Source of the DNA: an uncultured Campylobacterales bacterium
GTDB lineage: Bacteria > Campylobacterota > Campylobacteria > Campylobacterales > Arcobacteraceae
Direction: 5' to 3'
Assembly (NCBI GenBank): GCA_938084175.1
Contig: CALKDR010000027.1
Coordinates: 1-57,275 of the forward strand
Length of the DNA: 57,275 bases
Part shown: positions 1 through 57,275 of the stretch, piece after piece
Layout: each line of letters starts with the position of its first letter
How positions within the stretch are numbered: position 1 is the first letter of the stretch
Made by a program: the position numbers and the translations under genes
Notes under the pieces: generated by a model
What the model saw: only the letters and a program-made list of their open reading frames with translations
What the model was told of the DNA's origin: nothing
Databases searched by the model: none

Positions 1-37
1 GATTCGATATTGAACTAAATATACACAAAGGAAATTA

Positions 38-580
38 ATGGAAGACCTAATTAAATTAGCACAAGAGACAAAGAAATTAACAGCTTTAATAGTAGAAGAT
101 AGAAAAGAAGACAATGAATTAATGCAGTCATTTTTTGGAAACCTATTTAAATCACTTTACTCTGCATCATCAGGGAAAGAAGGTTTAGCAATTTATAAAG
201 ATAAAAAACCTGATGTAGTAATCACTGATTTAATCATGCCAGATATGGATGGATTAGAAATGACTGCTGAAATTAAGAAAATAAATGAAGATCAAATTAT
301 TGTAGTTGTTTCAGCATCTGATGATATTGAAAAGGTTACTCAAACTATATCTTTAAAGGTGACAAGTTTTGTTCATAAGCCTATAGAAACTAAGAAGCTA
401 ATAGATTCTATGTCTAATGTTGTTGAGAAAATAAAAAAGAACAAAACAATAGAAACTAAATCTTTTACAGTTACAGTGCCAATGGATATCTATGAGCTGG
501 TAAATGAAGCTGCTAAAGATGAAAGAATATCTAAGAATGGAATTATAATTAGAGCATTAAAAGAGCATTTTAAGGAATAA
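38..580 (+). CDS. Response regulator with receiver domain and ribbon-helix-helix C-terminus
   Basis: The first 130 residues form a CheY-like receiver domain. The acidic pair is E20/D21, the predicted phospho-acceptor is D64 (in ITDLIMPDMDG), the switch Ser is S92 and the conserved Lys is K114 in HKP. After a short Lys-rich linker, residues about 141-180 (FTVTVPMDIYELV, then a helix rich in A, K and E, then SKNGIIIRALKEHF) look like a ribbon-helix-helix DNA-binding fold of the CopG/Arc type. Usual receiver outputs are winged-helix, HTH or catalytic domains, so an RHH output is unusual. A GGAAAT sequence before the ATG is a weak ribosome binding site. No partner histidine kinase is in the window. 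The receiver assignment is firm; the RHH assignment rests on its pattern. Confidence 0.8.
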   Translation: MEDLIKLAQETKKLTALIVEDRKEDNELMQSFFGNLFKSLYSASSGKEGLAIYKDKKPDVVITDLIMPDMDGLEMTAEIKKINEDQIIVVVSASDDIEKVTQTISLKVTSFVHKPIETKKLIDSMSNVVEKIKKNKTIETKSFTVTVPMDIYELVNEAAKDERISKNGIIIRALKEHFKE

Positions 581-742
581 TACTCCTTAAAAAGTAGAAT
601 ATAAGTTACATTAAGTTTAGGCTTTTCTATTTATAAACGGGCAGACAATGTCGGATTGTATTTGCTTGGATATCTTAACTCTTCTAATGTTTTATAAATA
701 TCTTCAAATTATTGATGCAGTTGAAAAGATATAAGAGATGAT

Positions 743-1021
743 TTAAACTTTTAACTTTAGTCTCAAATAAACTTTATATTTTAATTTATCTAACTTAATA
801 GATAATTCTTCAATATTATTAACTTCTAATATTTCCAACATTTTATTGAAGTTTCTTATTTTTTCATCAGTAATATCTACGATTAATAAATCTTTACTTG
901 AAAATGATTTACAATTAACTCTATCAATCATTTCTTGTATACTTTCTTTATTTACTTTTTTATATAATTTTCCGTTTCTATGATAAACTTTATCAAAATA
1001 ACCTTGTTCTTCAAAACTCAT
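743..1021 (-). CDS. Hypothetical protein, 92 aa
   Basis: I do not recognise the family. The protein is soluble-looking, Lys- and Leu-rich, with no signal peptide, membrane segment or cysteine motif. Its C-terminal half is predicted helical (EEL, KLDKLKYKVYLRLKLKV). It stands alone on the minus strand beside degraded gene fragments, so it may be a real small gene or a remnant. Nothing suggests a function. Confidence 0.4.
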   Translation of the reverse strand: MSFEEQGYFDKVYHRNGKLYKKVNKESIQEMIDRVNCKSFSSKDLLIVDITDEKIRNFNKMLEILEVNNIEELSIKLDKLKYKVYLRLKLKV

Positions 1022-1173
1022 GATATTAACTATTCCTCAAATTTAAATTACAAATAAAATTTTTAATTCTTTGTTGTTTATATTTTATCAAAAGCACTCT
1101 AATGATAAGCCTAAAATAAATTGTTCTTTTTGTTTTATTCAAAAAATGATAAGATATCAGAAATAAACCAGGG

Positions 1174-1548
1174 ATGAAAATGATCAATAAAACCAATAAT
1201 GAAATATACAACTTTGTATCAAATATTAAAACAAAGAAAAGTCATGAAAATTTATTAAAGTATATGAATAACTCTTTTTATTCTTCTATTAAGTTACTAA
1301 TTAGTATCTCTAGTACTTTTTCTATATACTGGAAAGTGGTTTTGCCATTCATTGTTTCATTAGGTGCTTTACTTATCCTTGCAAGTATTGAACCCTTAGC
1401 ACAAGAATTTCGTAATATTATAAATGTTAGTTATGTAGCAATTATAGAGTTTACATTAATAGCAATTACTTTTGTATATATAATGAGTTCCAAAAAATAT
1501 TTTATTTCTTGCATGAAAAATATTTTAAAAACTCAAATATTTAAATAA
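1174..1548 (+). CDS. Small membrane protein with two transmembrane segments
   Basis: The 124-residue protein has a polar, basic N-terminus. Two hydrophobic stretches follow, at about residues 52-72 (WKVVLPFIVSLGALLILA) and 85-105 (YVAIIEFTLIAITFVYIM), then a short basic tail. The topology suggests both ends are cytoplasmic. AGGG lies just before the first ATG; the ATG two codons on (1180) is an equally good start. The family is not recognised. A 15-base tandem repeat overlaps the stop codon. Confidence 0.45.
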   Translation: MKMINKTNNEIYNFVSNIKTKKSHENLLKYMNNSFYSSIKLLISISSTFSIYWKVVLPFIVSLGALLILASIEPLAQEFRNIINVSYVAIIEFTLIAITFVYIMSSKKYFISCMKNILKTQIFK

Positions 1549-1574
1549 TAAATATTTAAATAATAAATATTTTT
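1535..1574 (+). repeat. Short tandem repeat, 15-base unit, about 2.6 copies
   Basis: The unit AAATATTTAAATAAT occurs twice exactly and then as a partial third copy that runs into T residues. It covers the last codons and stop of the small membrane protein gene. The unit length keeps reading frame, so copy-number change would alter only the C-terminus. It is extremely A+T rich and may be simple low-complexity drift. Confidence 0.6.
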
Positions 1575-1604
1575 TATAATAAATAACTATTTAGTAGCTC
1601 TTAT

Positions 1605-1823
1605 ATGGTTTATTTTACAGTATTAAAATCTTTAATAATATTTCAATACTCAATTAAGGTTAATTATGAAGATGCAAAAGAACAACTTTTAGGTATTGAA
1701 CAAATAAATGATGCCGTTACAATGCTTGATACGCAAACACAACAAAATGCAAATGTTGCAACAAATACGAAAACTATTGCAGAATATACATCTAAAATAG
1801 CGCAAAAAAAAGAATTTCTTTAG
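1605..1823 (+). pseudogene. Chemoreceptor (MCP) C-terminal remnant
   Basis: From about 1690 the frame reads INDAVTMLDTQTQQNA followed by a stretch resembling the helical end of the methyl-accepting chemotaxis protein signalling domain. Intact receptors have the same order: an EINxAI-type helix and a QQNA motif, followed by a variable tail. The first 25 codons do not resemble an MCP, and the ligand-binding, membrane, HAMP and hairpin-tip regions are all missing. This is the last 50 or so codons of a deleted receptor gene. A second, larger MCP ruin lies at 47756-48773. Confidence 0.65.
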
Positions 1824-2005
1824 TATTCATTTCCTTCAATACTATTATATGAAATACTTGAAACTATTCCGTCATTTACGCTATAAGAAATTTCAATAGG
1901 CCTACAACACACTTCACAATCATCAACAAGAGTTGTGTGTTCATAAACACCAGTATCTACTAAAACAGAAATCGCTTGTAAGCAATAAGGGCATTGGATA
2001 TTCAT
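1820..2005 (-). CDS. CPXCG-type cysteine-rich small protein
   Basis: This 61-residue protein opens with MNIQCPYC and has a second cysteine cluster, CEVCC, about 28 residues on. That gives the two-knuckle pattern of small putative zinc-binding CPXCG proteins. I chose the ATG at 2005 over an upstream TTG because GGAAGAA stands right before it. No function is established for the family. The gene overlaps the end of the chemoreceptor remnant on the other strand by a few bases. Confidence 0.7.
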   Translation of the reverse strand: MNIQCPYCLQAISVLVDTGVYEHTTLVDDCEVCCRPIEISYSVNDGIVSSISYNSIEGNEY

Positions 2006-2086
2006 TTCTTCCAAAAGAATCCTTTTTTGTTTATTATATTAATTTATATTTGATATAATACTTAACTTTTTAAAAAGGATACAATA

Positions 2087-2392
2087 TTGGAAGCACAATA
2101 TGAAAAAATAATAGTACTAGTTATAGTACTTTTGGCAGGTTTTATAACATGGAAGATGGTAAAAGATTTTTATATTACTAAAATGCATAAAGTTATTGCA
2201 CATTTAATTGCAGTTGCAACATCTTCATTTATGCTTTTATCTACGATGTTTTTATTTATGCCTAAAAACTATCAAAGAGGTACAGGACCAGAAGTAGAAT
2301 TGAGTTTTATGTCTGTTCTTACTGTAATAGTAATGGTTGCAGTACTTTACGTATTTTTCAAATACTCACCTCAAAGCACAAAAAAGAAATAG
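2087..2392 (+). CDS. Small integral membrane protein, three TM segments
   Basis: The 101-residue protein has three hydrophobic helices: residues about 7-23 (IIVLVIVLLAGFITW), 36-58 (VIAHLIAVATSSFMLLSTMFLFM) and 74-92 (FMSVLTVIVMVAVLYVFF). It ends with a short Lys-rich cytoplasmic tail. The start is a TTG with AAAAAGGAT seven bases upstream. The gene is monocistronic and followed at once by a clear hairpin terminator. I do not recognise the family. Confidence 0.6.
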   Translation: MEAQYEKIIVLVIVLLAGFITWKMVKDFYITKMHKVIAHLIAVATSSFMLLSTMFLFMPKNYQRGTGPEVELSFMSVLTVIVMVAVLYVFFKYSPQSTKKK

Positions 2393-2411
2393 ACTTTCCA
2401 AGTCTATTTTT
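2387..2411 (+). terminator. Rho-independent terminator after the small membrane protein
   Basis: The stem AAATAGACTT pairs with AAGTCTATTT around a three-base TCC loop, followed by a T-rich stretch. The left arm overlaps the stop codon of the preceding gene. Confidence 0.75.
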
Positions 2412-2522
2412 ATAATCTTTCAAATAATTTTCATCTATCTAAAAATATTTTTGCAACTAAGTTGCATTTAATGAATTGTATAATATTTTTATTTCATCTT
2501 GAATATACACCAACGCGATTGA

Positions 2523-2744
2523 ATTTTTTCTCCTAAGAATTCAAATCAAATAAAGGAAATTATAATTGATTTATCAGCAGGATATGCACAAACTAAGTAT
2601 GCAAGTAATAAAGATAAAGAACTAGTACTTGCTGCAGGATATACTTTTGTAGAAAGCTTGTCAGCTGAAGTTTTATATGTTGATTATGAAGTTGCTGATG
2701 ATGATAAATCAAAAGTTGCAGTAACTCTTACTTGCTCATTTTAA
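2523..2744 (+). pseudogene. Outer-membrane porin C-terminal remnant
   Basis: An open frame with no ATG, beginning after a TGA at 2520, translates to alternating beta-strand sequence: IDLSAGYAQTKYAS, LVLAAGYTFVESLSAEV, YVDYEVADDD. It ends KVAVTLTCSF. A terminal Phe after an amphipathic strand is the outer-membrane insertion signal of beta-barrel proteins. About three strands survive, so most of a porin gene has been lost. It is followed by a strong terminator that presumably served the intact gene. Confidence 0.55.
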
Positions 2745-2776
2745 ATTAAACTCTAATATTTAACTATTAATACGAA

Positions 2777-2807
2777 GGGAAAAGGCATTTGCCTTTTCCC
2801 TTTTTTT
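2777..2807 (+). terminator. Strong rho-independent terminator
   Basis: A perfect ten-base-pair stem, GGGAAAAGGC with GCCTTTTCCC, encloses an ATTT loop and is followed by seven T residues. It sits 33 bases after the porin remnant stop codon. Confidence 0.9.
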
Positions 2808-2824
2808 ATATCTATCAAATTAAA

Positions 2825-2897
2825 TGATAATTACTATCAATATTAATAAAAGATTAAGCTTGCTTATATATAATACTAATAACGATTATCAATATAG
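2825..2897 (+). promoter_or_regulatory. Putative Fur-regulated promoter
   Basis: TGATAATTACTATCA at 2825-2839 is a near-perfect 7-1-7 inverted repeat like a Fur box. A second similar half-site, CGATTATCAATA, begins at 2883. Between them TATAAT at 2869-2874 fits a sigma-70 minus-10 element. The arrangement would let iron-loaded Fur repress the DUF2325-flavodoxin genes downstream. Fur itself is encoded 2 kb away. The sites were found by eye only. Confidence 0.55.
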
Positions 2898-2907
2898 GAT
2901 TAAGAAA

Positions 2908-2970
2908 ATGAATGACTTTAAATTTGAAAATAAAAAAGACTTAATAAAACTTACGGGTTGTACTTGTTAA
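2908..2970 (+). CDS. Possible 20-aa peptide ending GCTC
   Basis: An ATG preceded by AGGATTAAGAAA opens a 20-codon frame reading MNDFKFENKKDLIKLTGCTC and then TAA. It lies between the Fur-like promoter and the DUF2325 gene, 13 bases before that gene's start, so it would be the first gene of the iron-limitation transcript. The Cys-Thr-Cys end could bind a metal, or the frame could be a leader peptide or the start of a decayed longer gene. It is too short for confidence from coding signal alone. Confidence 0.35.
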   Translation: MNDFKFENKKDLIKLTGCTC

Positions 2971-2983
2971 TGAAGAATCTAAA

Positions 2984-3313
2984 ATGAGTATATTAATCAT
3001 AGGAGGAGATCAAATCTCTTCAATTTCAACAATGTTACAAGGTCTTGGAGCAAAAACAATTAATCATTGGGATGCTAGAAAAAAATCCTCAGCTCCAAAG
3101 AAAAAAGTACCTATGGATACAGACTGTATTTTGATGCTTACGTCTTTTTTAAATCACAATACTATGCTTAAATATAAAAATGAAGCAAAAAAGAGAAATA
3201 TCCCTTTTGTTTGTGCAAAAAGATCAGTTTCATGTGTATACGAAGAGTATGTAAAAATCATGGGAATAAAAGACTGTGAATCATGTTATGCAAACTGTAA
3301 AGGAAAGAAGTAA
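2984..3313 (+). CDS. DUF2325 domain protein
   Basis: The 109-residue protein begins MSILIIGGDQISSI, a short Rossmann-like strand-loop. It continues through NHWDARKK, a DTDCILMLTSFLNH strand and a basic helix (KYKNEAKKRNIPFV), the features of DUF2325. The C-terminus carries three further cysteines (CESCYANC), which suggest metal or cluster binding in this copy. The stop codon overlaps the next ATG, so it is co-translated with the 253-aa gene and then flavodoxin. Its placement behind Fur-like sites suggests an iron-limitation role. The family's biochemical function is unknown. Confidence 0.7.
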   Translation: MSILIIGGDQISSISTMLQGLGAKTINHWDARKKSSAPKKKVPMDTDCILMLTSFLNHNTMLKYKNEAKKRNIPFVCAKRSVSCVYEEYVKIMGIKDCESCYANCKGKK

Positions 3314-4074
3314 TGAATTTTAATAATTTAGTAGGCTTTGATGGTAATAAAGAATTATTACCAAAAGATTTTGATACTTTTGATTCAGAGTTTAGATTAA
3401 GACAGTTATTCTTACATCTAAGTAATTTTGCATTAAATTCAATATACCACTTTAGTAAATATGAGCAAAAAAATCTGGCAAGAGTTCCTTTAAAAAATGC
3501 TTTTGTATCTAAAATTAGAAGTTTACTCCCACAATATAAACTTCAAATATTTACGAAAAATAAGCATTTTAATTTATGTGTTAATTCAACAAGGATTATA
3601 AATAACTACCATAATCCAAAAATGAATAATCAAATAATTGTGAATAGTAAAAAACTAATTCCAGCAGCAAAATTAATATCACACTATTTTATCAATAATA
3701 AATTGCAATTATTAATAGACAAAAACCTCTTATTTCATGAATTTGTACTTGAAAAATTAAAAAAACTGCATAAAGATAAAGAAGTATTAGATTTAGGTGA
3801 TTGTATTTCGATTAAGCAAAAAAATATTTGTGCACTTAAAATATACACTTCATGGAAAAATATTCAAAAAAACCATCCAAATATAGAAAATGAAGTAAAT
3901 CATGCAATAAAAGCAATCAAAAAAGGAGACGTTAATCAAGTATATTTAATATATCCAAAAGACAATGATTTTACTAGACATATACCAGTTTATGTAGATG
4001 AATTAAAATATAAAACATATCAAATAAAAGCAATACCTTATTCATTAAGGTCAATAATAAGAAAAAATTTATAG
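3313..4074 (+). CDS. Unknown protein between DUF2325 and flavodoxin
   Basis: The family of this 253-residue protein is not recognised. It is basic and Asn/Lys/Ile-rich, without a signal peptide or membrane segment. It has mixed alpha/beta character and only four scattered cysteines, so no clear metal site. The start codon shares a base with the stop of the DUF2325 gene, and the end lies nine bases before flavodoxin with TAGGAG in the gap. It therefore sits in a three-gene operon that is probably repressed by Fur. Shared control suggests a role in iron starvation or flavodoxin-dependent redox, but nothing in the sequence shows which. Confidence 0.6.
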   Translation: MNFNNLVGFDGNKELLPKDFDTFDSEFRLRQLFLHLSNFALNSIYHFSKYEQKNLARVPLKNAFVSKIRSLLPQYKLQIFTKNKHFNLCVNSTRIINNYHNPKMNNQIIVNSKKLIPAAKLISHYFINNKLQLLIDKNLLFHEFVLEKLKKLHKDKEVLDLGDCISIKQKNICALKIYTSWKNIQKNHPNIENEVNHAIKAIKKGDVNQVYLIYPKDNDFTRHIPVYVDELKYKTYQIKAIPYSLRSIIRKNL

Positions 4075-4083
4075 GAGTTAAAA

Positions 4084-4581
4084 ATGGCAACAGCCTTATT
4101 TTATGCAAGTAGTACAGGAAATTCAGAAGACATAGCAGACAAGATAGCAAATGAACTTGGAGAAATTGATGTTTTTGATTTAAGCCAAACAGATATTTCA
4201 AAAATAAATGAATATGACAAAGTAATCTTAGGTGGTTCAACATGGGGTGAAGGTGAATTAAATGATGACTGGGATGAAGCATGGGATTCATTTAAGACAA
4301 TTAATTTATTAGATAAAACATTAGCATTATTTGGTTTAGGGGATCAAGATGGATACCCTGATGATTTTTGTAATGCTTTAGGAATAATATATGAACATGT
4401 AAGTACAAGTGGAGCAAAAATTGTAGGGTTTACTTCAACTGATGGTTATGAGTTTGATGAGTCTAAAGCTGAAATTGATGGGAAGTTTGTCGGATTAGTT
4501 ATTGATGAAGATAATCAAGATGATTTAACAGATCAAAGAATTTCATCTTGGGTTGAAAATATCAAAGCTGATATTTTATAA
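4084..4581 (+). CDS. fldA: Flavodoxin
   Basis: This is a 165-residue long-chain-type flavodoxin, an FMN-containing one-electron carrier that can replace ferredoxin when iron is short. The phosphate-binding loop is SSTGNSEDIA near residue 10. STWGEGELNDDW forms the first isoalloxazine loop, with its Trp, and LGDQDGYPDDFCNA the second. The protein is strongly acidic, as expected of an electron carrier. TAGGAGTT precedes the ATG. It closes the putative Fur-controlled operon and meets fur tail to tail at a long palindrome. Confidence 0.92.
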   Translation: MATALFYASSTGNSEDIADKIANELGEIDVFDLSQTDISKINEYDKVILGGSTWGEGELNDDWDEAWDSFKTINLLDKTLALFGLGDQDGYPDDFCNALGIIYEHVSTSGAKIVGFTSTDGYEFDESKAEIDGKFVGLVIDEDNQDDLTDQRISSWVENIKADIL

Positions 4582-4615
4582 AAATATATTAAGAGTTTAA
4601 ACTCTTAATATATTT
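4582..4615. terminator. Bidirectional terminator between fldA and fur
   Basis: This is a perfect 17-base-pair palindrome centred on TTT/AAA between 4598 and 4599, reading AAATATATTAAGAGTTT on each strand. It overlaps the fur stop codon and follows the fldA stop directly, so it can end both converging transcripts. Confidence 0.8.
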
Positions 4616-5051
4616 ATTGACAATCTTCACAAATACCATATAATTGCATAGAATGACTTGTAATTTTAAACTTGTTTTTCTTTGCAATTCTTTCTTGTCT
4701 TTTTTCTATTTCATCATCTAAGAACTCAATGATTTTTCCACATTGTGTACAAATTAAATGATCATGATGTGATTTAGAATTACTTTCATATTTTTTTCCA
4801 TCTGTCCCAAAGTTTATTGAAGTAATTAAATCAACCTCTTCTAAAAAACTAAGAGCTCTATAAACAGTTGCAATTCCAATATTTGAAGCTCCATCTTTTG
4901 ATTTTATTTCATTATAAACTTCTTCAGCCGTTAAATGATCAACTGCATGAAGTAAAATATTTAATACAATTTCTCGTTGCTCTGTATATTTAAGACCTTT
5001 TTGTTTTACAATTTTCTTTAATTCTTCTATTACCTCTTCACTGTTAATCAT
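4614..5051 (-). CDS. fur: Ferric uptake regulator Fur
   Basis: The 145-residue protein has an N-terminal winged-helix domain (residues about 1-85, with YTEQREIVLNIL and the IATVYRALSFLEE recognition region). A C-terminal dimerisation and metal domain follows. The Fur signature SHHDHLICTQCGKIIEF carries the His cluster and CxxC, and a second CxxC (CEDC) ends the chain. Fur binds DNA with ferrous iron and represses iron-uptake genes. It is divergent from feoAB across a spacer with two Fur-like sites, so it probably controls both feoAB and itself. PerR is the main alternative, but the feoAB neighbourhood favours Fur. Confidence 0.9.
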   Translation of the reverse strand: MINSEEVIEELKKIVKQKGLKYTEQREIVLNILLHAVDHLTAEEVYNEIKSKDGASNIGIATVYRALSFLEEVDLITSINFGTDGKKYESNSKSHHDHLICTQCGKIIEFLDDEIEKRQERIAKKNKFKITSHSMQLYGICEDCQ

Positions 5052-5117
5052 GTGAAATGCCCTTATAATTCTCTAATTTAAAGCAGTATATCAAAAGTTT
5101 TTTTAAAAGACAAATAG

Positions 5118-5209
5118 TAATAATTATCATTAATAATAATCTTTATAATAATAGTTGATATCAATCAAGTATAAGTAAACTTAATTTCGTTATAATAATC
5201 ATTATTAAT
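5118..5209. promoter_or_regulatory. Fur-like operators between fur and feoA
   Basis: Two A+T-rich inverted repeats of the GATAAT type lie in the 174-base divergent spacer. TAATAATTATCATTAATAAT lies at about 5118-5137, and ATAATAATCATTATTAAT at 5192-5209, the latter just before the feoA ribosome binding site (AAAAAAAGG). Their positions suit iron-dependent repression in both directions. They are read by eye against the known Fur box. Confidence 0.55.
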
Positions 5210-5225
5210 TAAAAAAAGGTAAACA

Positions 5226-5453
5226 ATGACTCTAGATAAACTCAATATCGGAGAAAGTGCAATAGTAAAATCAGTAAACTGTGAACACGCATTAAAAAAT
5301 AGATTTTATTCTTTTGGAATGATCAAAGGTTCAAAAGTTCATGTAGAAGAGGTTACTTTAACTAAAAGTACAATGGAAATAAAAATAAATACTACAAAAA
5401 TAGCTATTAGACTTTCAGAAGCTGCAAAAATTGAGATAGAAAATGAGCAATAA
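5226..5453 (+). CDS. feoA: Ferrous iron transport protein A (FeoA)
   Basis: This 75-residue single SH3-like FeoA domain begins MTLDKLNIGESAIV and contains the NRFYSFGMIKGSKVHV core (family pattern L..MG...G..V.V) and IAIRLSEAAKI near the end. FeoA is a small cytosolic partner that supports ferrous uptake by FeoB. The frame overlaps feoB by 11 bases, so translation is coupled. Control by Fur is likely from the operators upstream. Confidence 0.88.
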   Translation: MTLDKLNIGESAIVKSVNCEHALKNRFYSFGMIKGSKVHVEEVTLTKSTMEIKINTTKIAIRLSEAAKIEIENEQ

Positions 5454-7548
5454 TGTAATAAAAGTAGCATTAGTTGGTCAACCAAATGTTGGTAAATCAA
5501 TGCTTATTAATTCAATATCAAATGCAAGATTAAGAGTTGGTAACTTTTCAGGAGTTACTGTTACAAAAGAAGAAGTATTTCTAGACTATAAAGGTTATAA
5601 AATAGAAATAACTGATTTGCCTGGAGCTTATTCGCTAAATGAATATACATTAGAAGAAAAAGTTACGAAAGAATTTTTAGATAATTCTCCTTATGATATC
5701 ATTTTAAATGTTCTAGATTCAACAAATTTAGAAAGAAACCTATTTTTAACTTCAGAATTATTAGCCTTAGATAAAAAAATGATTATTGCATTAAATATGA
5801 TTGATGAGGCACAAAATGAGTCTATTCAAATAGATGAAAAACAATTAGGAAAAATACTTGGAAAGCCTTGTTTTAAAACAAGTGCCGCAAAAAACATAGG
5901 TATCAAAGAATTAGTTGAAGCTATTGTAAAGAAATTTGAAGACAATAAACTGCCTACTAAACTTATATTTTCTGATGTAATTGAAGAAGAGATAGAAAAT
6001 ATCTCGCAACTTTTTAAAGATACAGGTTTTAAAACTGCATGTACATATAGAGAACTATCTCTTAAACTTTTAAAAGAAGATAAGCAAACATATAAAATGT
6101 TTCATGATGAACCAATTTGGGTTAAACTACAACCTGTTTTAAATAATGCCTTTGAACATATGTATCTTCATTATAATACAAAAAATACAGAAGATATATT
6201 TAATGATGAGAAGTTTGCTTTTTCAAAAGGTGCTGTTACAGAAACTGTAAAACAAACAATAGCAACAAAAAAAACACTCACTGAAAAAATCGATTCTATT
6301 TTAATTCATAAAATATTCGGTATTCCAATTTTTTTATTTTTAATGTGGGGAATTTTTCAATTAACTTTTGTTCTTGGAAATATTCCAATGGATATGATTG
6401 ATACATTTTTTGCAAGTTTAATTGATGGAACAAAACAATTCTTCGGAGATAATGAGATTTCTTCAATGATAGGTGATGGAGCAATAGCAGGTGTTGGTGC
6501 CGTTATATTGTTCTTACCAAATATCGTAATTTTATTCTTTGGTATTACCTTACTTGAAACAACAGGATATATGAGTAGAGTTGCATTTTTACTTGATGGT
6601 TTTTTTCATAAATTTGGCTTACATGGAAAATCATTTATTCCATTAGTTACAGGTTTTGGATGCTCGGTTCCTGCTTATATGGCAGCAAGAACACTTAAAA
6701 ATGAGAAAGACAGACTTCTTACATTATTCATAATAGGATTTATGTCTTGTGGTGCAAGATTGCCTATATATGTACTTTTCACAGGAGCTTTTTTCGCACC
6801 TGAAAATGCAGGAAATATAATATTTTTAATTTATATCTCAGGAGCAATTTTAGGATTAGTTGCAGCAAAAGTATTAAAAATTGTAGTATTTAAAAGTGAA
6901 GATGAACCATTTGTAATGGAAATGCCAAAATATAGAATGCCATCACTTAAATTAATTTGGCATACAGTTTCAAACCAAGCTTATATGTATTTAAAAAAAG
7001 CAGGTACTTATATTTTAGTTGCATCACTATTAATATGGTTTGCATCTAATTATCCAAAATATCCTCTTATCCAAGAAGATTTTACAAGTAAAATTGAGCA
7101 AGCAAAAAGTGCTGAAGAACAAAATAAATTAACAGATGAGCTTGCATTATATAATCTGGAAAATTCATATTTAGGAAAAATTGGTAAGTTCTCTGAACCT
7201 CTTTTTGTGCCTTTAGGATATGATTGGAAGATGACAATAGCTCTTGAAACAGGATTAGCTGCAAAAGAAATAGTTGTTTCAACTTTAGGTATTTTATATG
7301 GATTAGGAGATGGAAGTGATGAAAATTCAAAAGGTTTAGTTGAAAAAATAAAAGATAATATACCTTTTGCATCAGCTGTATCTTTTATCGTATTTGTAAT
7401 GATTTACTTACCATGTTTAGCTGCATCTATGGTATTTGCTAGAGAAGCTGGAGGATGGAAATATTTAGTTTATTTATTTACATTTACAACAGTAACGGCA
7501 TGGGTACTTGCCTTTATTGCTTATAATATTACGAAGTTACTTGTATAA
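5443..7548 (+). CDS. feoB: Ferrous iron transporter FeoB
   Basis: The 701-residue inner-membrane Fe(II) transporter has an N-terminal G domain with G1 GQPNVGKS (residues 12-19), a Thr-containing switch (GNFSGVTVTKEE), G3 DLPG and G4 NMID. A helical guanine-dissociation-inhibitor-like segment follows. The membrane domain starts near residue 285 and has two Gate motifs (GFGCSVPAYMAARTL and the later GLAAKEIVVSTLG) and the expected eight or so helices. The length is slightly below the E. coli protein. It is co-translated with feoA and ends in a hairpin. It is intact with no odd features. Confidence 0.95.
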   Translation: MSNNVIKVALVGQPNVGKSMLINSISNARLRVGNFSGVTVTKEEVFLDYKGYKIEITDLPGAYSLNEYTLEEKVTKEFLDNSPYDIILNVLDSTNLERNLFLTSELLALDKKMIIALNMIDEAQNESIQIDEKQLGKILGKPCFKTSAAKNIGIKELVEAIVKKFEDNKLPTKLIFSDVIEEEIENISQLFKDTGFKTACTYRELSLKLLKEDKQTYKMFHDEPIWVKLQPVLNNAFEHMYLHYNTKNTEDIFNDEKFAFSKGAVTETVKQTIATKKTLTEKIDSILIHKIFGIPIFLFLMWGIFQLTFVLGNIPMDMIDTFFASLIDGTKQFFGDNEISSMIGDGAIAGVGAVILFLPNIVILFFGITLLETTGYMSRVAFLLDGFFHKFGLHGKSFIPLVTGFGCSVPAYMAARTLKNEKDRLLTLFIIGFMSCGARLPIYVLFTGAFFAPENAGNIIFLIYISGAILGLVAAKVLKIVVFKSEDEPFVMEMPKYRMPSLKLIWHTVSNQAYMYLKKAGTYILVASLLIWFASNYPKYPLIQEDFTSKIEQAKSAEEQNKLTDELALYNLENSYLGKIGKFSEPLFVPLGYDWKMTIALETGLAAKEIVVSTLGILYGLGDGSDENSKGLVEKIKDNIPFASAVSFIVFVMIYLPCLAASMVFAREAGGWKYLVYLFTFTTVTAWVLAFIAYNITKLLV

Positions 7549-7565
7549 ATTTTTTATACAAGTAA
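7537..7565. terminator. Terminator between feoB and the convergent gene
   Basis: TTACTTGTATAAA pairs perfectly with TTTATACAAGTAA around a three-base T loop. It overlaps the feoB stop and abuts the stop of the minus-strand gene at 7566, so it probably works in both directions. Confidence 0.8.
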
Positions 7566-7955
7566 TTATTTAAGTTGAAATTTTGTTGTAAACTCTTTTT
7601 CATCTTCTAAAACTTTAAAAGTCCACTCACCCAAAAGCCGTCCATTAATATATCTAAAATCATAAATAGAAGCATGTCCCGCTGGAACTAACATTGATCT
7701 ACTTCTTGAAACATCACCTTGCGGATCAATCCACTGAACGATTATAGATTGATCTTTATTAATTCTATTAGTTTCAAATTTACAAATGATAGAATTTTCA
7801 TCTTCTAAAATTAAACAATCAACAGATGGTTCAATTCTAATTTCTTCCATATATTCAAGCGCTTCTTCATTTGGTACTTCTTCACTATTGCTATTTATAT
7901 TCTCTGCATTTGAAATTGTTAGCAAAAATAAAAAAGGGAATAAGTATTTAGTCAT
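7566..7955 (-). CDS. Predicted periplasmic protein
   Basis: From the ATG at 7955 the protein is 129 residues and starts MTKYLFPFLFLLTISNAE, a clean signal peptide with cleavage after NA. An in-frame ATG six codons upstream (7973) is possible, but it puts charged residues ahead of the signal. The mature part begins with an acidic stretch. A beta-rich domain follows, with WIDPQGDVSRSR and GEWTFKVL, which resembles small Ig-like or ligand-binding folds. Two cysteines (CLIL, CKFE) could form a disulfide. It is co-transcribed with the small membrane protein upstream. The family is not recognised. Confidence 0.6.
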   Translation of the reverse strand: MTKYLFPFLFLLTISNAENINSNSEEVPNEEALEYMEEIRIEPSVDCLILEDENSIICKFETNRINKDQSIIVQWIDPQGDVSRSRSMLVPAGHASIYDFRYINGRLLGEWTFKVLEDEKEFTTKFQLK

Positions 7956-8178
7956 TTGTATTCTCACTTTCATCTTGGTCTACATCCATATACTTTAATA
8001 ATAGATGCTTTATAGGAGCATAAAATGTCGTCATAGACACAATAGCTACTATCAACTGAGTTACTTTAAAAAGGCCACTACTTTCATCCAAAATTAGTAA
8101 AACTCCAAAATAACTTAATAACAAAGAAAGTATAGCACAAATAACAATACTTATAATTGCAACTACATTATAATTCAT
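7948..8178 (-). CDS. Small membrane protein, two TM segments
   Basis: I chose the ATG at 8178 because GGGAGAA precedes it; an upstream ATG at 8202 has no such site. The 76-residue product has hydrophobic segments at about residues 4-28 (VAIISIVICAILSLLLSYFGVLLI) and 38-56 (VTQLIVAIVSMTTFYAPI), then an acidic tail rich in D, E and N. Its start overlaps the end of bpt and its end overlaps the periplasmic gene downstream. All three probably share a transcript with trpA. The family is not recognised. Confidence 0.55.
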   Translation of the reverse strand: MNYNVVAIISIVICAILSLLLSYFGVLLILDESSGLFKVTQLIVAIVSMTTFYAPIKHLLLKYMDVDQDESENTND

Positions 8179-8905
8179 ATTTCTCCCATACCGTTTGTTC
8201 ATCTAAATTTGGTCTATTACTTAATACTTCAAAAGGTGTATAAGCTTCTTTATATCCCATTGAATAGTGATCTTTAATCCAGTAACCTAAATATATATAT
8301 GGAACATTCATCTCTTTTGCAATTTTAATTTGCGCTAAAATCGAAAACTTTCCAAGTGATAAATCCGCATAATCATGGTCATAATAACAATATATTGAAG
8401 AAACTGCATTAGGTAAAATATCAACAAGTGCAACACCTACAAGTTTATTATCTCTCATATATAAAAACTCTTTAGCATACTCTTCTTTAGATTCTACGTA
8501 TGATTTTGAGTATTCATTGGGCTCAATTGGAGAGTAAGGCCAGTTCTTTTTTCCATTCATAAATTCATGATATTTATCATATAAATCTAAGTGTTCAACA
8601 GTCATAGAAGGAGGTCTTATATAAAGTTTTGTGTCTTTATTTTTATTTATTACCCTATTTTCAGATTTTGAAAACTTATAATTTTTAACATCTATTCTCA
8701 TAGAAACACATTTTGTACAAGATTTACACTCAGGCACAAAATGCATTTTTCCAAACCTTCTCCAACCACGTTCTAACATAGCTTGATAAGAGTTTGGAGA
8801 ACATGAATACATATACTTATATCTAATATCAGATATTTTATCTTCAAAGTAAGAGCAATCTCTTTGTTCTTCTACAAATTCAATATCTTTATTTAAAATA
8901 TGCAT
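8168..8905 (-). CDS. bpt: Aspartate/glutamate leucyltransferase (Bpt)
   Basis: This aminoacyl-tRNA-protein transferase moves leucine from Leu-tRNA onto N-terminal Asp or Glu of proteins, making them ClpS/ClpA substrates. The 245-residue protein matches the ATE/Bpt family. It has an N-terminal DCSYFEDKISDIRYKYM block, the cysteine set CKSCTKCVSMR, the central SYVESKEEYAKEFLY region and a GNAT-like C-terminal core (IYCYYDHDYADLSLGKFS, YIYLGYWI). It lies two bases after trpA. The other N-degron genes aat, clpA and clpS are within 10 kb. Leucyl rather than arginyl specificity is inferred from bacterial family membership. Confidence 0.88.
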   Translation of the reverse strand: MHILNKDIEFVEEQRDCSYFEDKISDIRYKYMYSCSPNSYQAMLERGWRRFGKMHFVPECKSCTKCVSMRIDVKNYKFSKSENRVINKNKDTKLYIRPPSMTVEHLDLYDKYHEFMNGKKNWPYSPIEPNEYSKSYVESKEEYAKEFLYMRDNKLVGVALVDILPNAVSSIYCYYDHDYADLSLGKFSILAQIKIAKEMNVPYIYLGYWIKDHYSMGYKEAYTPFEVLSNRPNLDEQTVWEKYEL

Positions 8906-8907
8906 TA

Positions 8908-9663
8908 TTATTCGTTTATTTTTTCTTTTATTTCTTTTGCAATTGCAGAAATTTTAGTAATTTTTTCATTGAAAGATAAAGAATCATCAATAATACGTTT
9001 TACAAATGTACTTCCAACAATTACACCATCAACACCTTGTGATTTTTCTTTACAAGTATTTTCATCAACACCAAAACCAATATATAATGGAGTTTTAGTA
9101 TGCTTTCTTACATTTGCAATGATTGTACTTAAATCTTCACTTTGACCACTTCCTGTAATTCCAGCATACGCAACCATATAAATAAACTTTTTACTATCTG
9201 TAATAATCTCTTTTATTCTCTCATCACTATCTGTTGGAGCTACAAAAGAAATATTTGATTTATTATATTTTTCATATAAAGGCATTAAAGTCTCTGCCAT
9301 TTCAAAAGGAAGATCAGGAACAATAGTTCCAGCAATTCCAAATTCATCAGCTTTTTTTAAAAAATTTTCAATTCCATATCTATAAAATGGGTTCATATAT
9401 CCCATCCACAATGTATCCATTTGTGGTGCTATTTTTGAAGAAACTTCAAAAAGGTCACTTAATTTAAATCCATTATTAATAGCAAGTAAATTAGCTTTTT
9501 CAATTACAGGACCATCTGCAACAGGATCAGAAAATGGAATTCCTAATTCTAAAGTATCAACACCAGCTTCTTTCATACTTAATGCCAAGTCAACAGTAAA
9601 ATTGTTTTCAGGGTAAGAAGCAGTTATATAACCTACAAGTTTTTTATCAATATTTTCACTCAT
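8908..9663 (-). CDS. trpA: Tryptophan synthase alpha subunit
   Basis: TrpA cleaves indole-3-glycerol phosphate and passes indole to TrpB. The 251-residue TIM barrel shows the signature LELGIPFSDPVADGP, which holds the catalytic Glu and Asp. It also has the GYMNPFYRYG loop, FVAPTDSDERI and the phosphate-binding YIGFGVDENTC and DGVIVGS loops. It is slightly shorter than E. coli TrpA and complete. trpB is not next to it, so the trp genes are split here. AGGAT precedes the ATG, and it probably leads the transcript with bpt. Confidence 0.94.
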   Translation of the reverse strand: MSENIDKKLVGYITASYPENNFTVDLALSMKEAGVDTLELGIPFSDPVADGPVIEKANLLAINNGFKLSDLFEVSSKIAPQMDTLWMGYMNPFYRYGIENFLKKADEFGIAGTIVPDLPFEMAETLMPLYEKYNKSNISFVAPTDSDERIKEIITDSKKFIYMVAYAGITGSGQSEDLSTIIANVRKHTKTPLYIGFGVDENTCKEKSQGVDGVIVGSTFVKRIIDDSLSFNEKITKISAIAKEIKEKINE

Positions 9664-9801
9664 TAAAACATATCCTAATTAATTAATAGTTTTAATATTA
9701 TCTAAAATCATGTTTATTCTCTCTTTAAAAACATAGATTTATTTATTAGAAGGATTTTTTTGCTAAAATATCTATTATATTAATAAATGGGATAATTATA
9801 A

Positions 9802-10611
9802 ATGAGTATTATAAAAAATAATTTTGAAAAAATGAATGTAACAAAAATAAAAAATTCAAAAAATAATAATAAACTTACAATGATAACAGCATACGATGCC
9901 CTATTCTCAAAACTATTTGAAGAAATTGCAGATATGATTTTAGTGGGTGATAGTTTAAATATGAGTTTTGCAGGAAAGCCAGATACACTTTCAGCCACAC
10001 TTGATCAAATGATATATCATACAAATGCAGTATGTGCAGGTGCACCAAAAGCTTTTGTAATTTTAGATATGCCATTTGGTACTTATTTAAATGAAAATCA
10101 AGCTTTAGAAAATGCAGTAAAAGTTTATCAACAAACAAATGCAAATGCAATTAAAATTGAAGGTGGAGAAGATAGAGCTCACATAGTTAAACATTTATGT
10201 TCTAATTCAGTTGCAGTAATGGGGCATATTGGGCTTATGCCTCAATATGTAAGAAGTGAAGGTGGATATAAAGTAAGAGGAAAAACTGAAAATGACACTT
10301 TACAACTAATAAAAGATGCAATTGCAGTTGAAAAAGCAGGTGCTTTTGCTATTGTAGTTGAAGGTGTAAAAAGTGAAGCTGCATTAAGAATTACTCAAGC
10401 TGTTAATATTCCAGTAATTGGAATAGGAGCAGGAAATGTAACAGATGGCCAAGTATTAGTTTGGTCTGATATGTTAGGCTTCTTTGAAGATTTTAAACCT
10501 AAATTTGTAAGACATTATTTAGATGGAGCAAAACTTGTAAAAGATTCTGTAAATCAATATAGAAACGATGTACAAGATAAATCATTTCCTTCAAAAGAAG
10601 AAGAATACTAA
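9802..10611 (+). CDS. panB: 3-methyl-2-oxobutanoate hydroxymethyltransferase (PanB)
   Basis: PanB makes ketopantoate from alpha-ketoisovalerate and methylene-tetrahydrofolate in pantothenate and CoA synthesis. The 269-residue barrel has [12 protein letters not shown] near the N-terminus. The metal-binding block is [13 protein letters not shown], followed by [24 protein letters not shown] and the C-terminal [18 protein letters not shown] with its conserved Gly-rich loop. It starts a plus-strand operon with ruvB two bases downstream. The divergent gap to trpA is 138 bases and probably holds promoters for both. Confidence 0.94.
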
Positions 10612-10613
10612 GA

Positions 10614-11642
10614 ATGGAAAGAATTGTAGAAGTTGAATCAGTATCATTTGAAGAAGATAATAATGAAGTAAGTTTAAGACCCTCTTCATGGGATGATTAT
10701 ATTGGACAAGAAAAAATAAAAAGAAATTTAAAAGTTTTTATTGAAGCTTCAAAAAAAAGAAATGAAGCCCTTGATCATATACTTTTTTATGGTCCTCCAG
10801 GACTTGGAAAAACAACTATTTCATATTTAATTTCTAATGAAATGAATACAAATATAAAAATTACAGCAGGACCAATGATTGAAAAAGCAGGTGATTTAGC
10901 AGCTATTTTAACAAACCTAGAAGAAGGTGATATTTTATTTATTGATGAAATACATAGACTCTCCCCTGCTGTTGAAGAAATACTTTATCCTGCTATGGAA
11001 GATTATAGACTTGATATTATAATTGGTTCAGGACCTGCTGCACAAACTGTTAAAATAGATCTTCCAAGATTTACACTAATTGGCGCAACAACAAGAGCTG
11101 GAATGCTTTCAAATCCTTTACGTGAAAGATTTGGAATGCATTTTAGAATGCAATTTTATAATCATGAAGAATTAGCAAAAATTATTCAATTAGCTTCATC
11201 AAAATTAAATAAATTTTGCAAAGACGATGCAGCTGCTGAAATTTCTAGAAGAAGTAGAGGAACGCCAAGAGTTGCTTTAAGACTTTTAAGAAGAGTAAGA
11301 GATTTTGCTGAAGTAGAAAATGAAGATAATATAAATATAAAAAGATGTGAGTTTGCTTTAGATGAATTAGGTGTAAATGATAGTGGATTTGATGAAATGG
11401 ATATAAATCTACTTGAATTATTAGTTGCAAACAAAGGTAAACCAATGGGCCTTTCAACAATGGCTGCAGCTCTTAGTGAAGATGAAGGAACAATTGAAGA
11501 TGCGATTGAACCATATTTATTAGCAAATGGATTTATTGAAAGAACCGCTAGAGGAAGAGTAGCTAGTATTAAAACTTATGAAATGTTTAGACTTTCATAT
11601 CCAAATAGTCAAAAACTAGATGAAGAAGGTAATTTATTTTGA
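10614..11642 (+). CDS. ruvB: Holliday junction helicase RuvB
   Basis: RuvB is the AAA+ ring motor that drives branch migration with RuvA. The 342-residue protein shows [12 protein letters not shown], Walker [10 protein letters not shown], Walker [10 protein letters not shown], sensor 1 IGATTRAG and the arginine-finger region LRERFG. The winged-helix C-terminus contains [18 protein letters not shown] and RTARGRV. Length and domain order are canonical. Its TGA overlaps the TTG start of the PerM-type gene by four bases, indicating coupled translation. Confidence 0.96.
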
Positions 11643-12685
11643 GACCAGTTTACTTTTTAATTTTTATAGCGGCTGTTACAATATTTTTTATGATTGAATT
11701 ATTTAATCCATTTTTAAAAGCTATATTTGTAGCCCTACTTTTAGCAGTTGCTACAAATTCTGTAACATTATATTTAGAAAATAGATTAAAAAGTAAATTA
11801 TCTGCTACTTTTGTTATGAGTGTTACTTTAGCTTGTATATTTTTTATTCCTGTTTTATATTGTATTTTTGCAATTGCAAACTATTTTAATCATGTTGATC
11901 AACAAGCATTAATTAAAGAATTTAATGTTTTAAAACTTTGGGTACAAAGTCTTTCTGATGACTTCTTATTTGTAAAAGAACAACTAAGTTTTATTCTTGC
12001 GAAAGTTGATGTAGGATTAATTGCACAAAAGACACTAGCAATTGGTGGAGCTGTTGGTAAGAATTCTGCTGGATTTATGATGGATATGGTTTTAATTCTG
12101 ATTTTTTACTTCTTTTTCACTCTTTATTCTACAAGTTTATCTACATTTGTAAAAGAGTTATTACCTATTAAAAAAGATGATTCAATCACTCTTTTTTATG
12201 AATCATCAAATGTTATGACAGTTGTATTATATTCTATTTTGATAACAGCTATTTTTCAAGGATTTTTATTCGGATTTTTCTTAACATTTTATAGATATGA
12301 TGGATTATTATTAGGAGTTTTATACGGTTTTGCATCACTTATTCCTGTAATTGGAGGAATTATAATGTGGCTTCCTTTAGTTATTTATGAAGCAATTACA
12401 GGCTCTGTTACTAATGCAATTGTAATTGCAGTTTATTCAATACTAATGATTTCAGTGTTTGCTGATACTTTTGCAAAACCAATTATTATAAAATATATAA
12501 ATCAAAAAGTAGTAAAAACACCTACAAAAGTACATGAAATATTAATATTCTTTTCAATAGTAGCTGGACTTTCAACATTTGGTTTTTGGGGAATGATTAT
12601 AGGACCTGCAATGGTTACATTTTTCATATCAATAATGCACTTATTAAAAACGTATACAGTAGATTCAAAAGAAGATGTATCTTAA
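11639..12685 (+). CDS. AI-2E family (PerM-type) transporter
   Basis: The 348-residue inner-membrane protein has about eight hydrophobic helices. The family features are a central amphipathic soluble loop (about residues 80-150), the FYFFFTLY helix, and a C-terminal block containing [21 protein letters not shown], then an [16 protein letters not shown] loop. Family members include TqsA and Na/H antiporter-like proteins, and the substrate here cannot be read from sequence. Translation starts at a TTG overlapping the ruvB stop. A hairpin terminator overlaps its end. Confidence 0.82.
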
Positions 12686-12700
12686 AAAGATACATCTTTA
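12673..12700 (+). terminator. Terminator after the panB-ruvB-perM operon
   Basis: AGATGTATCTT pairs with AAGATACATCT around an AAA loop, followed by TTT. The left arm contains the last codons and stop of the preceding gene. Confidence 0.8.
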
Positions 12701-12712
12701 GAATAAAATATT

Positions 12713-13459
12713 TTATTCTTCTCCGCTTAACGTTTCACCTTGAAATGAAGATATTCCAAAATCTAAGTTAGCAACACTTTTATAACCTAAATCTAACATA
12801 ATTCTTTGACAATAAGCAGATCTACTTCCACTTAAACAGTAAACAACTACAGGTGTATCTTTTTGGTCATCAACTCTTTCAAGTGCTTGATAAAATGATG
12901 TAGTAGGAACTAAATAATCAGTACCTTTAATTCTAGTACCTACCCATTCCATCCATTCTCTTGTATCAATTAAATTGAATTTTATAAAACCTAAATCTCT
13001 AGCTTCTAGTAATGATTCTAACTCTTGTGAATTAACTTCTTGTTTTAATAATAACTCAGCACACTCTTCTTTAGTTATTCCTCTAGAATGAGTGGCAATT
13101 GCATCATGAAGTTCTTCATCTTTTCCACTTTTTGCAGCAAATTCTGGTGTACAGAAAATTCCACAATGACAGTTACCTTTTTCGGGTATTTCATTTTCTA
13201 GTGCAGGTTTACATGGACATAATCTATTATCAGCTGCTTTTTGTTCTTCTTTAGTTTCACCAATAACCATAAAACATGGACAATATCTTTTTCCATATAT
13301 CATTTTATTTCTAGCAAGTCCCATTTGAATTGATTCATTAACCTCATCATTTGGATTATATGCAAATTTAAAATTTTTAACTACTTTATCTGTGAATTGT
13401 TTTGTTAACTCAAATTCTGTTTGAAATTCTTCACTATTAGTATCTATCTTTTTTATCAT
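12713..13459 (-). CDS. Ferredoxin:thioredoxin reductase-like domain fused to rhodanese
   Basis: Residues about 10-110 match the catalytic beta chain of ferredoxin:thioredoxin reductase (FeThRed_B). The cysteine pattern is CPC at 60-62, CPC at 81-83 and CHC at 97-99, plus C103. Gaps of 18 and 13 residues replace the canonical 16 and 8. In this family the cysteines hold a 4Fe-4S cluster beside a redox disulfide. Residues about 140-245 form a rhodanese domain with active-site loop CLSGSRS (C208). The fusion suggests electron transfer from a ferredoxin or flavodoxin to a disulfide or persulfide. It stands as a single gene with GAGGAATT before the ATG. The exact substrate is unknown. Confidence 0.8.
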   Translation of the reverse strand: MIKKIDTNSEEFQTEFELTKQFTDKVVKNFKFAYNPNDEVNESIQMGLARNKMIYGKRYCPCFMVIGETKEEQKAADNRLCPCKPALENEIPEKGNCHCGIFCTPEFAAKSGKDEELHDAIATHSRGITKEECAELLLKQEVNSQELESLLEARDLGFIKFNLIDTREWMEWVGTRIKGTDYLVPTTSFYQALERVDDQKDTPVVVYCLSGSRSAYCQRIMLDLGYKSVANLDFGISSFQGETLSGEE

Positions 13460-13527
13460 TTTATAAAATTCCTCTTCATTTTTTCAAGATGTATATTAGT
13501 ATAATATACTTTAGTTTCTACAATTAC

Positions 13528-13749
13528 TTACGATTTAAACGTTTTAATATACAAGTTTTCAACTTTAGTCCTAGCCCATTGTGTTTTTCTTAAAAACTTT
13601 AATGTTGATTTAATAGAAGGGTTATTATAAAAACAATTAAGTCTAATTTTTTTATCTAATTCTTCCCATCCAAACTCTTCTACAAGTTCTGTTACTATCA
13701 TTTCTAATTTAATTCCATGTAGTGGGTTATTTTCATTATTTCCAGCCAT
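13528..13749 (-). CDS. VF530 family DNA-binding protein (DUF2132)
   Basis: The 73-residue protein contains [20 protein letters not shown], then [20 protein letters not shown], then [13 protein letters not shown]. This is the three-helix layout of the VF530/DUF2132 family, which is described as DNA-binding. It has a basic C-terminal helix. The gene is 21 bases downstream of aat on the same strand, with AAAAGGAT before its ATG, so it is likely co-transcribed. Confidence 0.85.
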
Positions 13750-13770
13750 TTATATCCTTTTTCTTTTATT

Positions 13771-14439
13771 CTAAAATTCTTTTAAATTCTCTGAAGAGCT
13801 TTTTACTAAGGATAAAAACTCTTTTCTATTTATTAACTTTGCTCCAAGAGATAATAAATGAGGTGTTGGTATTTGGCAATCAATAAGTTTAAACCCATTT
13901 TTTTTAAGTCTTTGTACTAAAAAAAATAATGCAACTTTAGAAGCATCAGTTTTTTTTGCAAACATTGATTCACCACAAAAAATATTTCCGATATTAATTC
14001 CATAGCCACCACCTACTAATTCACCATCAAAATATGCTTCAAAAGAGTGAGCAAATCCCATTTCATGTATTTTAGTATAAGATTCAATCATCTCTTCTTG
14101 AATCCAAGTACCTTTTTGATTTGTCCTATTAATATTTTTACATTCTCTCATAACTTTTACAAAGTTATTATCAAATTTAATTTCAAAAATATTTTTATTT
14201 ATAACTTTTGACAAACTTTTTGATACTTTAAAATCATCTAAACCTAATATACATCTAGGATTAGGACTCCACCAAAGAATAGGATCTGTTTCATTATACC
14301 AAGGGAAAATACCATTTAAATATGCAGTCATAATACGAGAAGGATTTAAATCCCCACCGTAAGCTAAAATACCTTTGTCTTGAGCATAAATTGGATTTGG
14401 GAAAATATATGAGTTTTTATCTAGAGGATAGATATTCAA
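13771..14439 (-). CDS. aat: Leucyl/phenylalanyl-tRNA-protein transferase (Aat)
   Basis: Aat adds Leu or Phe to N-terminal Lys or Arg, creating primary N-degrons for ClpS/ClpA. The 222-residue protein has the expected order: GILAYGGDLNPSRIMTAYLN, GIFPWYNETDPILWWSPNPR (the conserved FPW...WWSP block), NQKGTWIQEEM, FAHSFEAYFDGELVGGGYG, and the C-terminal FKLIDCQIPTPHLLSLGA. Translation starts at a TTG with AAGG upstream. Its neighbours are a cytochrome lipoprotein, clpA and clpS upstream on the same strand. Confidence 0.95.
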   Translation of the reverse strand: MNIYPLDKNSYIFPNPIYAQDKGILAYGGDLNPSRIMTAYLNGIFPWYNETDPILWWSPNPRCILGLDDFKVSKSLSKVINKNIFEIKFDNNFVKVMRECKNINRTNQKGTWIQEEMIESYTKIHEMGFAHSFEAYFDGELVGGGYGINIGNIFCGESMFAKKTDASKVALFFLVQRLKKNGFKLIDCQIPTPHLLSLGAKLINRKEFLSLVKSSSENLKEF

Positions 14440-14482
14440 ATATAAGCCTTATTTTTTAAGAATTATATCTAAATAGAAGTTT

Positions 14483-14510
14483 ATGTAAAGAAGAATAAAC
14501 TCCTTTACAT
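14483..14510 (-). terminator. Possible hairpin between the cytochrome gene and aat
   Basis: ATGTAAAG pairs with CTTTACAT across a 12-base loop, just downstream of the cytochrome stop on the minus strand. A competing pairing, GTTTAT with ATAAAC, overlaps it. There is no long T tract, so it could be a weak terminator or RNA-processing hairpin. Confidence 0.4.
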
Positions 14511-14519
14511 TTTAAAATA

Positions 14520-15128
14520 CTATAAGTTTGAAATAAATCCAGCTAAAGCATCAATCTCAGCTTCACTTTTTGTAGCTACTTGACCTTTCATTACTCCTTT
14601 CATAACTCCACCATAAGAACCATCTTTATAACCATTTAAAGCAGCAATAACTTTCGCTTTATCCCAACCTTTGATTATTTGTGATTTCCCTAAAGCAGCT
14701 TTCTCACCATTTTGTCCATGACATGAAGCACATGCTGCAAATAAAGCTTTAGCATTAATAGAGGGTTTACTTGAAGATACTTCTTTTGTTTCAGTAGCAG
14801 CAGTAACAGCAGAACTATCTGTAATTGCATTTTTTGTAGTTTCAATAACTTGAGTACTAGCTTCTTTTACAACAGCACTTGTATCTTCTAAAACTTTACT
14901 AGCTGCAGTTGTAACAGTAGTTTTTAATTCACTAGCTGCAGTTGTAACAGTCTCTTTAACATTACTAGCAGCTTCTTTTAATACGTCACTTGCAGCTTCT
15001 GTTGTTTTTACAACTTCAACTTTTACAGGTTTAACTACTTTTGCTACTTCAGTTGTAACTTTTTTATCTTCACCACATCCTGTTAATATTAATATAGCAA
15101 CAGCAGAACTTATTAAAATCTTTTTCAT
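14520..15128 (-). CDS. Lipoprotein c-type cytochrome with Ala/Thr-rich helical linker
   Basis: I chose the ATG at 15128 because AAAGGATT precedes it and MKKILISSAVAILILTGC is then a proper lipoprotein signal with lipobox LTGC. Mature residues about 20-110 form a repetitive amphipathic helix (AASDVLKEAAS, AASELKTTVTTAAS and similar 11-residue-like units). A compact class I cytochrome c domain follows, with one CASCH heme site, an Ala/Gly-rich middle and MKGVMKG as the likely Met-ligand region. It is probably anchored to a membrane facing the periplasm, with the helix as a tether. It sits between aat and clpA. Confidence 0.85.
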   Translation of the reverse strand: MKKILISSAVAILILTGCGEDKKVTTEVAKVVKPVKVEVVKTTEAASDVLKEAASNVKETVTTAASELKTTVTTAASKVLEDTSAVVKEASTQVIETTKNAITDSSAVTAATETKEVSSSKPSINAKALFAACASCHGQNGEKAALGKSQIIKGWDKAKVIAALNGYKDGSYGGVMKGVMKGQVATKSEAEIDALAGFISNL

Positions 15129-15156
15129 TTGCTTCAATCCTTTTATAAAAATAGTG

Positions 15157-17373
15157 TTATACAACATAATCAAAGATAAATTCATCTTTATATTCAATAT
15201 TAACAATTCCACCTTTTTTAAGTTTTCCAAATAAAATTTCATCTGTTAATACATTTTTAATTTTATCTGAAATTACTCTATTAAGAGGTCTAGCTCCCAT
15301 AGCTTTATCATAACCAATACTTGCAAGCTCTTTTTTTGCTTTATTTGTAATATTGATTTTGATATTTTTATCACTTAATTGTTCTTCTAAATCAGAGATA
15401 AACTTACCAACAACCTTACTTACAATATCAATTGATAAACTATCAAAAGAAACTACACTATCAAGTCTATTTCTAAACTCAGGTGCAAAGAATTTAGTAA
15501 TTGCTTTGTTTTCATTTAATCCATCATCTTTTGCAAATCCCATAACATTTGCTTCACTAGCACCTAAATTTGATGTCATAACAAGTATTACATTTTGGAA
15601 GTCTGCTTTATTTCCTGAGTTATCAGTTAATTGCGCATTATCCATAACTTGCAGTAATACAGACATTAAATCAGGATGAGCTTTTTCAATTTCATCTAGT
15701 AATAAAACTGTATGTGGATGTTTTCTAATTGCTTCTGTTAATAATCCACCTTGTTCAAAACCAACGTAACCAGCAGGTGCTCCTATTAGTCTTGAGATTG
15801 TATGAGCTTCCATATATTCACTCATATCAAATCTTTCAAAATGAATACCTAGTTGAAGGGATAATTCTTTTGCAACTTCGGTTTTACCAACACCAGTTGG
15901 TCCTGTGAATAAGAAACTACCAATTGGTTTTTTATCTAAACCTAATCCTGCTTTATTTCTTTTAATAGATTGTACAATTGTTGTAATTGCCGAATCTTGC
16001 CCATAAACTCTTTTTTGCATATTTTTTTCTAAAGACTTTAATAGTGTTAAATCTGATTTTGTTGCAGATTTAGCAGGGATATGAGCCATTTTAGCAATTG
16101 TATTTTCTACATCAACTTGAGTAATTGTTACATTAGTCTTAGATTTAGTTTTTAGTGTTGTTACTAGTGAAATTTTCTTTGAAGCTCCAACCTCATCAAT
16201 AACATCAATAGCACAATCAGGTAAAAATCTATCTGTTATGTATTTTTTACTTAACTCAACCGCACTTCTAATAGCTGTTTTTGAGTATTTAATGCCATGG
16301 AATTCTTCATATTTAGATTTTAATCCATCTAAAATTAAAATAGAATCTTCAATTGAAGGCTCTTCAACATCAACCTTTGCAAATCTTCTAGAAAGCGCTT
16401 TATCTTTTGAAAAATCATTTCTATACTCTGCAAATGTAGTAGCCCCTATACATCTTAGTTTTCCATTTGAAAGCATAGGTTTTAAAATATTTGAAGCATC
16501 CATTGCCGATCCTCCAACACTTCCAGCACCTACAATTGTATGAATTTCATCAATGAATAAAATTGCATTAGGAACTTTTACTACTTCTTGTAGAAGTGAT
16601 TTTAATTTCTTTTCAAAATCTCCTCTATATTTAGTTCCTGCAATCATAGAACCCATATCAAGTGAGAATACTTTTGCATCATGTAAAAACTCTGGTACTT
16701 GTTCTTGTGCAATTTGTAAAGCTAAACCTTCAGCAATAGCAGTTTTACCAACACCTGGCTCTCCTACTAATATTGGATTATTCTTTTTTCTTCTACTTAA
16801 AATTTCAATAACTCTTGAAATTTCTTTTTCTCTTCCAATTACAGGATCTATTTCACCTTTATGCGCAACAGCAACTAATTCACTAGCATTTTTATCTAGT
16901 ACTTTATTAGATTTTTCTTCACCCTCTTCATCTGATATAACTTCATCTTCTTCTTTGTGAGAAATTTCTTCTAAAATATCAATTCTTTCAATTCCTAATG
17001 ATTTTAAAAGATATAAAGCATATGATTTATCGTCTTTTAAAATTGCAACAAACATATCTTCAACATTTGCATTTCCTCTACCACTTGTTTGAGTATGCGC
17101 AACCATATACTCAATCGTAGAAGTTAATGAAATTGTTTCAATTGGTTCATCATCAATTCCTTCAGGTAATTTTGGAGTGTTTTCATCTATATATGCTTTT
17201 GTATCTTCAAATAATTTATTATTATCAACTCCTAAATCTACAAATAAGTTTTCTATAGATTCGTCTTGTAGTAACATTAAGAAAATATGTTCTAATGTTA
17301 AATATTCATGATTACTACTTTTTGCGTAACTAACAGCTTGTGAAAAAATACTTCTTAATTCTTTACTTATCAT
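15157..17373 (-). CDS. clpA: ATP-dependent Clp protease ATP-binding subunit ClpA
   Basis: ClpA is the unfoldase of the ClpAP protease and takes N-degron substrates from ClpS. The 738-residue protein has the N-terminal Clp repeat domain (residues about 1-145). The first AAA+ module has Walker A GEPGVGKT and Walker B LFIDEIHT, and the second has GPTGVGKT and LLLDEIEKAHPD. Both carry sensors and arginine fingers (RNRLDSVVSF). The lack of a long coiled-coil middle domain separates it from ClpB. The start is one base after the clpS stop, so the two are tightly coupled. Confidence 0.95.
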   Translation of the reverse strand: MISKELRSIFSQAVSYAKSSNHEYLTLEHIFLMLLQDESIENLFVDLGVDNNKLFEDTKAYIDENTPKLPEGIDDEPIETISLTSTIEYMVAHTQTSGRGNANVEDMFVAILKDDKSYALYLLKSLGIERIDILEEISHKEEDEVISDEEGEEKSNKVLDKNASELVAVAHKGEIDPVIGREKEISRVIEILSRRKKNNPILVGEPGVGKTAIAEGLALQIAQEQVPEFLHDAKVFSLDMGSMIAGTKYRGDFEKKLKSLLQEVVKVPNAILFIDEIHTIVGAGSVGGSAMDASNILKPMLSNGKLRCIGATTFAEYRNDFSKDKALSRRFAKVDVEEPSIEDSILILDGLKSKYEEFHGIKYSKTAIRSAVELSKKYITDRFLPDCAIDVIDEVGASKKISLVTTLKTKSKTNVTITQVDVENTIAKMAHIPAKSATKSDLTLLKSLEKNMQKRVYGQDSAITTIVQSIKRNKAGLGLDKKPIGSFLFTGPTGVGKTEVAKELSLQLGIHFERFDMSEYMEAHTISRLIGAPAGYVGFEQGGLLTEAIRKHPHTVLLLDEIEKAHPDLMSVLLQVMDNAQLTDNSGNKADFQNVILVMTSNLGASEANVMGFAKDDGLNENKAITKFFAPEFRNRLDSVVSFDSLSIDIVSKVVGKFISDLEEQLSDKNIKINITNKAKKELASIGYDKAMGARPLNRVISDKIKNVLTDEILFGKLKKGGIVNIEYKDEFIFDYVV

Positions 17374-17374
17374 T

Positions 17375-17674
17375 TTATTCTTCTTCCATTACAGCTTTTA
17401 AAGGGAAACCCTTTTCTCTAGCCATTGTTTTTACTTGGCCAACTTTTGTAGCTGCTATTTCATGTGTATAAACTCCACACACTTCTCTACCATTGTTATG
17501 TATGTTTAACATGATATTAGCAGATTCATCTACACTTTTTCTAAAAACTTTTACTAATATATCAATAACAAAATCCATTGTTGAATAATCATCATTTAAT
17601 AAAAAAACTTTATATTTTTTTGGTTCTTGTAATTCTAAATCATCTTCTAAATCTATTTCAATCTCGTTACTCAA
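17375..17674 (-). CDS. clpS: ClpS adaptor protein
   Basis: ClpS binds N-terminal Leu, Phe, Tyr and Trp and delivers proteins to ClpA. The upstream extension of the frame is not credible; a TTG at 17674 with AAAGGTTTG before it gives a 99-residue protein starting MSNEIEIDLEDD. Conserved features are VFLLNDDYSTMDFV (the Asn-Asp-Asp of the pocket), the VFRKSVDESANIML helix and HNNGREVCGVYTHEIAATK. Its acidic N-terminal tail is typical of the part that enters the ClpA pore. It is directly coupled to clpA. Confidence 0.93.
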   Translation of the reverse strand: MSNEIEIDLEDDLELQEPKKYKVFLLNDDYSTMDFVIDILVKVFRKSVDESANIMLNIHNNGREVCGVYTHEIAATKVGQVKTMAREKGFPLKAVMEEE

Positions 17675-17748
17675 CTTCAAACCTTTTTTATGATAAAATA
17701 TCATTCTAATTTTTAATATAGAAAATATTATACCAAAAAAGAAATTAT

Positions 17749-18381
17749 ATGAATCAAGACATAAACTACTACAAGAACAAATCAATTTTTATAAGTGCAA
17801 CAAACACCAACGTAGGTAAGACCTATGCAAGTGAAAAGTTTTTAAGATACTTTGCAAGAAGAGGCTTAAAAGTTGGATATTACAAACCTTGTGAAACAGG
17901 TGTAATTAGTGAACCTTTAGATGGTTCTAAAATGTTAAAGCTAACAAAAGAGTTAAACCCACAATTTAATGTAAATATAAATGAAGTAGTTCCCTACCAA
18001 TATAGCTTAGCAGCAGCACCATATGTAGCAAAAGGAAATACCACAATTTCTTTGGAGTTTTTAAAACAAAGAAAAGATTACTTACAATCCTTATGTGATG
18101 TATTAATTATTGAAGGTGCAGGAGGATTAATGGTTCCATTAGAAATAGATTTATTTATAATAGATTTAATAAAAGAGTTTAAAAGTGAAGCTGTTTTAAT
18201 AACTCCTTCAAAACTAGGATCAATTAATGATACTTTATTATCAATTCAAGCATTAGAAAGTAGAAATATTGATTTTGAGTTTTTTATAAATTTATATGAA
18301 GATAAACAAGACTTCAATATTGTCTCAGAACCATTTTTAAAAGACTATTTTAAAACACTACAATTTTTAGACAATTTATAG
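17749..18381 (+). CDS. bioD: Dethiobiotin synthetase (BioD)
   Basis: BioD closes the ureido ring from 7,8-diaminopelargonate, CO2 and ATP in biotin synthesis. The 210-residue P-loop protein has ISATNTNVGKTYASE as the nucleotide loop, GYYKPCETG with the conserved Lys, the AAAPYVA motif and LIIEGAGGLMVPLE as the switch region. It is divergent from clpS across a short gap and is followed by more than 300 bases without a gene. No other bio genes are present. Confidence 0.9.
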   Translation: MNQDINYYKNKSIFISATNTNVGKTYASEKFLRYFARRGLKVGYYKPCETGVISEPLDGSKMLKLTKELNPQFNVNINEVVPYQYSLAAAPYVAKGNTTISLEFLKQRKDYLQSLCDVLIIEGAGGLMVPLEIDLFIIDLIKEFKSEAVLITPSKLGSINDTLLSIQALESRNIDFEFFINLYEDKQDFNIVSEPFLKDYFKTLQFLDNL

Positions 18382-18689
18382 AAAAGTGGTGAATTTTCAA
18401 AAGAATTTTGAAATTTGTAACTTTTTATTCTTTTTTTAAATTCACTTTATTAGCTTTTTTAGATCATTTTTACATAATTTAACAATTATTTTAAGTTTAC
18501 TTTACCTTAGTAAAGGGCTTTTCTAAAGTTTTTTAAATCTAAGCTTAAGTTAAAACACTATTTTTTTTTACATAAAAACAATTCATTTTAAATAATGTAT
18601 AACTTTCACATCAGTTTTATTCTATATAATTATAGAGTTAAAAACAGTAAGAAAAGTAAATTCAACATACAAAGAAAGGTAGACAAAAA
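18382..18689 (+). promoter_or_regulatory. Leader and promoter region of the CoA-ester operon
   Basis: This 308-base gap has no coding frame I can support. It is A+T rich with homopolymer runs. TATAAT at 18635-18640, inside the short palindrome CTATATAATTATAG, is a good minus-10 element. It lies about 50 bases before the ATG at 18690, which has AAAGAAAGG as its ribosome binding site. No clear activator site or riboswitch was seen. Confidence 0.45.
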
Positions 18690-19820
18690 ATGACTTCTGC
18701 AATAGATTTATCAAAATTAACAGCTAACGATGATTTGACACCAGTTTTGGGTGGATACTGGCCTGGTATTCAGATTTATTACCCACCAATTAAATTCAAC
18801 CCACTTGATGGTACATATGAAAGTATGGAGCAAGCTAAATTAAGATTACAAAAACATGCTTATAAAACAAAAGCACACACTGTATTATTCGATTTAGAAG
18901 ATGGTTGTAGACAAAAAGCAATGTCAAGAGAATTATTAATTCAAGAACTTCCAAAGTTTCCTGAAAGAACTTTCCAAATAGCAGTGAGAATTAATCCATT
19001 CAGAACAGATGAGTATGAAGAAGATTTAAAAATGTTAAAGCAAATTCATAAATATATTGATGTAATTGTTTTAGCAAAAGCTGGAGAAGTTTATGGATCT
19101 GCTGAAATTAGAGATTTATCTTCATGGTTAGTATCAATTGGTTCAAATTTAACTATTCAACCAATTATTGAACATCCAAAATCACTTCAAATTGCTGATA
19201 GATTAATGGAACACTCAACAGTTAAACATGTTGTTTTTGGTATTCACGATTTCTCTAAAGCAATGGCTTATAAAATCACACCTGAAGGTTGGATTGATGA
19301 GTTAGAAACATTCTTTAATATGCTTACTATGGAAGCTAGAGTTAAAGGTGCTGGAGTTATTGGTGGAGTTGAAGTTATGTTAACGCCTCATTCATTACCA
19401 GATCACTGTGTTGAGAAAAAAGATATTAGAAGATGGTTAGATTTACATGGTGATGATGCTTCTAGACATGTTTATGCACATGCACAAAGAGAAAATGCAA
19501 TGGGTTTAACTGGGAAACAAGTTATTACTCCAAATCATATTAATGTTTGTAAAGTTGCATTTACTCCAAGTCCTAAAGAACTTGAACATGATATTACTGT
19601 ATTAAAATTAGCAATTGAAACTGATGCTTTATTAAGTGGAGCAATTAGATACAAAGGTGAAATGTTAGATCCACCTATGTTTGGTAAGGCTTTACAAAAT
19701 ATTTTAAGAGCATACGCACTTAGAAGTTTAAATAAAGAAGATGAGATATTTGCATTATCGGTATTAAATAGAATGCCTATACATACATTTAAAGAAAACT
19801 GGCCATTTGGTCAAATTTAA
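18690..19820 (+). CDS. HpcH/HpaI aldolase/citrate lyase (CitE-like) family protein
   Basis: This 376-residue CitE-like TIM barrel probably cleaves or forms a 3-hydroxyacyl-CoA. Visible family marks are VLFDLEDGCR near residue 68, VRINPF (CoA-contacting Arg), IQPIIEHPKSL with the metal-binding Glu, and FGIHDFSKAM with the metal-binding Asp. The C-terminal half departs from CitE, with MLTPHSLPDHCVEKKDI and YAHAQRENAMGLTGKQVITP, so it is a distinct branch. It leads the operon with the ligase-lyase fusion, Mch and Mcl. Candidate substrates are malyl-, citramalyl- or methylmalyl-CoA; the sequence alone does not choose between them. Confidence 0.75.
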   Translation: MTSAIDLSKLTANDDLTPVLGGYWPGIQIYYPPIKFNPLDGTYESMEQAKLRLQKHAYKTKAHTVLFDLEDGCRQKAMSRELLIQELPKFPERTFQIAVRINPFRTDEYEEDLKMLKQIHKYIDVIVLAKAGEVYGSAEIRDLSSWLVSIGSNLTIQPIIEHPKSLQIADRLMEHSTVKHVVFGIHDFSKAMAYKITPEGWIDELETFFNMLTMEARVKGAGVIGGVEVMLTPHSLPDHCVEKKDIRRWLDLHGDDASRHVYAHAQRENAMGLTGKQVITPNHINVCKVAFTPSPKELEHDITVLKLAIETDALLSGAIRYKGEMLDPPMFGKALQNILRAYALRSLNKEDEIFALSVLNRMPIHTFKENWPFGQI

Positions 19821-19835
19821 TAAGGAGTTATAACA

Positions 19836-22355
19836 ATGAGTTCAAATGTAACAATTGAAGTACCAGAATACTTAAATATTGGAGTTGCTTGTACATCTAA
19901 ACATGTAGGAACAGCTAAAGAAAATAGTACAGCTATGATTATTGAAGATGATAAGTTAGGTACTGATGAAATTTCATATAAAGATTTAGCGCAAAAGTCT
20001 GATCAAATTTGTAACTTTTTAACTGGATTAGGATTTGAGCCAAGAGATAGAGTTTTAGTATGTTTAAAAAACTCACTAGCTTACCCTATTTCATTTTTTG
20101 GAGCAATTAAAGCTGGTATTATCGCAGTACCAACTTCAACACTATTATCAGGTTCAGAAGTTAAATATCTAGCAGAAGATTCTCAAGCTAATGCAATAGT
20201 ATTATCTGCAACTATGTATGATAATTTATTACCTTACTTAGAAAACCTTGATAACTTAAAAACAATTATTGTTGCAGGTATTGATTCAACTGAAGGTTTA
20301 AATATTCCTAAGGGAATGAGTGTTTACTCTTTTTCTGAAATTTTAAAAACTGCAGATAAAAAAGCGAATCACTATAAATCAAAATCAGGAGAACCTGCTT
20401 ATTTAGTATATACTTCAGGAACAACTGGTTATCCAAAAGGTGTTTTACACTCTCACAGATCACTTGTAGGAAGAACTCCAGCAACTGAATATTGGTTTGA
20501 TTTTAAAGAAAATGACAGAATTATGCATTCTGGTAAATTTAACTGGACTTATGTTTTAGGTTCTGCACTTATGGACCCATTATTTAATGGTCATACAGTT
20601 ATTGCTTATGAAGGTGGTAATGATGCAGGAACTTGGATTGAATTGATTAAAAAACATAAGTGTACTATCTTTATAGGCGTTCCTACAATTTATAGACAAA
20701 TTATTCAAAAAACTGAATATACAGCTGCTGATTGTCCAAGCTTAAGATATTGTATGTCTGCTGGTGAGCATTTATCAGATGAAATGATTGGTTTATGGAG
20801 AGATAGATTTAAGCAAGATATTTTTGAAGCAATTGGAATGAGTGAATGTTCTTACTATATTTCACATTCAAAAAATAATCCAATTAGACCTGGTTCTGCA
20901 GGATTTGTTCAACCAGGACATACTGTAAAACTACTTGACCCTGATACTTTAGAAGAAGTTGAAGATGGTGTTGAAGGTATGATATCAATTGGTGAAGATG
21001 ATCCAGGTTTATTCTTAGAATACTGGCAATTAGAAGAAGAAACTAGAAAAGCTAAGCATAATGGGTACTTCTTTACAGGTGATTACGCTAAAAGAGATGA
21101 AGATGGTTATATCTGGTTCATTGGTAGAAAAGATGATATCATTAACACATTTGGATTTAGAGTATCACCACACGAAATTGAAAGAGTTGTAAAAACTCAC
21201 GATTTAGTAGCAGATTGTGTAGCTTTTGGTTTAGAAATTGGAAAAGATAAGGTAATTGTTGCAATTGCTGTAATTGGACATGATGAATTAACACAGGCCC
21301 AAGAAGCTGAAGTATTAGCATTTTCACAAGCTAATCTTGCTAAATATAAAGCACCAAAAACAATTTTTGGAATGAAAGATTATCCAAGAACTAAAAATGG
21401 AAAAGTTTTAAGAAAACAACTTGTTAAAAATTTACATGATATTTATCATGCAAAAGAAGACGGTCTTGAGATTAAAGAATATAAAGCAAGAAGATCAATG
21501 TTATTTGTTCCTTCTTACAATAAGAATAATGTTGAAAAAGCAAAATCTGTATTAGCAGATTCTGTAATTTTTGACTTAGAAGCTATTTTATCAGAACAAA
21601 GAGCACCTGCTAGAGAAACAATTAAATCAGTTTATAAAGAAAGTGGTTCTAAATTTGGTGAGTCTGAAAGAATTTTAAGAATAAACAACTTAGGAAGTGA
21701 AGATATTGCAAAAGATTTAGCACTTGCAGCTGAAATTGAAATTGATGGTTTATTATTCTCAAAAATTGAAACTGGTGAACAAGTACTTGAGGCAGTTAAA
21801 TTAATCGAGGAAATTAATCCTGACTTATCTTTAATGATTATGATTGAAACTCCATTATCAGTTTTAAATATCCAACAAATATGTGCAGCTTCGCCAAAAG
21901 TTGAAGTTGTAGTTGTGGGTTCTAATAAACTTGCTAATAGACTTCAAATTGATATCAAAAAAGGTTCAAAAGCAATGTTTAACTACCTTTCGCAAATTGC
22001 ACTTGCTGCAAAAGCGTATGGTCAAACAGTTATTGATGGTCCTCACTTTGATATTCATGATGAGTTTGCTTGTGAAGATTCAACTAAAGATGCATTTAAC
22101 TTAGGATTCGATGGTAAGTCATTAGTTCACCCAATCCAAATTGAATATATCAATGATATCTTTACTCCAAAACAAGTTGAAGTTGAAGATTATGAAGTTA
22201 TGATTAACAAATATGAAGAAGCTAAGAAAGATGGTAAAGAAGTTATTTATCATAATGATAGATTAGTTGACGGTTCTAGAATTAAATGGGCTAAAAAAAT
22301 GATCACTTTATATGAAACATATAAATCGTTAGGTCAAAACCTATTTAATAAATAA
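19836..22355 (+). CDS. Acyl-CoA ligase fused to a CitE-like lyase domain
   Basis: Residues about 1-550 are an AMP-forming acyl-CoA synthetase resembling the benzoate-CoA ligase branch. They show the phosphate loop YTSGTTGYPKG near residue 190, the GMSECSYY motif, FTGDYAKRDEDGY, and the catalytic-Lys region PRTKNGKVLRK near 520. Residues about 555-839 form a complete CitE-like barrel beginning RRSMLFVPSYNKNN. In that domain R615, E671 and D812 match conserved catalytic positions, but K698 in GSNKLANRL stands where malyl-CoA lyases have a metal-binding Asp. The fusion suggests activation of a dicarboxylic acid (mesaconate, malate or similar) linked to lyase or CoA-ester handling. TAAGGAG precedes the ATG; the gene is 15 bases after the first lyase. 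Confidence 0.85.
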   Translation: MSSNVTIEVPEYLNIGVACTSKHVGTAKENSTAMIIEDDKLGTDEISYKDLAQKSDQICNFLTGLGFEPRDRVLVCLKNSLAYPISFFGAIKAGIIAVPTSTLLSGSEVKYLAEDSQANAIVLSATMYDNLLPYLENLDNLKTIIVAGIDSTEGLNIPKGMSVYSFSEILKTADKKANHYKSKSGEPAYLVYTSGTTGYPKGVLHSHRSLVGRTPATEYWFDFKENDRIMHSGKFNWTYVLGSALMDPLFNGHTVIAYEGGNDAGTWIELIKKHKCTIFIGVPTIYRQIIQKTEYTAADCPSLRYCMSAGEHLSDEMIGLWRDRFKQDIFEAIGMSECSYYISHSKNNPIRPGSAGFVQPGHTVKLLDPDTLEEVEDGVEGMISIGEDDPGLFLEYWQLEEETRKAKHNGYFFTGDYAKRDEDGYIWFIGRKDDIINTFGFRVSPHEIERVVKTHDLVADCVAFGLEIGKDKVIVAIAVIGHDELTQAQEAEVLAFSQANLAKYKAPKTIFGMKDYPRTKNGKVLRKQLVKNLHDIYHAKEDGLEIKEYKARRSMLFVPSYNKNNVEKAKSVLADSVIFDLEAILSEQRAPARETIKSVYKESGSKFGESERILRINNLGSEDIAKDLALAAEIEIDGLLFSKIETGEQVLEAVKLIEEINPDLSLMIMIETPLSVLNIQQICAASPKVEVVVVGSNKLANRLQIDIKKGSKAMFNYLSQIALAAKAYGQTVIDGPHFDIHDEFACEDSTKDAFNLGFDGKSLVHPIQIEYINDIFTPKQVEVEDYEVMINKYEEAKKDGKEVIYHNDRLVDGSRIKWAKKMITLYETYKSLGQNLFNK

Positions 22356-22365
22356 GGAAAGATAC

Positions 22366-23436
22366 GTGTCAAAAATTAACGCTAAAATCAATGTAGGAAA
22401 TTTTTTCGAAGATTTCTTCATTGGTCAAAAAATAATCCACCCACTTCCTAGAACAATTAGTGAAGGTGATGTATCTTTATACATAGCTTTCACAGGTTCT
22501 AGATTTGCATTACATTCATCGAATATTGTTGCTAATGAAATGGGTTACGATAAAAGACCAATTGATGATACATTAATGTTTCACTTAACATTTGGAAAAT
22601 CTGTACAAGATGTATCTTTAAATGCAATTGCAAACTTAGGTTATGCAGAAATTGCATTCCCTAATCCTGTTTACATTGGGGATACAGTTTCAATGACATC
22701 TGATGTTATTGGATTAAAAGAGAATTCAAGTGGAAAAAGTGGAGTTGTTTATGTACACTCTATTGGTGTAAACCAAAATGGTGATGAAGTATTAAACTTC
22801 AAAAGATGGGTTATGGTTCATAAAAAAGATAAGGAAACTAAATCTGGTATAAATGAAGTTCCATCTTTTGCCGCAACTACACCTATTTTAGATGAGATCA
22901 ATCTTCCAAAAATTAAGTGTGTAGACACTGATTCAACTGGTGGAAAGTATTTCTTTGAAGATTATGAAGCAGGAGAGAGATTAAATCATCCAGATGGTAT
23001 TACCGTTGATAATAGTGATCACACTCTTGCAACTAAGTTATACCAAAACAATGCAAAAGTACATTTCAATGATCATATGATGAAAAGCTCACCAATGGGT
23101 CAAAGATTAATGTATGGTGGAATTGTTATTTCAATGGCAAGAACATTATCATTTAATGGTTTACAAAATGCACAAAATATTTATTCAATTAATTCAGGAG
23201 CACATGCAAATCCTACTTATGCAGGAGATACAATTTATGCTTATACTGAAGTACTTGAAACTATTGATCATAAAAGAGAAGATTTAGGATTATTAAGATT
23301 AAGAACGATTGCGATTACGAACCAAAAATCATCTGAAATTACTAACCCTAAAGGTGAAGATGGTAAGTACTTAAAAAATGTTGTACTTGATTTAGATTAT
23401 ACTGTTGTAATTCCAAAGAGAAAAACAGCTAAATAA
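22366..23436 (+). CDS. mch: Mesaconyl-CoA hydratase (MaoC-like, double hotdog)
   Basis: Mch interconverts beta-methylmalyl-CoA and mesaconyl-CoA. The 356-residue protein has two hotdog halves. The first carries NFFEDFFIGQKI, then RTISEGDVSLYIAFTGSRFA, then VQDVSLNAIANLGYAEI and GLKENSSGKSGVVYV. The second carries KYFFEDYEAGERL, QNNAKVHFNDHMM, RLMYGGIVISMARTLSFNG and SGAHANPTYAGDT. These blocks match the mesaconyl-CoA hydratases of the ethylmalonyl-CoA pathway and 3-hydroxypropionate bi-cycle closely. It starts with GTG behind TAAGGAAAG, ten bases after the fusion gene. The identification is the strongest in the cluster. Confidence 0.88.
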   Translation: MSKINAKINVGNFFEDFFIGQKIIHPLPRTISEGDVSLYIAFTGSRFALHSSNIVANEMGYDKRPIDDTLMFHLTFGKSVQDVSLNAIANLGYAEIAFPNPVYIGDTVSMTSDVIGLKENSSGKSGVVYVHSIGVNQNGDEVLNFKRWVMVHKKDKETKSGINEVPSFAATTPILDEINLPKIKCVDTDSTGGKYFFEDYEAGERLNHPDGITVDNSDHTLATKLYQNNAKVHFNDHMMKSSPMGQRLMYGGIVISMARTLSFNGLQNAQNIYSINSGAHANPTYAGDTIYAYTEVLETIDHKREDLGLLRLRTIAITNQKSSEITNPKGEDGKYLKNVVLDLDYTVVIPKRKTAK

Positions 23437-23478
23437 TAAACAAAAAATACAAATTAAATTAAATTAAAGGAAAATAAT

Positions 23479-24462
23479 ATGACACACCCTAATGAAGCAC
23501 TATTCGGTTCTGGAGATAATTTACCAATTATCCCATCTTGTGAGCACTTTGCTGGTAGCGAAAAGTTAATCTTAAAAGGTTTTTCTATGCAAGAAAAACT
23601 AGGACCTGTTTTTGATATCACTTGTGATTGTGAAGATGGAGCTGAGACTGGTAAAGAAGTTGAACATGCAGAAATGATTGTTAGAGTTGTAAACTCTGAT
23701 GCTAACCCATATGCAATGGCAGGAACAAGAATTCACGATTTTGATCATCCAGATTGGAGACAAGATATTGATATTTTAGTACCAGGTGCTGGTGAAAAAT
23801 TAGCATACATTACTATTCCAAAATCAACTTCTTATGAAGATGCTAAAACTCAAGTTGAATATATTCAAGCTGCTGCTAAAAAAGCTGGAATTTCTAGAGA
23901 AATCCCAATTCACGTTTTAATTGAAACTCATGGAGCTTTAATGGACGTTGAAAAAACTGCAACACTACCTTGGGTACAAGTTCTTGACTTTGGTTTAATG
24001 GACTTTGTTTCTGGTTACCAAGGTGCAATTCCAGCTTCAAATATGAGATCTCCTGGTCAATTTGATCACAGATTAATTGCTGCAGCAAAAGCTAAAGTTG
24101 TGCAAGCTGCTTTACAAAACCATATTATTCCATGTCACAATGTAACATTAGATTTAAAGAACCCATACCAAACTTACAAAGATGCTGAAAAAGCAAGAAA
24201 TGAGTTCGGATTCTTAAGAATGTGGTCTATTTATCCAACACAAGTTCAGGCTATTGTTGATGCAATGAAACCAGATTTTACAGAATTAGAAGCTGCACAA
24301 AATATTCTTTTAGCAGCACAAGAAGCAGAATGGGGACCAATCCAGTATGATGGTGAGTTACATGATAGAGCAACTTACAGATACTTCTGGGAATTAGTTC
24401 AAAGAGCAAACTTCTCTGGAACTAAATTACAAGAAGCTGTTCAAACTAGATTTTTCTCATAA
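23479..24462 (+). CDS. mcl: Malyl-CoA / beta-methylmalyl-CoA lyase-like protein
   Basis: The 327-residue CitE-superfamily barrel has DITCDCEDGAETG near the N-terminus, GTRIHDFDHPDW (CoA-contacting Arg), IHVLIETHGALMDV with the metal-binding Glu and VLDFGLMDFVSGYQGAIP with the metal-binding Asp. Unlike the fused domain next door, both metal ligands are kept. Family enzymes split malyl-CoA to acetyl-CoA plus glyoxylate, and beta-methylmalyl-CoA to propionyl-CoA plus glyoxylate. Its place directly after mch supports the methylmalyl reaction. AAAGGAAAATA is the ribosome binding site; a stem-loop follows the stop. Exact substrate range is inferred. Confidence 0.82.
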   Translation: MTHPNEALFGSGDNLPIIPSCEHFAGSEKLILKGFSMQEKLGPVFDITCDCEDGAETGKEVEHAEMIVRVVNSDANPYAMAGTRIHDFDHPDWRQDIDILVPGAGEKLAYITIPKSTSYEDAKTQVEYIQAAAKKAGISREIPIHVLIETHGALMDVEKTATLPWVQVLDFGLMDFVSGYQGAIPASNMRSPGQFDHRLIAAAKAKVVQAALQNHIIPCHNVTLDLKNPYQTYKDAEKARNEFGFLRMWSIYPTQVQAIVDAMKPDFTELEAAQNILLAAQEAEWGPIQYDGELHDRATYRYFWELVQRANFSGTKLQEAVQTRFFS

Positions 24463-24470
24463 TTTATCAT

Positions 24471-24497
24471 CAACTTAAGACTTTAGGTCTTAAGTTG
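24471..24497 (+). terminator. Hairpin at the end of the CoA-ester operon
   Basis: CAACTTAAGAC pairs perfectly with GTCTTAAGTTG around a five-base loop, nine bases after the mcl stop. The following sequence (ACCTATTC) is not a good T tract, so termination may be partial or Rho-assisted. Confidence 0.6.
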
Positions 24498-24665
24498 ACC
24501 TATTCAACTAATAAATAAATCAAAACTAAAATTTCTCAAAACTGTATTTAGAAGGTGTTAAAACATAACACTTTTAAAAATAACATCAATGCATTCTAAT
24601 AAAAAAGAATTATTTCATTAGTGCATTGGTATAATATTAAAATTTCAAAAGCAAAAAGGAAAAAC

Positions 24666-26159
24666 ATGAGCGTAATAAAAGAACAAGATATTATAGATAG
24701 TATTGCTGATGCATGTCAGTATATTTCATATTTTCACCCAGAAGATTTCGTAAAATCAATAGTAGAAGCTTATGAAAATGAACAATCTGAAGCTGCAAAA
24801 AATGCACTAGGTCAAATTTTAATTAACTCTAAAATGTGTGCATTAGGTCACAGACCTTTATGTCAAGATACAGGAAGTGTTAATATTTTTGTAAGAGTTG
24901 GTTTAAATTGTAAATTAGAATTAACTAAAGAGTTAACAGATTTATTAAATGAAGGTGTTGCAAAAGGTTATACTAATCCTGATAATACTTTAAGATACTC
25001 TGTAGTTTCAGACCCTGCAGGTGCAAGAACAAATACTAAAGATAATACTCCAGCTGTTATTCATGTAAGTGTTGATAATTCTGATGAATTAGATATTACA
25101 GTTGCAGCAAAAGGTGGAGGAAGCGAGAATAAATCTAAATTCGCTGTATTAAATCCATCAGATTCAGTTTATGACTGGGTTATGGCAAATGTTAGAGAAA
25201 TGGGTGCTGGTTGGTGTCCTCCTGGTATTTTAGGTATTGGTATTGGTGGAAATCCTGAGAAGTCTATGCTTTTAGCAAAAGAATCTTTAATGGGTCATGT
25301 TGATATTCATGAACTTCAAGCAAGAGGTCCTCAAAACGCTTTAGAAGAATTAAGACTTAGACTTTATACTGATATTAATAAAATCGGAATTGGAGCACAA
25401 GGACTTGGTGGTCTAACTACAGTTGTTGATGTTAAGATTTTAGATTATCCATGTCATGCAGCTTCATTACCTGTTGCTATGATTCCTAACTGTGCAGCTA
25501 CACGGCATATTCACTTTAAATTAAAAGCTGGTGAAGGTCCTGCTAAATTTAAAAAACCAAATTTAGACATTTGGCCAGATATTGAATTACCATTAGACAG
25601 TATTAAAAAAGTAAATATCGAAGATTTAACAAAAGAGAACTTATCTCAGTTTAAATCAGGTGATACTTTATTATTAACTGGAAAAATACTAACAGCACGT
25701 GATGCTGCTCACAAGAAAATTGTTGAGTACAAAAATGCTGGTAAGCCACTTCCAAATGGAGTAGATTTAAAAGATAGATTTATTTACTACGTTGGACCAG
25801 TTGATCCAGTAAGGGATGAAAAAGTAGGACCTGCGGGACCAACTACATCTACAAGAATGGATAAGTTTACTAAGGACATGATGGAAATTGGAATCATGGG
25901 TATGATTGGTAAGGCTGAAAGAAAACAACCTACTATTGATTTAATTAAAGAGTACAAATCTATGTACTTAATTGCAACTGGTGGAGCTGCATATTTAATT
26001 TCTCAATCAATTAAAGATTCAAAAGTTCTAGCATTTCCTGAAATGGGAATGGAAGCTATTTACGAATTTGATGTAGTTGATATGCCTGTTACTGTTGCAG
26101 TTGACACTGAAGGTGTTTCAATTCACACAACTGGACCTGCTAAATGGAGAACTATTTAA
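24666..26159 (+). CDS. fumA: Class I fumarate hydratase (fused alpha/beta)
   Basis: This iron-sulfur fumarase interconverts fumarate and malate. I chose the ATG at 24666 because AAAAAGGAAAAAC precedes it, giving 497 residues. The alpha part (about 1-285) has LGHRPLCQDTGSVNIFV, KGGGSENKS, GWCPPGILGIGIGG and GLGGLTTV, with the cluster cysteines. The beta part (from about 310) has LTARDAAHKKI, PAGPTTSTRMD and MGMEAIYEFDV. Class I enzymes often also act on mesaconate, giving citramalate, which fits the mesaconyl-CoA operon just upstream. A terminator follows. The gene is separated from that operon by 203 bases, so it may have its own promoter. Confidence 0.9.
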   Translation: MSVIKEQDIIDSIADACQYISYFHPEDFVKSIVEAYENEQSEAAKNALGQILINSKMCALGHRPLCQDTGSVNIFVRVGLNCKLELTKELTDLLNEGVAKGYTNPDNTLRYSVVSDPAGARTNTKDNTPAVIHVSVDNSDELDITVAAKGGGSENKSKFAVLNPSDSVYDWVMANVREMGAGWCPPGILGIGIGGNPEKSMLLAKESLMGHVDIHELQARGPQNALEELRLRLYTDINKIGIGAQGLGGLTTVVDVKILDYPCHAASLPVAMIPNCAATRHIHFKLKAGEGPAKFKKPNLDIWPDIELPLDSIKKVNIEDLTKENLSQFKSGDTLLLTGKILTARDAAHKKIVEYKNAGKPLPNGVDLKDRFIYYVGPVDPVRDEKVGPAGPTTSTRMDKFTKDMMEIGIMGMIGKAERKQPTIDLIKEYKSMYLIATGGAAYLISQSIKDSKVLAFPEMGMEAIYEFDVVDMPVTVAVDTEGVSIHTTGPAKWRTI

Positions 26160-26176
26160 TAGTTTCTTTAATATAA

Positions 26177-26206
26177 ATACAAAGACTAAGGTCTTTGTAT
26201 TTTTTC
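26177..26206 (+). terminator. Terminator after the fumarase gene
   Basis: ATACAAAGAC pairs with GTCTTTGTAT around a TAAG loop and is followed by TTTTTC, a clear intrinsic terminator. Confidence 0.88.
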
Positions 26207-26334
26207 TTCTTAATCTCTACTAAAATACTAAGTATAAAATATCCCTTAGAGTAAAAAATTATATTTCTTTCTTGACTTGAAACAGAATAATTTTTGATAT
26301 ATTTTCATAGAAATAATAATACAGGAAATTAAAT

Positions 26335-27168
26335 ATGCTATTAGAAGACTTAAAAGACTATTTAGGATTTGCAGTTGCAGGAAATTTTGCTAACCATTTA
26401 GGTGAAGCTGGTGAAGCTGATGAATTTGCTGTAATTCAAACAAAAGAAAAAGATGCTCCAAAAGGTATGTTCCCTTTTTATATAAAAGGACATGAATCTT
26501 TTTTAGGTACATATCCTATATGTGATGAAGTAATATTAACTCATGGCAGAGAAAATGAAAATCTACAAGTAGAAGCAGAAGTTGCACTTATATGTGATTT
26601 TGTTTATGAAGATAAAAAAGTTATCGATATAATTCCAAAATATTTTTCTGCTTTTAATGATTGTTCTATTAGAGTAAATAATGGTGAAAAATTAAGTACT
26701 AAAAAAAACTGGGGCAAAAATACAAAAGGTATTTCACAAGAAATAATTGAAATTGATAACTTTACCCAAGATGGAATATTAAATAAATATCATATTGCAT
26801 CTTTTATAAAAAGAGATGGAATTGTTCATGATTATGGAACAACTTCAGCTGTAAAATCATATTCATATTTTTTTGGACAATTAAAAGAATGGATGATTGA
26901 TAAATTAAATAATCAAGAAGACTGTGGACCTTTAGAAGAAATTGCACCATTTTTAAAAAATGCTAAAGATGCTAAAGGTATTTTAATAGCAGCAGGAGCA
27001 ACAGCATATAGTGAATTTGGTAAAAACAATTTCCTACAAAAAGGTGATGAAATTTTTGTATATATTTATAATGCTCACTTCCATTCTTTTGATGATATTT
27101 ATAATGATATGTGTGGTATGGATACATATTTAGGACAATGTTCAAAGCTTCATCAAATAGTAAAATAG
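26335..27168 (+). CDS. DUF5718 family protein
   Basis: The 277-residue soluble protein begins MLLEDLKDYLGFAVAGNFANHLGEAGEADEF-like sequence. It contains GMFPFYIKGHESFLGTYPIC, an EVALICDFVYEDKK strand, FSAFNDCSIRVNN and ILIAAGATAYSEFGKNNFL. The overall layout recalls the fumarylacetoacetate hydrolase superfamily, which would suit a metal-dependent C-C lyase or decarboxylase acting on dicarboxylates. I recall it as DUF5718, whose function is not established. CAGGAAAT is the ribosome binding site. Proximity to fumarase and the CoA-ester operon is suggestive only. Confidence 0.65.
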   Translation: MLLEDLKDYLGFAVAGNFANHLGEAGEADEFAVIQTKEKDAPKGMFPFYIKGHESFLGTYPICDEVILTHGRENENLQVEAEVALICDFVYEDKKVIDIIPKYFSAFNDCSIRVNNGEKLSTKKNWGKNTKGISQEIIEIDNFTQDGILNKYHIASFIKRDGIVHDYGTTSAVKSYSYFFGQLKEWMIDKLNNQEDCGPLEEIAPFLKNAKDAKGILIAAGATAYSEFGKNNFLQKGDEIFVYIYNAHFHSFDDIYNDMCGMDTYLGQCSKLHQIVK

Positions 27169-27235
27169 GTTTATAATCAATTCTATTATAAGCTTCTTGT
27201 ATTATAATCACAAAAATTATGTTTAAGCAACTTAT

Positions 27236-27671
27236 ATGTTAAAAGAGTTTAAAGGGTTTCTTATAAAAGGTAATATGGTTAATGGCCATAGGATTTATTT
27301 TTGGAGCAGCTTTTGCTACACTAATTAAATCGCTTGTTGCAAATGTTATTATGCCACCTGTAGGAATGTTATTAGGGAATGTAGACTTCTCTCAATTATT
27401 TATAGCACTTGATGGTAAAACTTATGAAACTATGGCAAAATTGACTGAAGCTGGTGCACCTGCTATTAAAATTGGTTTATTTATGAATGATACGATTTCT
27501 TTTGTAATCTTAGGTTTTGTTATGTTTATGTTTATAAAAACATATAATAAAATGAAGAAAAAAGAGGAAGAAGTATTAAAAGAACCAACTACTAAAACTT
27601 GTAGTGAATGTGCAATGGATATACCAATTGCTGCTAAAAAATGTGCTCATTGTGGAAACACTGAAGTTTAG
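27236..27671 (+). pseudogene. mscL: mscL, mechanosensitive channel, with N-terminal frameshift
   Basis: MscL opens under membrane tension to release solutes. An ATG at 27236 starts MLKEFKGFLIKGNMVN, the expected N-terminal helix, but the frame then fails. The rest (AIGFIFGAAFATLIKSL, VIMPPVGMLLGNVDFSQ, two TM helices) continues in another frame from an ATG at 27282. Restoring two bases (AT) between GTTAAT and GGCCATA would join them. A C-terminal zinc ribbon, CSECAM then CAHCGN, follows the second helix, as in some MscL proteins. The 129-residue product from 27282 would lack the amphipathic S1 helix. Either the gene is damaged or the base calls are wrong here. Confidence 0.8.
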
Positions 27672-27683
27672 CAAATATTAATA

Positions 27684-27715
27684 TAAAAATTAAAAGGTTA
27701 AAACCTTTTAATTTT
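27684..27715. terminator. Bidirectional terminator between mscL and flavin reductase
   Basis: AAAATTAAAAGGTT pairs with AACCTTTTAATTTT around a short A loop. It lies between two converging genes, with A and T runs on both sides. Confidence 0.8.
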
Positions 27716-27717
27716 GT

Positions 27718-28284
27718 TTAATCTAAATCTATTAAAGCTTTAAATGTAGCTCCACATCTTCCTATATTTTCAACATTTACATGTGACTTTTCATCTAATC
27801 TTCCATCTTCTAAATACTGATGTTTAATTTCTAAAATAATAGGAGTTGTAACACCTGGAATATCAACAGTACTGTAGTATTCACATAATAATGCGCTTTG
27901 AGAAGAACTTATCATTGGAGGATACTCTTCCATAACTTCATTTACATCTATTTCAAATTTTTTAATTTCACTATCTTCTTTTGGAAGTGGAATTGCACAT
28001 TTTTTTACTTGATTTGCATTGTCTTTATTTACAAAACAAATAGTAGCTTTTTTATTTTTTAAAATATTTGCTAGTGTGTCTTTTGGAACACCCTCTTCTT
28101 TTTCTCCAATTGCAACTATCACAAGTGCAGGATTTGTAGAAATTGGAATAAAATAAGAAAATGGAGCTGCATTTAAAACACCATCATCATCTGTTACAAT
28201 CCAAGCTATTGGTCTTGGTATCACAGTATCAGACATAATTTTATATCTGTTTAAATCGTTAATATCTTTATAGTCTAAAATCAT
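27718..28284 (-). CDS. Flavin reductase family protein (FMN-binding split barrel)
   Basis: The 188-residue protein matches the flavin reductase / flavoredoxin-like split barrel. It shows VIPRPIAWIVTDDDGVLNAAPFSYF, where the RPIAWV and N-APFS elements bind FMN, then ALVIVAIGEKEEG, KDTLANILKNKKATICFV and a C-terminal RCGATF. Members bind FMN or reduce free flavin with NAD(P)H. It is last in a minus-strand run with a small helical gene, an MFS carrier and a molybdopterin oxidoreductase. Its redox partner is not evident. Confidence 0.82.
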   Translation of the reverse strand: MILDYKDINDLNRYKIMSDTVIPRPIAWIVTDDDGVLNAAPFSYFIPISTNPALVIVAIGEKEEGVPKDTLANILKNKKATICFVNKDNANQVKKCAIPLPKEDSEIKKFEIDVNEVMEEYPPMISSSQSALLCEYYSTVDIPGVTTPIILEIKHQYLEDGRLDEKSHVNVENIGRCGATFKALIDLD

Positions 28285-28307
28285 TAAATTCCCTTGTTTT
28301 TTAGTAT

Positions 28308-28532
28308 TTAAATTTTAAATTCTTGTTCAACTTGTTTTGCAATTAAATCGCCTTTTAATGTTAAAAAACCATCTGTAAGGTACTCTTCACTTTTTAACTT
28401 TTTTAAAAGTCTTTTTCCTTCTTTTAAAGAAAATAGTTGTGTATTTTCTAAAGTTGCAACAATATCCATTAGGGATTCATCATCTTTTTTCTTTAATATT
28501 GCAAGCAATAGAATTTTTTCGTTTATATCCAT
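28308..28532 (-). CDS. Small helical protein, winged-helix-like
   Basis: The 74-residue protein is mostly alpha-helical (INEKILLLAILKKKDD, LKEGKRLLKKLKSEEYL) and ends with a beta-hairpin-like DGFLTLKGDLIAKQ. That arrangement resembles a short winged-helix domain. No cysteine motif or membrane segment is present. It overlaps the end of the MFS gene by ten bases and precedes the flavin reductase gene. The family is not recognised; a DNA-binding role is only a guess from the fold pattern. Confidence 0.6.
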   Translation of the reverse strand: MDINEKILLLAILKKKDDESLMDIVATLENTQLFSLKEGKRLLKKLKSEEYLTDGFLTLKGDLIAKQVEQEFKI

Positions 28533-29704
28533 TTTAATATCCTAGTATAATAATAGGCAAAAATAATGAAACCAAAGCCTAATAGAACTGTAATTATAGC
28601 AAGTGAAGTTAAGCTTGCCATTAATCCAATAAACATAGTAGTTATGATGCATGAAAGCATAAAAAACATATCATTATATGATATTACTCTACCTAAATAT
28701 TTTTCATCACATTTGTCTTGTAATAAAGCATAAGTAAATGACCATAAAACAGTTGTAAAAAGACCAACAAAAAATAAAGATATAAGTGAAAAATAAAAAT
28801 TAAACTGTGTTAATCCCCAAATAATAATAGTTATACCTTGAAAAATCAATAAAAAGTGTAGATTATTTTTATTAACATATTTAGATATTAAAAAAGGTCC
28901 AATCATAAGTGCAAGTGCTCTTGTAGCATTTGATATGCCAATAGCTAAAGGAACAGAAATAACATATTTATATTCACTTTTTGCAAGTAAAGTAATTAAA
29001 GTATCAAAAGAAGTTAATCCAACACATGCATGTAAGGCTATTAAATGCATAATAATTTTATTTTCTTTTATATAAATAAACCCATCTTTTATTAGTTTAA
29101 AAATCTTATCTTGAACTATACTTGCTTTTACAACAAAATTGATTTTATAAAGTACAAAAAATGCAGCAATAAAGAAAAAAGAGTCTACAATAAAAGCAGC
29201 TTTTATCCCAATATAATTTACAATTAGTGCTGAAACTGCCATTCCTGCTGCATAACAAAAAGACCAAATTATTGAGTGTATTTCATTTGCTTTTTGTAAG
29301 GCCTCACCTTTTAATAATTTTGCTAAAAGTGACATTTCTGTTGAGAAGAAAATTGATGCTGCACTCATTCTAATAAATATAAAAATCATTAAAAGCCATA
29401 TTTGACTTTGATTTTCTATTGTTAAAAAAAGAAGAGTCATTATAAATTCAATAAATAATAAAGACAGCATTAAAGGTTTGATTTTAAATCTATCTATAAT
29501 AGCACCTGAAAAAGGTGCTATTAAAACAGCAGGTAAAAAGTGCATAGCTGTAACTGTAGCAATTGCAAGCTCTGTTGAACCAAAACCTACAAGCATTGTA
29601 TAAATAGCTACATTTGAAAACCAAGCTCCAAAATATGCTATAAATTGAACAAGGGATAAATCCCTTATTATTTTATGTTCTCTAAATAGTGTTAGATAAT
29701 TCAA
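28523..29704 (-). CDS. MFS transporter
   Basis: The 393-residue membrane protein has about twelve hydrophobic helices. It has the MFS layout seen in drug and small-molecule exporters: FIAYFGAWFSNVAIYTMLVGFG in the first helix, the loop motif PFSGAIIDRFKIKPLM between helices 2 and 3, and GLFTTVLWSFTYALLQDKC near helix 10. The likely start is a TTG overlapping the end of the molybdopterin oxidoreductase gene by 23 bases. The substrate cannot be inferred. Confidence 0.85.
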   Translation of the reverse strand: MNYLTLFREHKIIRDLSLVQFIAYFGAWFSNVAIYTMLVGFGSTELAIATVTAMHFLPAVLIAPFSGAIIDRFKIKPLMLSLLFIEFIMTLLFLTIENQSQIWLLMIFIFIRMSAASIFFSTEMSLLAKLLKGEALQKANEIHSIIWSFCYAAGMAVSALIVNYIGIKAAFIVDSFFFIAAFFVLYKINFVVKASIVQDKIFKLIKDGFIYIKENKIIMHLIALHACVGLTSFDTLITLLAKSEYKYVISVPLAIGISNATRALALMIGPFLISKYVNKNNLHFLLIFQGITIIIWGLTQFNFYFSLISLFFVGLFTTVLWSFTYALLQDKCDEKYLGRVISYNDMFFMLSCIITTMFIGLMASLTSLAIITVLLGFGFIIFAYYYTRILKWI

Positions 29705-31397
29705 TTTCTATTAATACCTCTTGGAACATAGCAGAAAATGATTCTTCATCTTCCTTATTAGGTGTTAAATAGTTTGTTTTTTTATTTCCTGTATAGAAAA
29801 ATGCACATTCATTTTTAATATCATCACTTACCTTAACAGTAAAACAAGCTTCACCAAATGGCGAAAAAATTTTAACATTATCATCATTTTTAAAACCACT
29901 TAAAGGATTTAAATAAACGTGGTTATCAATAATAAATTGTGAATTTAAAGAGTTTTTACTTTTTCCAGTAATTAAATAAAAATTTGAAGATGTTTTATTT
30001 TTATATAAAGGTTCAACATCAACTTCTTCAATAAATTCAAAAGTTTCAAACTCTTCATATTCTACTTTTGTGTTAGCATAATAATCAATTATTTCATCTT
30101 CACTTTTTAAAGCTTTAAAAGCAAAATTTTCTATTAAATATGATGCTAAATCATATTCAGAAATTGTGTTTTCATTTGCATCTTCAATAATCTGCGATAT
30201 AGCTTTATGTTCATGACCATAAGATAATCGTACATCTTTTTTAGAAAGAAAAGAGCTTGAAGGAATAATTAAATCTGCATATTCGCAAGTATCATTGTAT
30301 GTTGTGCTAAAGCAAACTACAAAACTATTTTTTAATCCTTCTATAACTTTTTTAGTATTAGGTGAAGAAACCACCGGGTTTGCACCTTGAATAAATACTA
30401 AATCATAAGATGAAAAATCAACTTCTGGAATTGCAACTTTTTTATTTTTTCCTTCAACTTTAAATTGGTCTTCATAAGCATAAGCAGAATCACTTAAATA
30501 CCAAACTCCACCACTTTCTTTTTTAGGAATTCCTAAATAAGAAGCAAAAGAATCAATACATCTCATTATTTGAGCACCTTCAAAATACTTTTGAACACCA
30601 AGACCTACTACAATTGATATTTTTTTGTTTTCTATTAACTCAAAAAAGTCATTTATAAGAGACAAAGGAACACCTGTAGTTGCTTCATAAGATACAACTG
30701 GTCTATTTCTAGTTATGTCAAAAAACCAGTCTGAACCTTCTGTATGCTCTTCTAAAAATTCTTCGTCTTCAATATCTTGCATATTAGCAAATCGTGTAAG
30801 AAGCAGTGCTAATTCATAATCAGTTTTGGGATTTATTTGCATATGGATTTCAGATTTTTTGGCAATATCAGTTTTAATAGGATCTATTGTTACAAAAGTT
30901 TTATCTTTAACAAGATTATACATATGAGATGAAGTAACAGAAAAATTTCTTCCCCAAACAATAATGATATCAGAATCAATAAGCCTTTGAATAGGAGGGT
31001 TAACAACACTTCCTCTTCCTTGTTCAATTCCTAATCCACCTCCGCCATCACATAAACTTCCTTTTGTTAAAACAGAACCATATTGTGTAAAAAAGTTTTT
31101 TGTAGAGTTTTGCATTACTCCTAAATTTCCACTTCCTGTATAAAATAAAGAATTTGAAGCATCTGTATTTTTAAGTTTTTGGCTTAATATTTCTAAAGAT
31201 TCATCCAATGATATTTTTTCATTATTATAAATAGGCATCTGCAAATTTTCTTCTTTTAACAAACTTGCAAAATTAACACATAACTTTCCATTTGTTACAC
31301 TATTTTCTTTTGAGCCTTTTAAATTATCATCAAGTACTTCAGCTTGGCAGGCATCATAGCAGTCTAGAGGACATGCTACTTTTTTATTTGAATTCAA
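29682..31397 (-). CDS. Molybdopterin-dependent oxidoreductase
   Basis: This 571-residue protein is of the DMSO reductase/formate dehydrogenase superfamily. The N-terminal cluster motif is CPLDCYDACQ with a fourth cysteine in GKLCVNF, which would bind 4Fe-4S. GSLCDGGGGLG gives the likely active-site Cys region, and DIIIVWGRNFSVTSSHMY and FIQGANPVVSSPNT are pterin-binding blocks. The C-terminal domain (LNPLSGFKNDDNVKIFS) is the usual barrel. It has no Tat signal, so it is probably cytoplasmic. At 571 residues it is short for the superfamily. A TTG start overlaps the preceding gene. The electron acceptor and substrate are unknown. Confidence 0.82.
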   Translation of the reverse strand: MNSNKKVACPLDCYDACQAEVLDDNLKGSKENSVTNGKLCVNFASLLKEENLQMPIYNNEKISLDESLEILSQKLKNTDASNSLFYTGSGNLGVMQNSTKNFFTQYGSVLTKGSLCDGGGGLGIEQGRGSVVNPPIQRLIDSDIIIVWGRNFSVTSSHMYNLVKDKTFVTIDPIKTDIAKKSEIHMQINPKTDYELALLLTRFANMQDIEDEEFLEEHTEGSDWFFDITRNRPVVSYEATTGVPLSLINDFFELIENKKISIVVGLGVQKYFEGAQIMRCIDSFASYLGIPKKESGGVWYLSDSAYAYEDQFKVEGKNKKVAIPEVDFSSYDLVFIQGANPVVSSPNTKKVIEGLKNSFVVCFSTTYNDTCEYADLIIPSSSFLSKKDVRLSYGHEHKAISQIIEDANENTISEYDLASYLIENFAFKALKSEDEIIDYYANTKVEYEEFETFEFIEEVDVEPLYKNKTSSNFYLITGKSKNSLNSQFIIDNHVYLNPLSGFKNDDNVKIFSPFGEACFTVKVSDDIKNECAFFYTGNKKTNYLTPNKEDEESFSAMFQEVLIEIELSNTI

Positions 31398-32091
31398 TTT
31401 TTACTAACTTTGAAAATGTTTTTATATTAGGTACAAGTAATTGCACTTTATATGAAGATATATGTTGAGTATCAGCAATTGTATAAATCTTATTAATTTT
31501 TATGTCAGATTTTTTACCATCAATGTATATATCTTTTTCTTTTAACTTACTAGCTTCACTAATAGGTACAAATATTTCTAGTTTTCCTTTTGATAAATCT
31601 TTTGACTCATATAATAAAGTTCCAGGAGTTACATAATCTCCTTTTTTTACAGATATCATAGAAATATAATTTGACTTCTCTTTTAACTTTTTATTTTTTA
31701 TAGTATCTTTTAAATTTTCAATTTTAATAATCATATCAGCTTTTGATGATTTTAAATTTATAACTTTCAGTTTTTGAGTATCTTTCTCAAAAACTGATTT
31801 TGAAGAAACTTTTTTTAATCTTGCATAATTATTATTCTCAATACTAATCATATCATTAATAAATTTTAATTTATTTCTTGATTGTGCTAAATCCATTTTA
31901 TTAACTGTTGAATCAAGTTCAATTATAGTTGAGTTGCTTGCATTAAATCCTTCTATTTGGGTATTTGAAAAAACGATTTTTCCAGAAACAGCGGCCTTAA
32001 CTTTATAACTTTCAATTGGCTCAAGTTTTGCATAATACTCACTTGCAAGTAAACTATTAACTAATATAAAACAATATATAAATATTTTCAT
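31384..32091 (-). CDS. HlyD-like periplasmic adaptor protein
   Basis: The 235-residue protein starts with a signal peptide (MKIFIYCFILVNSLLAS). A half-lipoyl segment follows (KAAVSGKIVFSNTQ), then a helical coiled-coil hairpin (about residues 70-145, rich in K, N and L), the returning lipoyl half (SVKKGDYVTPGTLLYES) and a beta-barrel (KGKLEIFVPISEAS). This is the core of a membrane-fusion protein without the usual inner-membrane anchor. No RND or ABC pump is next to it. It lies between batD and the molybdopterin oxidoreductase. Its pump partner is unknown. Confidence 0.75.
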   Translation of the reverse strand: MKIFIYCFILVNSLLASEYYAKLEPIESYKVKAAVSGKIVFSNTQIEGFNASNSTIIELDSTVNKMDLAQSRNKLKFINDMISIENNNYARLKKVSSKSVFEKDTQKLKVINLKSSKADMIIKIENLKDTIKNKKLKEKSNYISMISVKKGDYVTPGTLLYESKDLSKGKLEIFVPISEASKLKEKDIYIDGKKSDIKINKIYTIADTQHISSYKVQLLVPNIKTFSKLVKIEFK

Positions 32092-32102
32092 GTAATTTAT
32101 CC

Positions 32103-33563
32103 TTATAAATTTATCTTTTTTATTCTTTTAACGATATCTTTTTTTATCAATTTAATATCACTATTCTCTTCTAATTTAAAAATCAATTCATCTAAAGTAG
32201 AATCAATTCTAATATAAACAGCTAATATTTTTAAAAGTTTATCTTTTGTTTTTGCTTTATTTATTTTTTTTAATAAGGCAGTGTCATTTGATTTACTTTT
32301 TGTTTTGTATTTTATAACATAGAAATATAAACCTAATATTAATATTCCTACAATAATACCAAAAGCAAAGAAAATTAATCTATCTTTTGTAGAAGTTTTT
32401 TCAACAACTTTTATTACTTCTTTACTTTTTAATTCAGTTTTTACTTTCTTTATTAATTTTGTACTCTTTTCTACTGTGTTATTTTCAAGTTCAATATCAA
32501 AACTCGTACTTTGTTTTGATATAACTTTTTTCAAATCTTTATCAAAGTATTCCAAGTTTATTTTTGGAATACTAATAGACTTTGTTGGAATAATTGAAAA
32601 TGTTTTTGAATAAGTACCTTTGTATTTGCCATCTTCATATTTTGCTTTTATAATAGGTTTATTATCATATACAGTCGCATTTTCTAGATCAAGTTTTATA
32701 TCTTTAATATCATCAATATTTCCATTTCCAAATATTTCTAAATTAAAAGATACTGCCTCACCTAATTTTATTTTTGTTTTGTCTACATTTGATTTTATAT
32801 CAAAACTACCAATTAAATTTACATTAGAAGGTAGTTTCTTTATATTAAATTCCAATTCATTTGAGTATATTTTTATATTTGACATTGTATTAGAAAAAAG
32901 TGAAAAAGAGTTATTCTCGTCCATTATCTGTGCATTTATTCTTATAGGGTTTATTCTTAAAGCACCCTCTTTTAATGGAAATAATAAAAATTTTAATTCT
33001 TGAACAATATATTGATTTTGTTCATATTGTTTTGAACCTTTAATTTGCTTGTACCAAAAGTTTTCAAAATTTGGTTTTTCAAAAGATAAATCAACAATAT
33101 TAGCGTTTTTCTTATACTTGAAAACCAAGGTTAAGATAAAATTTTCATTAAGATATAAATCAGTTTTTTCTGTTTTAATAGACAAATCAAAAGACTTAGA
33201 AATTGTCTTTTTTGATTCAGTTAAAACAATTTTTTGTTCTTTAGTAAAATACTCTTTTCCATCAATTATGAATTTTAAGCTTGGAAATATAAAATCTTTT
33301 TGTGGATAAATAGAATATATTTTTTTAATACTTCTAGTGATTTGACTATTAACAATATTTGTAGAACTAGAACTTGATATTTCTTGAACACTATTAGAGT
33401 CAATAAGTTCAAGTTTTGGCATTAGTATTTTATTTCCACTAATATTTAAAGAAAAAACTAATGCTTCACCTTTAATAACTTCTTTAGGTAGATTTAATTC
33501 AACATTAGAAAACAATGATATGATAAACATAGTTGATAAACATAAAAATCTAATTATAAACAT
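32103..33563 (-). CDS. batD: BatD family protein
   Basis: The 486-residue protein has an N-terminal signal or anchor (RFLCLSTMFIISLFSN) and a long beta-rich periplasmic region typical of BatD. That region includes LNLPKEVIKGEALVFSLNIS, FVFKYKKNAN-like segments, FLLFPLKEGALRINPIRI and a second domain with IKLGEAVSFNLEIFGNGNID and FSIIPTKSISIPKINLEYF. A single TM helix lies near residue 390 (FFAFGIIVGILILGLYFYVI), then a short cytoplasmic tail. Bat operons normally also encode MoxR, DUF58 and VWA proteins, which are missing here; only a DUF58-like tail survives just upstream. Whether batD still functions alone is doubtful. Confidence 0.75.
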   Translation of the reverse strand: MFIIRFLCLSTMFIISLFSNVELNLPKEVIKGEALVFSLNISGNKILMPKLELIDSNSVQEISSSSSTNIVNSQITRSIKKIYSIYPQKDFIFPSLKFIIDGKEYFTKEQKIVLTESKKTISKSFDLSIKTEKTDLYLNENFILTLVFKYKKNANIVDLSFEKPNFENFWYKQIKGSKQYEQNQYIVQELKFLLFPLKEGALRINPIRINAQIMDENNSFSLFSNTMSNIKIYSNELEFNIKKLPSNVNLIGSFDIKSNVDKTKIKLGEAVSFNLEIFGNGNIDDIKDIKLDLENATVYDNKPIIKAKYEDGKYKGTYSKTFSIIPTKSISIPKINLEYFDKDLKKVISKQSTSFDIELENNTVEKSTKLIKKVKTELKSKEVIKVVEKTSTKDRLIFFAFGIIVGILILGLYFYVIKYKTKSKSNDTALLKKINKAKTKDKLLKILAVYIRIDSTLDELIFKLEENSDIKLIKKDIVKRIKKINL

Positions 33564-33565
33564 GG

Positions 33566-33931
33566 CTAAAAGTCTAGTGTTTCTTCTATTGCGAAATTTA
33601 CTCGCGAGTCAAGTTCAGAATGAGATAACACTACAATTTGTAATCCAAATTTTTCATATATTTCAGATACTCTTTTTCTTAACAATGGTATTCTTTTTAA
33701 GAATAATCTATAGTCATTTGGCGCTAATGTTGCATCAATTTTAGGGATATTATTACTAATTGTACTTATCTCATTTGCTACTAGACCTTTATTTTGTACT
33801 CTTTGTAAATACTTATTAAAAGTAGTTTCTGTTAAACCATCTTGTTTGAACCCATTCGTATTACTATTTGCTAGATTATTATTAATTTGATTAAACATGG
33901 ATGCAGCTAATGCATATGTACCTTGATTCAT
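33566..33931 (-). pseudogene. Chimeric remnant: flgF start joined to a DUF58-like tail
   Basis: The first 65 or so residues (MNQGTYALAASMFNQI, NNLANSNTNGFKQDG, NNIPKID) are the start of flagellar rod protein FlgF, with a few residues already missing between FNQI and NNLAN. The last 50 (DYRLFLKRIPLLRKRVSE, then LQIVVLSHSELDSRV) resemble the C-terminus of a DUF58 protein. Such a gene would be expected just upstream of batD, which starts two bases later. The frame is thus a deletion join that removed the rest of flgF and most of the DUF58 gene. Translation may persist, but the product is unlikely to work as either protein. Confidence 0.65.
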
Positions 33932-33934
33932 AAT

Positions 33935-34813
33935 TTAACCTTTGTTTCCAAATTCATTGATAAGTTTATCTAAATCATCACCTATTAAATCATGATCTTT
34001 ATCTCCATGAATATGATTAGTAACAACAATTTCTTGAGATGAATTAGTATCTTCAAATAAGTTATTTAAATAAAGGGAAAGTTTTCTAATAACAGACATA
34101 ACTCTTTCTATTTTTTGTTTATTAATATCCTTAAATTGGATCAATTCCATTGCTTCAAAAATCTTGATATCTTCAGAACTAGAAATATTCTCAATTTCTT
34201 TTAACTTTGAAAACATTTCATTTGTTAATTCTTTTTGTGTATTTAATACTTCAATATTAGGAAATTTTGCACATAATGAATTTAATAATTCTTGTTCAGA
34301 ACTAAGATAAGATTCTAACTCTTTTACTTTACTTCTTGTTACATTATTATTGTCTAATGTTAAACTTAATACATCAAATATCTGAGATACTATTTCTTCA
34401 GAATCATTTGCTACTTCGCTTAATTGGTTAACTACTTTAGTGTCATTATCTACAGGTAAAGGAAATATTTCTTTATCTATTTTTTCAAGAAGTTCTAAAG
34501 ATTTACTATTAGTATCTTCAATTGTTTCATCAATTACTTCGTCTATATTTAGTACTTCAAGTTCTTTTATCAAAGCATCAATGTCATTATTATCAACAAC
34601 AGCAGGACTTGCTTCTTCATCAGTTGTTTCAACTTCTATTTTAGGACTTTCTTCTGTGTCATCAATTGAAGAATTAACTTCTTTATTTTGAGAAATTAAT
34701 TCTTCAATTTCATTAGTATTAACAATAGAACTTTCTTCTTGGTTAATTGCATCATCATCAACAATATCTAAACCATTCATTAAAGCTTCAATTTCTTCTT
34801 GACTCATACTCAT
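33935..34813 (-). CDS. CheZ-like / CheY-binding chemotaxis protein
   Basis: The 292-residue acidic protein starts MSMSQEEIEALMNGL, like the CheY-P binding peptide at the N-terminus of FliM. After a long Glu/Asp-rich low-complexity region, the C-terminal half is helical, with IFEAMELIQFKDINKQKIERV resembling the FQDxTGQxI region of CheZ phosphatases, and a final acidic peptide LDKLINEFG. Remote CheZ-type proteins are known in Campylobacterota. It is intact although its neighbours flgF, cheY and flgG are broken. FliM/FliN- or CheC-like identity is less likely because their folds are not seen. Confidence 0.5.
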   Translation of the reverse strand: MSMSQEEIEALMNGLDIVDDDAINQEESSIVNTNEIEELISQNKEVNSSIDDTEESPKIEVETTDEEASPAVVDNNDIDALIKELEVLNIDEVIDETIEDTNSKSLELLEKIDKEIFPLPVDNDTKVVNQLSEVANDSEEIVSQIFDVLSLTLDNNNVTRSKVKELESYLSSEQELLNSLCAKFPNIEVLNTQKELTNEMFSKLKEIENISSSEDIKIFEAMELIQFKDINKQKIERVMSVIRKLSLYLNNLFEDTNSSQEIVVTNHIHGDKDHDLIGDDLDKLINEFGNKG

Positions 34814-34827
34814 AATAAAACCTTATG

Positions 34828-34966
34828 TTATTTTTTTAATACTACATCAAGCTTTTCTTTTAAATTTTTGCATTAAAAGGCTTAATTATAAAGTTATTAA
34901 CTCCCGCTTTAAGCGCCGTTATTACTTCCCCTTTAACACCTTCAGTGTTATTTAATATAATTTTAA
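34828..34966 (-). pseudogene. cheY: cheY remnant (C-terminal 40 codons, frameshifted)
   Basis: Read from about 34966 down, the frame gives NNTEGVKGEVITALKAGVNN, then FIIKPFNAKI and a stop. This is the CheY end with the conserved Thr-Glu, AGVNN and Lys-Pro. One base missing in an A run separates it from LKEKLDVVLKK and a TAA in the next frame. The N-terminal two thirds, including the phospho-acceptor Asp, is absent. It lies upstream of the intact CheZ-like gene on the same strand. Confidence 0.75.
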
Positions 34967-35097
34967 GATACTACTTATTATATATAATTTGTTTTAAATT
35001 TTTACTTAATAAGATAAAAATAACTTTTATACTTTATCTTATTTTAATTGTTCTTAAAATATAATAATAAAATATCTAATACTCAAAAGGAAAAACT

Positions 35098-35743
35098 ATA
35101 ATTATAGGGCTTTACACAGTAGTTACTGGTATGAACTCTGTGCAACATCAAATTGATGTTACTTCTAATAATATCGCCAATCTAAACACTACTGGTTTTA
35201 AACAAGATAGAGCCGAATTCAAGACGTAATGTATGAGGCATTAAATTACACAGTAGGACAAACTTCTTTAACATCTAAAAACCCAACAGGTATTGACACA
35301 GGTTTAGGAGTTAGACTTTCTGAAATTCAAAAAAATTTTAGTGAAGGTGATTGGAAATTAACATCAAACACATTAGATTTGGCAATTGAAGGAAATGGAT
35401 TTTTCCAAATTTCACTTCCTAGTGGAGAAACAGCTTACACGAGGAATGGTACATTTAAGTTAGATTCAGAAGGTACAATTGTAAATGGTAATGGATATGA
35501 ATTATCACCTCAAATTGTTGTTCCAAAACAGTAACAAATGTAACAATAGGTACTGATAGAATAGTAAGTACTACAACAGATCAAATAGGTAGTTTAAGAC
35601 AAGGAATGATTGAACTATCAAATGTTGCTTTAGTTACTTAGATGGTAGATTTAATTACAGCACAAAGAGCATATGGAGCAAACTCTAAAGCAATTACAAC
35701 AACTGATAGTATACTTGATACTGTAAATAAATTAATAAGTTAG
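35098..35743 (+). pseudogene. flgG: flgG pseudogene
   Basis: The remains of the distal rod protein FlgG can be followed in pieces. The start codon position reads ATA after AAAAGGA, then IIGLYTVVTGMNSVQHQID and NNIANLNTTGFKQDRAEF. One base lost near 35218 shifts the frame into MYEALNYTV through LDLAIEGNGFFQISLPSGE to QIVVPKQ. A second shift near 35525 leads to VTNVTIGTD. Roughly 100 residues of the middle are missing, and then ELSNVALVT ends in a TAG before MVDLITAQRAYGANSKAITT. There are at least two frameshifts, a deletion, a nonsense codon and a lost start, so the gene is certainly dead. Confidence 0.9.
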
Positions 35744-35853
35744 CTAAATTAAGTGATTATATAAAAAAGAAAAAAGAGTATTACAGCGTAAACAAAGAAA
35801 AAATATTAGCAAAATAAAACAAAATTTGAAAATCTTAAAAAAAAGAGTGAATC

Positions 35854-36840
35854 ATGGCAGATGAAGAGATTAAAGAAGAAAGTATTGAAAAAAGTACAAC
35901 ACAAGAAGAAGTTACTAAATCTGCAGAAGAATTAGAAACTCAAAATAATAAAAATGATGAGAATACAGAGAACGAAGAACAAGCAACTAAACAAAAGCAA
36001 GTACCAATATTAAAAAAAATATTATTTGCTCTTGTAGGTTTTTTATTATTAACTCTAATAATTGGATCTGTACTTTTTTTTATAGGTTTTTTTGACCCAG
36101 AAGAAAAAATAAAAGTTAATGAAAAAGAAGATGTTAAAGTAGAAAAAATTGTTGAAGAAAGTAATAATTTTAATATTAAAGATATTAATTCAAAAAAGTT
36201 AAATAAACAATTATTGTTACTTACAAACAAAAATATTGTTGAAGAAGAAGAAAACGATAGACGGGAAAAAGAAGAACAAGAAAGAAAAATAAAAGAACAA
36301 GAAGATAAAAAGAAAGAAGAAGCTTTAGCTTTAGAAGAAGAAAACTTATCAAAAGAAAAAGAATTATTAGAAGATAAGAAACTAGAGTTACAAAAAGAAA
36401 AAGAAGAGCTTGAAATATTAAAAAATGAAGCAATTGCTTTAAGAAATGAAATGATAAACAATCAAAAAATTATAGAAGAAAATAAAATTGAAGAATCTAC
36501 AGTAGAAATCGAAATAAATAAACAAATACAAGCTATAGAACAAGTTAAAAAAGAAGTTAAAAAAGTAACTGTAGAAGAAGAAATAAAATTTGTATCATTA
36601 ATAAATGTAGCAAAAATAAAAGGTGAGTTATTAAAATCTTATTTAGATAAAATAACAGTCATTTATAGTGACATAAAGCTATGTAGAGATGATTTAAATA
36701 GAATAGAGATCTATTATGGTCCGTTTACTAATAATATGAAGAGAAGTAATATACATAAGAAATTACAAGAGAATAAAATTATAAATTCATATGAGGTTGA
36801 ATTAACTACAGAAGAGTTTAATAAAAGGTGTAATTATTAA
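35854..36840 (+). CDS. Membrane-anchored coiled-coil protein with SPOR-like end
   Basis: This 328-residue protein has an acidic Glu-rich cytoplasmic N-terminus (1-50), one TM helix at about 56-80 (ILFALVGFLLLTLIIGSVLFF), and a long Lys/Glu coiled coil (about 130-245). The C-terminal domain (about 255-328), with RIEIYYGPFTNNMKRSNIH, resembles the SPOR fold that binds denuded peptidoglycan. It would span from the inner membrane to the cell wall. AAAAAAGAG precedes the ATG. It is intact beside the dead flgG, so it may have a cell-envelope role beyond the flagellum. The family is not otherwise recognised. Confidence 0.6.
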   Translation: MADEEIKEESIEKSTTQEEVTKSAEELETQNNKNDENTENEEQATKQKQVPILKKILFALVGFLLLTLIIGSVLFFIGFFDPEEKIKVNEKEDVKVEKIVEESNNFNIKDINSKKLNKQLLLLTNKNIVEEEENDRREKEEQERKIKEQEDKKKEEALALEEENLSKEKELLEDKKLELQKEKEELEILKNEAIALRNEMINNQKIIEENKIEESTVEIEINKQIQAIEQVKKEVKKVTVEEEIKFVSLINVAKIKGELLKSYLDKITVIYSDIKLCRDDLNRIEIYYGPFTNNMKRSNIHKKLQENKIINSYEVELTTEEFNKRCNY

Positions 36841-36858
36841 AAAACTCTTATGAGTTTT
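36841..36858. terminator. Short hairpin between converging genes
   Basis: AAAACTC pairs with GAGTTTT around TTAT directly after the stop of the coiled-coil gene. It also overlaps the rimM stop codon, so it could serve both strands. Confidence 0.6.
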
Positions 36859-37381
36859 CTAAAATAGAATAAGCGTCTTTTACTCTTATCTCTTTTTTTA
36901 GGATATCTACACTTATAATGTATTTATCAAATAAATGAGGTAGTAAAAAAGTATTAGGTAATTCTTTTTCAGCTAAAGATTTGTCAGTTTTAATTTCAAG
37001 ATAATCGCTAATTGGATATCTATGAATATCTTTTACTGTTCCTAATTTTAAATCATTTTCAAAAATAGTACAATCTAATAAATCAAACCAAAAAAACTCA
37101 TTGTCTTTTAATGTACAATTATCTCTAGTTTGTTCAGTAGATGCGAAAAGTTCTTGATTTATAAGTTTTTTTGCTAAGTCAACATCTTCATAATTTTCAA
37201 ATAAAACAATATCTCTATTAGCATTGTATTCAATAACTTTTAGTTTAATTTTTCTATTAGTTACAAAGATTGCATCTTTTTTAAATTGCTCAGGAAAATC
37301 TGAGTCTATATGAAGTTTTAAATGCCCCTTTAGACCTACAGCTTTCCCTAGTTTTGCTACGTATATATCACTATTCATCAA
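36848..37381 (-). CDS. rimM: Ribosome maturation factor RimM
   Basis: RimM helps assemble the head of the 30S subunit and binds S19. The 177-residue protein has the N-terminal barrel (YVAKLGKAVGLKGHLKLHIDSD) and a C-terminal PRC-barrel with FFWFDLLDCTIFEND and TFLLPHLFDKYIISVDI. It is three bases downstream of khpA in the rpsP block. In most bacteria trmD and rplS follow rimM; here the strand ends in a convergent gene, so those two lie elsewhere. Confidence 0.9.
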   Translation of the reverse strand: MMNSDIYVAKLGKAVGLKGHLKLHIDSDFPEQFKKDAIFVTNRKIKLKVIEYNANRDIVLFENYEDVDLAKKLINQELFASTEQTRDNCTLKDNEFFWFDLLDCTIFENDLKLGTVKDIHRYPISDYLEIKTDKSLAEKELPNTFLLPHLFDKYIISVDILKKEIRVKDAYSILENS

Positions 37382-37384
37382 TAT

Positions 37385-37624
37385 CTACTTTGCAACAACT
37401 TGTATCTTGTATGATACACCGTCTTTTGCTTTACAACCATTTGCCATAGTCTTTAAAGCATTAATCATGTTCCCATTTTTACCAATAAGCTTACCAATAT
37501 CAGAACTATTTGCTTCAACCGTAATTTCAGCAAAGGTATCATCTATTGACTCTATAGTAACAGTTACATCTTCAGGTACACTAACAATAAGTTTTGCATA
37601 GTTTTCGATAAAATTAGTAATCAT
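37385..37624 (-). CDS. khpA: KH-domain RNA-binding protein KhpA
   Basis: The 79-residue protein is a single KH domain: an N-terminal helix (FIENYAKLIVSVPEDV) and the core IGKLIGKNGNMINALKTM, whose GxxG loop (GKNG) contacts RNA. It ends in a short strand, YKIQVVAK. KhpA is a conserved partner of the rpsP-rimM block and binds RNA broadly, often with KhpB. The spacing to both neighbours is under 20 bases. Confidence 0.9.
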   Translation of the reverse strand: MITNFIENYAKLIVSVPEDVTVTIESIDDTFAEITVEANSSDIGKLIGKNGNMINALKTMANGCKAKDGVSYKIQVVAK

Positions 37625-37641
37625 AGCAATAAATCAACTAA

Positions 37642-37869
37642 CTATTTTGCAGCTAATTTAGCTACTTTTTCAGATGGTTTTGCACCAACACTTAACCAGT
37701 AATCATATCTCTCTTGGTCAATTTTTAATACTTTTGGTTCTGCAACTGGGTTAAAGTAACCAATTGATTCAATCCAACCTGAATCTCTTCTTTTTCTTGA
37801 GTCTGTTACAACGATTCTGTAAAATGGCTTCTTGTTTCTTCCCATTCTTGTTAATCTAATTACTGTCAT
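37642..37869 (-). CDS. rpsP: 30S ribosomal protein S16
   Basis: The 75-residue S16 starts [23 protein letters not shown]-like sequence. It continues with [19 protein letters not shown] and a C-terminal [16 protein letters not shown] helix, all hallmark S16 blocks. It is slightly shorter than E. coli S16 and complete. It leads the rpsP-khpA-rimM operon with AAAAGGAAAG before the ATG. Confidence 0.96.
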
Positions 37870-37969
37870 GTTTCTTTCCTTTTATTTTATACTTTTATTA
37901 TAGTATTGAGATCTAAACTCCATCATCATAATCAGATGAGTTCACAGCTCAACACTATTAAATCAATTA

Positions 37970-39322
37970 CTATCTTGGTAAGTTAGGCATTCCACCAGGT
38001 CCCATTTGAGACATCATGTTTTGTAAGCCTTTCATTCCGCCTTTTGAAGATAGTTTCTTTGCCATTTTAGAAGCATTTTTAAATTGCTTTAAAATTTTGT
38101 TTATTTGTACTTCAGAAAGTCCTGAACCTTTTGCAATTCTTTTCTTTCTACTTGGGTTCATTATAGAAGGTTCCGTTCTTTCTTTTACAGTCATTGAACC
38201 AATTAATGCTTTAATTCTTTTAATCTCATCAGAGTTTTCAAAGTCCATATCTTTTAATGGTCCTGCCATTTGAGATAAACCTGGAATCATTCCAATAATT
38301 GATTTCATTGAACCTAATTTACTCATCATTGCTAATTGATCTAAGAAATCATTAAAGTTAAATTCACCTTTTTTGATTTTTTTAGCTACTTCTTTAGCTT
38401 TTTTCTCATCAATAACTGCAGATGTTTTTTCAGCAAGTCCTTCAATATCACCAAGTCCTAAAAGTCTTGATACAATTCTATCAGGAATAAATACTTCAAG
38501 GTCAGGCATTTTTTCACCAGTACCTATAAATCTTAATGGAACACCAACTTGTGATGCAATTGATAAAGCAACACCACCTTTAGTATCACCATCGTATTTT
38601 GAAAGAATAACACCATCAATTCCGATTTGTTCTTTAAATGAAGTAGCAGTTTTTGTAGCATCGTGACCTGTTAATGAATCTGCTACATAGAAAATTTCAT
38701 CTACTTTAATAGCATCTCTAACATTTTTTAATTGTGACATTAACTCTTCATCAATTGCTAATCGACCTGCAGTATCAACTAATAAAACATCATAATGTTC
38801 TTTAATAGCTTTTGCTTCAGCAGCCTTTGCAATTGCTATTGGGTCACTTTCATTATCATCAAAATAAATATCAACTTCAACTTGAGCTGCAATTTGTTTT
38901 AATTGTTCAACTGCTGCTAATCTTTGTAAATCGCCAGCTGCAACTAAAACTTTTTTATTTCTTTGTTTTAAATAATTAGCTAACTTTCCAGTTGTTGTTG
39001 TTTTACCAGAACCTTGTAGTCCTGTCATTAAAATCGTAGTAGGAGGTGTGTTTGAATAAACAAACCCTTGATTACCTTCAGTTGTTAAAACTTTTGTAAG
39101 TTCTAGCTTTAAAGCATTGATAAATGAATCTTGACCAATACCAACTCTTTTTGTTTCAAGTTCAATTGCAGTGATTAATTCTTTTGTTGTTTTGTGATGA
39201 ACATCAGCTTTTAATAAAGATTTTTTTAATTCAACAATCGCTTTTTTTAATGAAGCAACATCATCTTTATGTCTTATTTTATTAACAGCATTACGTATCG
39301 AACCACTTATTGAATCAAACAA
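37970..39322 (-). CDS. ffh: Signal recognition particle protein Ffh
   Basis: Ffh is the SRP GTPase that binds 4.5S RNA and signal sequences. The 450-residue protein has the helical N domain (1-85), then a G domain with GLQGSGKTTTTGKLA, DTAGRLAIDEELM, SKYDGDTKGG and GTGEKMPDLEVF. The Met-rich M domain contains GLSEVQINKILKQF and ends MMSQMGPGGMPNLPR. It is upstream of rpsP with a 100-base gap that has no recognisable gene. Confidence 0.96.
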   Translation of the reverse strand: MFDSISGSIRNAVNKIRHKDDVASLKKAIVELKKSLLKADVHHKTTKELITAIELETKRVGIGQDSFINALKLELTKVLTTEGNQGFVYSNTPPTTILMTGLQGSGKTTTTGKLANYLKQRNKKVLVAAGDLQRLAAVEQLKQIAAQVEVDIYFDDNESDPIAIAKAAEAKAIKEHYDVLLVDTAGRLAIDEELMSQLKNVRDAIKVDEIFYVADSLTGHDATKTATSFKEQIGIDGVILSKYDGDTKGGVALSIASQVGVPLRFIGTGEKMPDLEVFIPDRIVSRLLGLGDIEGLAEKTSAVIDEKKAKEVAKKIKKGEFNFNDFLDQLAMMSKLGSMKSIIGMIPGLSQMAGPLKDMDFENSDEIKRIKALIGSMTVKERTEPSIMNPSRKKRIAKGSGLSEVQINKILKQFKNASKMAKKLSSKGGMKGLQNMMSQMGPGGMPNLPR

Positions 39323-39493
39323 AGCCCAACTCCTAGATTTTTTAATTTTGTGGATTATACTTTTTTAATACTTCAAGATAGGTTAAATATGTAATATTTA
39401 AGATTTATTTTAGTTTTAACTTTTTAATTTTCTTTCACAAAGCCCTTTAATAAGGACTTTAGTAAAAAGTATTTTTAGATTTTAGCTTAAATT

Positions 39494-40246
39494 TTAATTA
39501 AATTCGTATACTTTGAATTCTCTTGGTTCTTTAGATTCAAAAGTATAATCAAATATTTTTGTGATTTTAGAGTGTAATAATACTCTTGTTACATTTGTAG
39601 CTGTTCTTCCATAAATTCCATCACCAATAATTGGTAAACCAACAGAATTTAAATGAACTCTAATTTGGTGAGTACGACCTGATTCAATAACAATCTTGAT
39701 TTTAGACTTATTACCTTCAACTAACATTGGGTAAACAGTTGATTTAGCAGGTTTACCTTTTTTAGCATCAATCTTAGACTTTGCACTTCCTCTGTCTTTT
39801 GTAGTTAAAATAGGTTTATCAATTTCAATTTCATCAATAACTTTTCCTTCAACAATAGCAACATACTCTTTATAAACTTTATTTTGTTTAAACTCTTTTA
39901 TTGCTTTTTTTTGAAAGTCTTCATTTTTTGCAAACATCATAACACCACTTGTTTCTTTATCAAGTCTGTTTAATAATATTGCATCTGGGTATTTTTTTGC
40001 AACTTCATCTGCAGTTAAAAAAGCAGGTTTATCTACTACTAAAATATCATTGTCTTGAAAGATTACTTTTATTGGAGCAATATCTTTTACAATAAAATGA
40101 ACTTCAGCAGAAATTTCTCCACGTGCGATCATAACTTTTTTACCACCAACTCTTACAAGTCCTTTATCTATTAACTCTTTTGCTTTAGAATTAGAAATAC
40201 CTTCTTGCATTGCTAATAGTTTGTATGCTTTATCTCGTCCAGCCAT
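39494..40246 (-). CDS. RluA-family pseudouridine synthase with S4 domain
   Basis: The 250-residue enzyme converts a uridine in rRNA or tRNA to pseudouridine. The N-terminal S4-like domain (ISNSKAKELIDKGLVRVGGKKV) is followed by the catalytic core with ILVVDKPAFLTADE, the active-site motif NRLDKETSGVMMFAKN (catalytic Asp), YVAIVEGKV and the GRTHQIRVHL motif with LPIIGDGIYG. The NRLD variant replaces HRLD. The target site is not evident. It overlaps the end of waaA by 17 bases. Confidence 0.88.
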   Translation of the reverse strand: MAGRDKAYKLLAMQEGISNSKAKELIDKGLVRVGGKKVMIARGEISAEVHFIVKDIAPIKVIFQDNDILVVDKPAFLTADEVAKKYPDAILLNRLDKETSGVMMFAKNEDFQKKAIKEFKQNKVYKEYVAIVEGKVIDEIEIDKPILTTKDRGSAKSKIDAKKGKPAKSTVYPMLVEGNKSKIKIVIESGRTHQIRVHLNSVGLPIIGDGIYGRTATNVTRVLLHSKITKIFDYTFESKEPREFKVYEFN

Positions 40247-41381
40247 TTATTTCCTTTATTATGGGATCTATTGAACCAATTTCTTTTAAAATTGGTTCTT
40301 TTAGATTTTCTATATTATTTAAATAATCACTTAATTCATTCTCTTCAATTAAGTAATAATTTTCAATACACTCAAAAAGTGGTTTTTGATTAAAAATATT
40401 CTTTCCACTTACTATTTTACAATTAAAATATGCAGGTTCAATTGGATTATGTCCACCAACTTTTTCAAAACCTCCACCTAAAACAACAAGATCTGTAATT
40501 GCAAATATATCATTTAGTATACCCATTTTATCTACTAAAGTTATATCAGAATTAAAATTTTCTTGCTGTGAATATTTATGATAAGACAAAGACTTATCTT
40601 TTATGTACTCTTTAATTAATAAATCAACTTCTAAAAACCTCTCAGGATGTCTTGGAACAATTACTAGCTTTCCCTGACTTCTTTTATATGCATCTAGAAT
40701 TAACTGCTCTTCATTTTTATGCGTACTTGCTGCTGTTATTAATACATCATCAATTTTTTGTAATACTTTTGTAACTTTTGGAGTTATAGATAATTTAATA
40801 TTTCCAATAGTTTGTACATTTTTAGCACCTAGTTCTTCTAATCTTTTTTTATCAATATCACTTTGTGCAAATACTTTATCAATATTTTTAAATATTCTTT
40901 TATAAAGAAAAGAAAACCTTTTGTAAGAATTATAAGACTTATCAGAAATTCTTGCATTTATTAAAAAAGTTTTTGCACCTTTTTTCTTTGCCATGAAAAA
41001 AAGCATAAACCATAATTCAGCTTCCATAACAACTAAAACTTTTTGTTTGTTAACCCAAAATGGCAAAAATATTTCAAAAGGCAAATACCTAACATTTGAA
41101 GTACTTTTAAGAGCTTCTTCAAATCCTGTATTAGTAATAACAGAAACATTAGCACTTTCTTTGTAGTAATCAATTAAAGGTTTTATAGCTTTTGTCTCAC
41201 CCATAGAACAAGAATGAAACCATATTCCATTTTCATTAAATTTCGGATTATTTTTTAGAAAAAACTTTGAGGGAATTGCATGTTTATATTTAGGGCTTCT
41301 TGATTTAAAAATTAAATAAGGAATTGCAAGTATATATACTACAAACAAAAGTAAATAGTAAAATACACTAAAAAGGCTCAA
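40230..41381 (-). CDS. waaA: 3-deoxy-D-manno-octulosonic acid transferase (WaaA)
   Basis: WaaA adds Kdo to lipid A precursor at the inner membrane. The 383-residue GT-B protein has an N-terminal TM anchor (YYLLLFVVYILAIPYLIF). Other marks are WFHSCSMGETKAIKPLI (catalytic Glu region), VVMEAELWFMLFF, NARISDKSYNSYKRF, GNIKLS, ITAASTHKNEEQLI, IVPRHPER and VLGGGFEKVGGHNPIEPA. It starts with TTG, placed inside a hairpin formed with the end of the previous gene. The TTG is three bases after the preceding stop. Confidence 0.92.
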   Translation of the reverse strand: MSLFSVFYYLLLFVVYILAIPYLIFKSRSPKYKHAIPSKFFLKNNPKFNENGIWFHSCSMGETKAIKPLIDYYKESANVSVITNTGFEEALKSTSNVRYLPFEIFLPFWVNKQKVLVVMEAELWFMLFFMAKKKGAKTFLINARISDKSYNSYKRFSFLYKRIFKNIDKVFAQSDIDKKRLEELGAKNVQTIGNIKLSITPKVTKVLQKIDDVLITAASTHKNEEQLILDAYKRSQGKLVIVPRHPERFLEVDLLIKEYIKDKSLSYHKYSQQENFNSDITLVDKMGILNDIFAITDLVVLGGGFEKVGGHNPIEPAYFNCKIVSGKNIFNQKPLFECIENYYLIEENELSDYLNNIENLKEPILKEIGSIDPIIKEINGWTR

Positions 41382-41394
41382 AATTAAGCCTTTT
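41371..41394 (-). promoter_or_regulatory. Hairpin enclosing the waaA ribosome binding site and start
   Basis: On the minus strand AAAAGGCT pairs with AGCCTTTT around TAATTTTG. The left arm carries the only Shine-Dalgarno-like AAAAGG, and the loop and right arm hold the stop of the zinc-ribbon gene and the TTG start of waaA. It is followed by a T run. It could couple waaA translation to the upstream gene or act as a partial terminator. Confidence 0.5.
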
Positions 41395-42115
41395 GTGTTT
41401 CAACTTCTGGTTCATCTTCTTTATAAAGAATTCTTCCACAATGTGGACAGTTAATAATCTCTTCTGATTTAATAACTTCAGCATAAGTTTTGTCATTAAT
41501 TTTCATATAACAACCATAACACGCTTGTTTTTTTACAGGAACAACAGCAGAATCTTTTGCCCATCTTTTGATTTTTTCATAGAATGTTAAAATTTTATTA
41601 TCAAATTTCTCTAATAATTCACTTCTATCTTGATATACAACGTTTCTTTCTTTGTTAATATCTTCAATAGTATTATCAACTGCTAGTTGAATCTCTTTAA
41701 TTGATTCTTCTTCTTCACTTAGATTATTTTGTAAATCTTTTAATGTTACTTCTTTAGATTCAGCTAAACCATCTAATCTATTGATTTCTTCATTAGCAAA
41801 AGTAATTTGCTCTTTTGCAATTTCTTCTTCTAATTGTAAAGCTTTTAACTCTTTTTCTGTTTGAATACTATCATTTTTCTTAGATATGTCATCTAACTTA
41901 GATTTTAATTCACTTAAGTGAATATTGTTTTTGCTTCTTTTAGATTTGATATCATCAACTTCTACATATAAAGTATTAATTGATGCCTTAATCTCTTCTG
42001 CTGTTTCAACAAATGTTGCTAATTTAGCCTTCTCATTTTCGATTTTTGGTTCGAACATGCTAATAGCTGTATCAAATTTTGACAATTTGATTAAATCCTG
42101 TAAATACTTATTCAA
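41384..42115 (-). CDS. C4-type zinc ribbon coiled-coil protein
   Basis: The 243-residue protein is a long antiparallel coiled coil (residues about 20-190) followed by a C-terminal zinc ribbon: CYGCYM and, about 20 residues on, CPHCG. This matches the DUF164/CT398 family, thought to act in nucleic-acid or secretion-related complexes. The start is a TTG behind GGAGAAACGA, overlapping the end of the Nif3-like gene. The four-gene order Nif3-zinc ribbon-waaA-rlu is probably an operon. Confidence 0.85.
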   Translation of the reverse strand: MNKYLQDLIKLSKFDTAISMFEPKIENEKAKLATFVETAEEIKASINTLYVEVDDIKSKRSKNNIHLSELKSKLDDISKKNDSIQTEKELKALQLEEEIAKEQITFANEEINRLDGLAESKEVTLKDLQNNLSEEEESIKEIQLAVDNTIEDINKERNVVYQDRSELLEKFDNKILTFYEKIKRWAKDSAVVPVKKQACYGCYMKINDKTYAEVIKSEEIINCPHCGRILYKEDEPEVETQKA

Positions 42116-42863
42116 TCGTTTCTCCTTCTATAAAAAACTCAAATGGATTTTTTGAAGCTGTTATTATAGCTTTTAATTCATTTTTTTTCAAATATTCTGA
42201 AAGAAGTCCTTCTAGCAAGTGGCTGAAGTGTCTTTCACTCTCATAGTGTCTTATATCAATTAATGAAATACCTCTAGCTTTTGCTTCCATAGCATCATGA
42301 TATTTTATATCACCTGTTAGAAAGCAATCAGCTTGTATTTCATTAATTAAAGACATTCCTGAACCTGTAACAATTGCTACATTTTTTATAAAGTCATCAC
42401 ACTTAACTGCTTTTGTAGTTTTTAAATTTAATTTATTTGATACATATTTTACCAAATCATTAAACTTCATATTTACATTTGCATAAGATATAAACTCATC
42501 TGTGTTTTCTATTTTAAAACCTAGAATTTCACTAACAACATATTTATTAAGATGTGTTTTATCTATATTTGTATGCATTGAAATTAAAGATATATCTTTT
42601 TTAATTAATGTTTGTAATAACTTTGTGCTGTATGAGTCATAATTAACTCTTTTTAGACCTGAAAAAATTAGTGGATGATGGGTAATAATCAAAGAGTTCT
42701 CTTCAACTTCATCAAGTAATTCTTCATCTAAATCAATACTAATATATACTTTTTTTATTTCACTATGCAAAGATCCTACAATTAATCCTGCATTATCCCA
42801 TTTCTCTTGATAAGAAAAAGGTGATAGTTTGTTTAAAAAATCATATATATTTTGTACTAACAT
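42108..42863 (-). CDS. Nif3-like dinuclear metal centre protein (YbgI type)
   Basis: The 251-residue protein contains FSYQEKWDNAGLIVGS near the N-terminus, NSLIITHHPLIFSGLKRV with the metal-binding HH, ISMHTNIDKTHLN, GDIKYHDAMEAKARG and IDIRHYESERHF. These are the conserved metal-ligand blocks of the DUF34/Nif3 family. Members have been linked to GTP cyclohydrolase-like or metal-handling roles, but no function is settled. It lies five bases after glyQ. Confidence 0.88.
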   Translation of the reverse strand: MLVQNIYDFLNKLSPFSYQEKWDNAGLIVGSLHSEIKKVYISIDLDEELLDEVEENSLIITHHPLIFSGLKRVNYDSYSTKLLQTLIKKDISLISMHTNIDKTHLNKYVVSEILGFKIENTDEFISYANVNMKFNDLVKYVSNKLNLKTTKAVKCDDFIKNVAIVTGSGMSLINEIQADCFLTGDIKYHDAMEAKARGISLIDIRHYESERHFSHLLEGLLSEYLKKNELKAIITASKNPFEFFIEGETIE

Positions 42864-42868
42864 TTTAT

Positions 42869-43750
42869 TTATCTACCAATTCTTTTTAATCTTTGGGGCT
42901 CTTGTTCTTTGTATAAAACAGCACAACCTTGAGATAATTCACGCACCTTTAAAATATAGTTTTGCCTTTCTGTTACAGAAATTGCTTTTCTTGCATCTAA
43001 TGTATTAAAAGCATGAGAAGCTATCATACACTGATCATATGCAGGAAGAGGAAGCCCATTATCTAAACATACTTTACACTCAGTAAAAGCATCATCAAAA
43101 TGCTTAAATAACATTTCAGTGTTTGCAATTTCAAAATTGTATTTTGAGAATTGATATTCACTCTCTTTATGAACATCTGCATAAGTAGTAATTCCATGTT
43201 TGTTTTCATTCCAAACAATATCAAATACAGAGTCAACACCTTGTAAATACATTGCAAGTCTTTCAGTACCATAAGTAATTTCAACAGCAACAGGATCACA
43301 AGCTAAACCTCCAACTTGTTGGAAGTAAGTAAATTGTGTAACTTCCATTCCATCAAGCCAAACTTCCCAACCAAGACCCCAAGCTCCAAGAGTTGGTGAT
43401 TCCCAATTATCTTCTACAAATCTGATATCATGCTTTGATAAATCTAAACCTAAATACTCTAAAGATTGTAAATATAAATCTTGAATGTTATCTGGACTTG
43501 GTTTTATTAGAGTTTGGAACTGATAATAAGCTCCTAATCTATTTGGGTTCTCACCATATCTACCATCAGTTGGTCTTCTACTTGGTGCAACGTAAGCTGT
43601 TGACCAAGGAGTTGAATCTAAACTTCTTAAAAGTGTAGCTGGATGAAAAGTTCCAGCCCCTGCTGGAATATCGTAAGGTTGTACGATATTACATCCTTCA
43701 TTAGCCCAAAATTCTTGTAGTTTTAATAGCATTTGTGAAAATGTTAGCAT
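42869..43750 (-). CDS. glyQ: Glycine-tRNA ligase alpha subunit
   Basis: GlyQ is the catalytic subunit of the bacterial alpha2beta2 glycyl-tRNA synthetase. The 293-residue protein is nearly invariant in key blocks: [69 protein letters not shown] and [15 protein letters not shown]. The beta subunit gene glyS is not adjacent. The protein is complete. Confidence 0.97.
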
Positions 43751-43786
43751 CTATTTAATTCCTAGTTTTAATTTCTTTTTTTGCAA

Positions 43787-44281
43787 TTATAAAATTACTT
43801 CTATTTCTTTTGAATCACTTTCAATTTTCTTAGATTGTACAATTCTGTCTTCTTTTAATTTAACAGCCAATTCTTTATTGGAAATCGCAAGAATCTGCAT
43901 TGCAAGATATGCTGCATTTATAGCTCCTGCTTTTCCAAGTGTAAGTGTAGCAACAGGCATTCCAGAAGGCATTTGAACAGTAGAAAGCATTGCATCCATA
44001 CCATCCGTTACTCCACCTTTCATTGGCACGCCAATAACAGGTTTTGTTGTTTCTGATGCTATTGCACCAGCTAGGTGTGCAGCCATTCCTGCAGCTGATA
44101 TAAAGGCAATAGCACCTTTTTCTTCAGCTTCTTTAATATAATCTTTAGTTCTAGTAGGAGATCTATGTGATGAAGAGATAATAAGCTCATAATTTACATT
44201 AAATTTTTCGAAAGTATCTGCACAATATTTCATGATTTCATAGTCAGATTTACTACCCATAATAATCGATATAAAATTCAT
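43787..44281 (-). CDS. purE: N5-carboxyaminoimidazole ribonucleotide mutase (PurE)
   Basis: PurE class I converts N5-CAIR to CAIR in purine synthesis. The 164-residue protein has IIMGSKSDYEIMKYCADTF, the ISSSHRSPTR loop, AFISAAGMAAHLAGAIAS, KPVIGVPMKGGVTDGMDAML and MPVATLTLGKAGAINAAYLA. AAAAGGATCAAT precedes the ATG. purK is not adjacent. Confidence 0.95.
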   Translation of the reverse strand: MNFISIIMGSKSDYEIMKYCADTFEKFNVNYELIISSSHRSPTRTKDYIKEAEEKGAIAFISAAGMAAHLAGAIASETTKPVIGVPMKGGVTDGMDAMLSTVQMPSGMPVATLTLGKAGAINAAYLAMQILAISNKELAVKLKEDRIVQSKKIESDSKEIEVIL

Positions 44282-44317
44282 ATTGATCCTTTTATTTTAT
44301 ATGAAAACACGATTATA

Positions 44318-45625
44318 TCAAAAATTATCTAATAGTTTTATAATCCTCGATACTTTCAGCTTTTCCCATGATTTAAATTTGTATAAAGTTAGTGAATCAT
44401 TTTTATAAATAAACTTAGATAATGACTTAGATTCATCAACAATTTTGATTACTTTTACATGATTATAATACTTTGTATTTATGTCAATTCTTTCATTGTT
44501 TGATAAAACAATTGTAGGTATCATAAATGCATCTGAAATATGAAAAGTAGAAGTATCACATGTAATAATAGAATCCATTAATGATGTAATATATATAAAA
44601 TCATTTATTGTTTTCGATTCTTTTGATAAATTAACAAATCTATCATCACTAATTTTAGCATCAATATTTAAAGTTGAAACAATTGTATAATCATCTAGTT
44701 TAGATAGCATTTTTTTTAGTATTAAAGAAGCAATATTTTGAGGAATTGTCTTTTTTACATCTGCTGAAAAAGGATGAAATAAAAGAACTTTTCCTTTTGA
44801 TTTTATTGAATTCATTTTATTTTCTAATCTTTTTGAAACTTTTATATTATCAATATTAAGTTCATTATGCTTTAAAAAAGAGGGAATCTTCTTATAATCA
44901 ATTCCAAATTTATATAAAAATGCATCAACATTATTTAGATTTTCAAAAGCTAATAACTTTTTTGTAACAGAGCTATTATCAATGAAATAATCATAAGTAC
45001 AAAGTTTTTCACTTGAAATTGATAAAGGAAGAACTTTATTTATAAACTTTTGCTTTAAATAAATTTGCTTATCTCTAGAATAAAAACTATTGTTTGATGC
45101 ATTTATATATAAATCTATATACACATTTTTATAAATTTCTTTTAGTTTGTTATATAAAATTCTTAGGGCAGTTGAAGAACTTATCATTTGACTTATATTA
45201 TCACCAAGTCCAGCAATAATAGCAATTGATATTTCTTCTTTATTTGCTAAAACTAATTGACTAGAAATGTCAATTTGTTTTGATTCATCAAATAATGATA
45301 TTATCTCTTTTTCATCACCAAAAATACTTTTTTGTGTTTGTTTCTTAAACTCTATAGTATTTAGATACTCGTTTTTATTACTAATACCTAACTCTATTGG
45401 AAAATTTTCTAAAGCCCTAATATTATCTTCTTTTAAATACTTTGTTAGATATTTATCCTTATCTACATTTCTAAAAACTTCTTTTAAATCATTAAAATCT
45501 TTTTCACTAGAAATGTAAACAGTATCATTTTCCAAGTTTGATGGCATTTTGAATTTATTGTATAAAACCAAAGTGCCATCAGTTGTTTTAATATTAATAT
45601 TTTGAGAAACTCTAAAAAATATCAT
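44318..45625 (-). CDS. Putative GT-B glycosyltransferase, GT9-like
   Basis: The 435-residue protein has a diverged N-terminal half without recognised motifs. Its C-terminal half looks like family 9 heptosyltransferases: VLLFHPFSADVKKTIPQNIA (a nucleotide-sugar strand-loop), YTIVSTLNIDAKISDDRFVNL, and then DFIYITSLMDSIITCDTSTFHISDAF, where heptosyltransferases have S.DTGPMHLA. It probably transfers a sugar to lipooligosaccharide or another surface glycan. It is the first gene after the U32 peptidase-like gene. Donor and acceptor are unknown; the assignment rests on the C-terminal pattern only. Confidence 0.5.
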   Translation of the reverse strand: MIFFRVSQNINIKTTDGTLVLYNKFKMPSNLENDTVYISSEKDFNDLKEVFRNVDKDKYLTKYLKEDNIRALENFPIELGISNKNEYLNTIEFKKQTQKSIFGDEKEIISLFDESKQIDISSQLVLANKEEISIAIIAGLGDNISQMISSSTALRILYNKLKEIYKNVYIDLYINASNNSFYSRDKQIYLKQKFINKVLPLSISSEKLCTYDYFIDNSSVTKKLLAFENLNNVDAFLYKFGIDYKKIPSFLKHNELNIDNIKVSKRLENKMNSIKSKGKVLLFHPFSADVKKTIPQNIASLILKKMLSKLDDYTIVSTLNIDAKISDDRFVNLSKESKTINDFIYITSLMDSIITCDTSTFHISDAFMIPTIVLSNNERIDINTKYYNHVKVIKIVDESKSLSKFIYKNDSLTLYKFKSWEKLKVSRIIKLLDNF

Positions 45626-45639
45626 TAATTTCTAAATAC

Positions 45640-46920
45640 CTATATTTCTGTATTTTCTGTTCTTAACATCGTTAAATAAGGTAAAATTCCAGGTAATTGC
45701 ATTTTATTAACATTACCACTATGAACAGATTCCATTTCTTTACCTGTTTCAGTTAAGATTTTTTTGAAATTAACGAAATAAATTCCATCTTCATTTTTAA
45801 AGATTTTACCAATTTCATTATCAACTTCTACAATATTACTGTCTCTTGGAGGGAAAATTTCAATATCTACATTTGGGTAAACTTTATATTTACATCTATA
45901 ATGCATTTCATCTTCAGTAATAAGTCCTGTAACTTCATACGAACCTTTTTCTATAGCGTATTTATGATTTTGAGAATCTAACTTGTCAAATGGTCTGTGA
46001 ACTAAGTAAGCGTCTGTAAAACCTCTATTTTTAGTTGTATGAAGTTCTCTTTGGTATTTATCTGCATCAAAAGTACCTGCATAATAATCATCAATAGCTT
46101 CTCTATATGCATTTGCAGTTACTGCAGCATAATAAGGTGATTTTGTTCTTCCTTCAATTTTTAGAGAATCAACAGCACCTGAATCAAGAATTTCTTGAAT
46201 ATGTGAAGCTAAGTTCATATCTTTAGAATTAAAGATATATGTCCCAACACCTGGATCTTCTTCAAGTCTAAATAATGTATTTTGATTTTCACTTTCTGCA
46301 TAAAGTGTATAATCAAATCTACAGTCATTTGCACAAGAACCTCTATTTGGAACTCGTCCACTTTGAACTGCTGAGATTAAACATCTTCCTGAATAAGCAA
46401 AACACATAGAACCATGTACAAAAATCTCAATTTCCATTTCTGGTAAATGCTTTTTAATTTGTTGTACATCTTTTAATGAAATTTCACGTGCCACTACAAT
46501 TCTTTTAACACCTAAATCCCAAAAAACTTGTGCATCTAAATAGTTAAGTACATTTGCTTGTGTTGATAAGTGGATATCAATATCAGGTGCAATTTCTCTA
46601 CATAGTTTTACAACTCCAGGAGCTGCTACAATAAAACCATCTGGCTTAAGTGCTGCCATATTTTCAATGTGTTTTTTTAGTAAATCAATTTGTGAATTAA
46701 AAGGAAATCCATTAATTGTAGCATATACTTTTTTACCTCGTGCATGCGCGTAATCAATACCCTCTTTAAATGTCTCAAATGTAAACTCTTTTCCTGCTCT
46801 AATTCGTAAAGAAAAGTGAGAAACTCCTGCATAAACTGCATCTGCTCCATAGTTTATAGCAAGTTTCATTTTCTCTAAGTTTCCTGCTGGTGATAATAAT
46901 TCTACTTTCTTATCGTTCAT
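45640..46920 (-). CDS. trhP: U32 peptidase-family protein, TrhP-like
   Basis: The 426-residue protein begins VELLSPAGNLEKMKLAINYGADAVYAG. It contains VHGSMCFAYSGRCLIS, GRVPNRGSCANDCRF and NSKDMNLASHI followed by SLKIEGRTKSPYY, the U32 signature with its cysteines for an iron-sulfur cluster. Family members once called collagenases (PrtC) now include RNA hydroxylation factors such as TrhP (YegQ), which forms 5-hydroxyuridine in tRNA. TrhP rather than RlhA is favoured by the length and the C-terminal barrel (YEVTGLITEDE). It is monocistronic or leads the GT9-like gene. Confidence 0.85.
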   Translation of the reverse strand: MNDKKVELLSPAGNLEKMKLAINYGADAVYAGVSHFSLRIRAGKEFTFETFKEGIDYAHARGKKVYATINGFPFNSQIDLLKKHIENMAALKPDGFIVAAPGVVKLCREIAPDIDIHLSTQANVLNYLDAQVFWDLGVKRIVVAREISLKDVQQIKKHLPEMEIEIFVHGSMCFAYSGRCLISAVQSGRVPNRGSCANDCRFDYTLYAESENQNTLFRLEEDPGVGTYIFNSKDMNLASHIQEILDSGAVDSLKIEGRTKSPYYAAVTANAYREAIDDYYAGTFDADKYQRELHTTKNRGFTDAYLVHRPFDKLDSQNHKYAIEKGSYEVTGLITEDEMHYRCKYKVYPNVDIEIFPPRDSNIVEVDNEIGKIFKNEDGIYFVNFKKILTETGKEMESVHSGNVNKMQLPGILPYLTMLRTENTEI

Positions 46921-47068
46921 GATATGTCCTTGGTAATAAGTTATAATTCATTATATTTATAAAAGCGCAATTATACCTAAATTTTTTATAAATTTAATAT
47001 AGACTGTTTTAGTCAATTTTAAAAAAATACATATATAATAATATATCTAATAATTATAAAGGATTAAG

Positions 47069-47743
47069 ATGAAAAAAATTCTATTATCAAGTATATTAAC
47101 AAGTGCACTATTATGTGCAATTGACTTTCAGTCAATTGGTGTCGATGCAAACTATACAGATTCAAATGATGAAGATAAAAGCATAACAATAAAAAGACAA
47201 ACACCAGATAATTGTAAAAGCGTTAAATTTAGTCCAAAGATATTTTTAGGTGGAGATTTAGTTGATGAAAGTGTTCCAAGTGAATGTAAAAAAACTTTTA
47301 TTACTTTTGCAGGAAAAGTATCTCCTATAAAATTTTCTAAGGATGTAGAAACTTATGGAGAAGTTGAAGTTTTAGAATTTATTGACAAAGCAAGAGATAA
47401 TGAAAATATGCTTTTAGTTGATTCAAGAACTGTTGATTGGTATTTAAATCAAACAATTCCAAGTGCAATAAATGTTCCATTTATATATTTAAATAAAGCA
47501 CAATATCCTGATGACTTTTTAGATGCTATTGATACTTTAGGTGTAAAAGTTACTAAAGATGGTTTTGATTTTACAAATGCAAAAGAGTTACTGCTGTTTT
47601 GTAATGGAGTTTGGTGCGGGCAATCACCTCTATCTATGAAAAATTTAATTGCTATTGGTTATCCACAAAATAAACTTAAATGGTATAGAGGTGGTATTCA
47701 ATCATGGTTAAGTTTAGGTTTTCCTACAATTAAACCAAATTAA
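47069..47743 (+). CDS. Periplasmic rhodanese-like protein
   Basis: The 224-residue protein has a signal peptide (MKKILLSSILTSALLCAID) and an N-terminal beta domain with two cysteines. A rhodanese domain starts at about residue 95: MLLVDSRTVDWYLNQTIPSAINVPF, then the active-site loop LFCNGVWCGQSP and WYRGGIQSWLSLGFPT. It is a paralogue of the protein at 55871, which has the same CNGxWCGQ loop and layout. That one is in the sox locus; this one stands alone next to a dead chemoreceptor. Likely role: periplasmic sulfane-sulfur carrier or transferase. TAAAGGATTA precedes the ATG. Confidence 0.85.
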   Translation: MKKILLSSILTSALLCAIDFQSIGVDANYTDSNDEDKSITIKRQTPDNCKSVKFSPKIFLGGDLVDESVPSECKKTFITFAGKVSPIKFSKDVETYGEVEVLEFIDKARDNENMLLVDSRTVDWYLNQTIPSAINVPFIYLNKAQYPDDFLDAIDTLGVKVTKDGFDFTNAKELLLFCNGVWCGQSPLSMKNLIAIGYPQNKLKWYRGGIQSWLSLGFPTIKPN

Positions 47744-47755
47744 AAAGAAAGCTTC

Positions 47756-48773
47756 CTAGAAGCTTTCCCATTTATCATCATTTTTAGATACTGATGATTC
47801 AATAACTTTATTTACTTGTTTATTTTGTAAAGCAGAACTTTTTGTTCATAGCTTAGATGAGGGCTCTTTTTTAAATTGTATTTTCTTTACCTCACGAATA
47901 GTTTCTACAACATTATCTCTTTTGCTGCATTAGTTGATCTGTTTGCCAGATTTCTCACTTCTTGTGTAACTACTACAAATTCTTTACCAGCTTTTCCTGC
48001 TGTTGCTGATTCAACAGCTGCATTATATGAAAGAATATTTGTTTGGAAAGCAATTTGGTCAATTACGGAAATTGCATCGTTGATTGAATTAACTTGTTAA
48101 TCTATATCTTTCATAGCTTCTGTTGTTCTTGAAGCTAAGTTTTGTCCTTGAGAAGATGAAGTTTATAAATCATTTGCCAATGAAGACATTTGTTGCACTT
48201 TTTGAATATTTGATTTAACAATAGATTTAACTTCTACAGGTGCTGCTGCTGTTTCTTCAATAACAATAGCATCAAGAGCAATTACTTGTTTTAATTTTCT
48301 GATATAAGAATTAAAACTATCTACAAGTTCTCTAACCTCATCATTAGAATCTTTTTCTATTTCATTAGAAATAGAGTTTGAACTACTTATTTCTTTCATA
48401 GTTTTATTCAGCTTTGAAAGTTGTTTTAAAATTGCTTTATTAATTAAAAATGAATATACAATATAAACTAAGAAAATAGGAAATTTGTTTGAGTTTTTAA
48501 ATCATCTTGAACTTCTATTTTAATCTTAGATGTTTCTGTTCTTTTGTTTTAAGCCTCAACTGTTTTCATAACTAAAGAAATATAGTTTTGTAACTCTTTT
48601 TCTTTTTTAGCATAAGCATCTTTTTTATACTTTTCAACATTTTCATCAGAGAACTCATTTATTGAGTATATTGAAGAAATTGCTACTGATAAGTAAACAA
48701 AAACAATTGTTGAAAGTGCTAATATTAATAGTTTTGCTTTTATAGAGATATTTGCATACATATTATTCACCAT
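47756..48773 (-). pseudogene. Methyl-accepting chemotaxis protein pseudogene
   Basis: The receptor can be read in pieces along the minus strand. The N-terminus at 48773 has the TM helix KLLILALSTIVFVYLSVAIS and the start of a periplasmic sensor, ending in a stop near 48549. The HAMP/adaptor part (DEVRELVDSFNSYIRKL) is at 48163-48399. The signalling tip ([19 protein letters not shown], then [18 protein letters not shown]) is at about 47930-48090. The C-terminal tail KNDDKWESF ends at a TAG at 47756. Frameshifts, stops and deletions of most of the sensor separate the parts, so no functional receptor can be made. Confidence 0.88.
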
Positions 48774-48855
48774 TATTTATTAGTTTATTTATATATCTTA
48801 CCCATAATATCTTTAATTTTAAAAATAAAATTTGTTATTTTTTATAATTTAGCTT

Positions 48856-50010
48856 TTATAATACTTTTTTAATATCATTAACAATTGCCAAGTCTATTTT
48901 CTTATCTTCAGACATTTTTTCCAATAGTCTAAAGGCTTCGTCTTTATTATATGCATTTCTATGAGGTTTTTTAGTACATAAAGAATTATATATATTTAAA
49001 GTTGCTAATAATCTATCTTTTAAACTTAAATCTTTAGCTTCAAGATTAAATGGATATCCTTTTCCATCTAGAGACTCTTGTATTCTACTACTACATATAG
49101 CAATATCATTAAATCCCATTATATTGCTTAATATCTTTTTATTGTAATAAGGATATGCTTTTAATTCTTCATATTCATTATTTGATAAATTTTCATTTTT
49201 TTCCAAGATTTCTAAAGGTATTAATTGTTTTCCAATATTACATAAAGATGCGCTGATCATTAATGTATATTTATCCTTATGTTCAAACTCATAAAATTCA
49301 CACATTTTTTTACAATTATCAATTAATAATGATTTATTATTCATAATATCATTAAAAACACTTGTGATTTTTAATACATCTTCAAAATCTAAACTATTTG
49401 AAAAGTCATGTAAGTTATTAAAAATAAAATATACAATATCATTTTCATTTTGTATATCAATCCAAAAATCAATATTTGAACTTATATCTAAGAATGCAGA
49501 AACTAAAGTATCATCAAAAAGTACTTTTGAATTTTCACTAACAAAGCTATTTATTTCTTTTCTATTTTGAATATCTTTTTTTGATAAATCAAATTTTTCA
49601 TCTAGTAGTTGAGAAAAGAATAGGATTTTAGATAAAAGAGGAATATCATTATTTTTTAATCCAAATGTACCTAATCCATCATATCTTTCATTTTGATATT
49701 TAAGTATATTATTTTTGCATTCTATAAATGGAAAATCTTTTATTTTTTCTTCACTTAATATATAATACTTACTATCTTTAGTCCTACTTTCATTTAATGC
49801 AATATCATGACATAAACTATATGCACATAAATCAAACATTTCCCTAGGATTAAGTCCTAATTTTTGTCCAATTTTTAAGGAAAGAAATGCAATTCTTTTT
49901 GAATGGTTTATAGATGTATTATTGTGTTGGGATTCTAAAAAATCTAAGGTATGAGATGTTGATAATAAAAAGTTGTTTAAATTAAATGCTAGTTGTTTTT
50001 TCTTGTCCAT
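48856..50010 (-). CDS. Tandem degenerate HD-GYP-type protein
   Basis: The 384-residue cytoplasmic protein holds two HD-GYP-like halves. The first (about 20-190) keeps H36 and the HD pair H68-D69 (SLCHDIALNE), but its GYP position reads DGLGTFG. The second (about 225-384) has lost the HD pair (SLCNIGKQL at 256-263) but keeps DGKGYPF at 315-321 and the helix LSLKDRLLATLNIYNSL. HD-GYP proteins degrade cyclic di-GMP. Splitting the motifs between two halves could mean a composite site or a receptor that binds without cleaving. It is a single gene beside the dead chemoreceptor. Confidence 0.7.
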   Translation of the reverse strand: MDKKKQLAFNLNNFLLSTSHTLDFLESQHNNTSINHSKRIAFLSLKIGQKLGLNPREMFDLCAYSLCHDIALNESRTKDSKYYILSEEKIKDFPFIECKNNILKYQNERYDGLGTFGLKNNDIPLLSKILFFSQLLDEKFDLSKKDIQNRKEINSFVSENSKVLFDDTLVSAFLDISSNIDFWIDIQNENDIVYFIFNNLHDFSNSLDFEDVLKITSVFNDIMNNKSLLIDNCKKMCEFYEFEHKDKYTLMISASLCNIGKQLIPLEILEKNENLSNNEYEELKAYPYYNKKILSNIMGFNDIAICSSRIQESLDGKGYPFNLEAKDLSLKDRLLATLNIYNSLCTKKPHRNAYNKDEAFRLLEKMSEDKKIDLAIVNDIKKVL

Positions 50011-50085
50011 TTATAGTCCTATATAGTAAATTATGATTCAATCATATTACTATATAGTTACTAATTTTATATTAAATTTTAAGAA

Positions 50086-50868
50086 TTATTCTTCTTCAAA
50101 TAATGAAGTAATTGCTTCGACACTTCGATCTGTCATATCTAAGTCTATATGTCCTGCATCATTTACCTCAACTAATTGTACGTTTAATCCTTGAGCTTTC
50201 ATTTTATTGAAGAAATCTTTTGTAACAAGTGGTTTTGAGATTTCATCTTTTGAACCATAAATCATTAAAAATTTTGATTTTTTATTCATTTTACTTAAAA
50301 CATCAATTGCTAAAATATGTCTTTCATCTGATAAAGCAGGTCTTTCATATCTACCTGCTACTAATACAATATTTTGTAAAAGATCTGGATTTAAACCAGC
50401 TAATGATGCACTCATCATAGCTCCAGCTGAATGACCTATAATTGTAATTTCTTTACTTTCATATTTTTGTTTTAACGAAATAACTAATTCTTGTAAGAAT
50501 TTTACATATTCTTTTGTAGCTGCTTGATGGTTAAGCTCTTTACTAGCAATTGATTTTAAATTGTTTAATGAAGAATTTGAATAACCAGGAAGGGCAATTG
50601 CAATAGTGCTAATATCTGTTGACATATTAACATTTTCAGCAAAAGGAGCATATCTTCCAAGAACATTACTACCCTCATCCCATGTTCCATGAACAATAAT
50701 AATCAACTTATCATTATCATCACCCTCAAACATTGCATAATTTATACATTCATTTCCTGCATAAATATATCCCTCACCTTTTGCTTCACATTCTGACTTT
50801 TTTACTTGTTTTGCAAATGAAAAAGATACAAAACCTACTAATAATAAAAATAAAACTTTTCTTAACAT
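50086..50868 (-). CDS. Periplasmic alpha/beta hydrolase
   Basis: The 260-residue protein has a signal peptide (LRKVLFLLLVGFVSFSFA) and an alpha/beta-hydrolase fold with IIIVHGTWDEGSNVLG as the oxyanion strand. ITIIGHSAGAMMSASLAG contains the nucleophile Ser, FLMIYGSKDEISKPLV the acid, and VNDAGHIDLD the catalytic His. Two cysteines near the mature N-terminus may form a disulfide. Substrate is unknown; the family covers esterases and dienelactone-hydrolase-like enzymes. It is divergent from the rhodanese-MBL gene. Confidence 0.82.
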   Translation of the reverse strand: MLRKVLFLLLVGFVSFSFAKQVKKSECEAKGEGYIYAGNECINYAMFEGDDNDKLIIIVHGTWDEGSNVLGRYAPFAENVNMSTDISTIAIALPGYSNSSLNNLKSIASKELNHQAATKEYVKFLQELVISLKQKYESKEITIIGHSAGAMMSASLAGLNPDLLQNIVLVAGRYERPALSDERHILAIDVLSKMNKKSKFLMIYGSKDEISKPLVTKDFFNKMKAQGLNVQLVEVNDAGHIDLDMTDRSVEAITSLFEEE

Positions 50869-50947
50869 TTTAACCCCTCTTTGAATATTTAATTTATATA
50901 TGTATATAATTTCTTTATAATAAAATATTATAACTTAAGGAGAGGTT

Positions 50948-52261
50948 TTGTTAAAAAATAAATATATACAAAAAATTGCTATTTTGCTATTTTTATCAAT
51001 TTGTAGTCTAGAAGCATTAGATATAAATAAAATGCAAAAAGACGTATTAAAAGAAGTGAAGGTAATTAAAACAGAAGAGTTAGTTGAGCTTTTAAAACAA
51101 AAGCCAAATACAAAAATTATTGATGTTAGATCAAGAGCTGAGATTAATAATCAAGGTGGCTATATCAAAGCCAATAAAGTAAGCAATATCCAAAGAGGTG
51201 ATTTAGAATTTTTAATTTCTCAAGAAGTAAAAACTTCTGATACTTTTGTAGTACATTGTTTTAATGGAAATAAATCACTATTTGCTGCAAAAAGATTAAA
51301 AGATTTAGGATATAAAAATGTTCTTTATTATCAAGATAGTTTTAAAGTTTGGAAAGAAAAGCAACTTCCAATGTCATCTTTAGATAAGTATCCACAATCA
51401 ATGCTTTATAATAAGATTCAAAAAGTTGCAAATGGTGTTTATACATCTATTGGAATTACAGCACCATATGAATATGAATCAAGTGCACATAATAACAACT
51501 TAGGATTTATTATAGGTGATGAGTCTGTATTAGTTTGGAATGCAAGTTCATCTTATCTTTTAGCTCAATCTTTTCATAAAGAGATTAAAAAGATTACTAA
51601 TAAACCTGTTAAATATGTTGTAGTAGAAAATTCTCAAGGTCATGCAATTTTAGGTTCAAACTATTGGAAAGAACAAGGTGCTTCAATTATTGCTCAAGAG
51701 TTAGTTGAAGATGAAATGGCTAGTAAGGGTGAGATTATGCTATCACGAATGCAAAGAGTTTTAAAAGATAAAATGGATGGATCAGAACTTGTAGAACCTG
51801 ATGAATATTTTAAAGATACTATGACATTTGATTTAGGAAATAGAATTGTAGAAGCTAAGTATTTTGGATATGCACATGAGCATAGTGATATTCTTCTTTG
51901 GTTACCAAAAGAAAAAATTGCATTTGCAGGAGATATTGCTTTTAATAATAGATTATTACCTATATTTGAAATTACTCAAACAAATAAATGGTTAGAAGCT
52001 TGGGATAAATTTGCAGCACTTGATGCAAAAATCGTAATTCCAGGTCATGGCGAAGTAACTAATATGCAAACAGTTACTAAGTATACAAAAGATTATCTTG
52101 TATATTTAAGAGAAAAAATTGAAGAAATATTAGATGAAGATGGTGGATTAAATGATGCTTATAATATTGATATGTCAAAATTTGAGCATTTAGACACATA
52201 CAAAGAACTTGGTAAACAGAATATTGCTAGAGTTTTTAAACAAATGGAATTTGAAGAGTAA
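50948..52261 (+). CDS. Periplasmic rhodanese fused to a degenerate metallo-beta-lactamase domain
   Basis: The 437-residue protein has a signal peptide (IAILLFLSICSLEAL) and a rhodanese domain (about 35-140) with active-site loop VHCFNGNKSL. A metallo-beta-lactamase-like domain (about 155-400) resembles SoxH-type periplasmic hydrolases. In that domain the usual HxHxDH is NSQGHA, so most Zn1 ligands are gone, while GYAHEHSD, FAGDIAF and IPGHGEV are kept. A TTG start follows AAGGAGAGG. The fusion and the sox locus nearby suggest a sulfur-transfer role; hydrolytic activity is doubtful without the motif. Confidence 0.82.
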   Translation: MLKNKYIQKIAILLFLSICSLEALDINKMQKDVLKEVKVIKTEELVELLKQKPNTKIIDVRSRAEINNQGGYIKANKVSNIQRGDLEFLISQEVKTSDTFVVHCFNGNKSLFAAKRLKDLGYKNVLYYQDSFKVWKEKQLPMSSLDKYPQSMLYNKIQKVANGVYTSIGITAPYEYESSAHNNNLGFIIGDESVLVWNASSSYLLAQSFHKEIKKITNKPVKYVVVENSQGHAILGSNYWKEQGASIIAQELVEDEMASKGEIMLSRMQRVLKDKMDGSELVEPDEYFKDTMTFDLGNRIVEAKYFGYAHEHSDILLWLPKEKIAFAGDIAFNNRLLPIFEITQTNKWLEAWDKFAALDAKIVIPGHGEVTNMQTVTKYTKDYLVYLREKIEEILDEDGGLNDAYNIDMSKFEHLDTYKELGKQNIARVFKQMEFEE

Positions 52262-52272
52262 AAACTCTTCAA
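52251..52272. terminator. Terminator between the rhodanese-MBL gene and dsrE-like gene
   Basis: TTGAAGAGT pairs with ACTCTTCAA around AAAA and is followed by ATTTT. It overlaps the end of the plus-strand gene and faces the converging minus-strand gene. Confidence 0.75.
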
Positions 52273-52275
52273 ATT

Positions 52276-52713
52276 TTAATAAGCATTAACTCCGATATAT
52301 CCATCTACTTGTTTTTCTACAAACTCAACAATTCCAGCTTGAACATATTCTAAATCATCAATAAACTCGTCTTCTGTCCACTTCATACTAATCATTGTAT
52401 TTTTACATGCAAAAAACTCAACATCATATTCCATAAGTGAGCTTATTCTTGTAAGTGTAGCTTTATCATAATCTTTTCTTAAAGCTCTCATACCATTACC
52501 ATAAGCAACAACAGAGACTTTTAAAGACTCTTCAGGATACTCTTTTAAAATATTGTATATAGTTCCTAAGTTATGGTTTACCTTATCTAAATCTGAATCA
52601 TATATTTGAAAAACAACTTTTCGTGGATTATCAAATGATGGTTGTGGATTTGAGAATGTAGATTCTCCATAAACAAATATAGTAAAAAATAAAACTAATA
52701 ATAAATTTTTCAT
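52276..52713 (-). CDS. Periplasmic DsrE-family protein
   Basis: The 145-residue protein has a signal peptide (LLLVLFFTIFVYGES) and a DsrE/DsrF-like domain: KVVFQIYDSDLDKVNHNLGTI, LKVSVVAYGNGMRAL and VEFFACKNTMISM, with a single cysteine at the position where sulfur-carrying DsrE proteins hold sulfur. Such proteins bind or relay sulfane sulfur. It is one base after the MOSC gene, so the cytochrome-thioredoxin, MOSC and DsrE genes form one operon downstream of soxB. Confidence 0.85.
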   Translation of the reverse strand: MKNLLLVLFFTIFVYGESTFSNPQPSFDNPRKVVFQIYDSDLDKVNHNLGTIYNILKEYPEESLKVSVVAYGNGMRALRKDYDKATLTRISSLMEYDVEFFACKNTMISMKWTEDEFIDDLEYVQAGIVEFVEKQVDGYIGVNAY

Positions 52714-52714
52714 A

Positions 52715-53164
52715 TTATTGATCCTTTGTATAAATTAAATTTTCTTTTTCAATTATACCACTAGTTAATATTTTACAATATAAACCTCTATGATCTTTTA
52801 CTAAAATAGGCAATTGCTTACCAAAAACTGCTAAGTGGTTACAAATAGTACAGTTTTGAGTTATTTCTAATTTAACACCTTGTATTTCAAAAATACTTCC
52901 AATTTTATACTCATGAGGATCAAAATCCATTAAAATATTTTCTCCAAAACTACCTAATTCTAAATCAATATTATTTTCTTTTGCAATTGTGTAAGCTTTT
53001 AAGCCTACAATCATTACAGCTTTTTCTTCATCTTTTCCTGCAAACTTGTCATCTTTTATTCCAAAACCTTTAATAAATTCTAGCTTTTTTACAAGCGGTC
53101 TTGGAAGTCCTGAAGAGTTTTTATCAGCACTAAATACTTCAATTATTTTTCCTATTTTTTTCAT
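52715..53164 (-). CDS. MOSC-domain protein
   Basis: The 149-residue protein matches the MOSC domain found in molybdenum-cofactor sulfurases. It shows LEFIKGFGIKDDKFAG, then AVMIVGLKAYTIAKENNID, LGSFGENILMDFDP and LEITQNCTICNHLAVFG, where the conserved cysteine is thought to carry sulfur to a metal cofactor. Standing alone, it may process sulfur for a molybdoenzyme. It is three bases after the cytochrome-thioredoxin gene. Confidence 0.85.
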   Translation of the reverse strand: MKKIGKIIEVFSADKNSSGLPRPLVKKLEFIKGFGIKDDKFAGKDEEKAVMIVGLKAYTIAKENNIDLELGSFGENILMDFDPHEYKIGSIFEIQGVKLEITQNCTICNHLAVFGKQLPILVKDHRGLYCKILTSGIIEKENLIYTKDQ

Positions 53165-53167
53165 TTA

Positions 53168-53971
53168 TTATCTATTTTCCTTTAATATTAGTAAGAAATC
53201 ACTTTTGTTCCAAGAACCAGGATATTTATTTTCTAACTTTCCCTCACTATTAAGAGCAAAAAAAGTTGGAGTCATACCTCTATAAGTTTTTTTTAAATCA
53301 AAAGGTAATGATACATCTTCAACATCAACTTTTAAAAATACAAAATCTTTTGCAATTTCATCTTTTACATCTTCTAAACTAAGTACTTCTTTATCCATTT
53401 TTTTACAAAAATGACAAGATTTAGATGTTGCGTAAACCAATAACTTTTTATTATTTGTATTAGCTTCTTTAAGTAATAGATTTTCATCATAATTTTTACT
53501 TAATACTCTAACTTGTCTAGTAACTTTTTTTAATCTTTCTTTTTTATAGTTCATAAAATAAATAGCTAAGTTTGATAAATCATCTTCATCTAAACTATAA
53601 TCATTTGGAAGTTTTTTATCATAATATTTTATTATTGAAGGCTCACAAATGCTATTGTTTAAGTCTGGATTTTCTAGATATGATTTTAAATATACTTCAA
53701 TCTCAATTTGTTGCATTTCTAAATCACTTTTATCTCCTATATGCTTTGAACTATCAATAATTGCGTATGCAAGCATATTTTCAGTAGGAGAGTTTAGATT
53801 TAAAAGTTTGTTTTCCTTTTCAAAAAAATTTGTTTTAAGTGTTTTCATATCAACAAATTTTCCATGACATGATGAACATTTTTGTAAAAATATTTTTTCA
53901 CCTTCTTTGAAATTAGCATTTAAACATGTGAGTAAAATTAATGTTGATATTAGTAGAGCTTTTTTAAGCAA
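53168..53971 (-). CDS. Cytochrome c fused to a thioredoxin-like domain
   Basis: The 267-residue periplasmic protein has a signal peptide (LLISTLILLTCLNA) and a cytochrome c domain (about 20-150) with one heme site CSSCH near residue 32. A thioredoxin fold follows (about 165-267): LLVYATSKSCHFCKKMDKEV with CHFC as active site, FVFLKVDVEDV and YRGMTPTFFALNSEGK with the cis-Pro loop. Electron transfer between heme and a dithiol is implied, similar in purpose to SoxW/SoxV systems. It lies 111 bases after soxB, behind a hairpin, and leads the MOSC-DsrE pair. Confidence 0.88.
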   Translation of the reverse strand: MLKKALLISTLILLTCLNANFKEGEKIFLQKCSSCHGKFVDMKTLKTNFFEKENKLLNLNSPTENMLAYAIIDSSKHIGDKSDLEMQQIEIEVYLKSYLENPDLNNSICEPSIIKYYDKKLPNDYSLDEDDLSNLAIYFMNYKKERLKKVTRQVRVLSKNYDENLLLKEANTNNKKLLVYATSKSCHFCKKMDKEVLSLEDVKDEIAKDFVFLKVDVEDVSLPFDLKKTYRGMTPTFFALNSEGKLENKYPGSWNKSDFLLILKENR

Positions 53972-54032
53972 GTAGTATTCCTTTTTTCAATTTAATAAAT
54001 AGTTTAATAAAACCACTTATTAAATTGAAAGA

Positions 54033-54057
54033 AGTATAAAGAATAAATCTTTATACT
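54033..54057 (-). terminator. Hairpin downstream of soxB
   Basis: AGTATAAAGA pairs with TCTTTATACT around ATAAA, 26 bases after the soxB stop. The T run on the minus strand is weak (TCTTTC), so some read-through into the cytochrome-thioredoxin operon is possible. Confidence 0.65.
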
Positions 54058-54082
54058 TTTTCATTTTTAATCTTAGTAGGGA

Positions 54083-55846
54083 CTAAACAATACCTGGGTT
54101 ATTTTTAACACCAATAATATCTGGAGTATCAACTCTTAAGTTTGCAATATGTTTTACATTTCCTAAGTAAGTTTCTACAGTTTCCCAAACTGGCTCACCT
54201 GGTGATTTAGAACCAACAGTTGACCAACCAGCAACCTTATAAGATTTACTAGCTTGAAGTTTTTTACCATTTTTAGTAAGTTGAATATCAGTAATTCTAT
54301 TACCCATAGCAGCTTTAGGATCAATTTTATAAGAAATTCCACCTGTTCTAACCATATCCCCACCTTGTTGGTAGAAAGGATCTGCATTAAATAAGTTATC
54401 AGCAACATCTTCTAAAATATCTTTAATACCTTGACCTGTAATATCTCTTGCATAAGTTTCAGGGTAAGTCATAGCTGTTTGAGTCATTAAATCATCAAAT
54501 GTGATATCTTGACCTGGCATTACAGTTGTTCCCCATCTAAATCCAGGAGAAAGTGAAATATCAGCACCTTTTACATCAATTAAAGCATCACAAATAATTT
54601 GATCCCAAGAACCGTTAAAGTTACCACGTCTAAATAGTGTTTCTTCAGTTGTAGCAATAGTTCTATTTAAGTCTTTAATAAACGGTAATCTAACTTTTTC
54701 AATATAAGCTTTCATTTCTTTATCTTCAGGAACTAAATCTGAGAAGATTGGAAGAAGAGTAAATTTAAAGTCTTTGATTTTTCCATTTTGAATATCTAAA
54801 TCAAGAACGTTTAAGAATTTACCATTTGAACCTGCATTACATACATAAGTAGTACCATTTTCATTTTTAACAGGAACTGCTTCAGGAACACCATCATGAG
54901 TATGTCCACCCATAATAAAGTCAATACCAGTACAAACTTCTGCCATTTTTTGATCAACATCAAAACCATTATGAGATAAAACAATAACAGCATCTGGTTT
55001 TTCTTCATCTCTAATAGTATCAACTAGTTCTTGCATCTCTTCATCTTTAATCCCAAAAGTCCAATCAGGAATAAATCTTTGAGGATTTGCAATAGTTGTA
55101 TAAGGGAAAGCTTGTCCAATAACAGCAACTCTAGCATTACCCATTTTTTTGATAGTATATGGTTTAAAAGCTAGTCCTGAATCTTCATCATAAGCTTCAG
55201 CCCCTTCCATTAAAGCATCTTCTTTTACAAAAACATTTTGGGCTAAGAATTCAGCATCAAGTTCTTTTACATTTGCTAAAATTTCTTCAGCTTTATATGT
55301 AAATTCCCAATGTCCAACTGCAACATCAACACCTAATAAGTTCATAGCACCAACCATATCTCTACCACGAGTGTAAAGAGCTGTTGCACTTCCTTGCCAA
55401 GTATCTCCACCATCCATCATAAGAGTTTTTTCAGGTCCGAAATTATTTCTTAAATGATCAATTACAGTTTTAAGTTGTGCAAAACCACCAACTCTTCCCA
55501 TAGCTTTTGCATGCTTTTCAAAGTTTACCATTGAATATGCATATTCTAATCTTTTATTACCTTTAATACCATAATAATCTAATAGTTTCTCACCTACAAT
55601 ATGAGGTGGTTTTCCATAATTACCATGAAGTCCTAAGTTTACACTTGGTTCTCTGAAGTATACAGGCATCAATTGAGCATGAGAATCTGTCATATGAAGA
55701 AGTCTAACATTACCAAAGTTTTCAAGCTTATAGTAATCATCTAATTTATTTGTTTCTACTGTTCTTGTATGAGAGTTTGCAAATACAGGTGCAGCACCAA
55801 GTACTGACATCATATATACAAATTCTCTTCTGCTTAATTTACTCAT
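54083..55846 (-). CDS. soxB: Thiosulfohydrolase SoxB
   Basis: SoxB hydrolyses the sulfone group from SoxY-bound thiosulfate in the periplasm, releasing sulfate. The 587-residue protein has a Tat signal (SRREFVYMMSVLGAAPVFA). Its dinuclear Mn centre motifs are LLHMTDSHAQL, MMDGGDTWQGS, VAVGHWEFTY, IVLSHNGFDVDQKM and IMGGHTHDGVP. The C-terminal 5'-nucleotidase-like domain contains RRGNFNGSWDQIICDAL, then QGGDMVRTGGISY. It follows a rhodanese gene and a SoxA-like gene on the same strand, forming the sox operon. Full length and intact. Confidence 0.96.
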   Translation of the reverse strand: MSKLSRREFVYMMSVLGAAPVFANSHTRTVETNKLDDYYKLENFGNVRLLHMTDSHAQLMPVYFREPSVNLGLHGNYGKPPHIVGEKLLDYYGIKGNKRLEYAYSMVNFEKHAKAMGRVGGFAQLKTVIDHLRNNFGPEKTLMMDGGDTWQGSATALYTRGRDMVGAMNLLGVDVAVGHWEFTYKAEEILANVKELDAEFLAQNVFVKEDALMEGAEAYDEDSGLAFKPYTIKKMGNARVAVIGQAFPYTTIANPQRFIPDWTFGIKDEEMQELVDTIRDEEKPDAVIVLSHNGFDVDQKMAEVCTGIDFIMGGHTHDGVPEAVPVKNENGTTYVCNAGSNGKFLNVLDLDIQNGKIKDFKFTLLPIFSDLVPEDKEMKAYIEKVRLPFIKDLNRTIATTEETLFRRGNFNGSWDQIICDALIDVKGADISLSPGFRWGTTVMPGQDITFDDLMTQTAMTYPETYARDITGQGIKDILEDVADNLFNADPFYQQGGDMVRTGGISYKIDPKAAMGNRITDIQLTKNGKKLQASKSYKVAGWSTVGSKSPGEPVWETVETYLGNVKHIANLRVDTPDIIGVKNNPGIV

Positions 55847-55870
55847 ATTTATTCCTATTTTTAAATTATA

Positions 55871-56524
55871 TTATTTCCCAGTTCCTACAACTGTAAAACC
55901 TAATGAAGTCCAAGCTTGCATACCACCTCTGTAGTATTTAATCTTTTCAACTGGGTAACCCATTTTTAATAATGCAAATTCTGCATTTTTAACCATACCT
56001 GGAGTTTGACCACACCAGTAACCATTACAATATAAAGCTAATGTTTTTGCATTTGAGAAATCTAAAGTACCATCATCATTTTGAACAACACCCATTTCAT
56101 CTTCCATCATTTCAATAGCAGTATCTTTTGAATCAAATTCTGTAAATGGTACATTAACAGCACCTGGAATTCTTAATCTATCAAACCATCCTGGCTTTCT
56201 TGAATCAATAATTGCAATGTTAGTATCAGTTTGAGCTTTTTTCATATAATCAATAAACTCTAATTCACCTAAAGTTTCTAAACCTTTAGCTAAAGAAATT
56301 GGTTGAGGAGCACCTCTAAAAGTTGTTTCATATAATGCTGAAATCTTGCTAGTTTTTGATTGATTTCTCATAATAGTGAATTTTTCACCATTTAAATTCA
56401 TATCAATTGATTTAACACCTTTTGAAATTGCTACAAATTTAGAAGTAGCTTCAGCAGCCATTCCTGAAGTTGCAAATAATCCTGAAAGTGCTGTTGCTAT
56501 AAGTAATTTATTTAATATTTTCAT
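55871..56524 (-). CDS. Periplasmic rhodanese-like protein in the sox operon
   Basis: The ATG at 56524 has AAAGGA at six bases; the ATG two codons upstream has it immediately adjacent, so I prefer 56524. The product has a signal peptide (LLIATALSGLFATSGMAA) and a rhodanese domain with AIIDSRKPGWFDRLRIPGAVNVPF, the active-site loop YCNGYWCGQTPGM and YYRGGMQAWTSLGFTV. It shares loop and architecture with the protein at 47069. It lies 24 bases before soxB and probably accepts or donates sulfane sulfur during thiosulfate oxidation. Confidence 0.88.
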   Translation of the reverse strand: MKILNKLLIATALSGLFATSGMAAEATSKFVAISKGVKSIDMNLNGEKFTIMRNQSKTSKISALYETTFRGAPQPISLAKGLETLGELEFIDYMKKAQTDTNIAIIDSRKPGWFDRLRIPGAVNVPFTEFDSKDTAIEMMEDEMGVVQNDDGTLDFSNAKTLALYCNGYWCGQTPGMVKNAEFALLKMGYPVEKIKYYRGGMQAWTSLGFTVVGTGK

Positions 56525-56548
56525 TTTCATTCCTTTTATTTTGTAAAA

Positions 56549-56578
56549 AAAAAGTCAAGAATAAGCTCTTGACTTTTT
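56549..56578 (-). terminator. Terminator or attenuator inside the sox operon
   Basis: AAAAAGTCAAGA pairs with TCTTGACTTTTT around ATAAGC. On the minus strand it is followed by a run of eight or nine T residues. It separates the SoxK-like gene from the rhodanese-soxB pair, so expression of the two halves may differ. Confidence 0.8.
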
Positions 56579-56606
56579 GATTTTTGATGAGTATTAATAC
56601 TAGAAC

Positions 56607-57068
56607 CTAGTATTTATATCCATCTCCAGGTATTGCTAGTCTCCAAGAAGTTTTACCCTCTTCTGCTTGTTGTAATGCTCTAATAGCAAATTTACAAGCT
56701 CTATGAGCTGCAAAATTAGTTTCTAATTTAGTTTTAGATTTCTTACCTTTAAAAGTCTTTGGATTAACCATTTTTGCTTTTGTTTTAATTGCTTCTTCTA
56801 CAGAAATTATTAAATCAGTATTATTTACAGTTAATCTTCTGAATTCTAAACCTTTTTTCTTAGCAATTACATTGTACTGTTTAGCACTTGCAATTACTTT
56901 TTCAATACCATTAGTTTTAACGTTACAAACTTTTTCAACATCAATTTTAGAATATTTGTTATTTTCTGCACCAGTACTAGTCGTTCCAAGTTCTTTATGT
57001 GTAGTACATCCTGTTAATAAAGCAAAAGCTGCAACACTAACTAATGATAATTTTAATATTTTTTTCAT
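56607..57068 (-). CDS. Sox-locus lipoprotein, possibly SoxK-like
   Basis: I chose the ATG at 57068, with AAAGGTGA before it, over a GTG three codons upstream. The 153-residue protein begins MKKILKLSLVSVAAFALLTGC, a lipoprotein signal with lipobox LTGC. The mature part is basic and helical, with KVCNVKTNGIEKVIASA, a Lys-rich centre and NFAAHRACKFAIRALQQAEEGKTSW near the end. The last block, two cysteines and the place between soxA-like and soxB genes recall the SoxAX-binding protein SoxK. That match is by position and weak pattern only. Confidence 0.55.
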   Translation of the reverse strand: MKKILKLSLVSVAAFALLTGCTTHKELGTTSTGAENNKYSKIDVEKVCNVKTNGIEKVIASAKQYNVIAKKKGLEFRRLTVNNTDLIISVEEAIKTKAKMVNPKTFKGKKSKTKLETNFAAHRACKFAIRALQQAEEGKTSWRLAIPGDGYKY

Positions 57069-57079
57069 AATTTTCACCT

Positions 57080-57275
57080 TTACTTTCTAATATCTGGACC
57101 ATCAACTGGTAAACCATTTGATAAGTATGACATAAAATATAATAATTCTTTCATTGTTTCTGAACTAGTTTTTGGAGGAACTTGTCCTGCATCTTTAATA
57201 CATCCAGCCATTCTTCTTTCTAGTGTACCTAAACCATCATTAGCAGCATTTCCAGCAGCCCATTTTAATCTATAT
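57080..57275 (-). CDS. soxA: SoxA-like cytochrome, C-terminal part only
   Basis: The last 65 codons of a gene that continues beyond the window. The frame reads LKWAAGNAANDGLGTLERRM, then AGCIKDAGQVPP, then MKELLYFMSYLSNGLPVDGP and ends DIRK. A single Cys in the RRMAGC block, and the SYLSNGLP-VDGP-R ending, resemble the region of SoxA cytochromes after a heme site. SoxA with SoxX joins thiosulfate to SoxY. Its position upstream of the SoxK-like gene, rhodanese and soxB fits. SoxX or another cytochrome c cannot be excluded. Confidence 0.5.
   Translation of the reverse strand, partial: YRLKWAAGNAANDGLGTLERRMAGCIKDAGQVPPKTSSETMKELLYFMSYLSNGLPVDGPDIRK

Follow-up and report, generated by a model that had tools for sequence, protein, structure and literature searches.

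The window analyzed here, a 57,275 nucleotide stretch of contig CALKDR010000027.1 from an uncultured member of the Arcobacteraceae (GCA_938084175.1), encodes four open reading frames on the + strand that are separated by gaps of 15, 10, and 42 bp (Table 1). These comprise a CitE-like lyase (lyase A), an AMP-forming acyl-CoA ligase fused to a second CitE-like domain (domain B), a mesaconyl-CoA hydratase (Mch), and a third CitE-like protein (lyase C). A sequence-only reading of this DNA had described four closely packed genes of this content, and all four were recovered at the coordinates that it gave with Pfam families that agree. A class I fumarase gene, absent from that reading, lies downstream; relatives of 496-499 aa in 6 of 13 longer stretches examined for comparison favor a start at ATG 24666 over GTG 24621. 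The hairpin that follows this gene is the sole + strand terminator-like site between positions 18300 and 26400, a region where pattern matching found five such sites on both strands versus 2.6 expected. The promoter scan was uninformative, given that it returned 35 sites versus 42.6 expected, and no Rfam family matched the window at gathering score. Upstream of the cluster is bioD.

Table 1. Features of the four-gene cluster and its downstream flank, in window coordinates.
Feature	Position	Strand	Assignment
CitE-like lyase A (376 aa)	18690-19820	+	Pfam HpcH_HpaI (PF03328)
AMP-forming acyl-CoA ligase/CitE-like domain B fusion (839 aa)	19836-22355	+	Pfam AMP-binding + HpcH_HpaI
Ligase part of fusion, residues 1-540	19836-21455	+	PF00501 (AMP-binding, residues 30-397)
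CitE-like domain B of fusion	21480-22355	+	PF03328, residues 553-766
Mesaconyl-CoA hydratase (Mch, double MaoC type, by homology; 356 aa)	22366-23436	+	PF19315 MC_hydratase, above cut-off
CitE-like lyase C (327 aa)	23479-24462	+	Pfam HpcH_HpaI
Class I fumarase (497 aa from ATG 24666)	24666-26159	+	PF05681 + PF05683
Terminator-like hairpin 3' of fumarase	26175-26202	+	Pattern match only

Several other genes in the window were recorded. A DUF5718 protein (26335-27168) adjoins the operon and has relatives near the module in 24 of 80 loci described below, all labelled Campylobacterota. Farther downstream, a SoxB thiosulfohydrolase (54083-55846) scored 836.8 bits against a cut-off of 550; together with a quinoprotein-relay metallohydrolase-like gene that stayed under its cut-off (50948-52261), it points to sulfur oxidation.

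The order lyase A, ligase/B, Mch, lyase C was found in all 30 loci first compared (L011-L040), the window's own included, in stretches that stop within gene C, and in all 13 longer stretches, 7 of which are from genomes among the 30 and 6 from further genomes. This retention of gene order, which the sequence-only reading had proposed as a check, indicates that the cluster is no chance assembly; it is a real conserved module. Moreover, the host assembly, which spans 1.74 Mb at 85% completeness, has no PF03328 domains other than the three CitE-type ones of the cluster.

To define the distribution of the module, one-per-species genomes were scanned with lyase A and the best 80 of 96 relatives were kept as named loci. 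At 80% query coverage, these 80 encode lyase A (80), the ligase (79), domain B (79), Mch (77), lyase C (72), and the fumarase (15), with several of the loci being incomplete. Adding the 13 longer stretches and removing 7 with an identical lyase A tail (340 aa) yielded 86 distinct loci; counts of distinct sequences below likewise have identical protein rows removed. The fusion protein was detected in 39 of 397 Campylobacterota genomes (E ≤ 1e-100), comprising 35 of the 43 genomes of the host's family and 4 from another family of the same order. The module is also encoded by Sulfurospirillum, Kangiella, Pleionea, and Thalassotalea, and by metagenome-assembled genomes (MAGs) of other groups. It should be noted that MAG names may be wrong, and the taxonomic spread thus rests most safely on isolates.

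The ligase and domain B are fused in 50 of the 86 distinct loci and encoded by separate genes in 35, while one locus is cut. The fused form was found in Arcobacteraceae, Sulfurospirillum, some Gammaproteobacteria MAGs, a Chromatiales MAG, and a Thermodesulfovibrionales MAG, whereas the separate form was found in Kangiella, Aliikangiella, Pleionea, Thalassotalea, and their relatives and in a Nitrosomonadales and a Sideroxyarcus MAG. In a tree of lyase A and the ligase from 39 loci chosen from the 80, the two forms fall on two sides of one branch with 100/100 support, with a warning from the program that long branches meet. The lyases differed in their occurrence in a plasmid collection: no relative of lyase A exceeded 28% identity in the 25 records found, whereas relatives of lyase C reached 60%. 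Among six plasmid regions (one without annotation), a relative of Mch accompanies lyase C in three (L044, L045, and L046), adjoining it in the first two and matching upstream in the last, and none is present beside lyase C in L041, L042, or L043. The adjacent pairs lie on Sphingobium and Cupriavidus plasmids (L044, 7907-9978; L045, 7879-9981), in stretches with no match to lyase A or the fusion protein.

Four active-site residues of CitE-type enzymes, namely Arg, Glu, and Asp at the Mg site and an Asp of the lid, were mapped through profile alignments to solved lyases. All four are invariant in lyase A (Arg100, Glu161, Asp187, and Asp327; 87 of 87 distinct sequences, or 94 of 94 with repeats counted) and in lyase C (Arg84, Glu149, Asp175, and Asp296; 81 of 81, or 86 of 86), the window included in each case. 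Among solved structures, human CLYBL gives lyase A its top profile match, which is carried largely by 82 residues of the C-terminal part. Its structural model (pLDDT 67.3, pTM 0.58) gave Foldseek matches in which RsMcl1 ranks above citramalyl-CoA lyase. Because this model and that of the fusion protein (pLDDT 68.4, pTM 0.45) are only moderate, neither substrate nor domain arrangement was read from them; the modest CLYBL profile match suggests that lyase A may be an (S)-citramalyl-CoA lyase, a point that the model does not settle. Lyase C matched 3qqw, a "putative citrate lyase", with 456 bits, and among named enzymes its nearest relative, after two uncharacterized structures, is RsMcl1 (4l9y). 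RsMcl1 is a bifunctional enzyme, and lyase C is putatively a beta-methylmalyl-CoA/malyl-CoA lyase. The intact sites of lyases A and C would fit two different C-C cleavages joined by Mch, in agreement with the earlier suggestion of at least two lyase substrates. Scores of the CitE-type and Mch proteins against NCBIfam equivalog models were far under the curated cut-offs, including those for RipB (112 versus 340 bits) and RipC (50 and 36 versus 375 bits), such that these models assign no named function.

The ligase part of the fusion protein retains Thr196 and Lys201, presumably of the P-loop, and Lys523, presumably of the A10 motif, in 88 of 88 distinct sequences. Foldseek matches listed for the whole protein (50) were all ligases. 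In domain B, the metal-binding (Mg-site) Asp, which both Mcl and CLYBL have in the profile alignment, is kept in none of the 50 distinct fused loci, where it is replaced by Lys (29, including the window), Asn (9), Thr (8), Ala (1), Ser (1), Arg (1), or Gln (1). The other positions of the fused domain are better conserved, with Arg in 44 and Lys in 6, Glu in 43, Asp in 5, Ala in 1, and Gln in 1 at the Glu position, and the lid Asp in 50 of 50. The 35 separate B genes display a different pattern in that they retain the Mg-site Asp (34 of 35; Asn in L125), Glu (33 of 35), and Arg (35 of 35), and have Glu as the lid residue (35 of 35). Judged by these residues, domain B derives from a lyase and is diverging, neither of its forms having all four residues intact. 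The loss of the metal-binding Asp indicates that the fused domain is probably no ordinary lyase, contrary to the sequence-only reading, which had counted it as a third, and the module thus has two ordinary lyase sites rather than three.

In addition to the PF19315 match above cut-off, the Mch protein aligned over ~345 residues, nearly its whole length, with the MaoC-type structures 4e3e (370 bits) and 8hgn (343 bits), the latter named "beta-methylmalyl-CoA dehydratase", so that a mesaconyl-CoA hydratase is the function predicted by homology, as proposed earlier. The NCBIfam model for haloarchaeal Mch was matched far under its cut-off (86 versus 560 bits). The Haloarcula hispanica enzyme also hydrates mesaconyl-C4-CoA, with a 3.5-fold bias for the C1 ester (PMC5592240), which suggests that one hydratase could serve twice in a pathway.

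The association of the fumarase with the module is looser. It adjoins the module in 6 of the 13 longer stretches, a match to it is present in 19 of the 80 named loci (best 80 of 96 relatives), and a full-length relative lies within 18 of the 86 distinct loci, some of which end early. The fumarase was consequently rejected as a fixed partner and is treated as an optional one, with a possible role as a mesaconase; class I fumarases are able to hydrate mesaconate (PMC4682846). The 30 commonest neighbor families mostly reflect within-genus synteny, and the informative exception is an IclR-like regulator gene, present in 9 of the 13 stretches and in 18 of the 80 named loci, each of the latter labelled Campylobacterota (three genes typed by Pfam, the others by similarity). 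It is transcribed away from gene A in the 8 stretches inspected, and no such gene lies upstream of the cluster in the window. In a Thermodesulfovibrionales MAG (L104), the module is followed by a gene resembling propionate-CoA ligase (780 bits against a cut-off of 955) and by a gene for a fumarase alpha subunit, and two upstream genes, one of them typed, start like pyruvate carboxylase subunit B. A malic enzyme gene is downstream in L138, and a GntR/UTRA regulator gene is present in L139. Though single cases, these neighbors would agree with a role in propionyl-CoA and C3/C4 metabolism. A gene of the small hot-dog thioesterase type adjoins lyase C in L116 (where it was typed), L119, L121, and L126, with relatives in L117 and L128, and is a possible source of free mesaconate.

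Genes of known pathways were sought in a sample of 10 genomes of the genus, 6 of which reach 90% completeness or more with contamination no higher than 5%. Class III CoA-transferases (PF02515) were absent from all 10, indicating that these genomes do not encode a mesaconyl-CoA transferase (Mct) of the known kind. Together with the presence of an ATP-dependent ligase family, this is consistent with the suggestion in the sequence-only reading that the gene set may operate without a CoA transferase. Crotonyl-CoA carboxylase/reductase (Ccr, TIGR01751) exceeded its cut-off in none of the 10 genomes, with weaker matches in all of them, and the ethylmalonyl-CoA pathway, of which that reading had seen no genes, was rejected. 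Methylaspartate ammonia-lyase (PF07476) was also detected in none of the 10. With no class III CoA-transferase, no Ccr over cut-off, and no ammonia-lyase, the known 3-hydroxypropionate, ethylmalonyl-CoA, and methylaspartate routes are inapplicable as such.

Of the two marker enzymes of the glyoxylate cycle, isocitrate lyase and malate synthase, the latter is encoded by 2 of the 10 genus genomes. For the former, partial matches to PF00463 that exceed the family cut-off are present in frames of 263-297 aa in 9 of the 10, the exception being the host's own genome; read by size, these probably encode methylisocitrate lyase, and the genus would have a methylcitrate route. Matches to PF01039 occur in frames of 264-326 aa, the size of AccA/AccD, and propionyl-CoA carboxylase was discarded as a candidate on this basis. 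GlcD-like proteins matched in all 10 genomes, none over the family cut-off. Glutamate mutase subunit E (PF06368) exceeded its cut-off in all 10. In the host's own genome, an AMP-forming ligase is encoded in a row with both glutamate mutase subunits (S and E) and a GlmL-like accessory protein (L140, 8497-13031); the best NCBIfam match of this ligase is exosortase-associated acyl-CoA ligase, under cut-off.

The closest precedent is ab1917-ab1921 of Arcobacter butzleri, which was reported in 2007 to encode a pair of CitE proteins and a ligase whose own CitE domain spans 550-825, along with an enoyl-CoA hydratase and a fumarase. For this cluster, the interconversion of propionyl-CoA and glyoxylate with acetyl-CoA and pyruvate via mesaconate and citramalate was proposed (PMC2147049). 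Compared by description, the two clusters agree in content and in numbering order (CitE, ligase with C-terminal CitE, enoyl-CoA hydratase, CitE, fumarase), and the overall reaction proposed there is the same as that proposed here. The sequence-only reading had termed the pathway undescribed, a designation that has to be withdrawn since a cluster of such content, fumarase included, and nearly the same chemistry appear in that paper. The 2007 proposal was, however, a prediction from one genome, and the available part of its text is silent on the loss of the metal-binding Asp, on split forms, and on occurrence in other groups. What the present analysis adds is the wider distribution, the finding that the ligase and domain B are either fused or split, and the degeneration of the third lyase site. 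In the open-access literature, outside of which most subscription journals lie, no experimental test of the module was found, and a set of six names for a mesaconate or citramalate ligase led to PMC2147049 alone.

Characterized systems share parts of this chemistry. The glyoxylate-assimilating loop of the 3-hydroxypropionate bi-cycle (Chloroflexus; partial in Kentron) likewise combines Mch with malyl/methylmalyl/citramalyl-CoA lyase chemistry to convert propionyl-CoA and glyoxylate to acetyl-CoA and pyruvate, but it does so with Mct (a class III CoA-transferase), Meh, and a single trifunctional lyase (PMC6593406), whereas the module has a ligase, two intact lyases, and, in the 10 genus genomes, no class III CoA-transferase. 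The haloarchaeal methylaspartate cycle has the Mch and beta-methylmalyl-CoA lyase steps in common with the module but derives mesaconate from methylaspartate and activates it with a CoA-transferase (PMC5592240); the ammonia-lyase is absent from the 10 genomes here. Similarly, the Ict-Ich-Ccl cluster for itaconate degradation proceeds by activation, hydration, and cleavage of citramalyl-CoA, but with a CoA-transferase, one hydratase, and one lyase (PMC12290011), and the RipB and RipC matches obtained here are far below cut-off.

These comparisons suggest, as the best reading, that the module is a version of the 3-hydroxypropionate bi-cycle's second loop that relies on a ligase. While protein families, active-site conservation, gene order, and, in the genus sample, the absence of class III CoA-transferase and of Ccr over cut-off are observed, all substrates, the direction of the reactions, and what domain B does are inferred. 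The reaction we consider most likely, if with slightly less than even confidence, is the conversion of propionyl-CoA and glyoxylate to acetyl-CoA and pyruvate through C5-dicarboxyl-CoA chemistry. Lyase C would condense propionyl-CoA with glyoxylate to beta-methylmalyl-CoA, which Mch would dehydrate to mesaconyl-C1-CoA. The ligase protein, of which domain B could be a binding or hydrolyzing part, would then remove and re-add CoA through free mesaconate, in place of the intramolecular transfer by Mct. The middle step can be drawn in two versions. In one, the ligase would produce mesaconyl-C4-CoA, to be hydrated by Mch to (S)-citramalyl-CoA; in the other, the class I fumarase, acting as a mesaconase, would hydrate free mesaconate, and the ligase would subsequently activate citramalate. 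The optional linkage of the fumarase slightly favors the former version, in which Mch hydrates the C4 ester, although a fumarase encoded elsewhere in the genome would serve too. Finally, lyase A would cleave (S)-citramalyl-CoA to acetyl-CoA and pyruvate. The direction of the proposed route would follow from known equilibria. In favor of the route are the family of Mch, the two lyases with intact sites, a ligase present at 80% coverage in 85 of 86 distinct loci beside the lack of class III CoA-transferase in all 10 genus genomes, the fumarase matches in 19 of 80 named loci, the IclR-like regulator genes, the neighbors in L104, and the proposal of the same net reaction for ab1917-ab1921.

Several observations weigh against this route: a second ligase homolog, as PrpE would appear, is present in only 2 of the 80 named loci (L095, not typed, and L104), the GlcD-like matches that could mark a source of glyoxylate are all below cut-off, and the genus probably already has a methylcitrate route. 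The optional linkage of the fumarase and the weak profile match behind the assignment of lyase A, whose model places RsMcl1 above citramalyl-CoA lyase, count against it as well. Further, A. butzleri reportedly failed to grow on acetate, propionate, or both together (PMC2147049), indicating that the module does not confer growth on these substrates.

The module could instead function in the catabolism of C5-dicarboxylates, with the ligase activating mesaconate, citramalate, or a similar acid of either external or internal origin, and with lyase A then releasing acetyl-CoA and pyruvate or Mch and lyase C releasing propionyl-CoA and glyoxylate. Such a role would agree with the steadiness of the AMP-forming ligase (85 of 86 distinct loci at 80% coverage) and the fumarase matches in 19 of 80 named loci, and it has a parallel in Burkholderia xenovorans, which uses mesaconate via a class I fumarase and citramalyl-CoA lyase (PMC4682846). 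Nevertheless, two intact lyases plus Mch exceed the needs of this route, and no obvious dicarboxylate transporter was recognized among the 30 commonest neighbor families of the 80 loci, most of them judged by the start of their sequence; C5-dicarboxylate catabolism is regarded as unlikely. A malate/glyoxylate shuttle, in which the ligase would activate malate and lyase C would split malyl-CoA to acetyl-CoA and glyoxylate, or run in reverse as an apparent malate synthase, with Mch and lyase A handling side products, would exploit the relationship of lyase C to RsMcl1 (nearest after two uncharacterized structures) and the scarcity of malate synthase in the genus (2 of 10 genomes). It is judged very improbable, as it would leave unexplained why Mch is so steadily present (83 of 86 distinct loci) and why there is another intact lyase.

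The glutamate mutase points to another potential supply of mesaconate, namely a bacterial relative of the haloarchaeal methylaspartate cycle that would convert glutamate to methylaspartate and mesaconate, with the ligase forming mesaconyl-C1-CoA and Mch and lyase C yielding glyoxylate and propionyl-CoA. Beyond the presence of subunit E in 10 of 10 genus genomes, where the host and one relative also encode subunit S, a further AMP ligase, and a GlmL-like protein next to it, the mutase was found in 58 of 397 Campylobacterota genomes and is enriched in those with the module (26 of 39 versus 32 of 358 without; a hand count, uncorrected for kinship). Yet 13 of the 39 module genomes do without it, and 32 genomes have the mutase but no module. 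Methylaspartate ammonia-lyase and class III CoA-transferase are both absent from the 10 genus genomes, no gene of propionyl-CoA carboxylase size is among the PF01039 matches, and lyase A would be left without a job. Because the ammonia-lyase is absent and the co-occurrence is loose, the methylaspartate feed is kept only as a rival, and quite an improbable one, to the ligase-based route from propionyl-CoA and glyoxylate.

A broader form of the proposal for the ligase-based route, which is possible but which we hold more doubtfully than the overall reaction, is that the module represents a widespread variant of glyoxylate/propionyl-CoA assimilation in which an ATP-dependent ligase replaces intramolecular CoA transfer on mesaconate. 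The ligase would carry a former lyase domain that has no metal site and that now binds, hydrolyzes, or hands over a C5-CoA ester, and one Mch may act on both mesaconyl-CoA isomers. The proposal of 2007 is now directly testable with four or five purified proteins. Should the route work as proposed, fused domain B would clearly exemplify how a former lyase can take on a new function when joined to a ligase, and engineered photorespiration bypasses and CO2-fixation cycles would gain new parts from the module. Isolates and MAGs of several bacterial groups would then have a short, naturally occurring path that leads from glyoxylate and propionyl-CoA to pyruvate and acetyl-CoA and operates without Mct.
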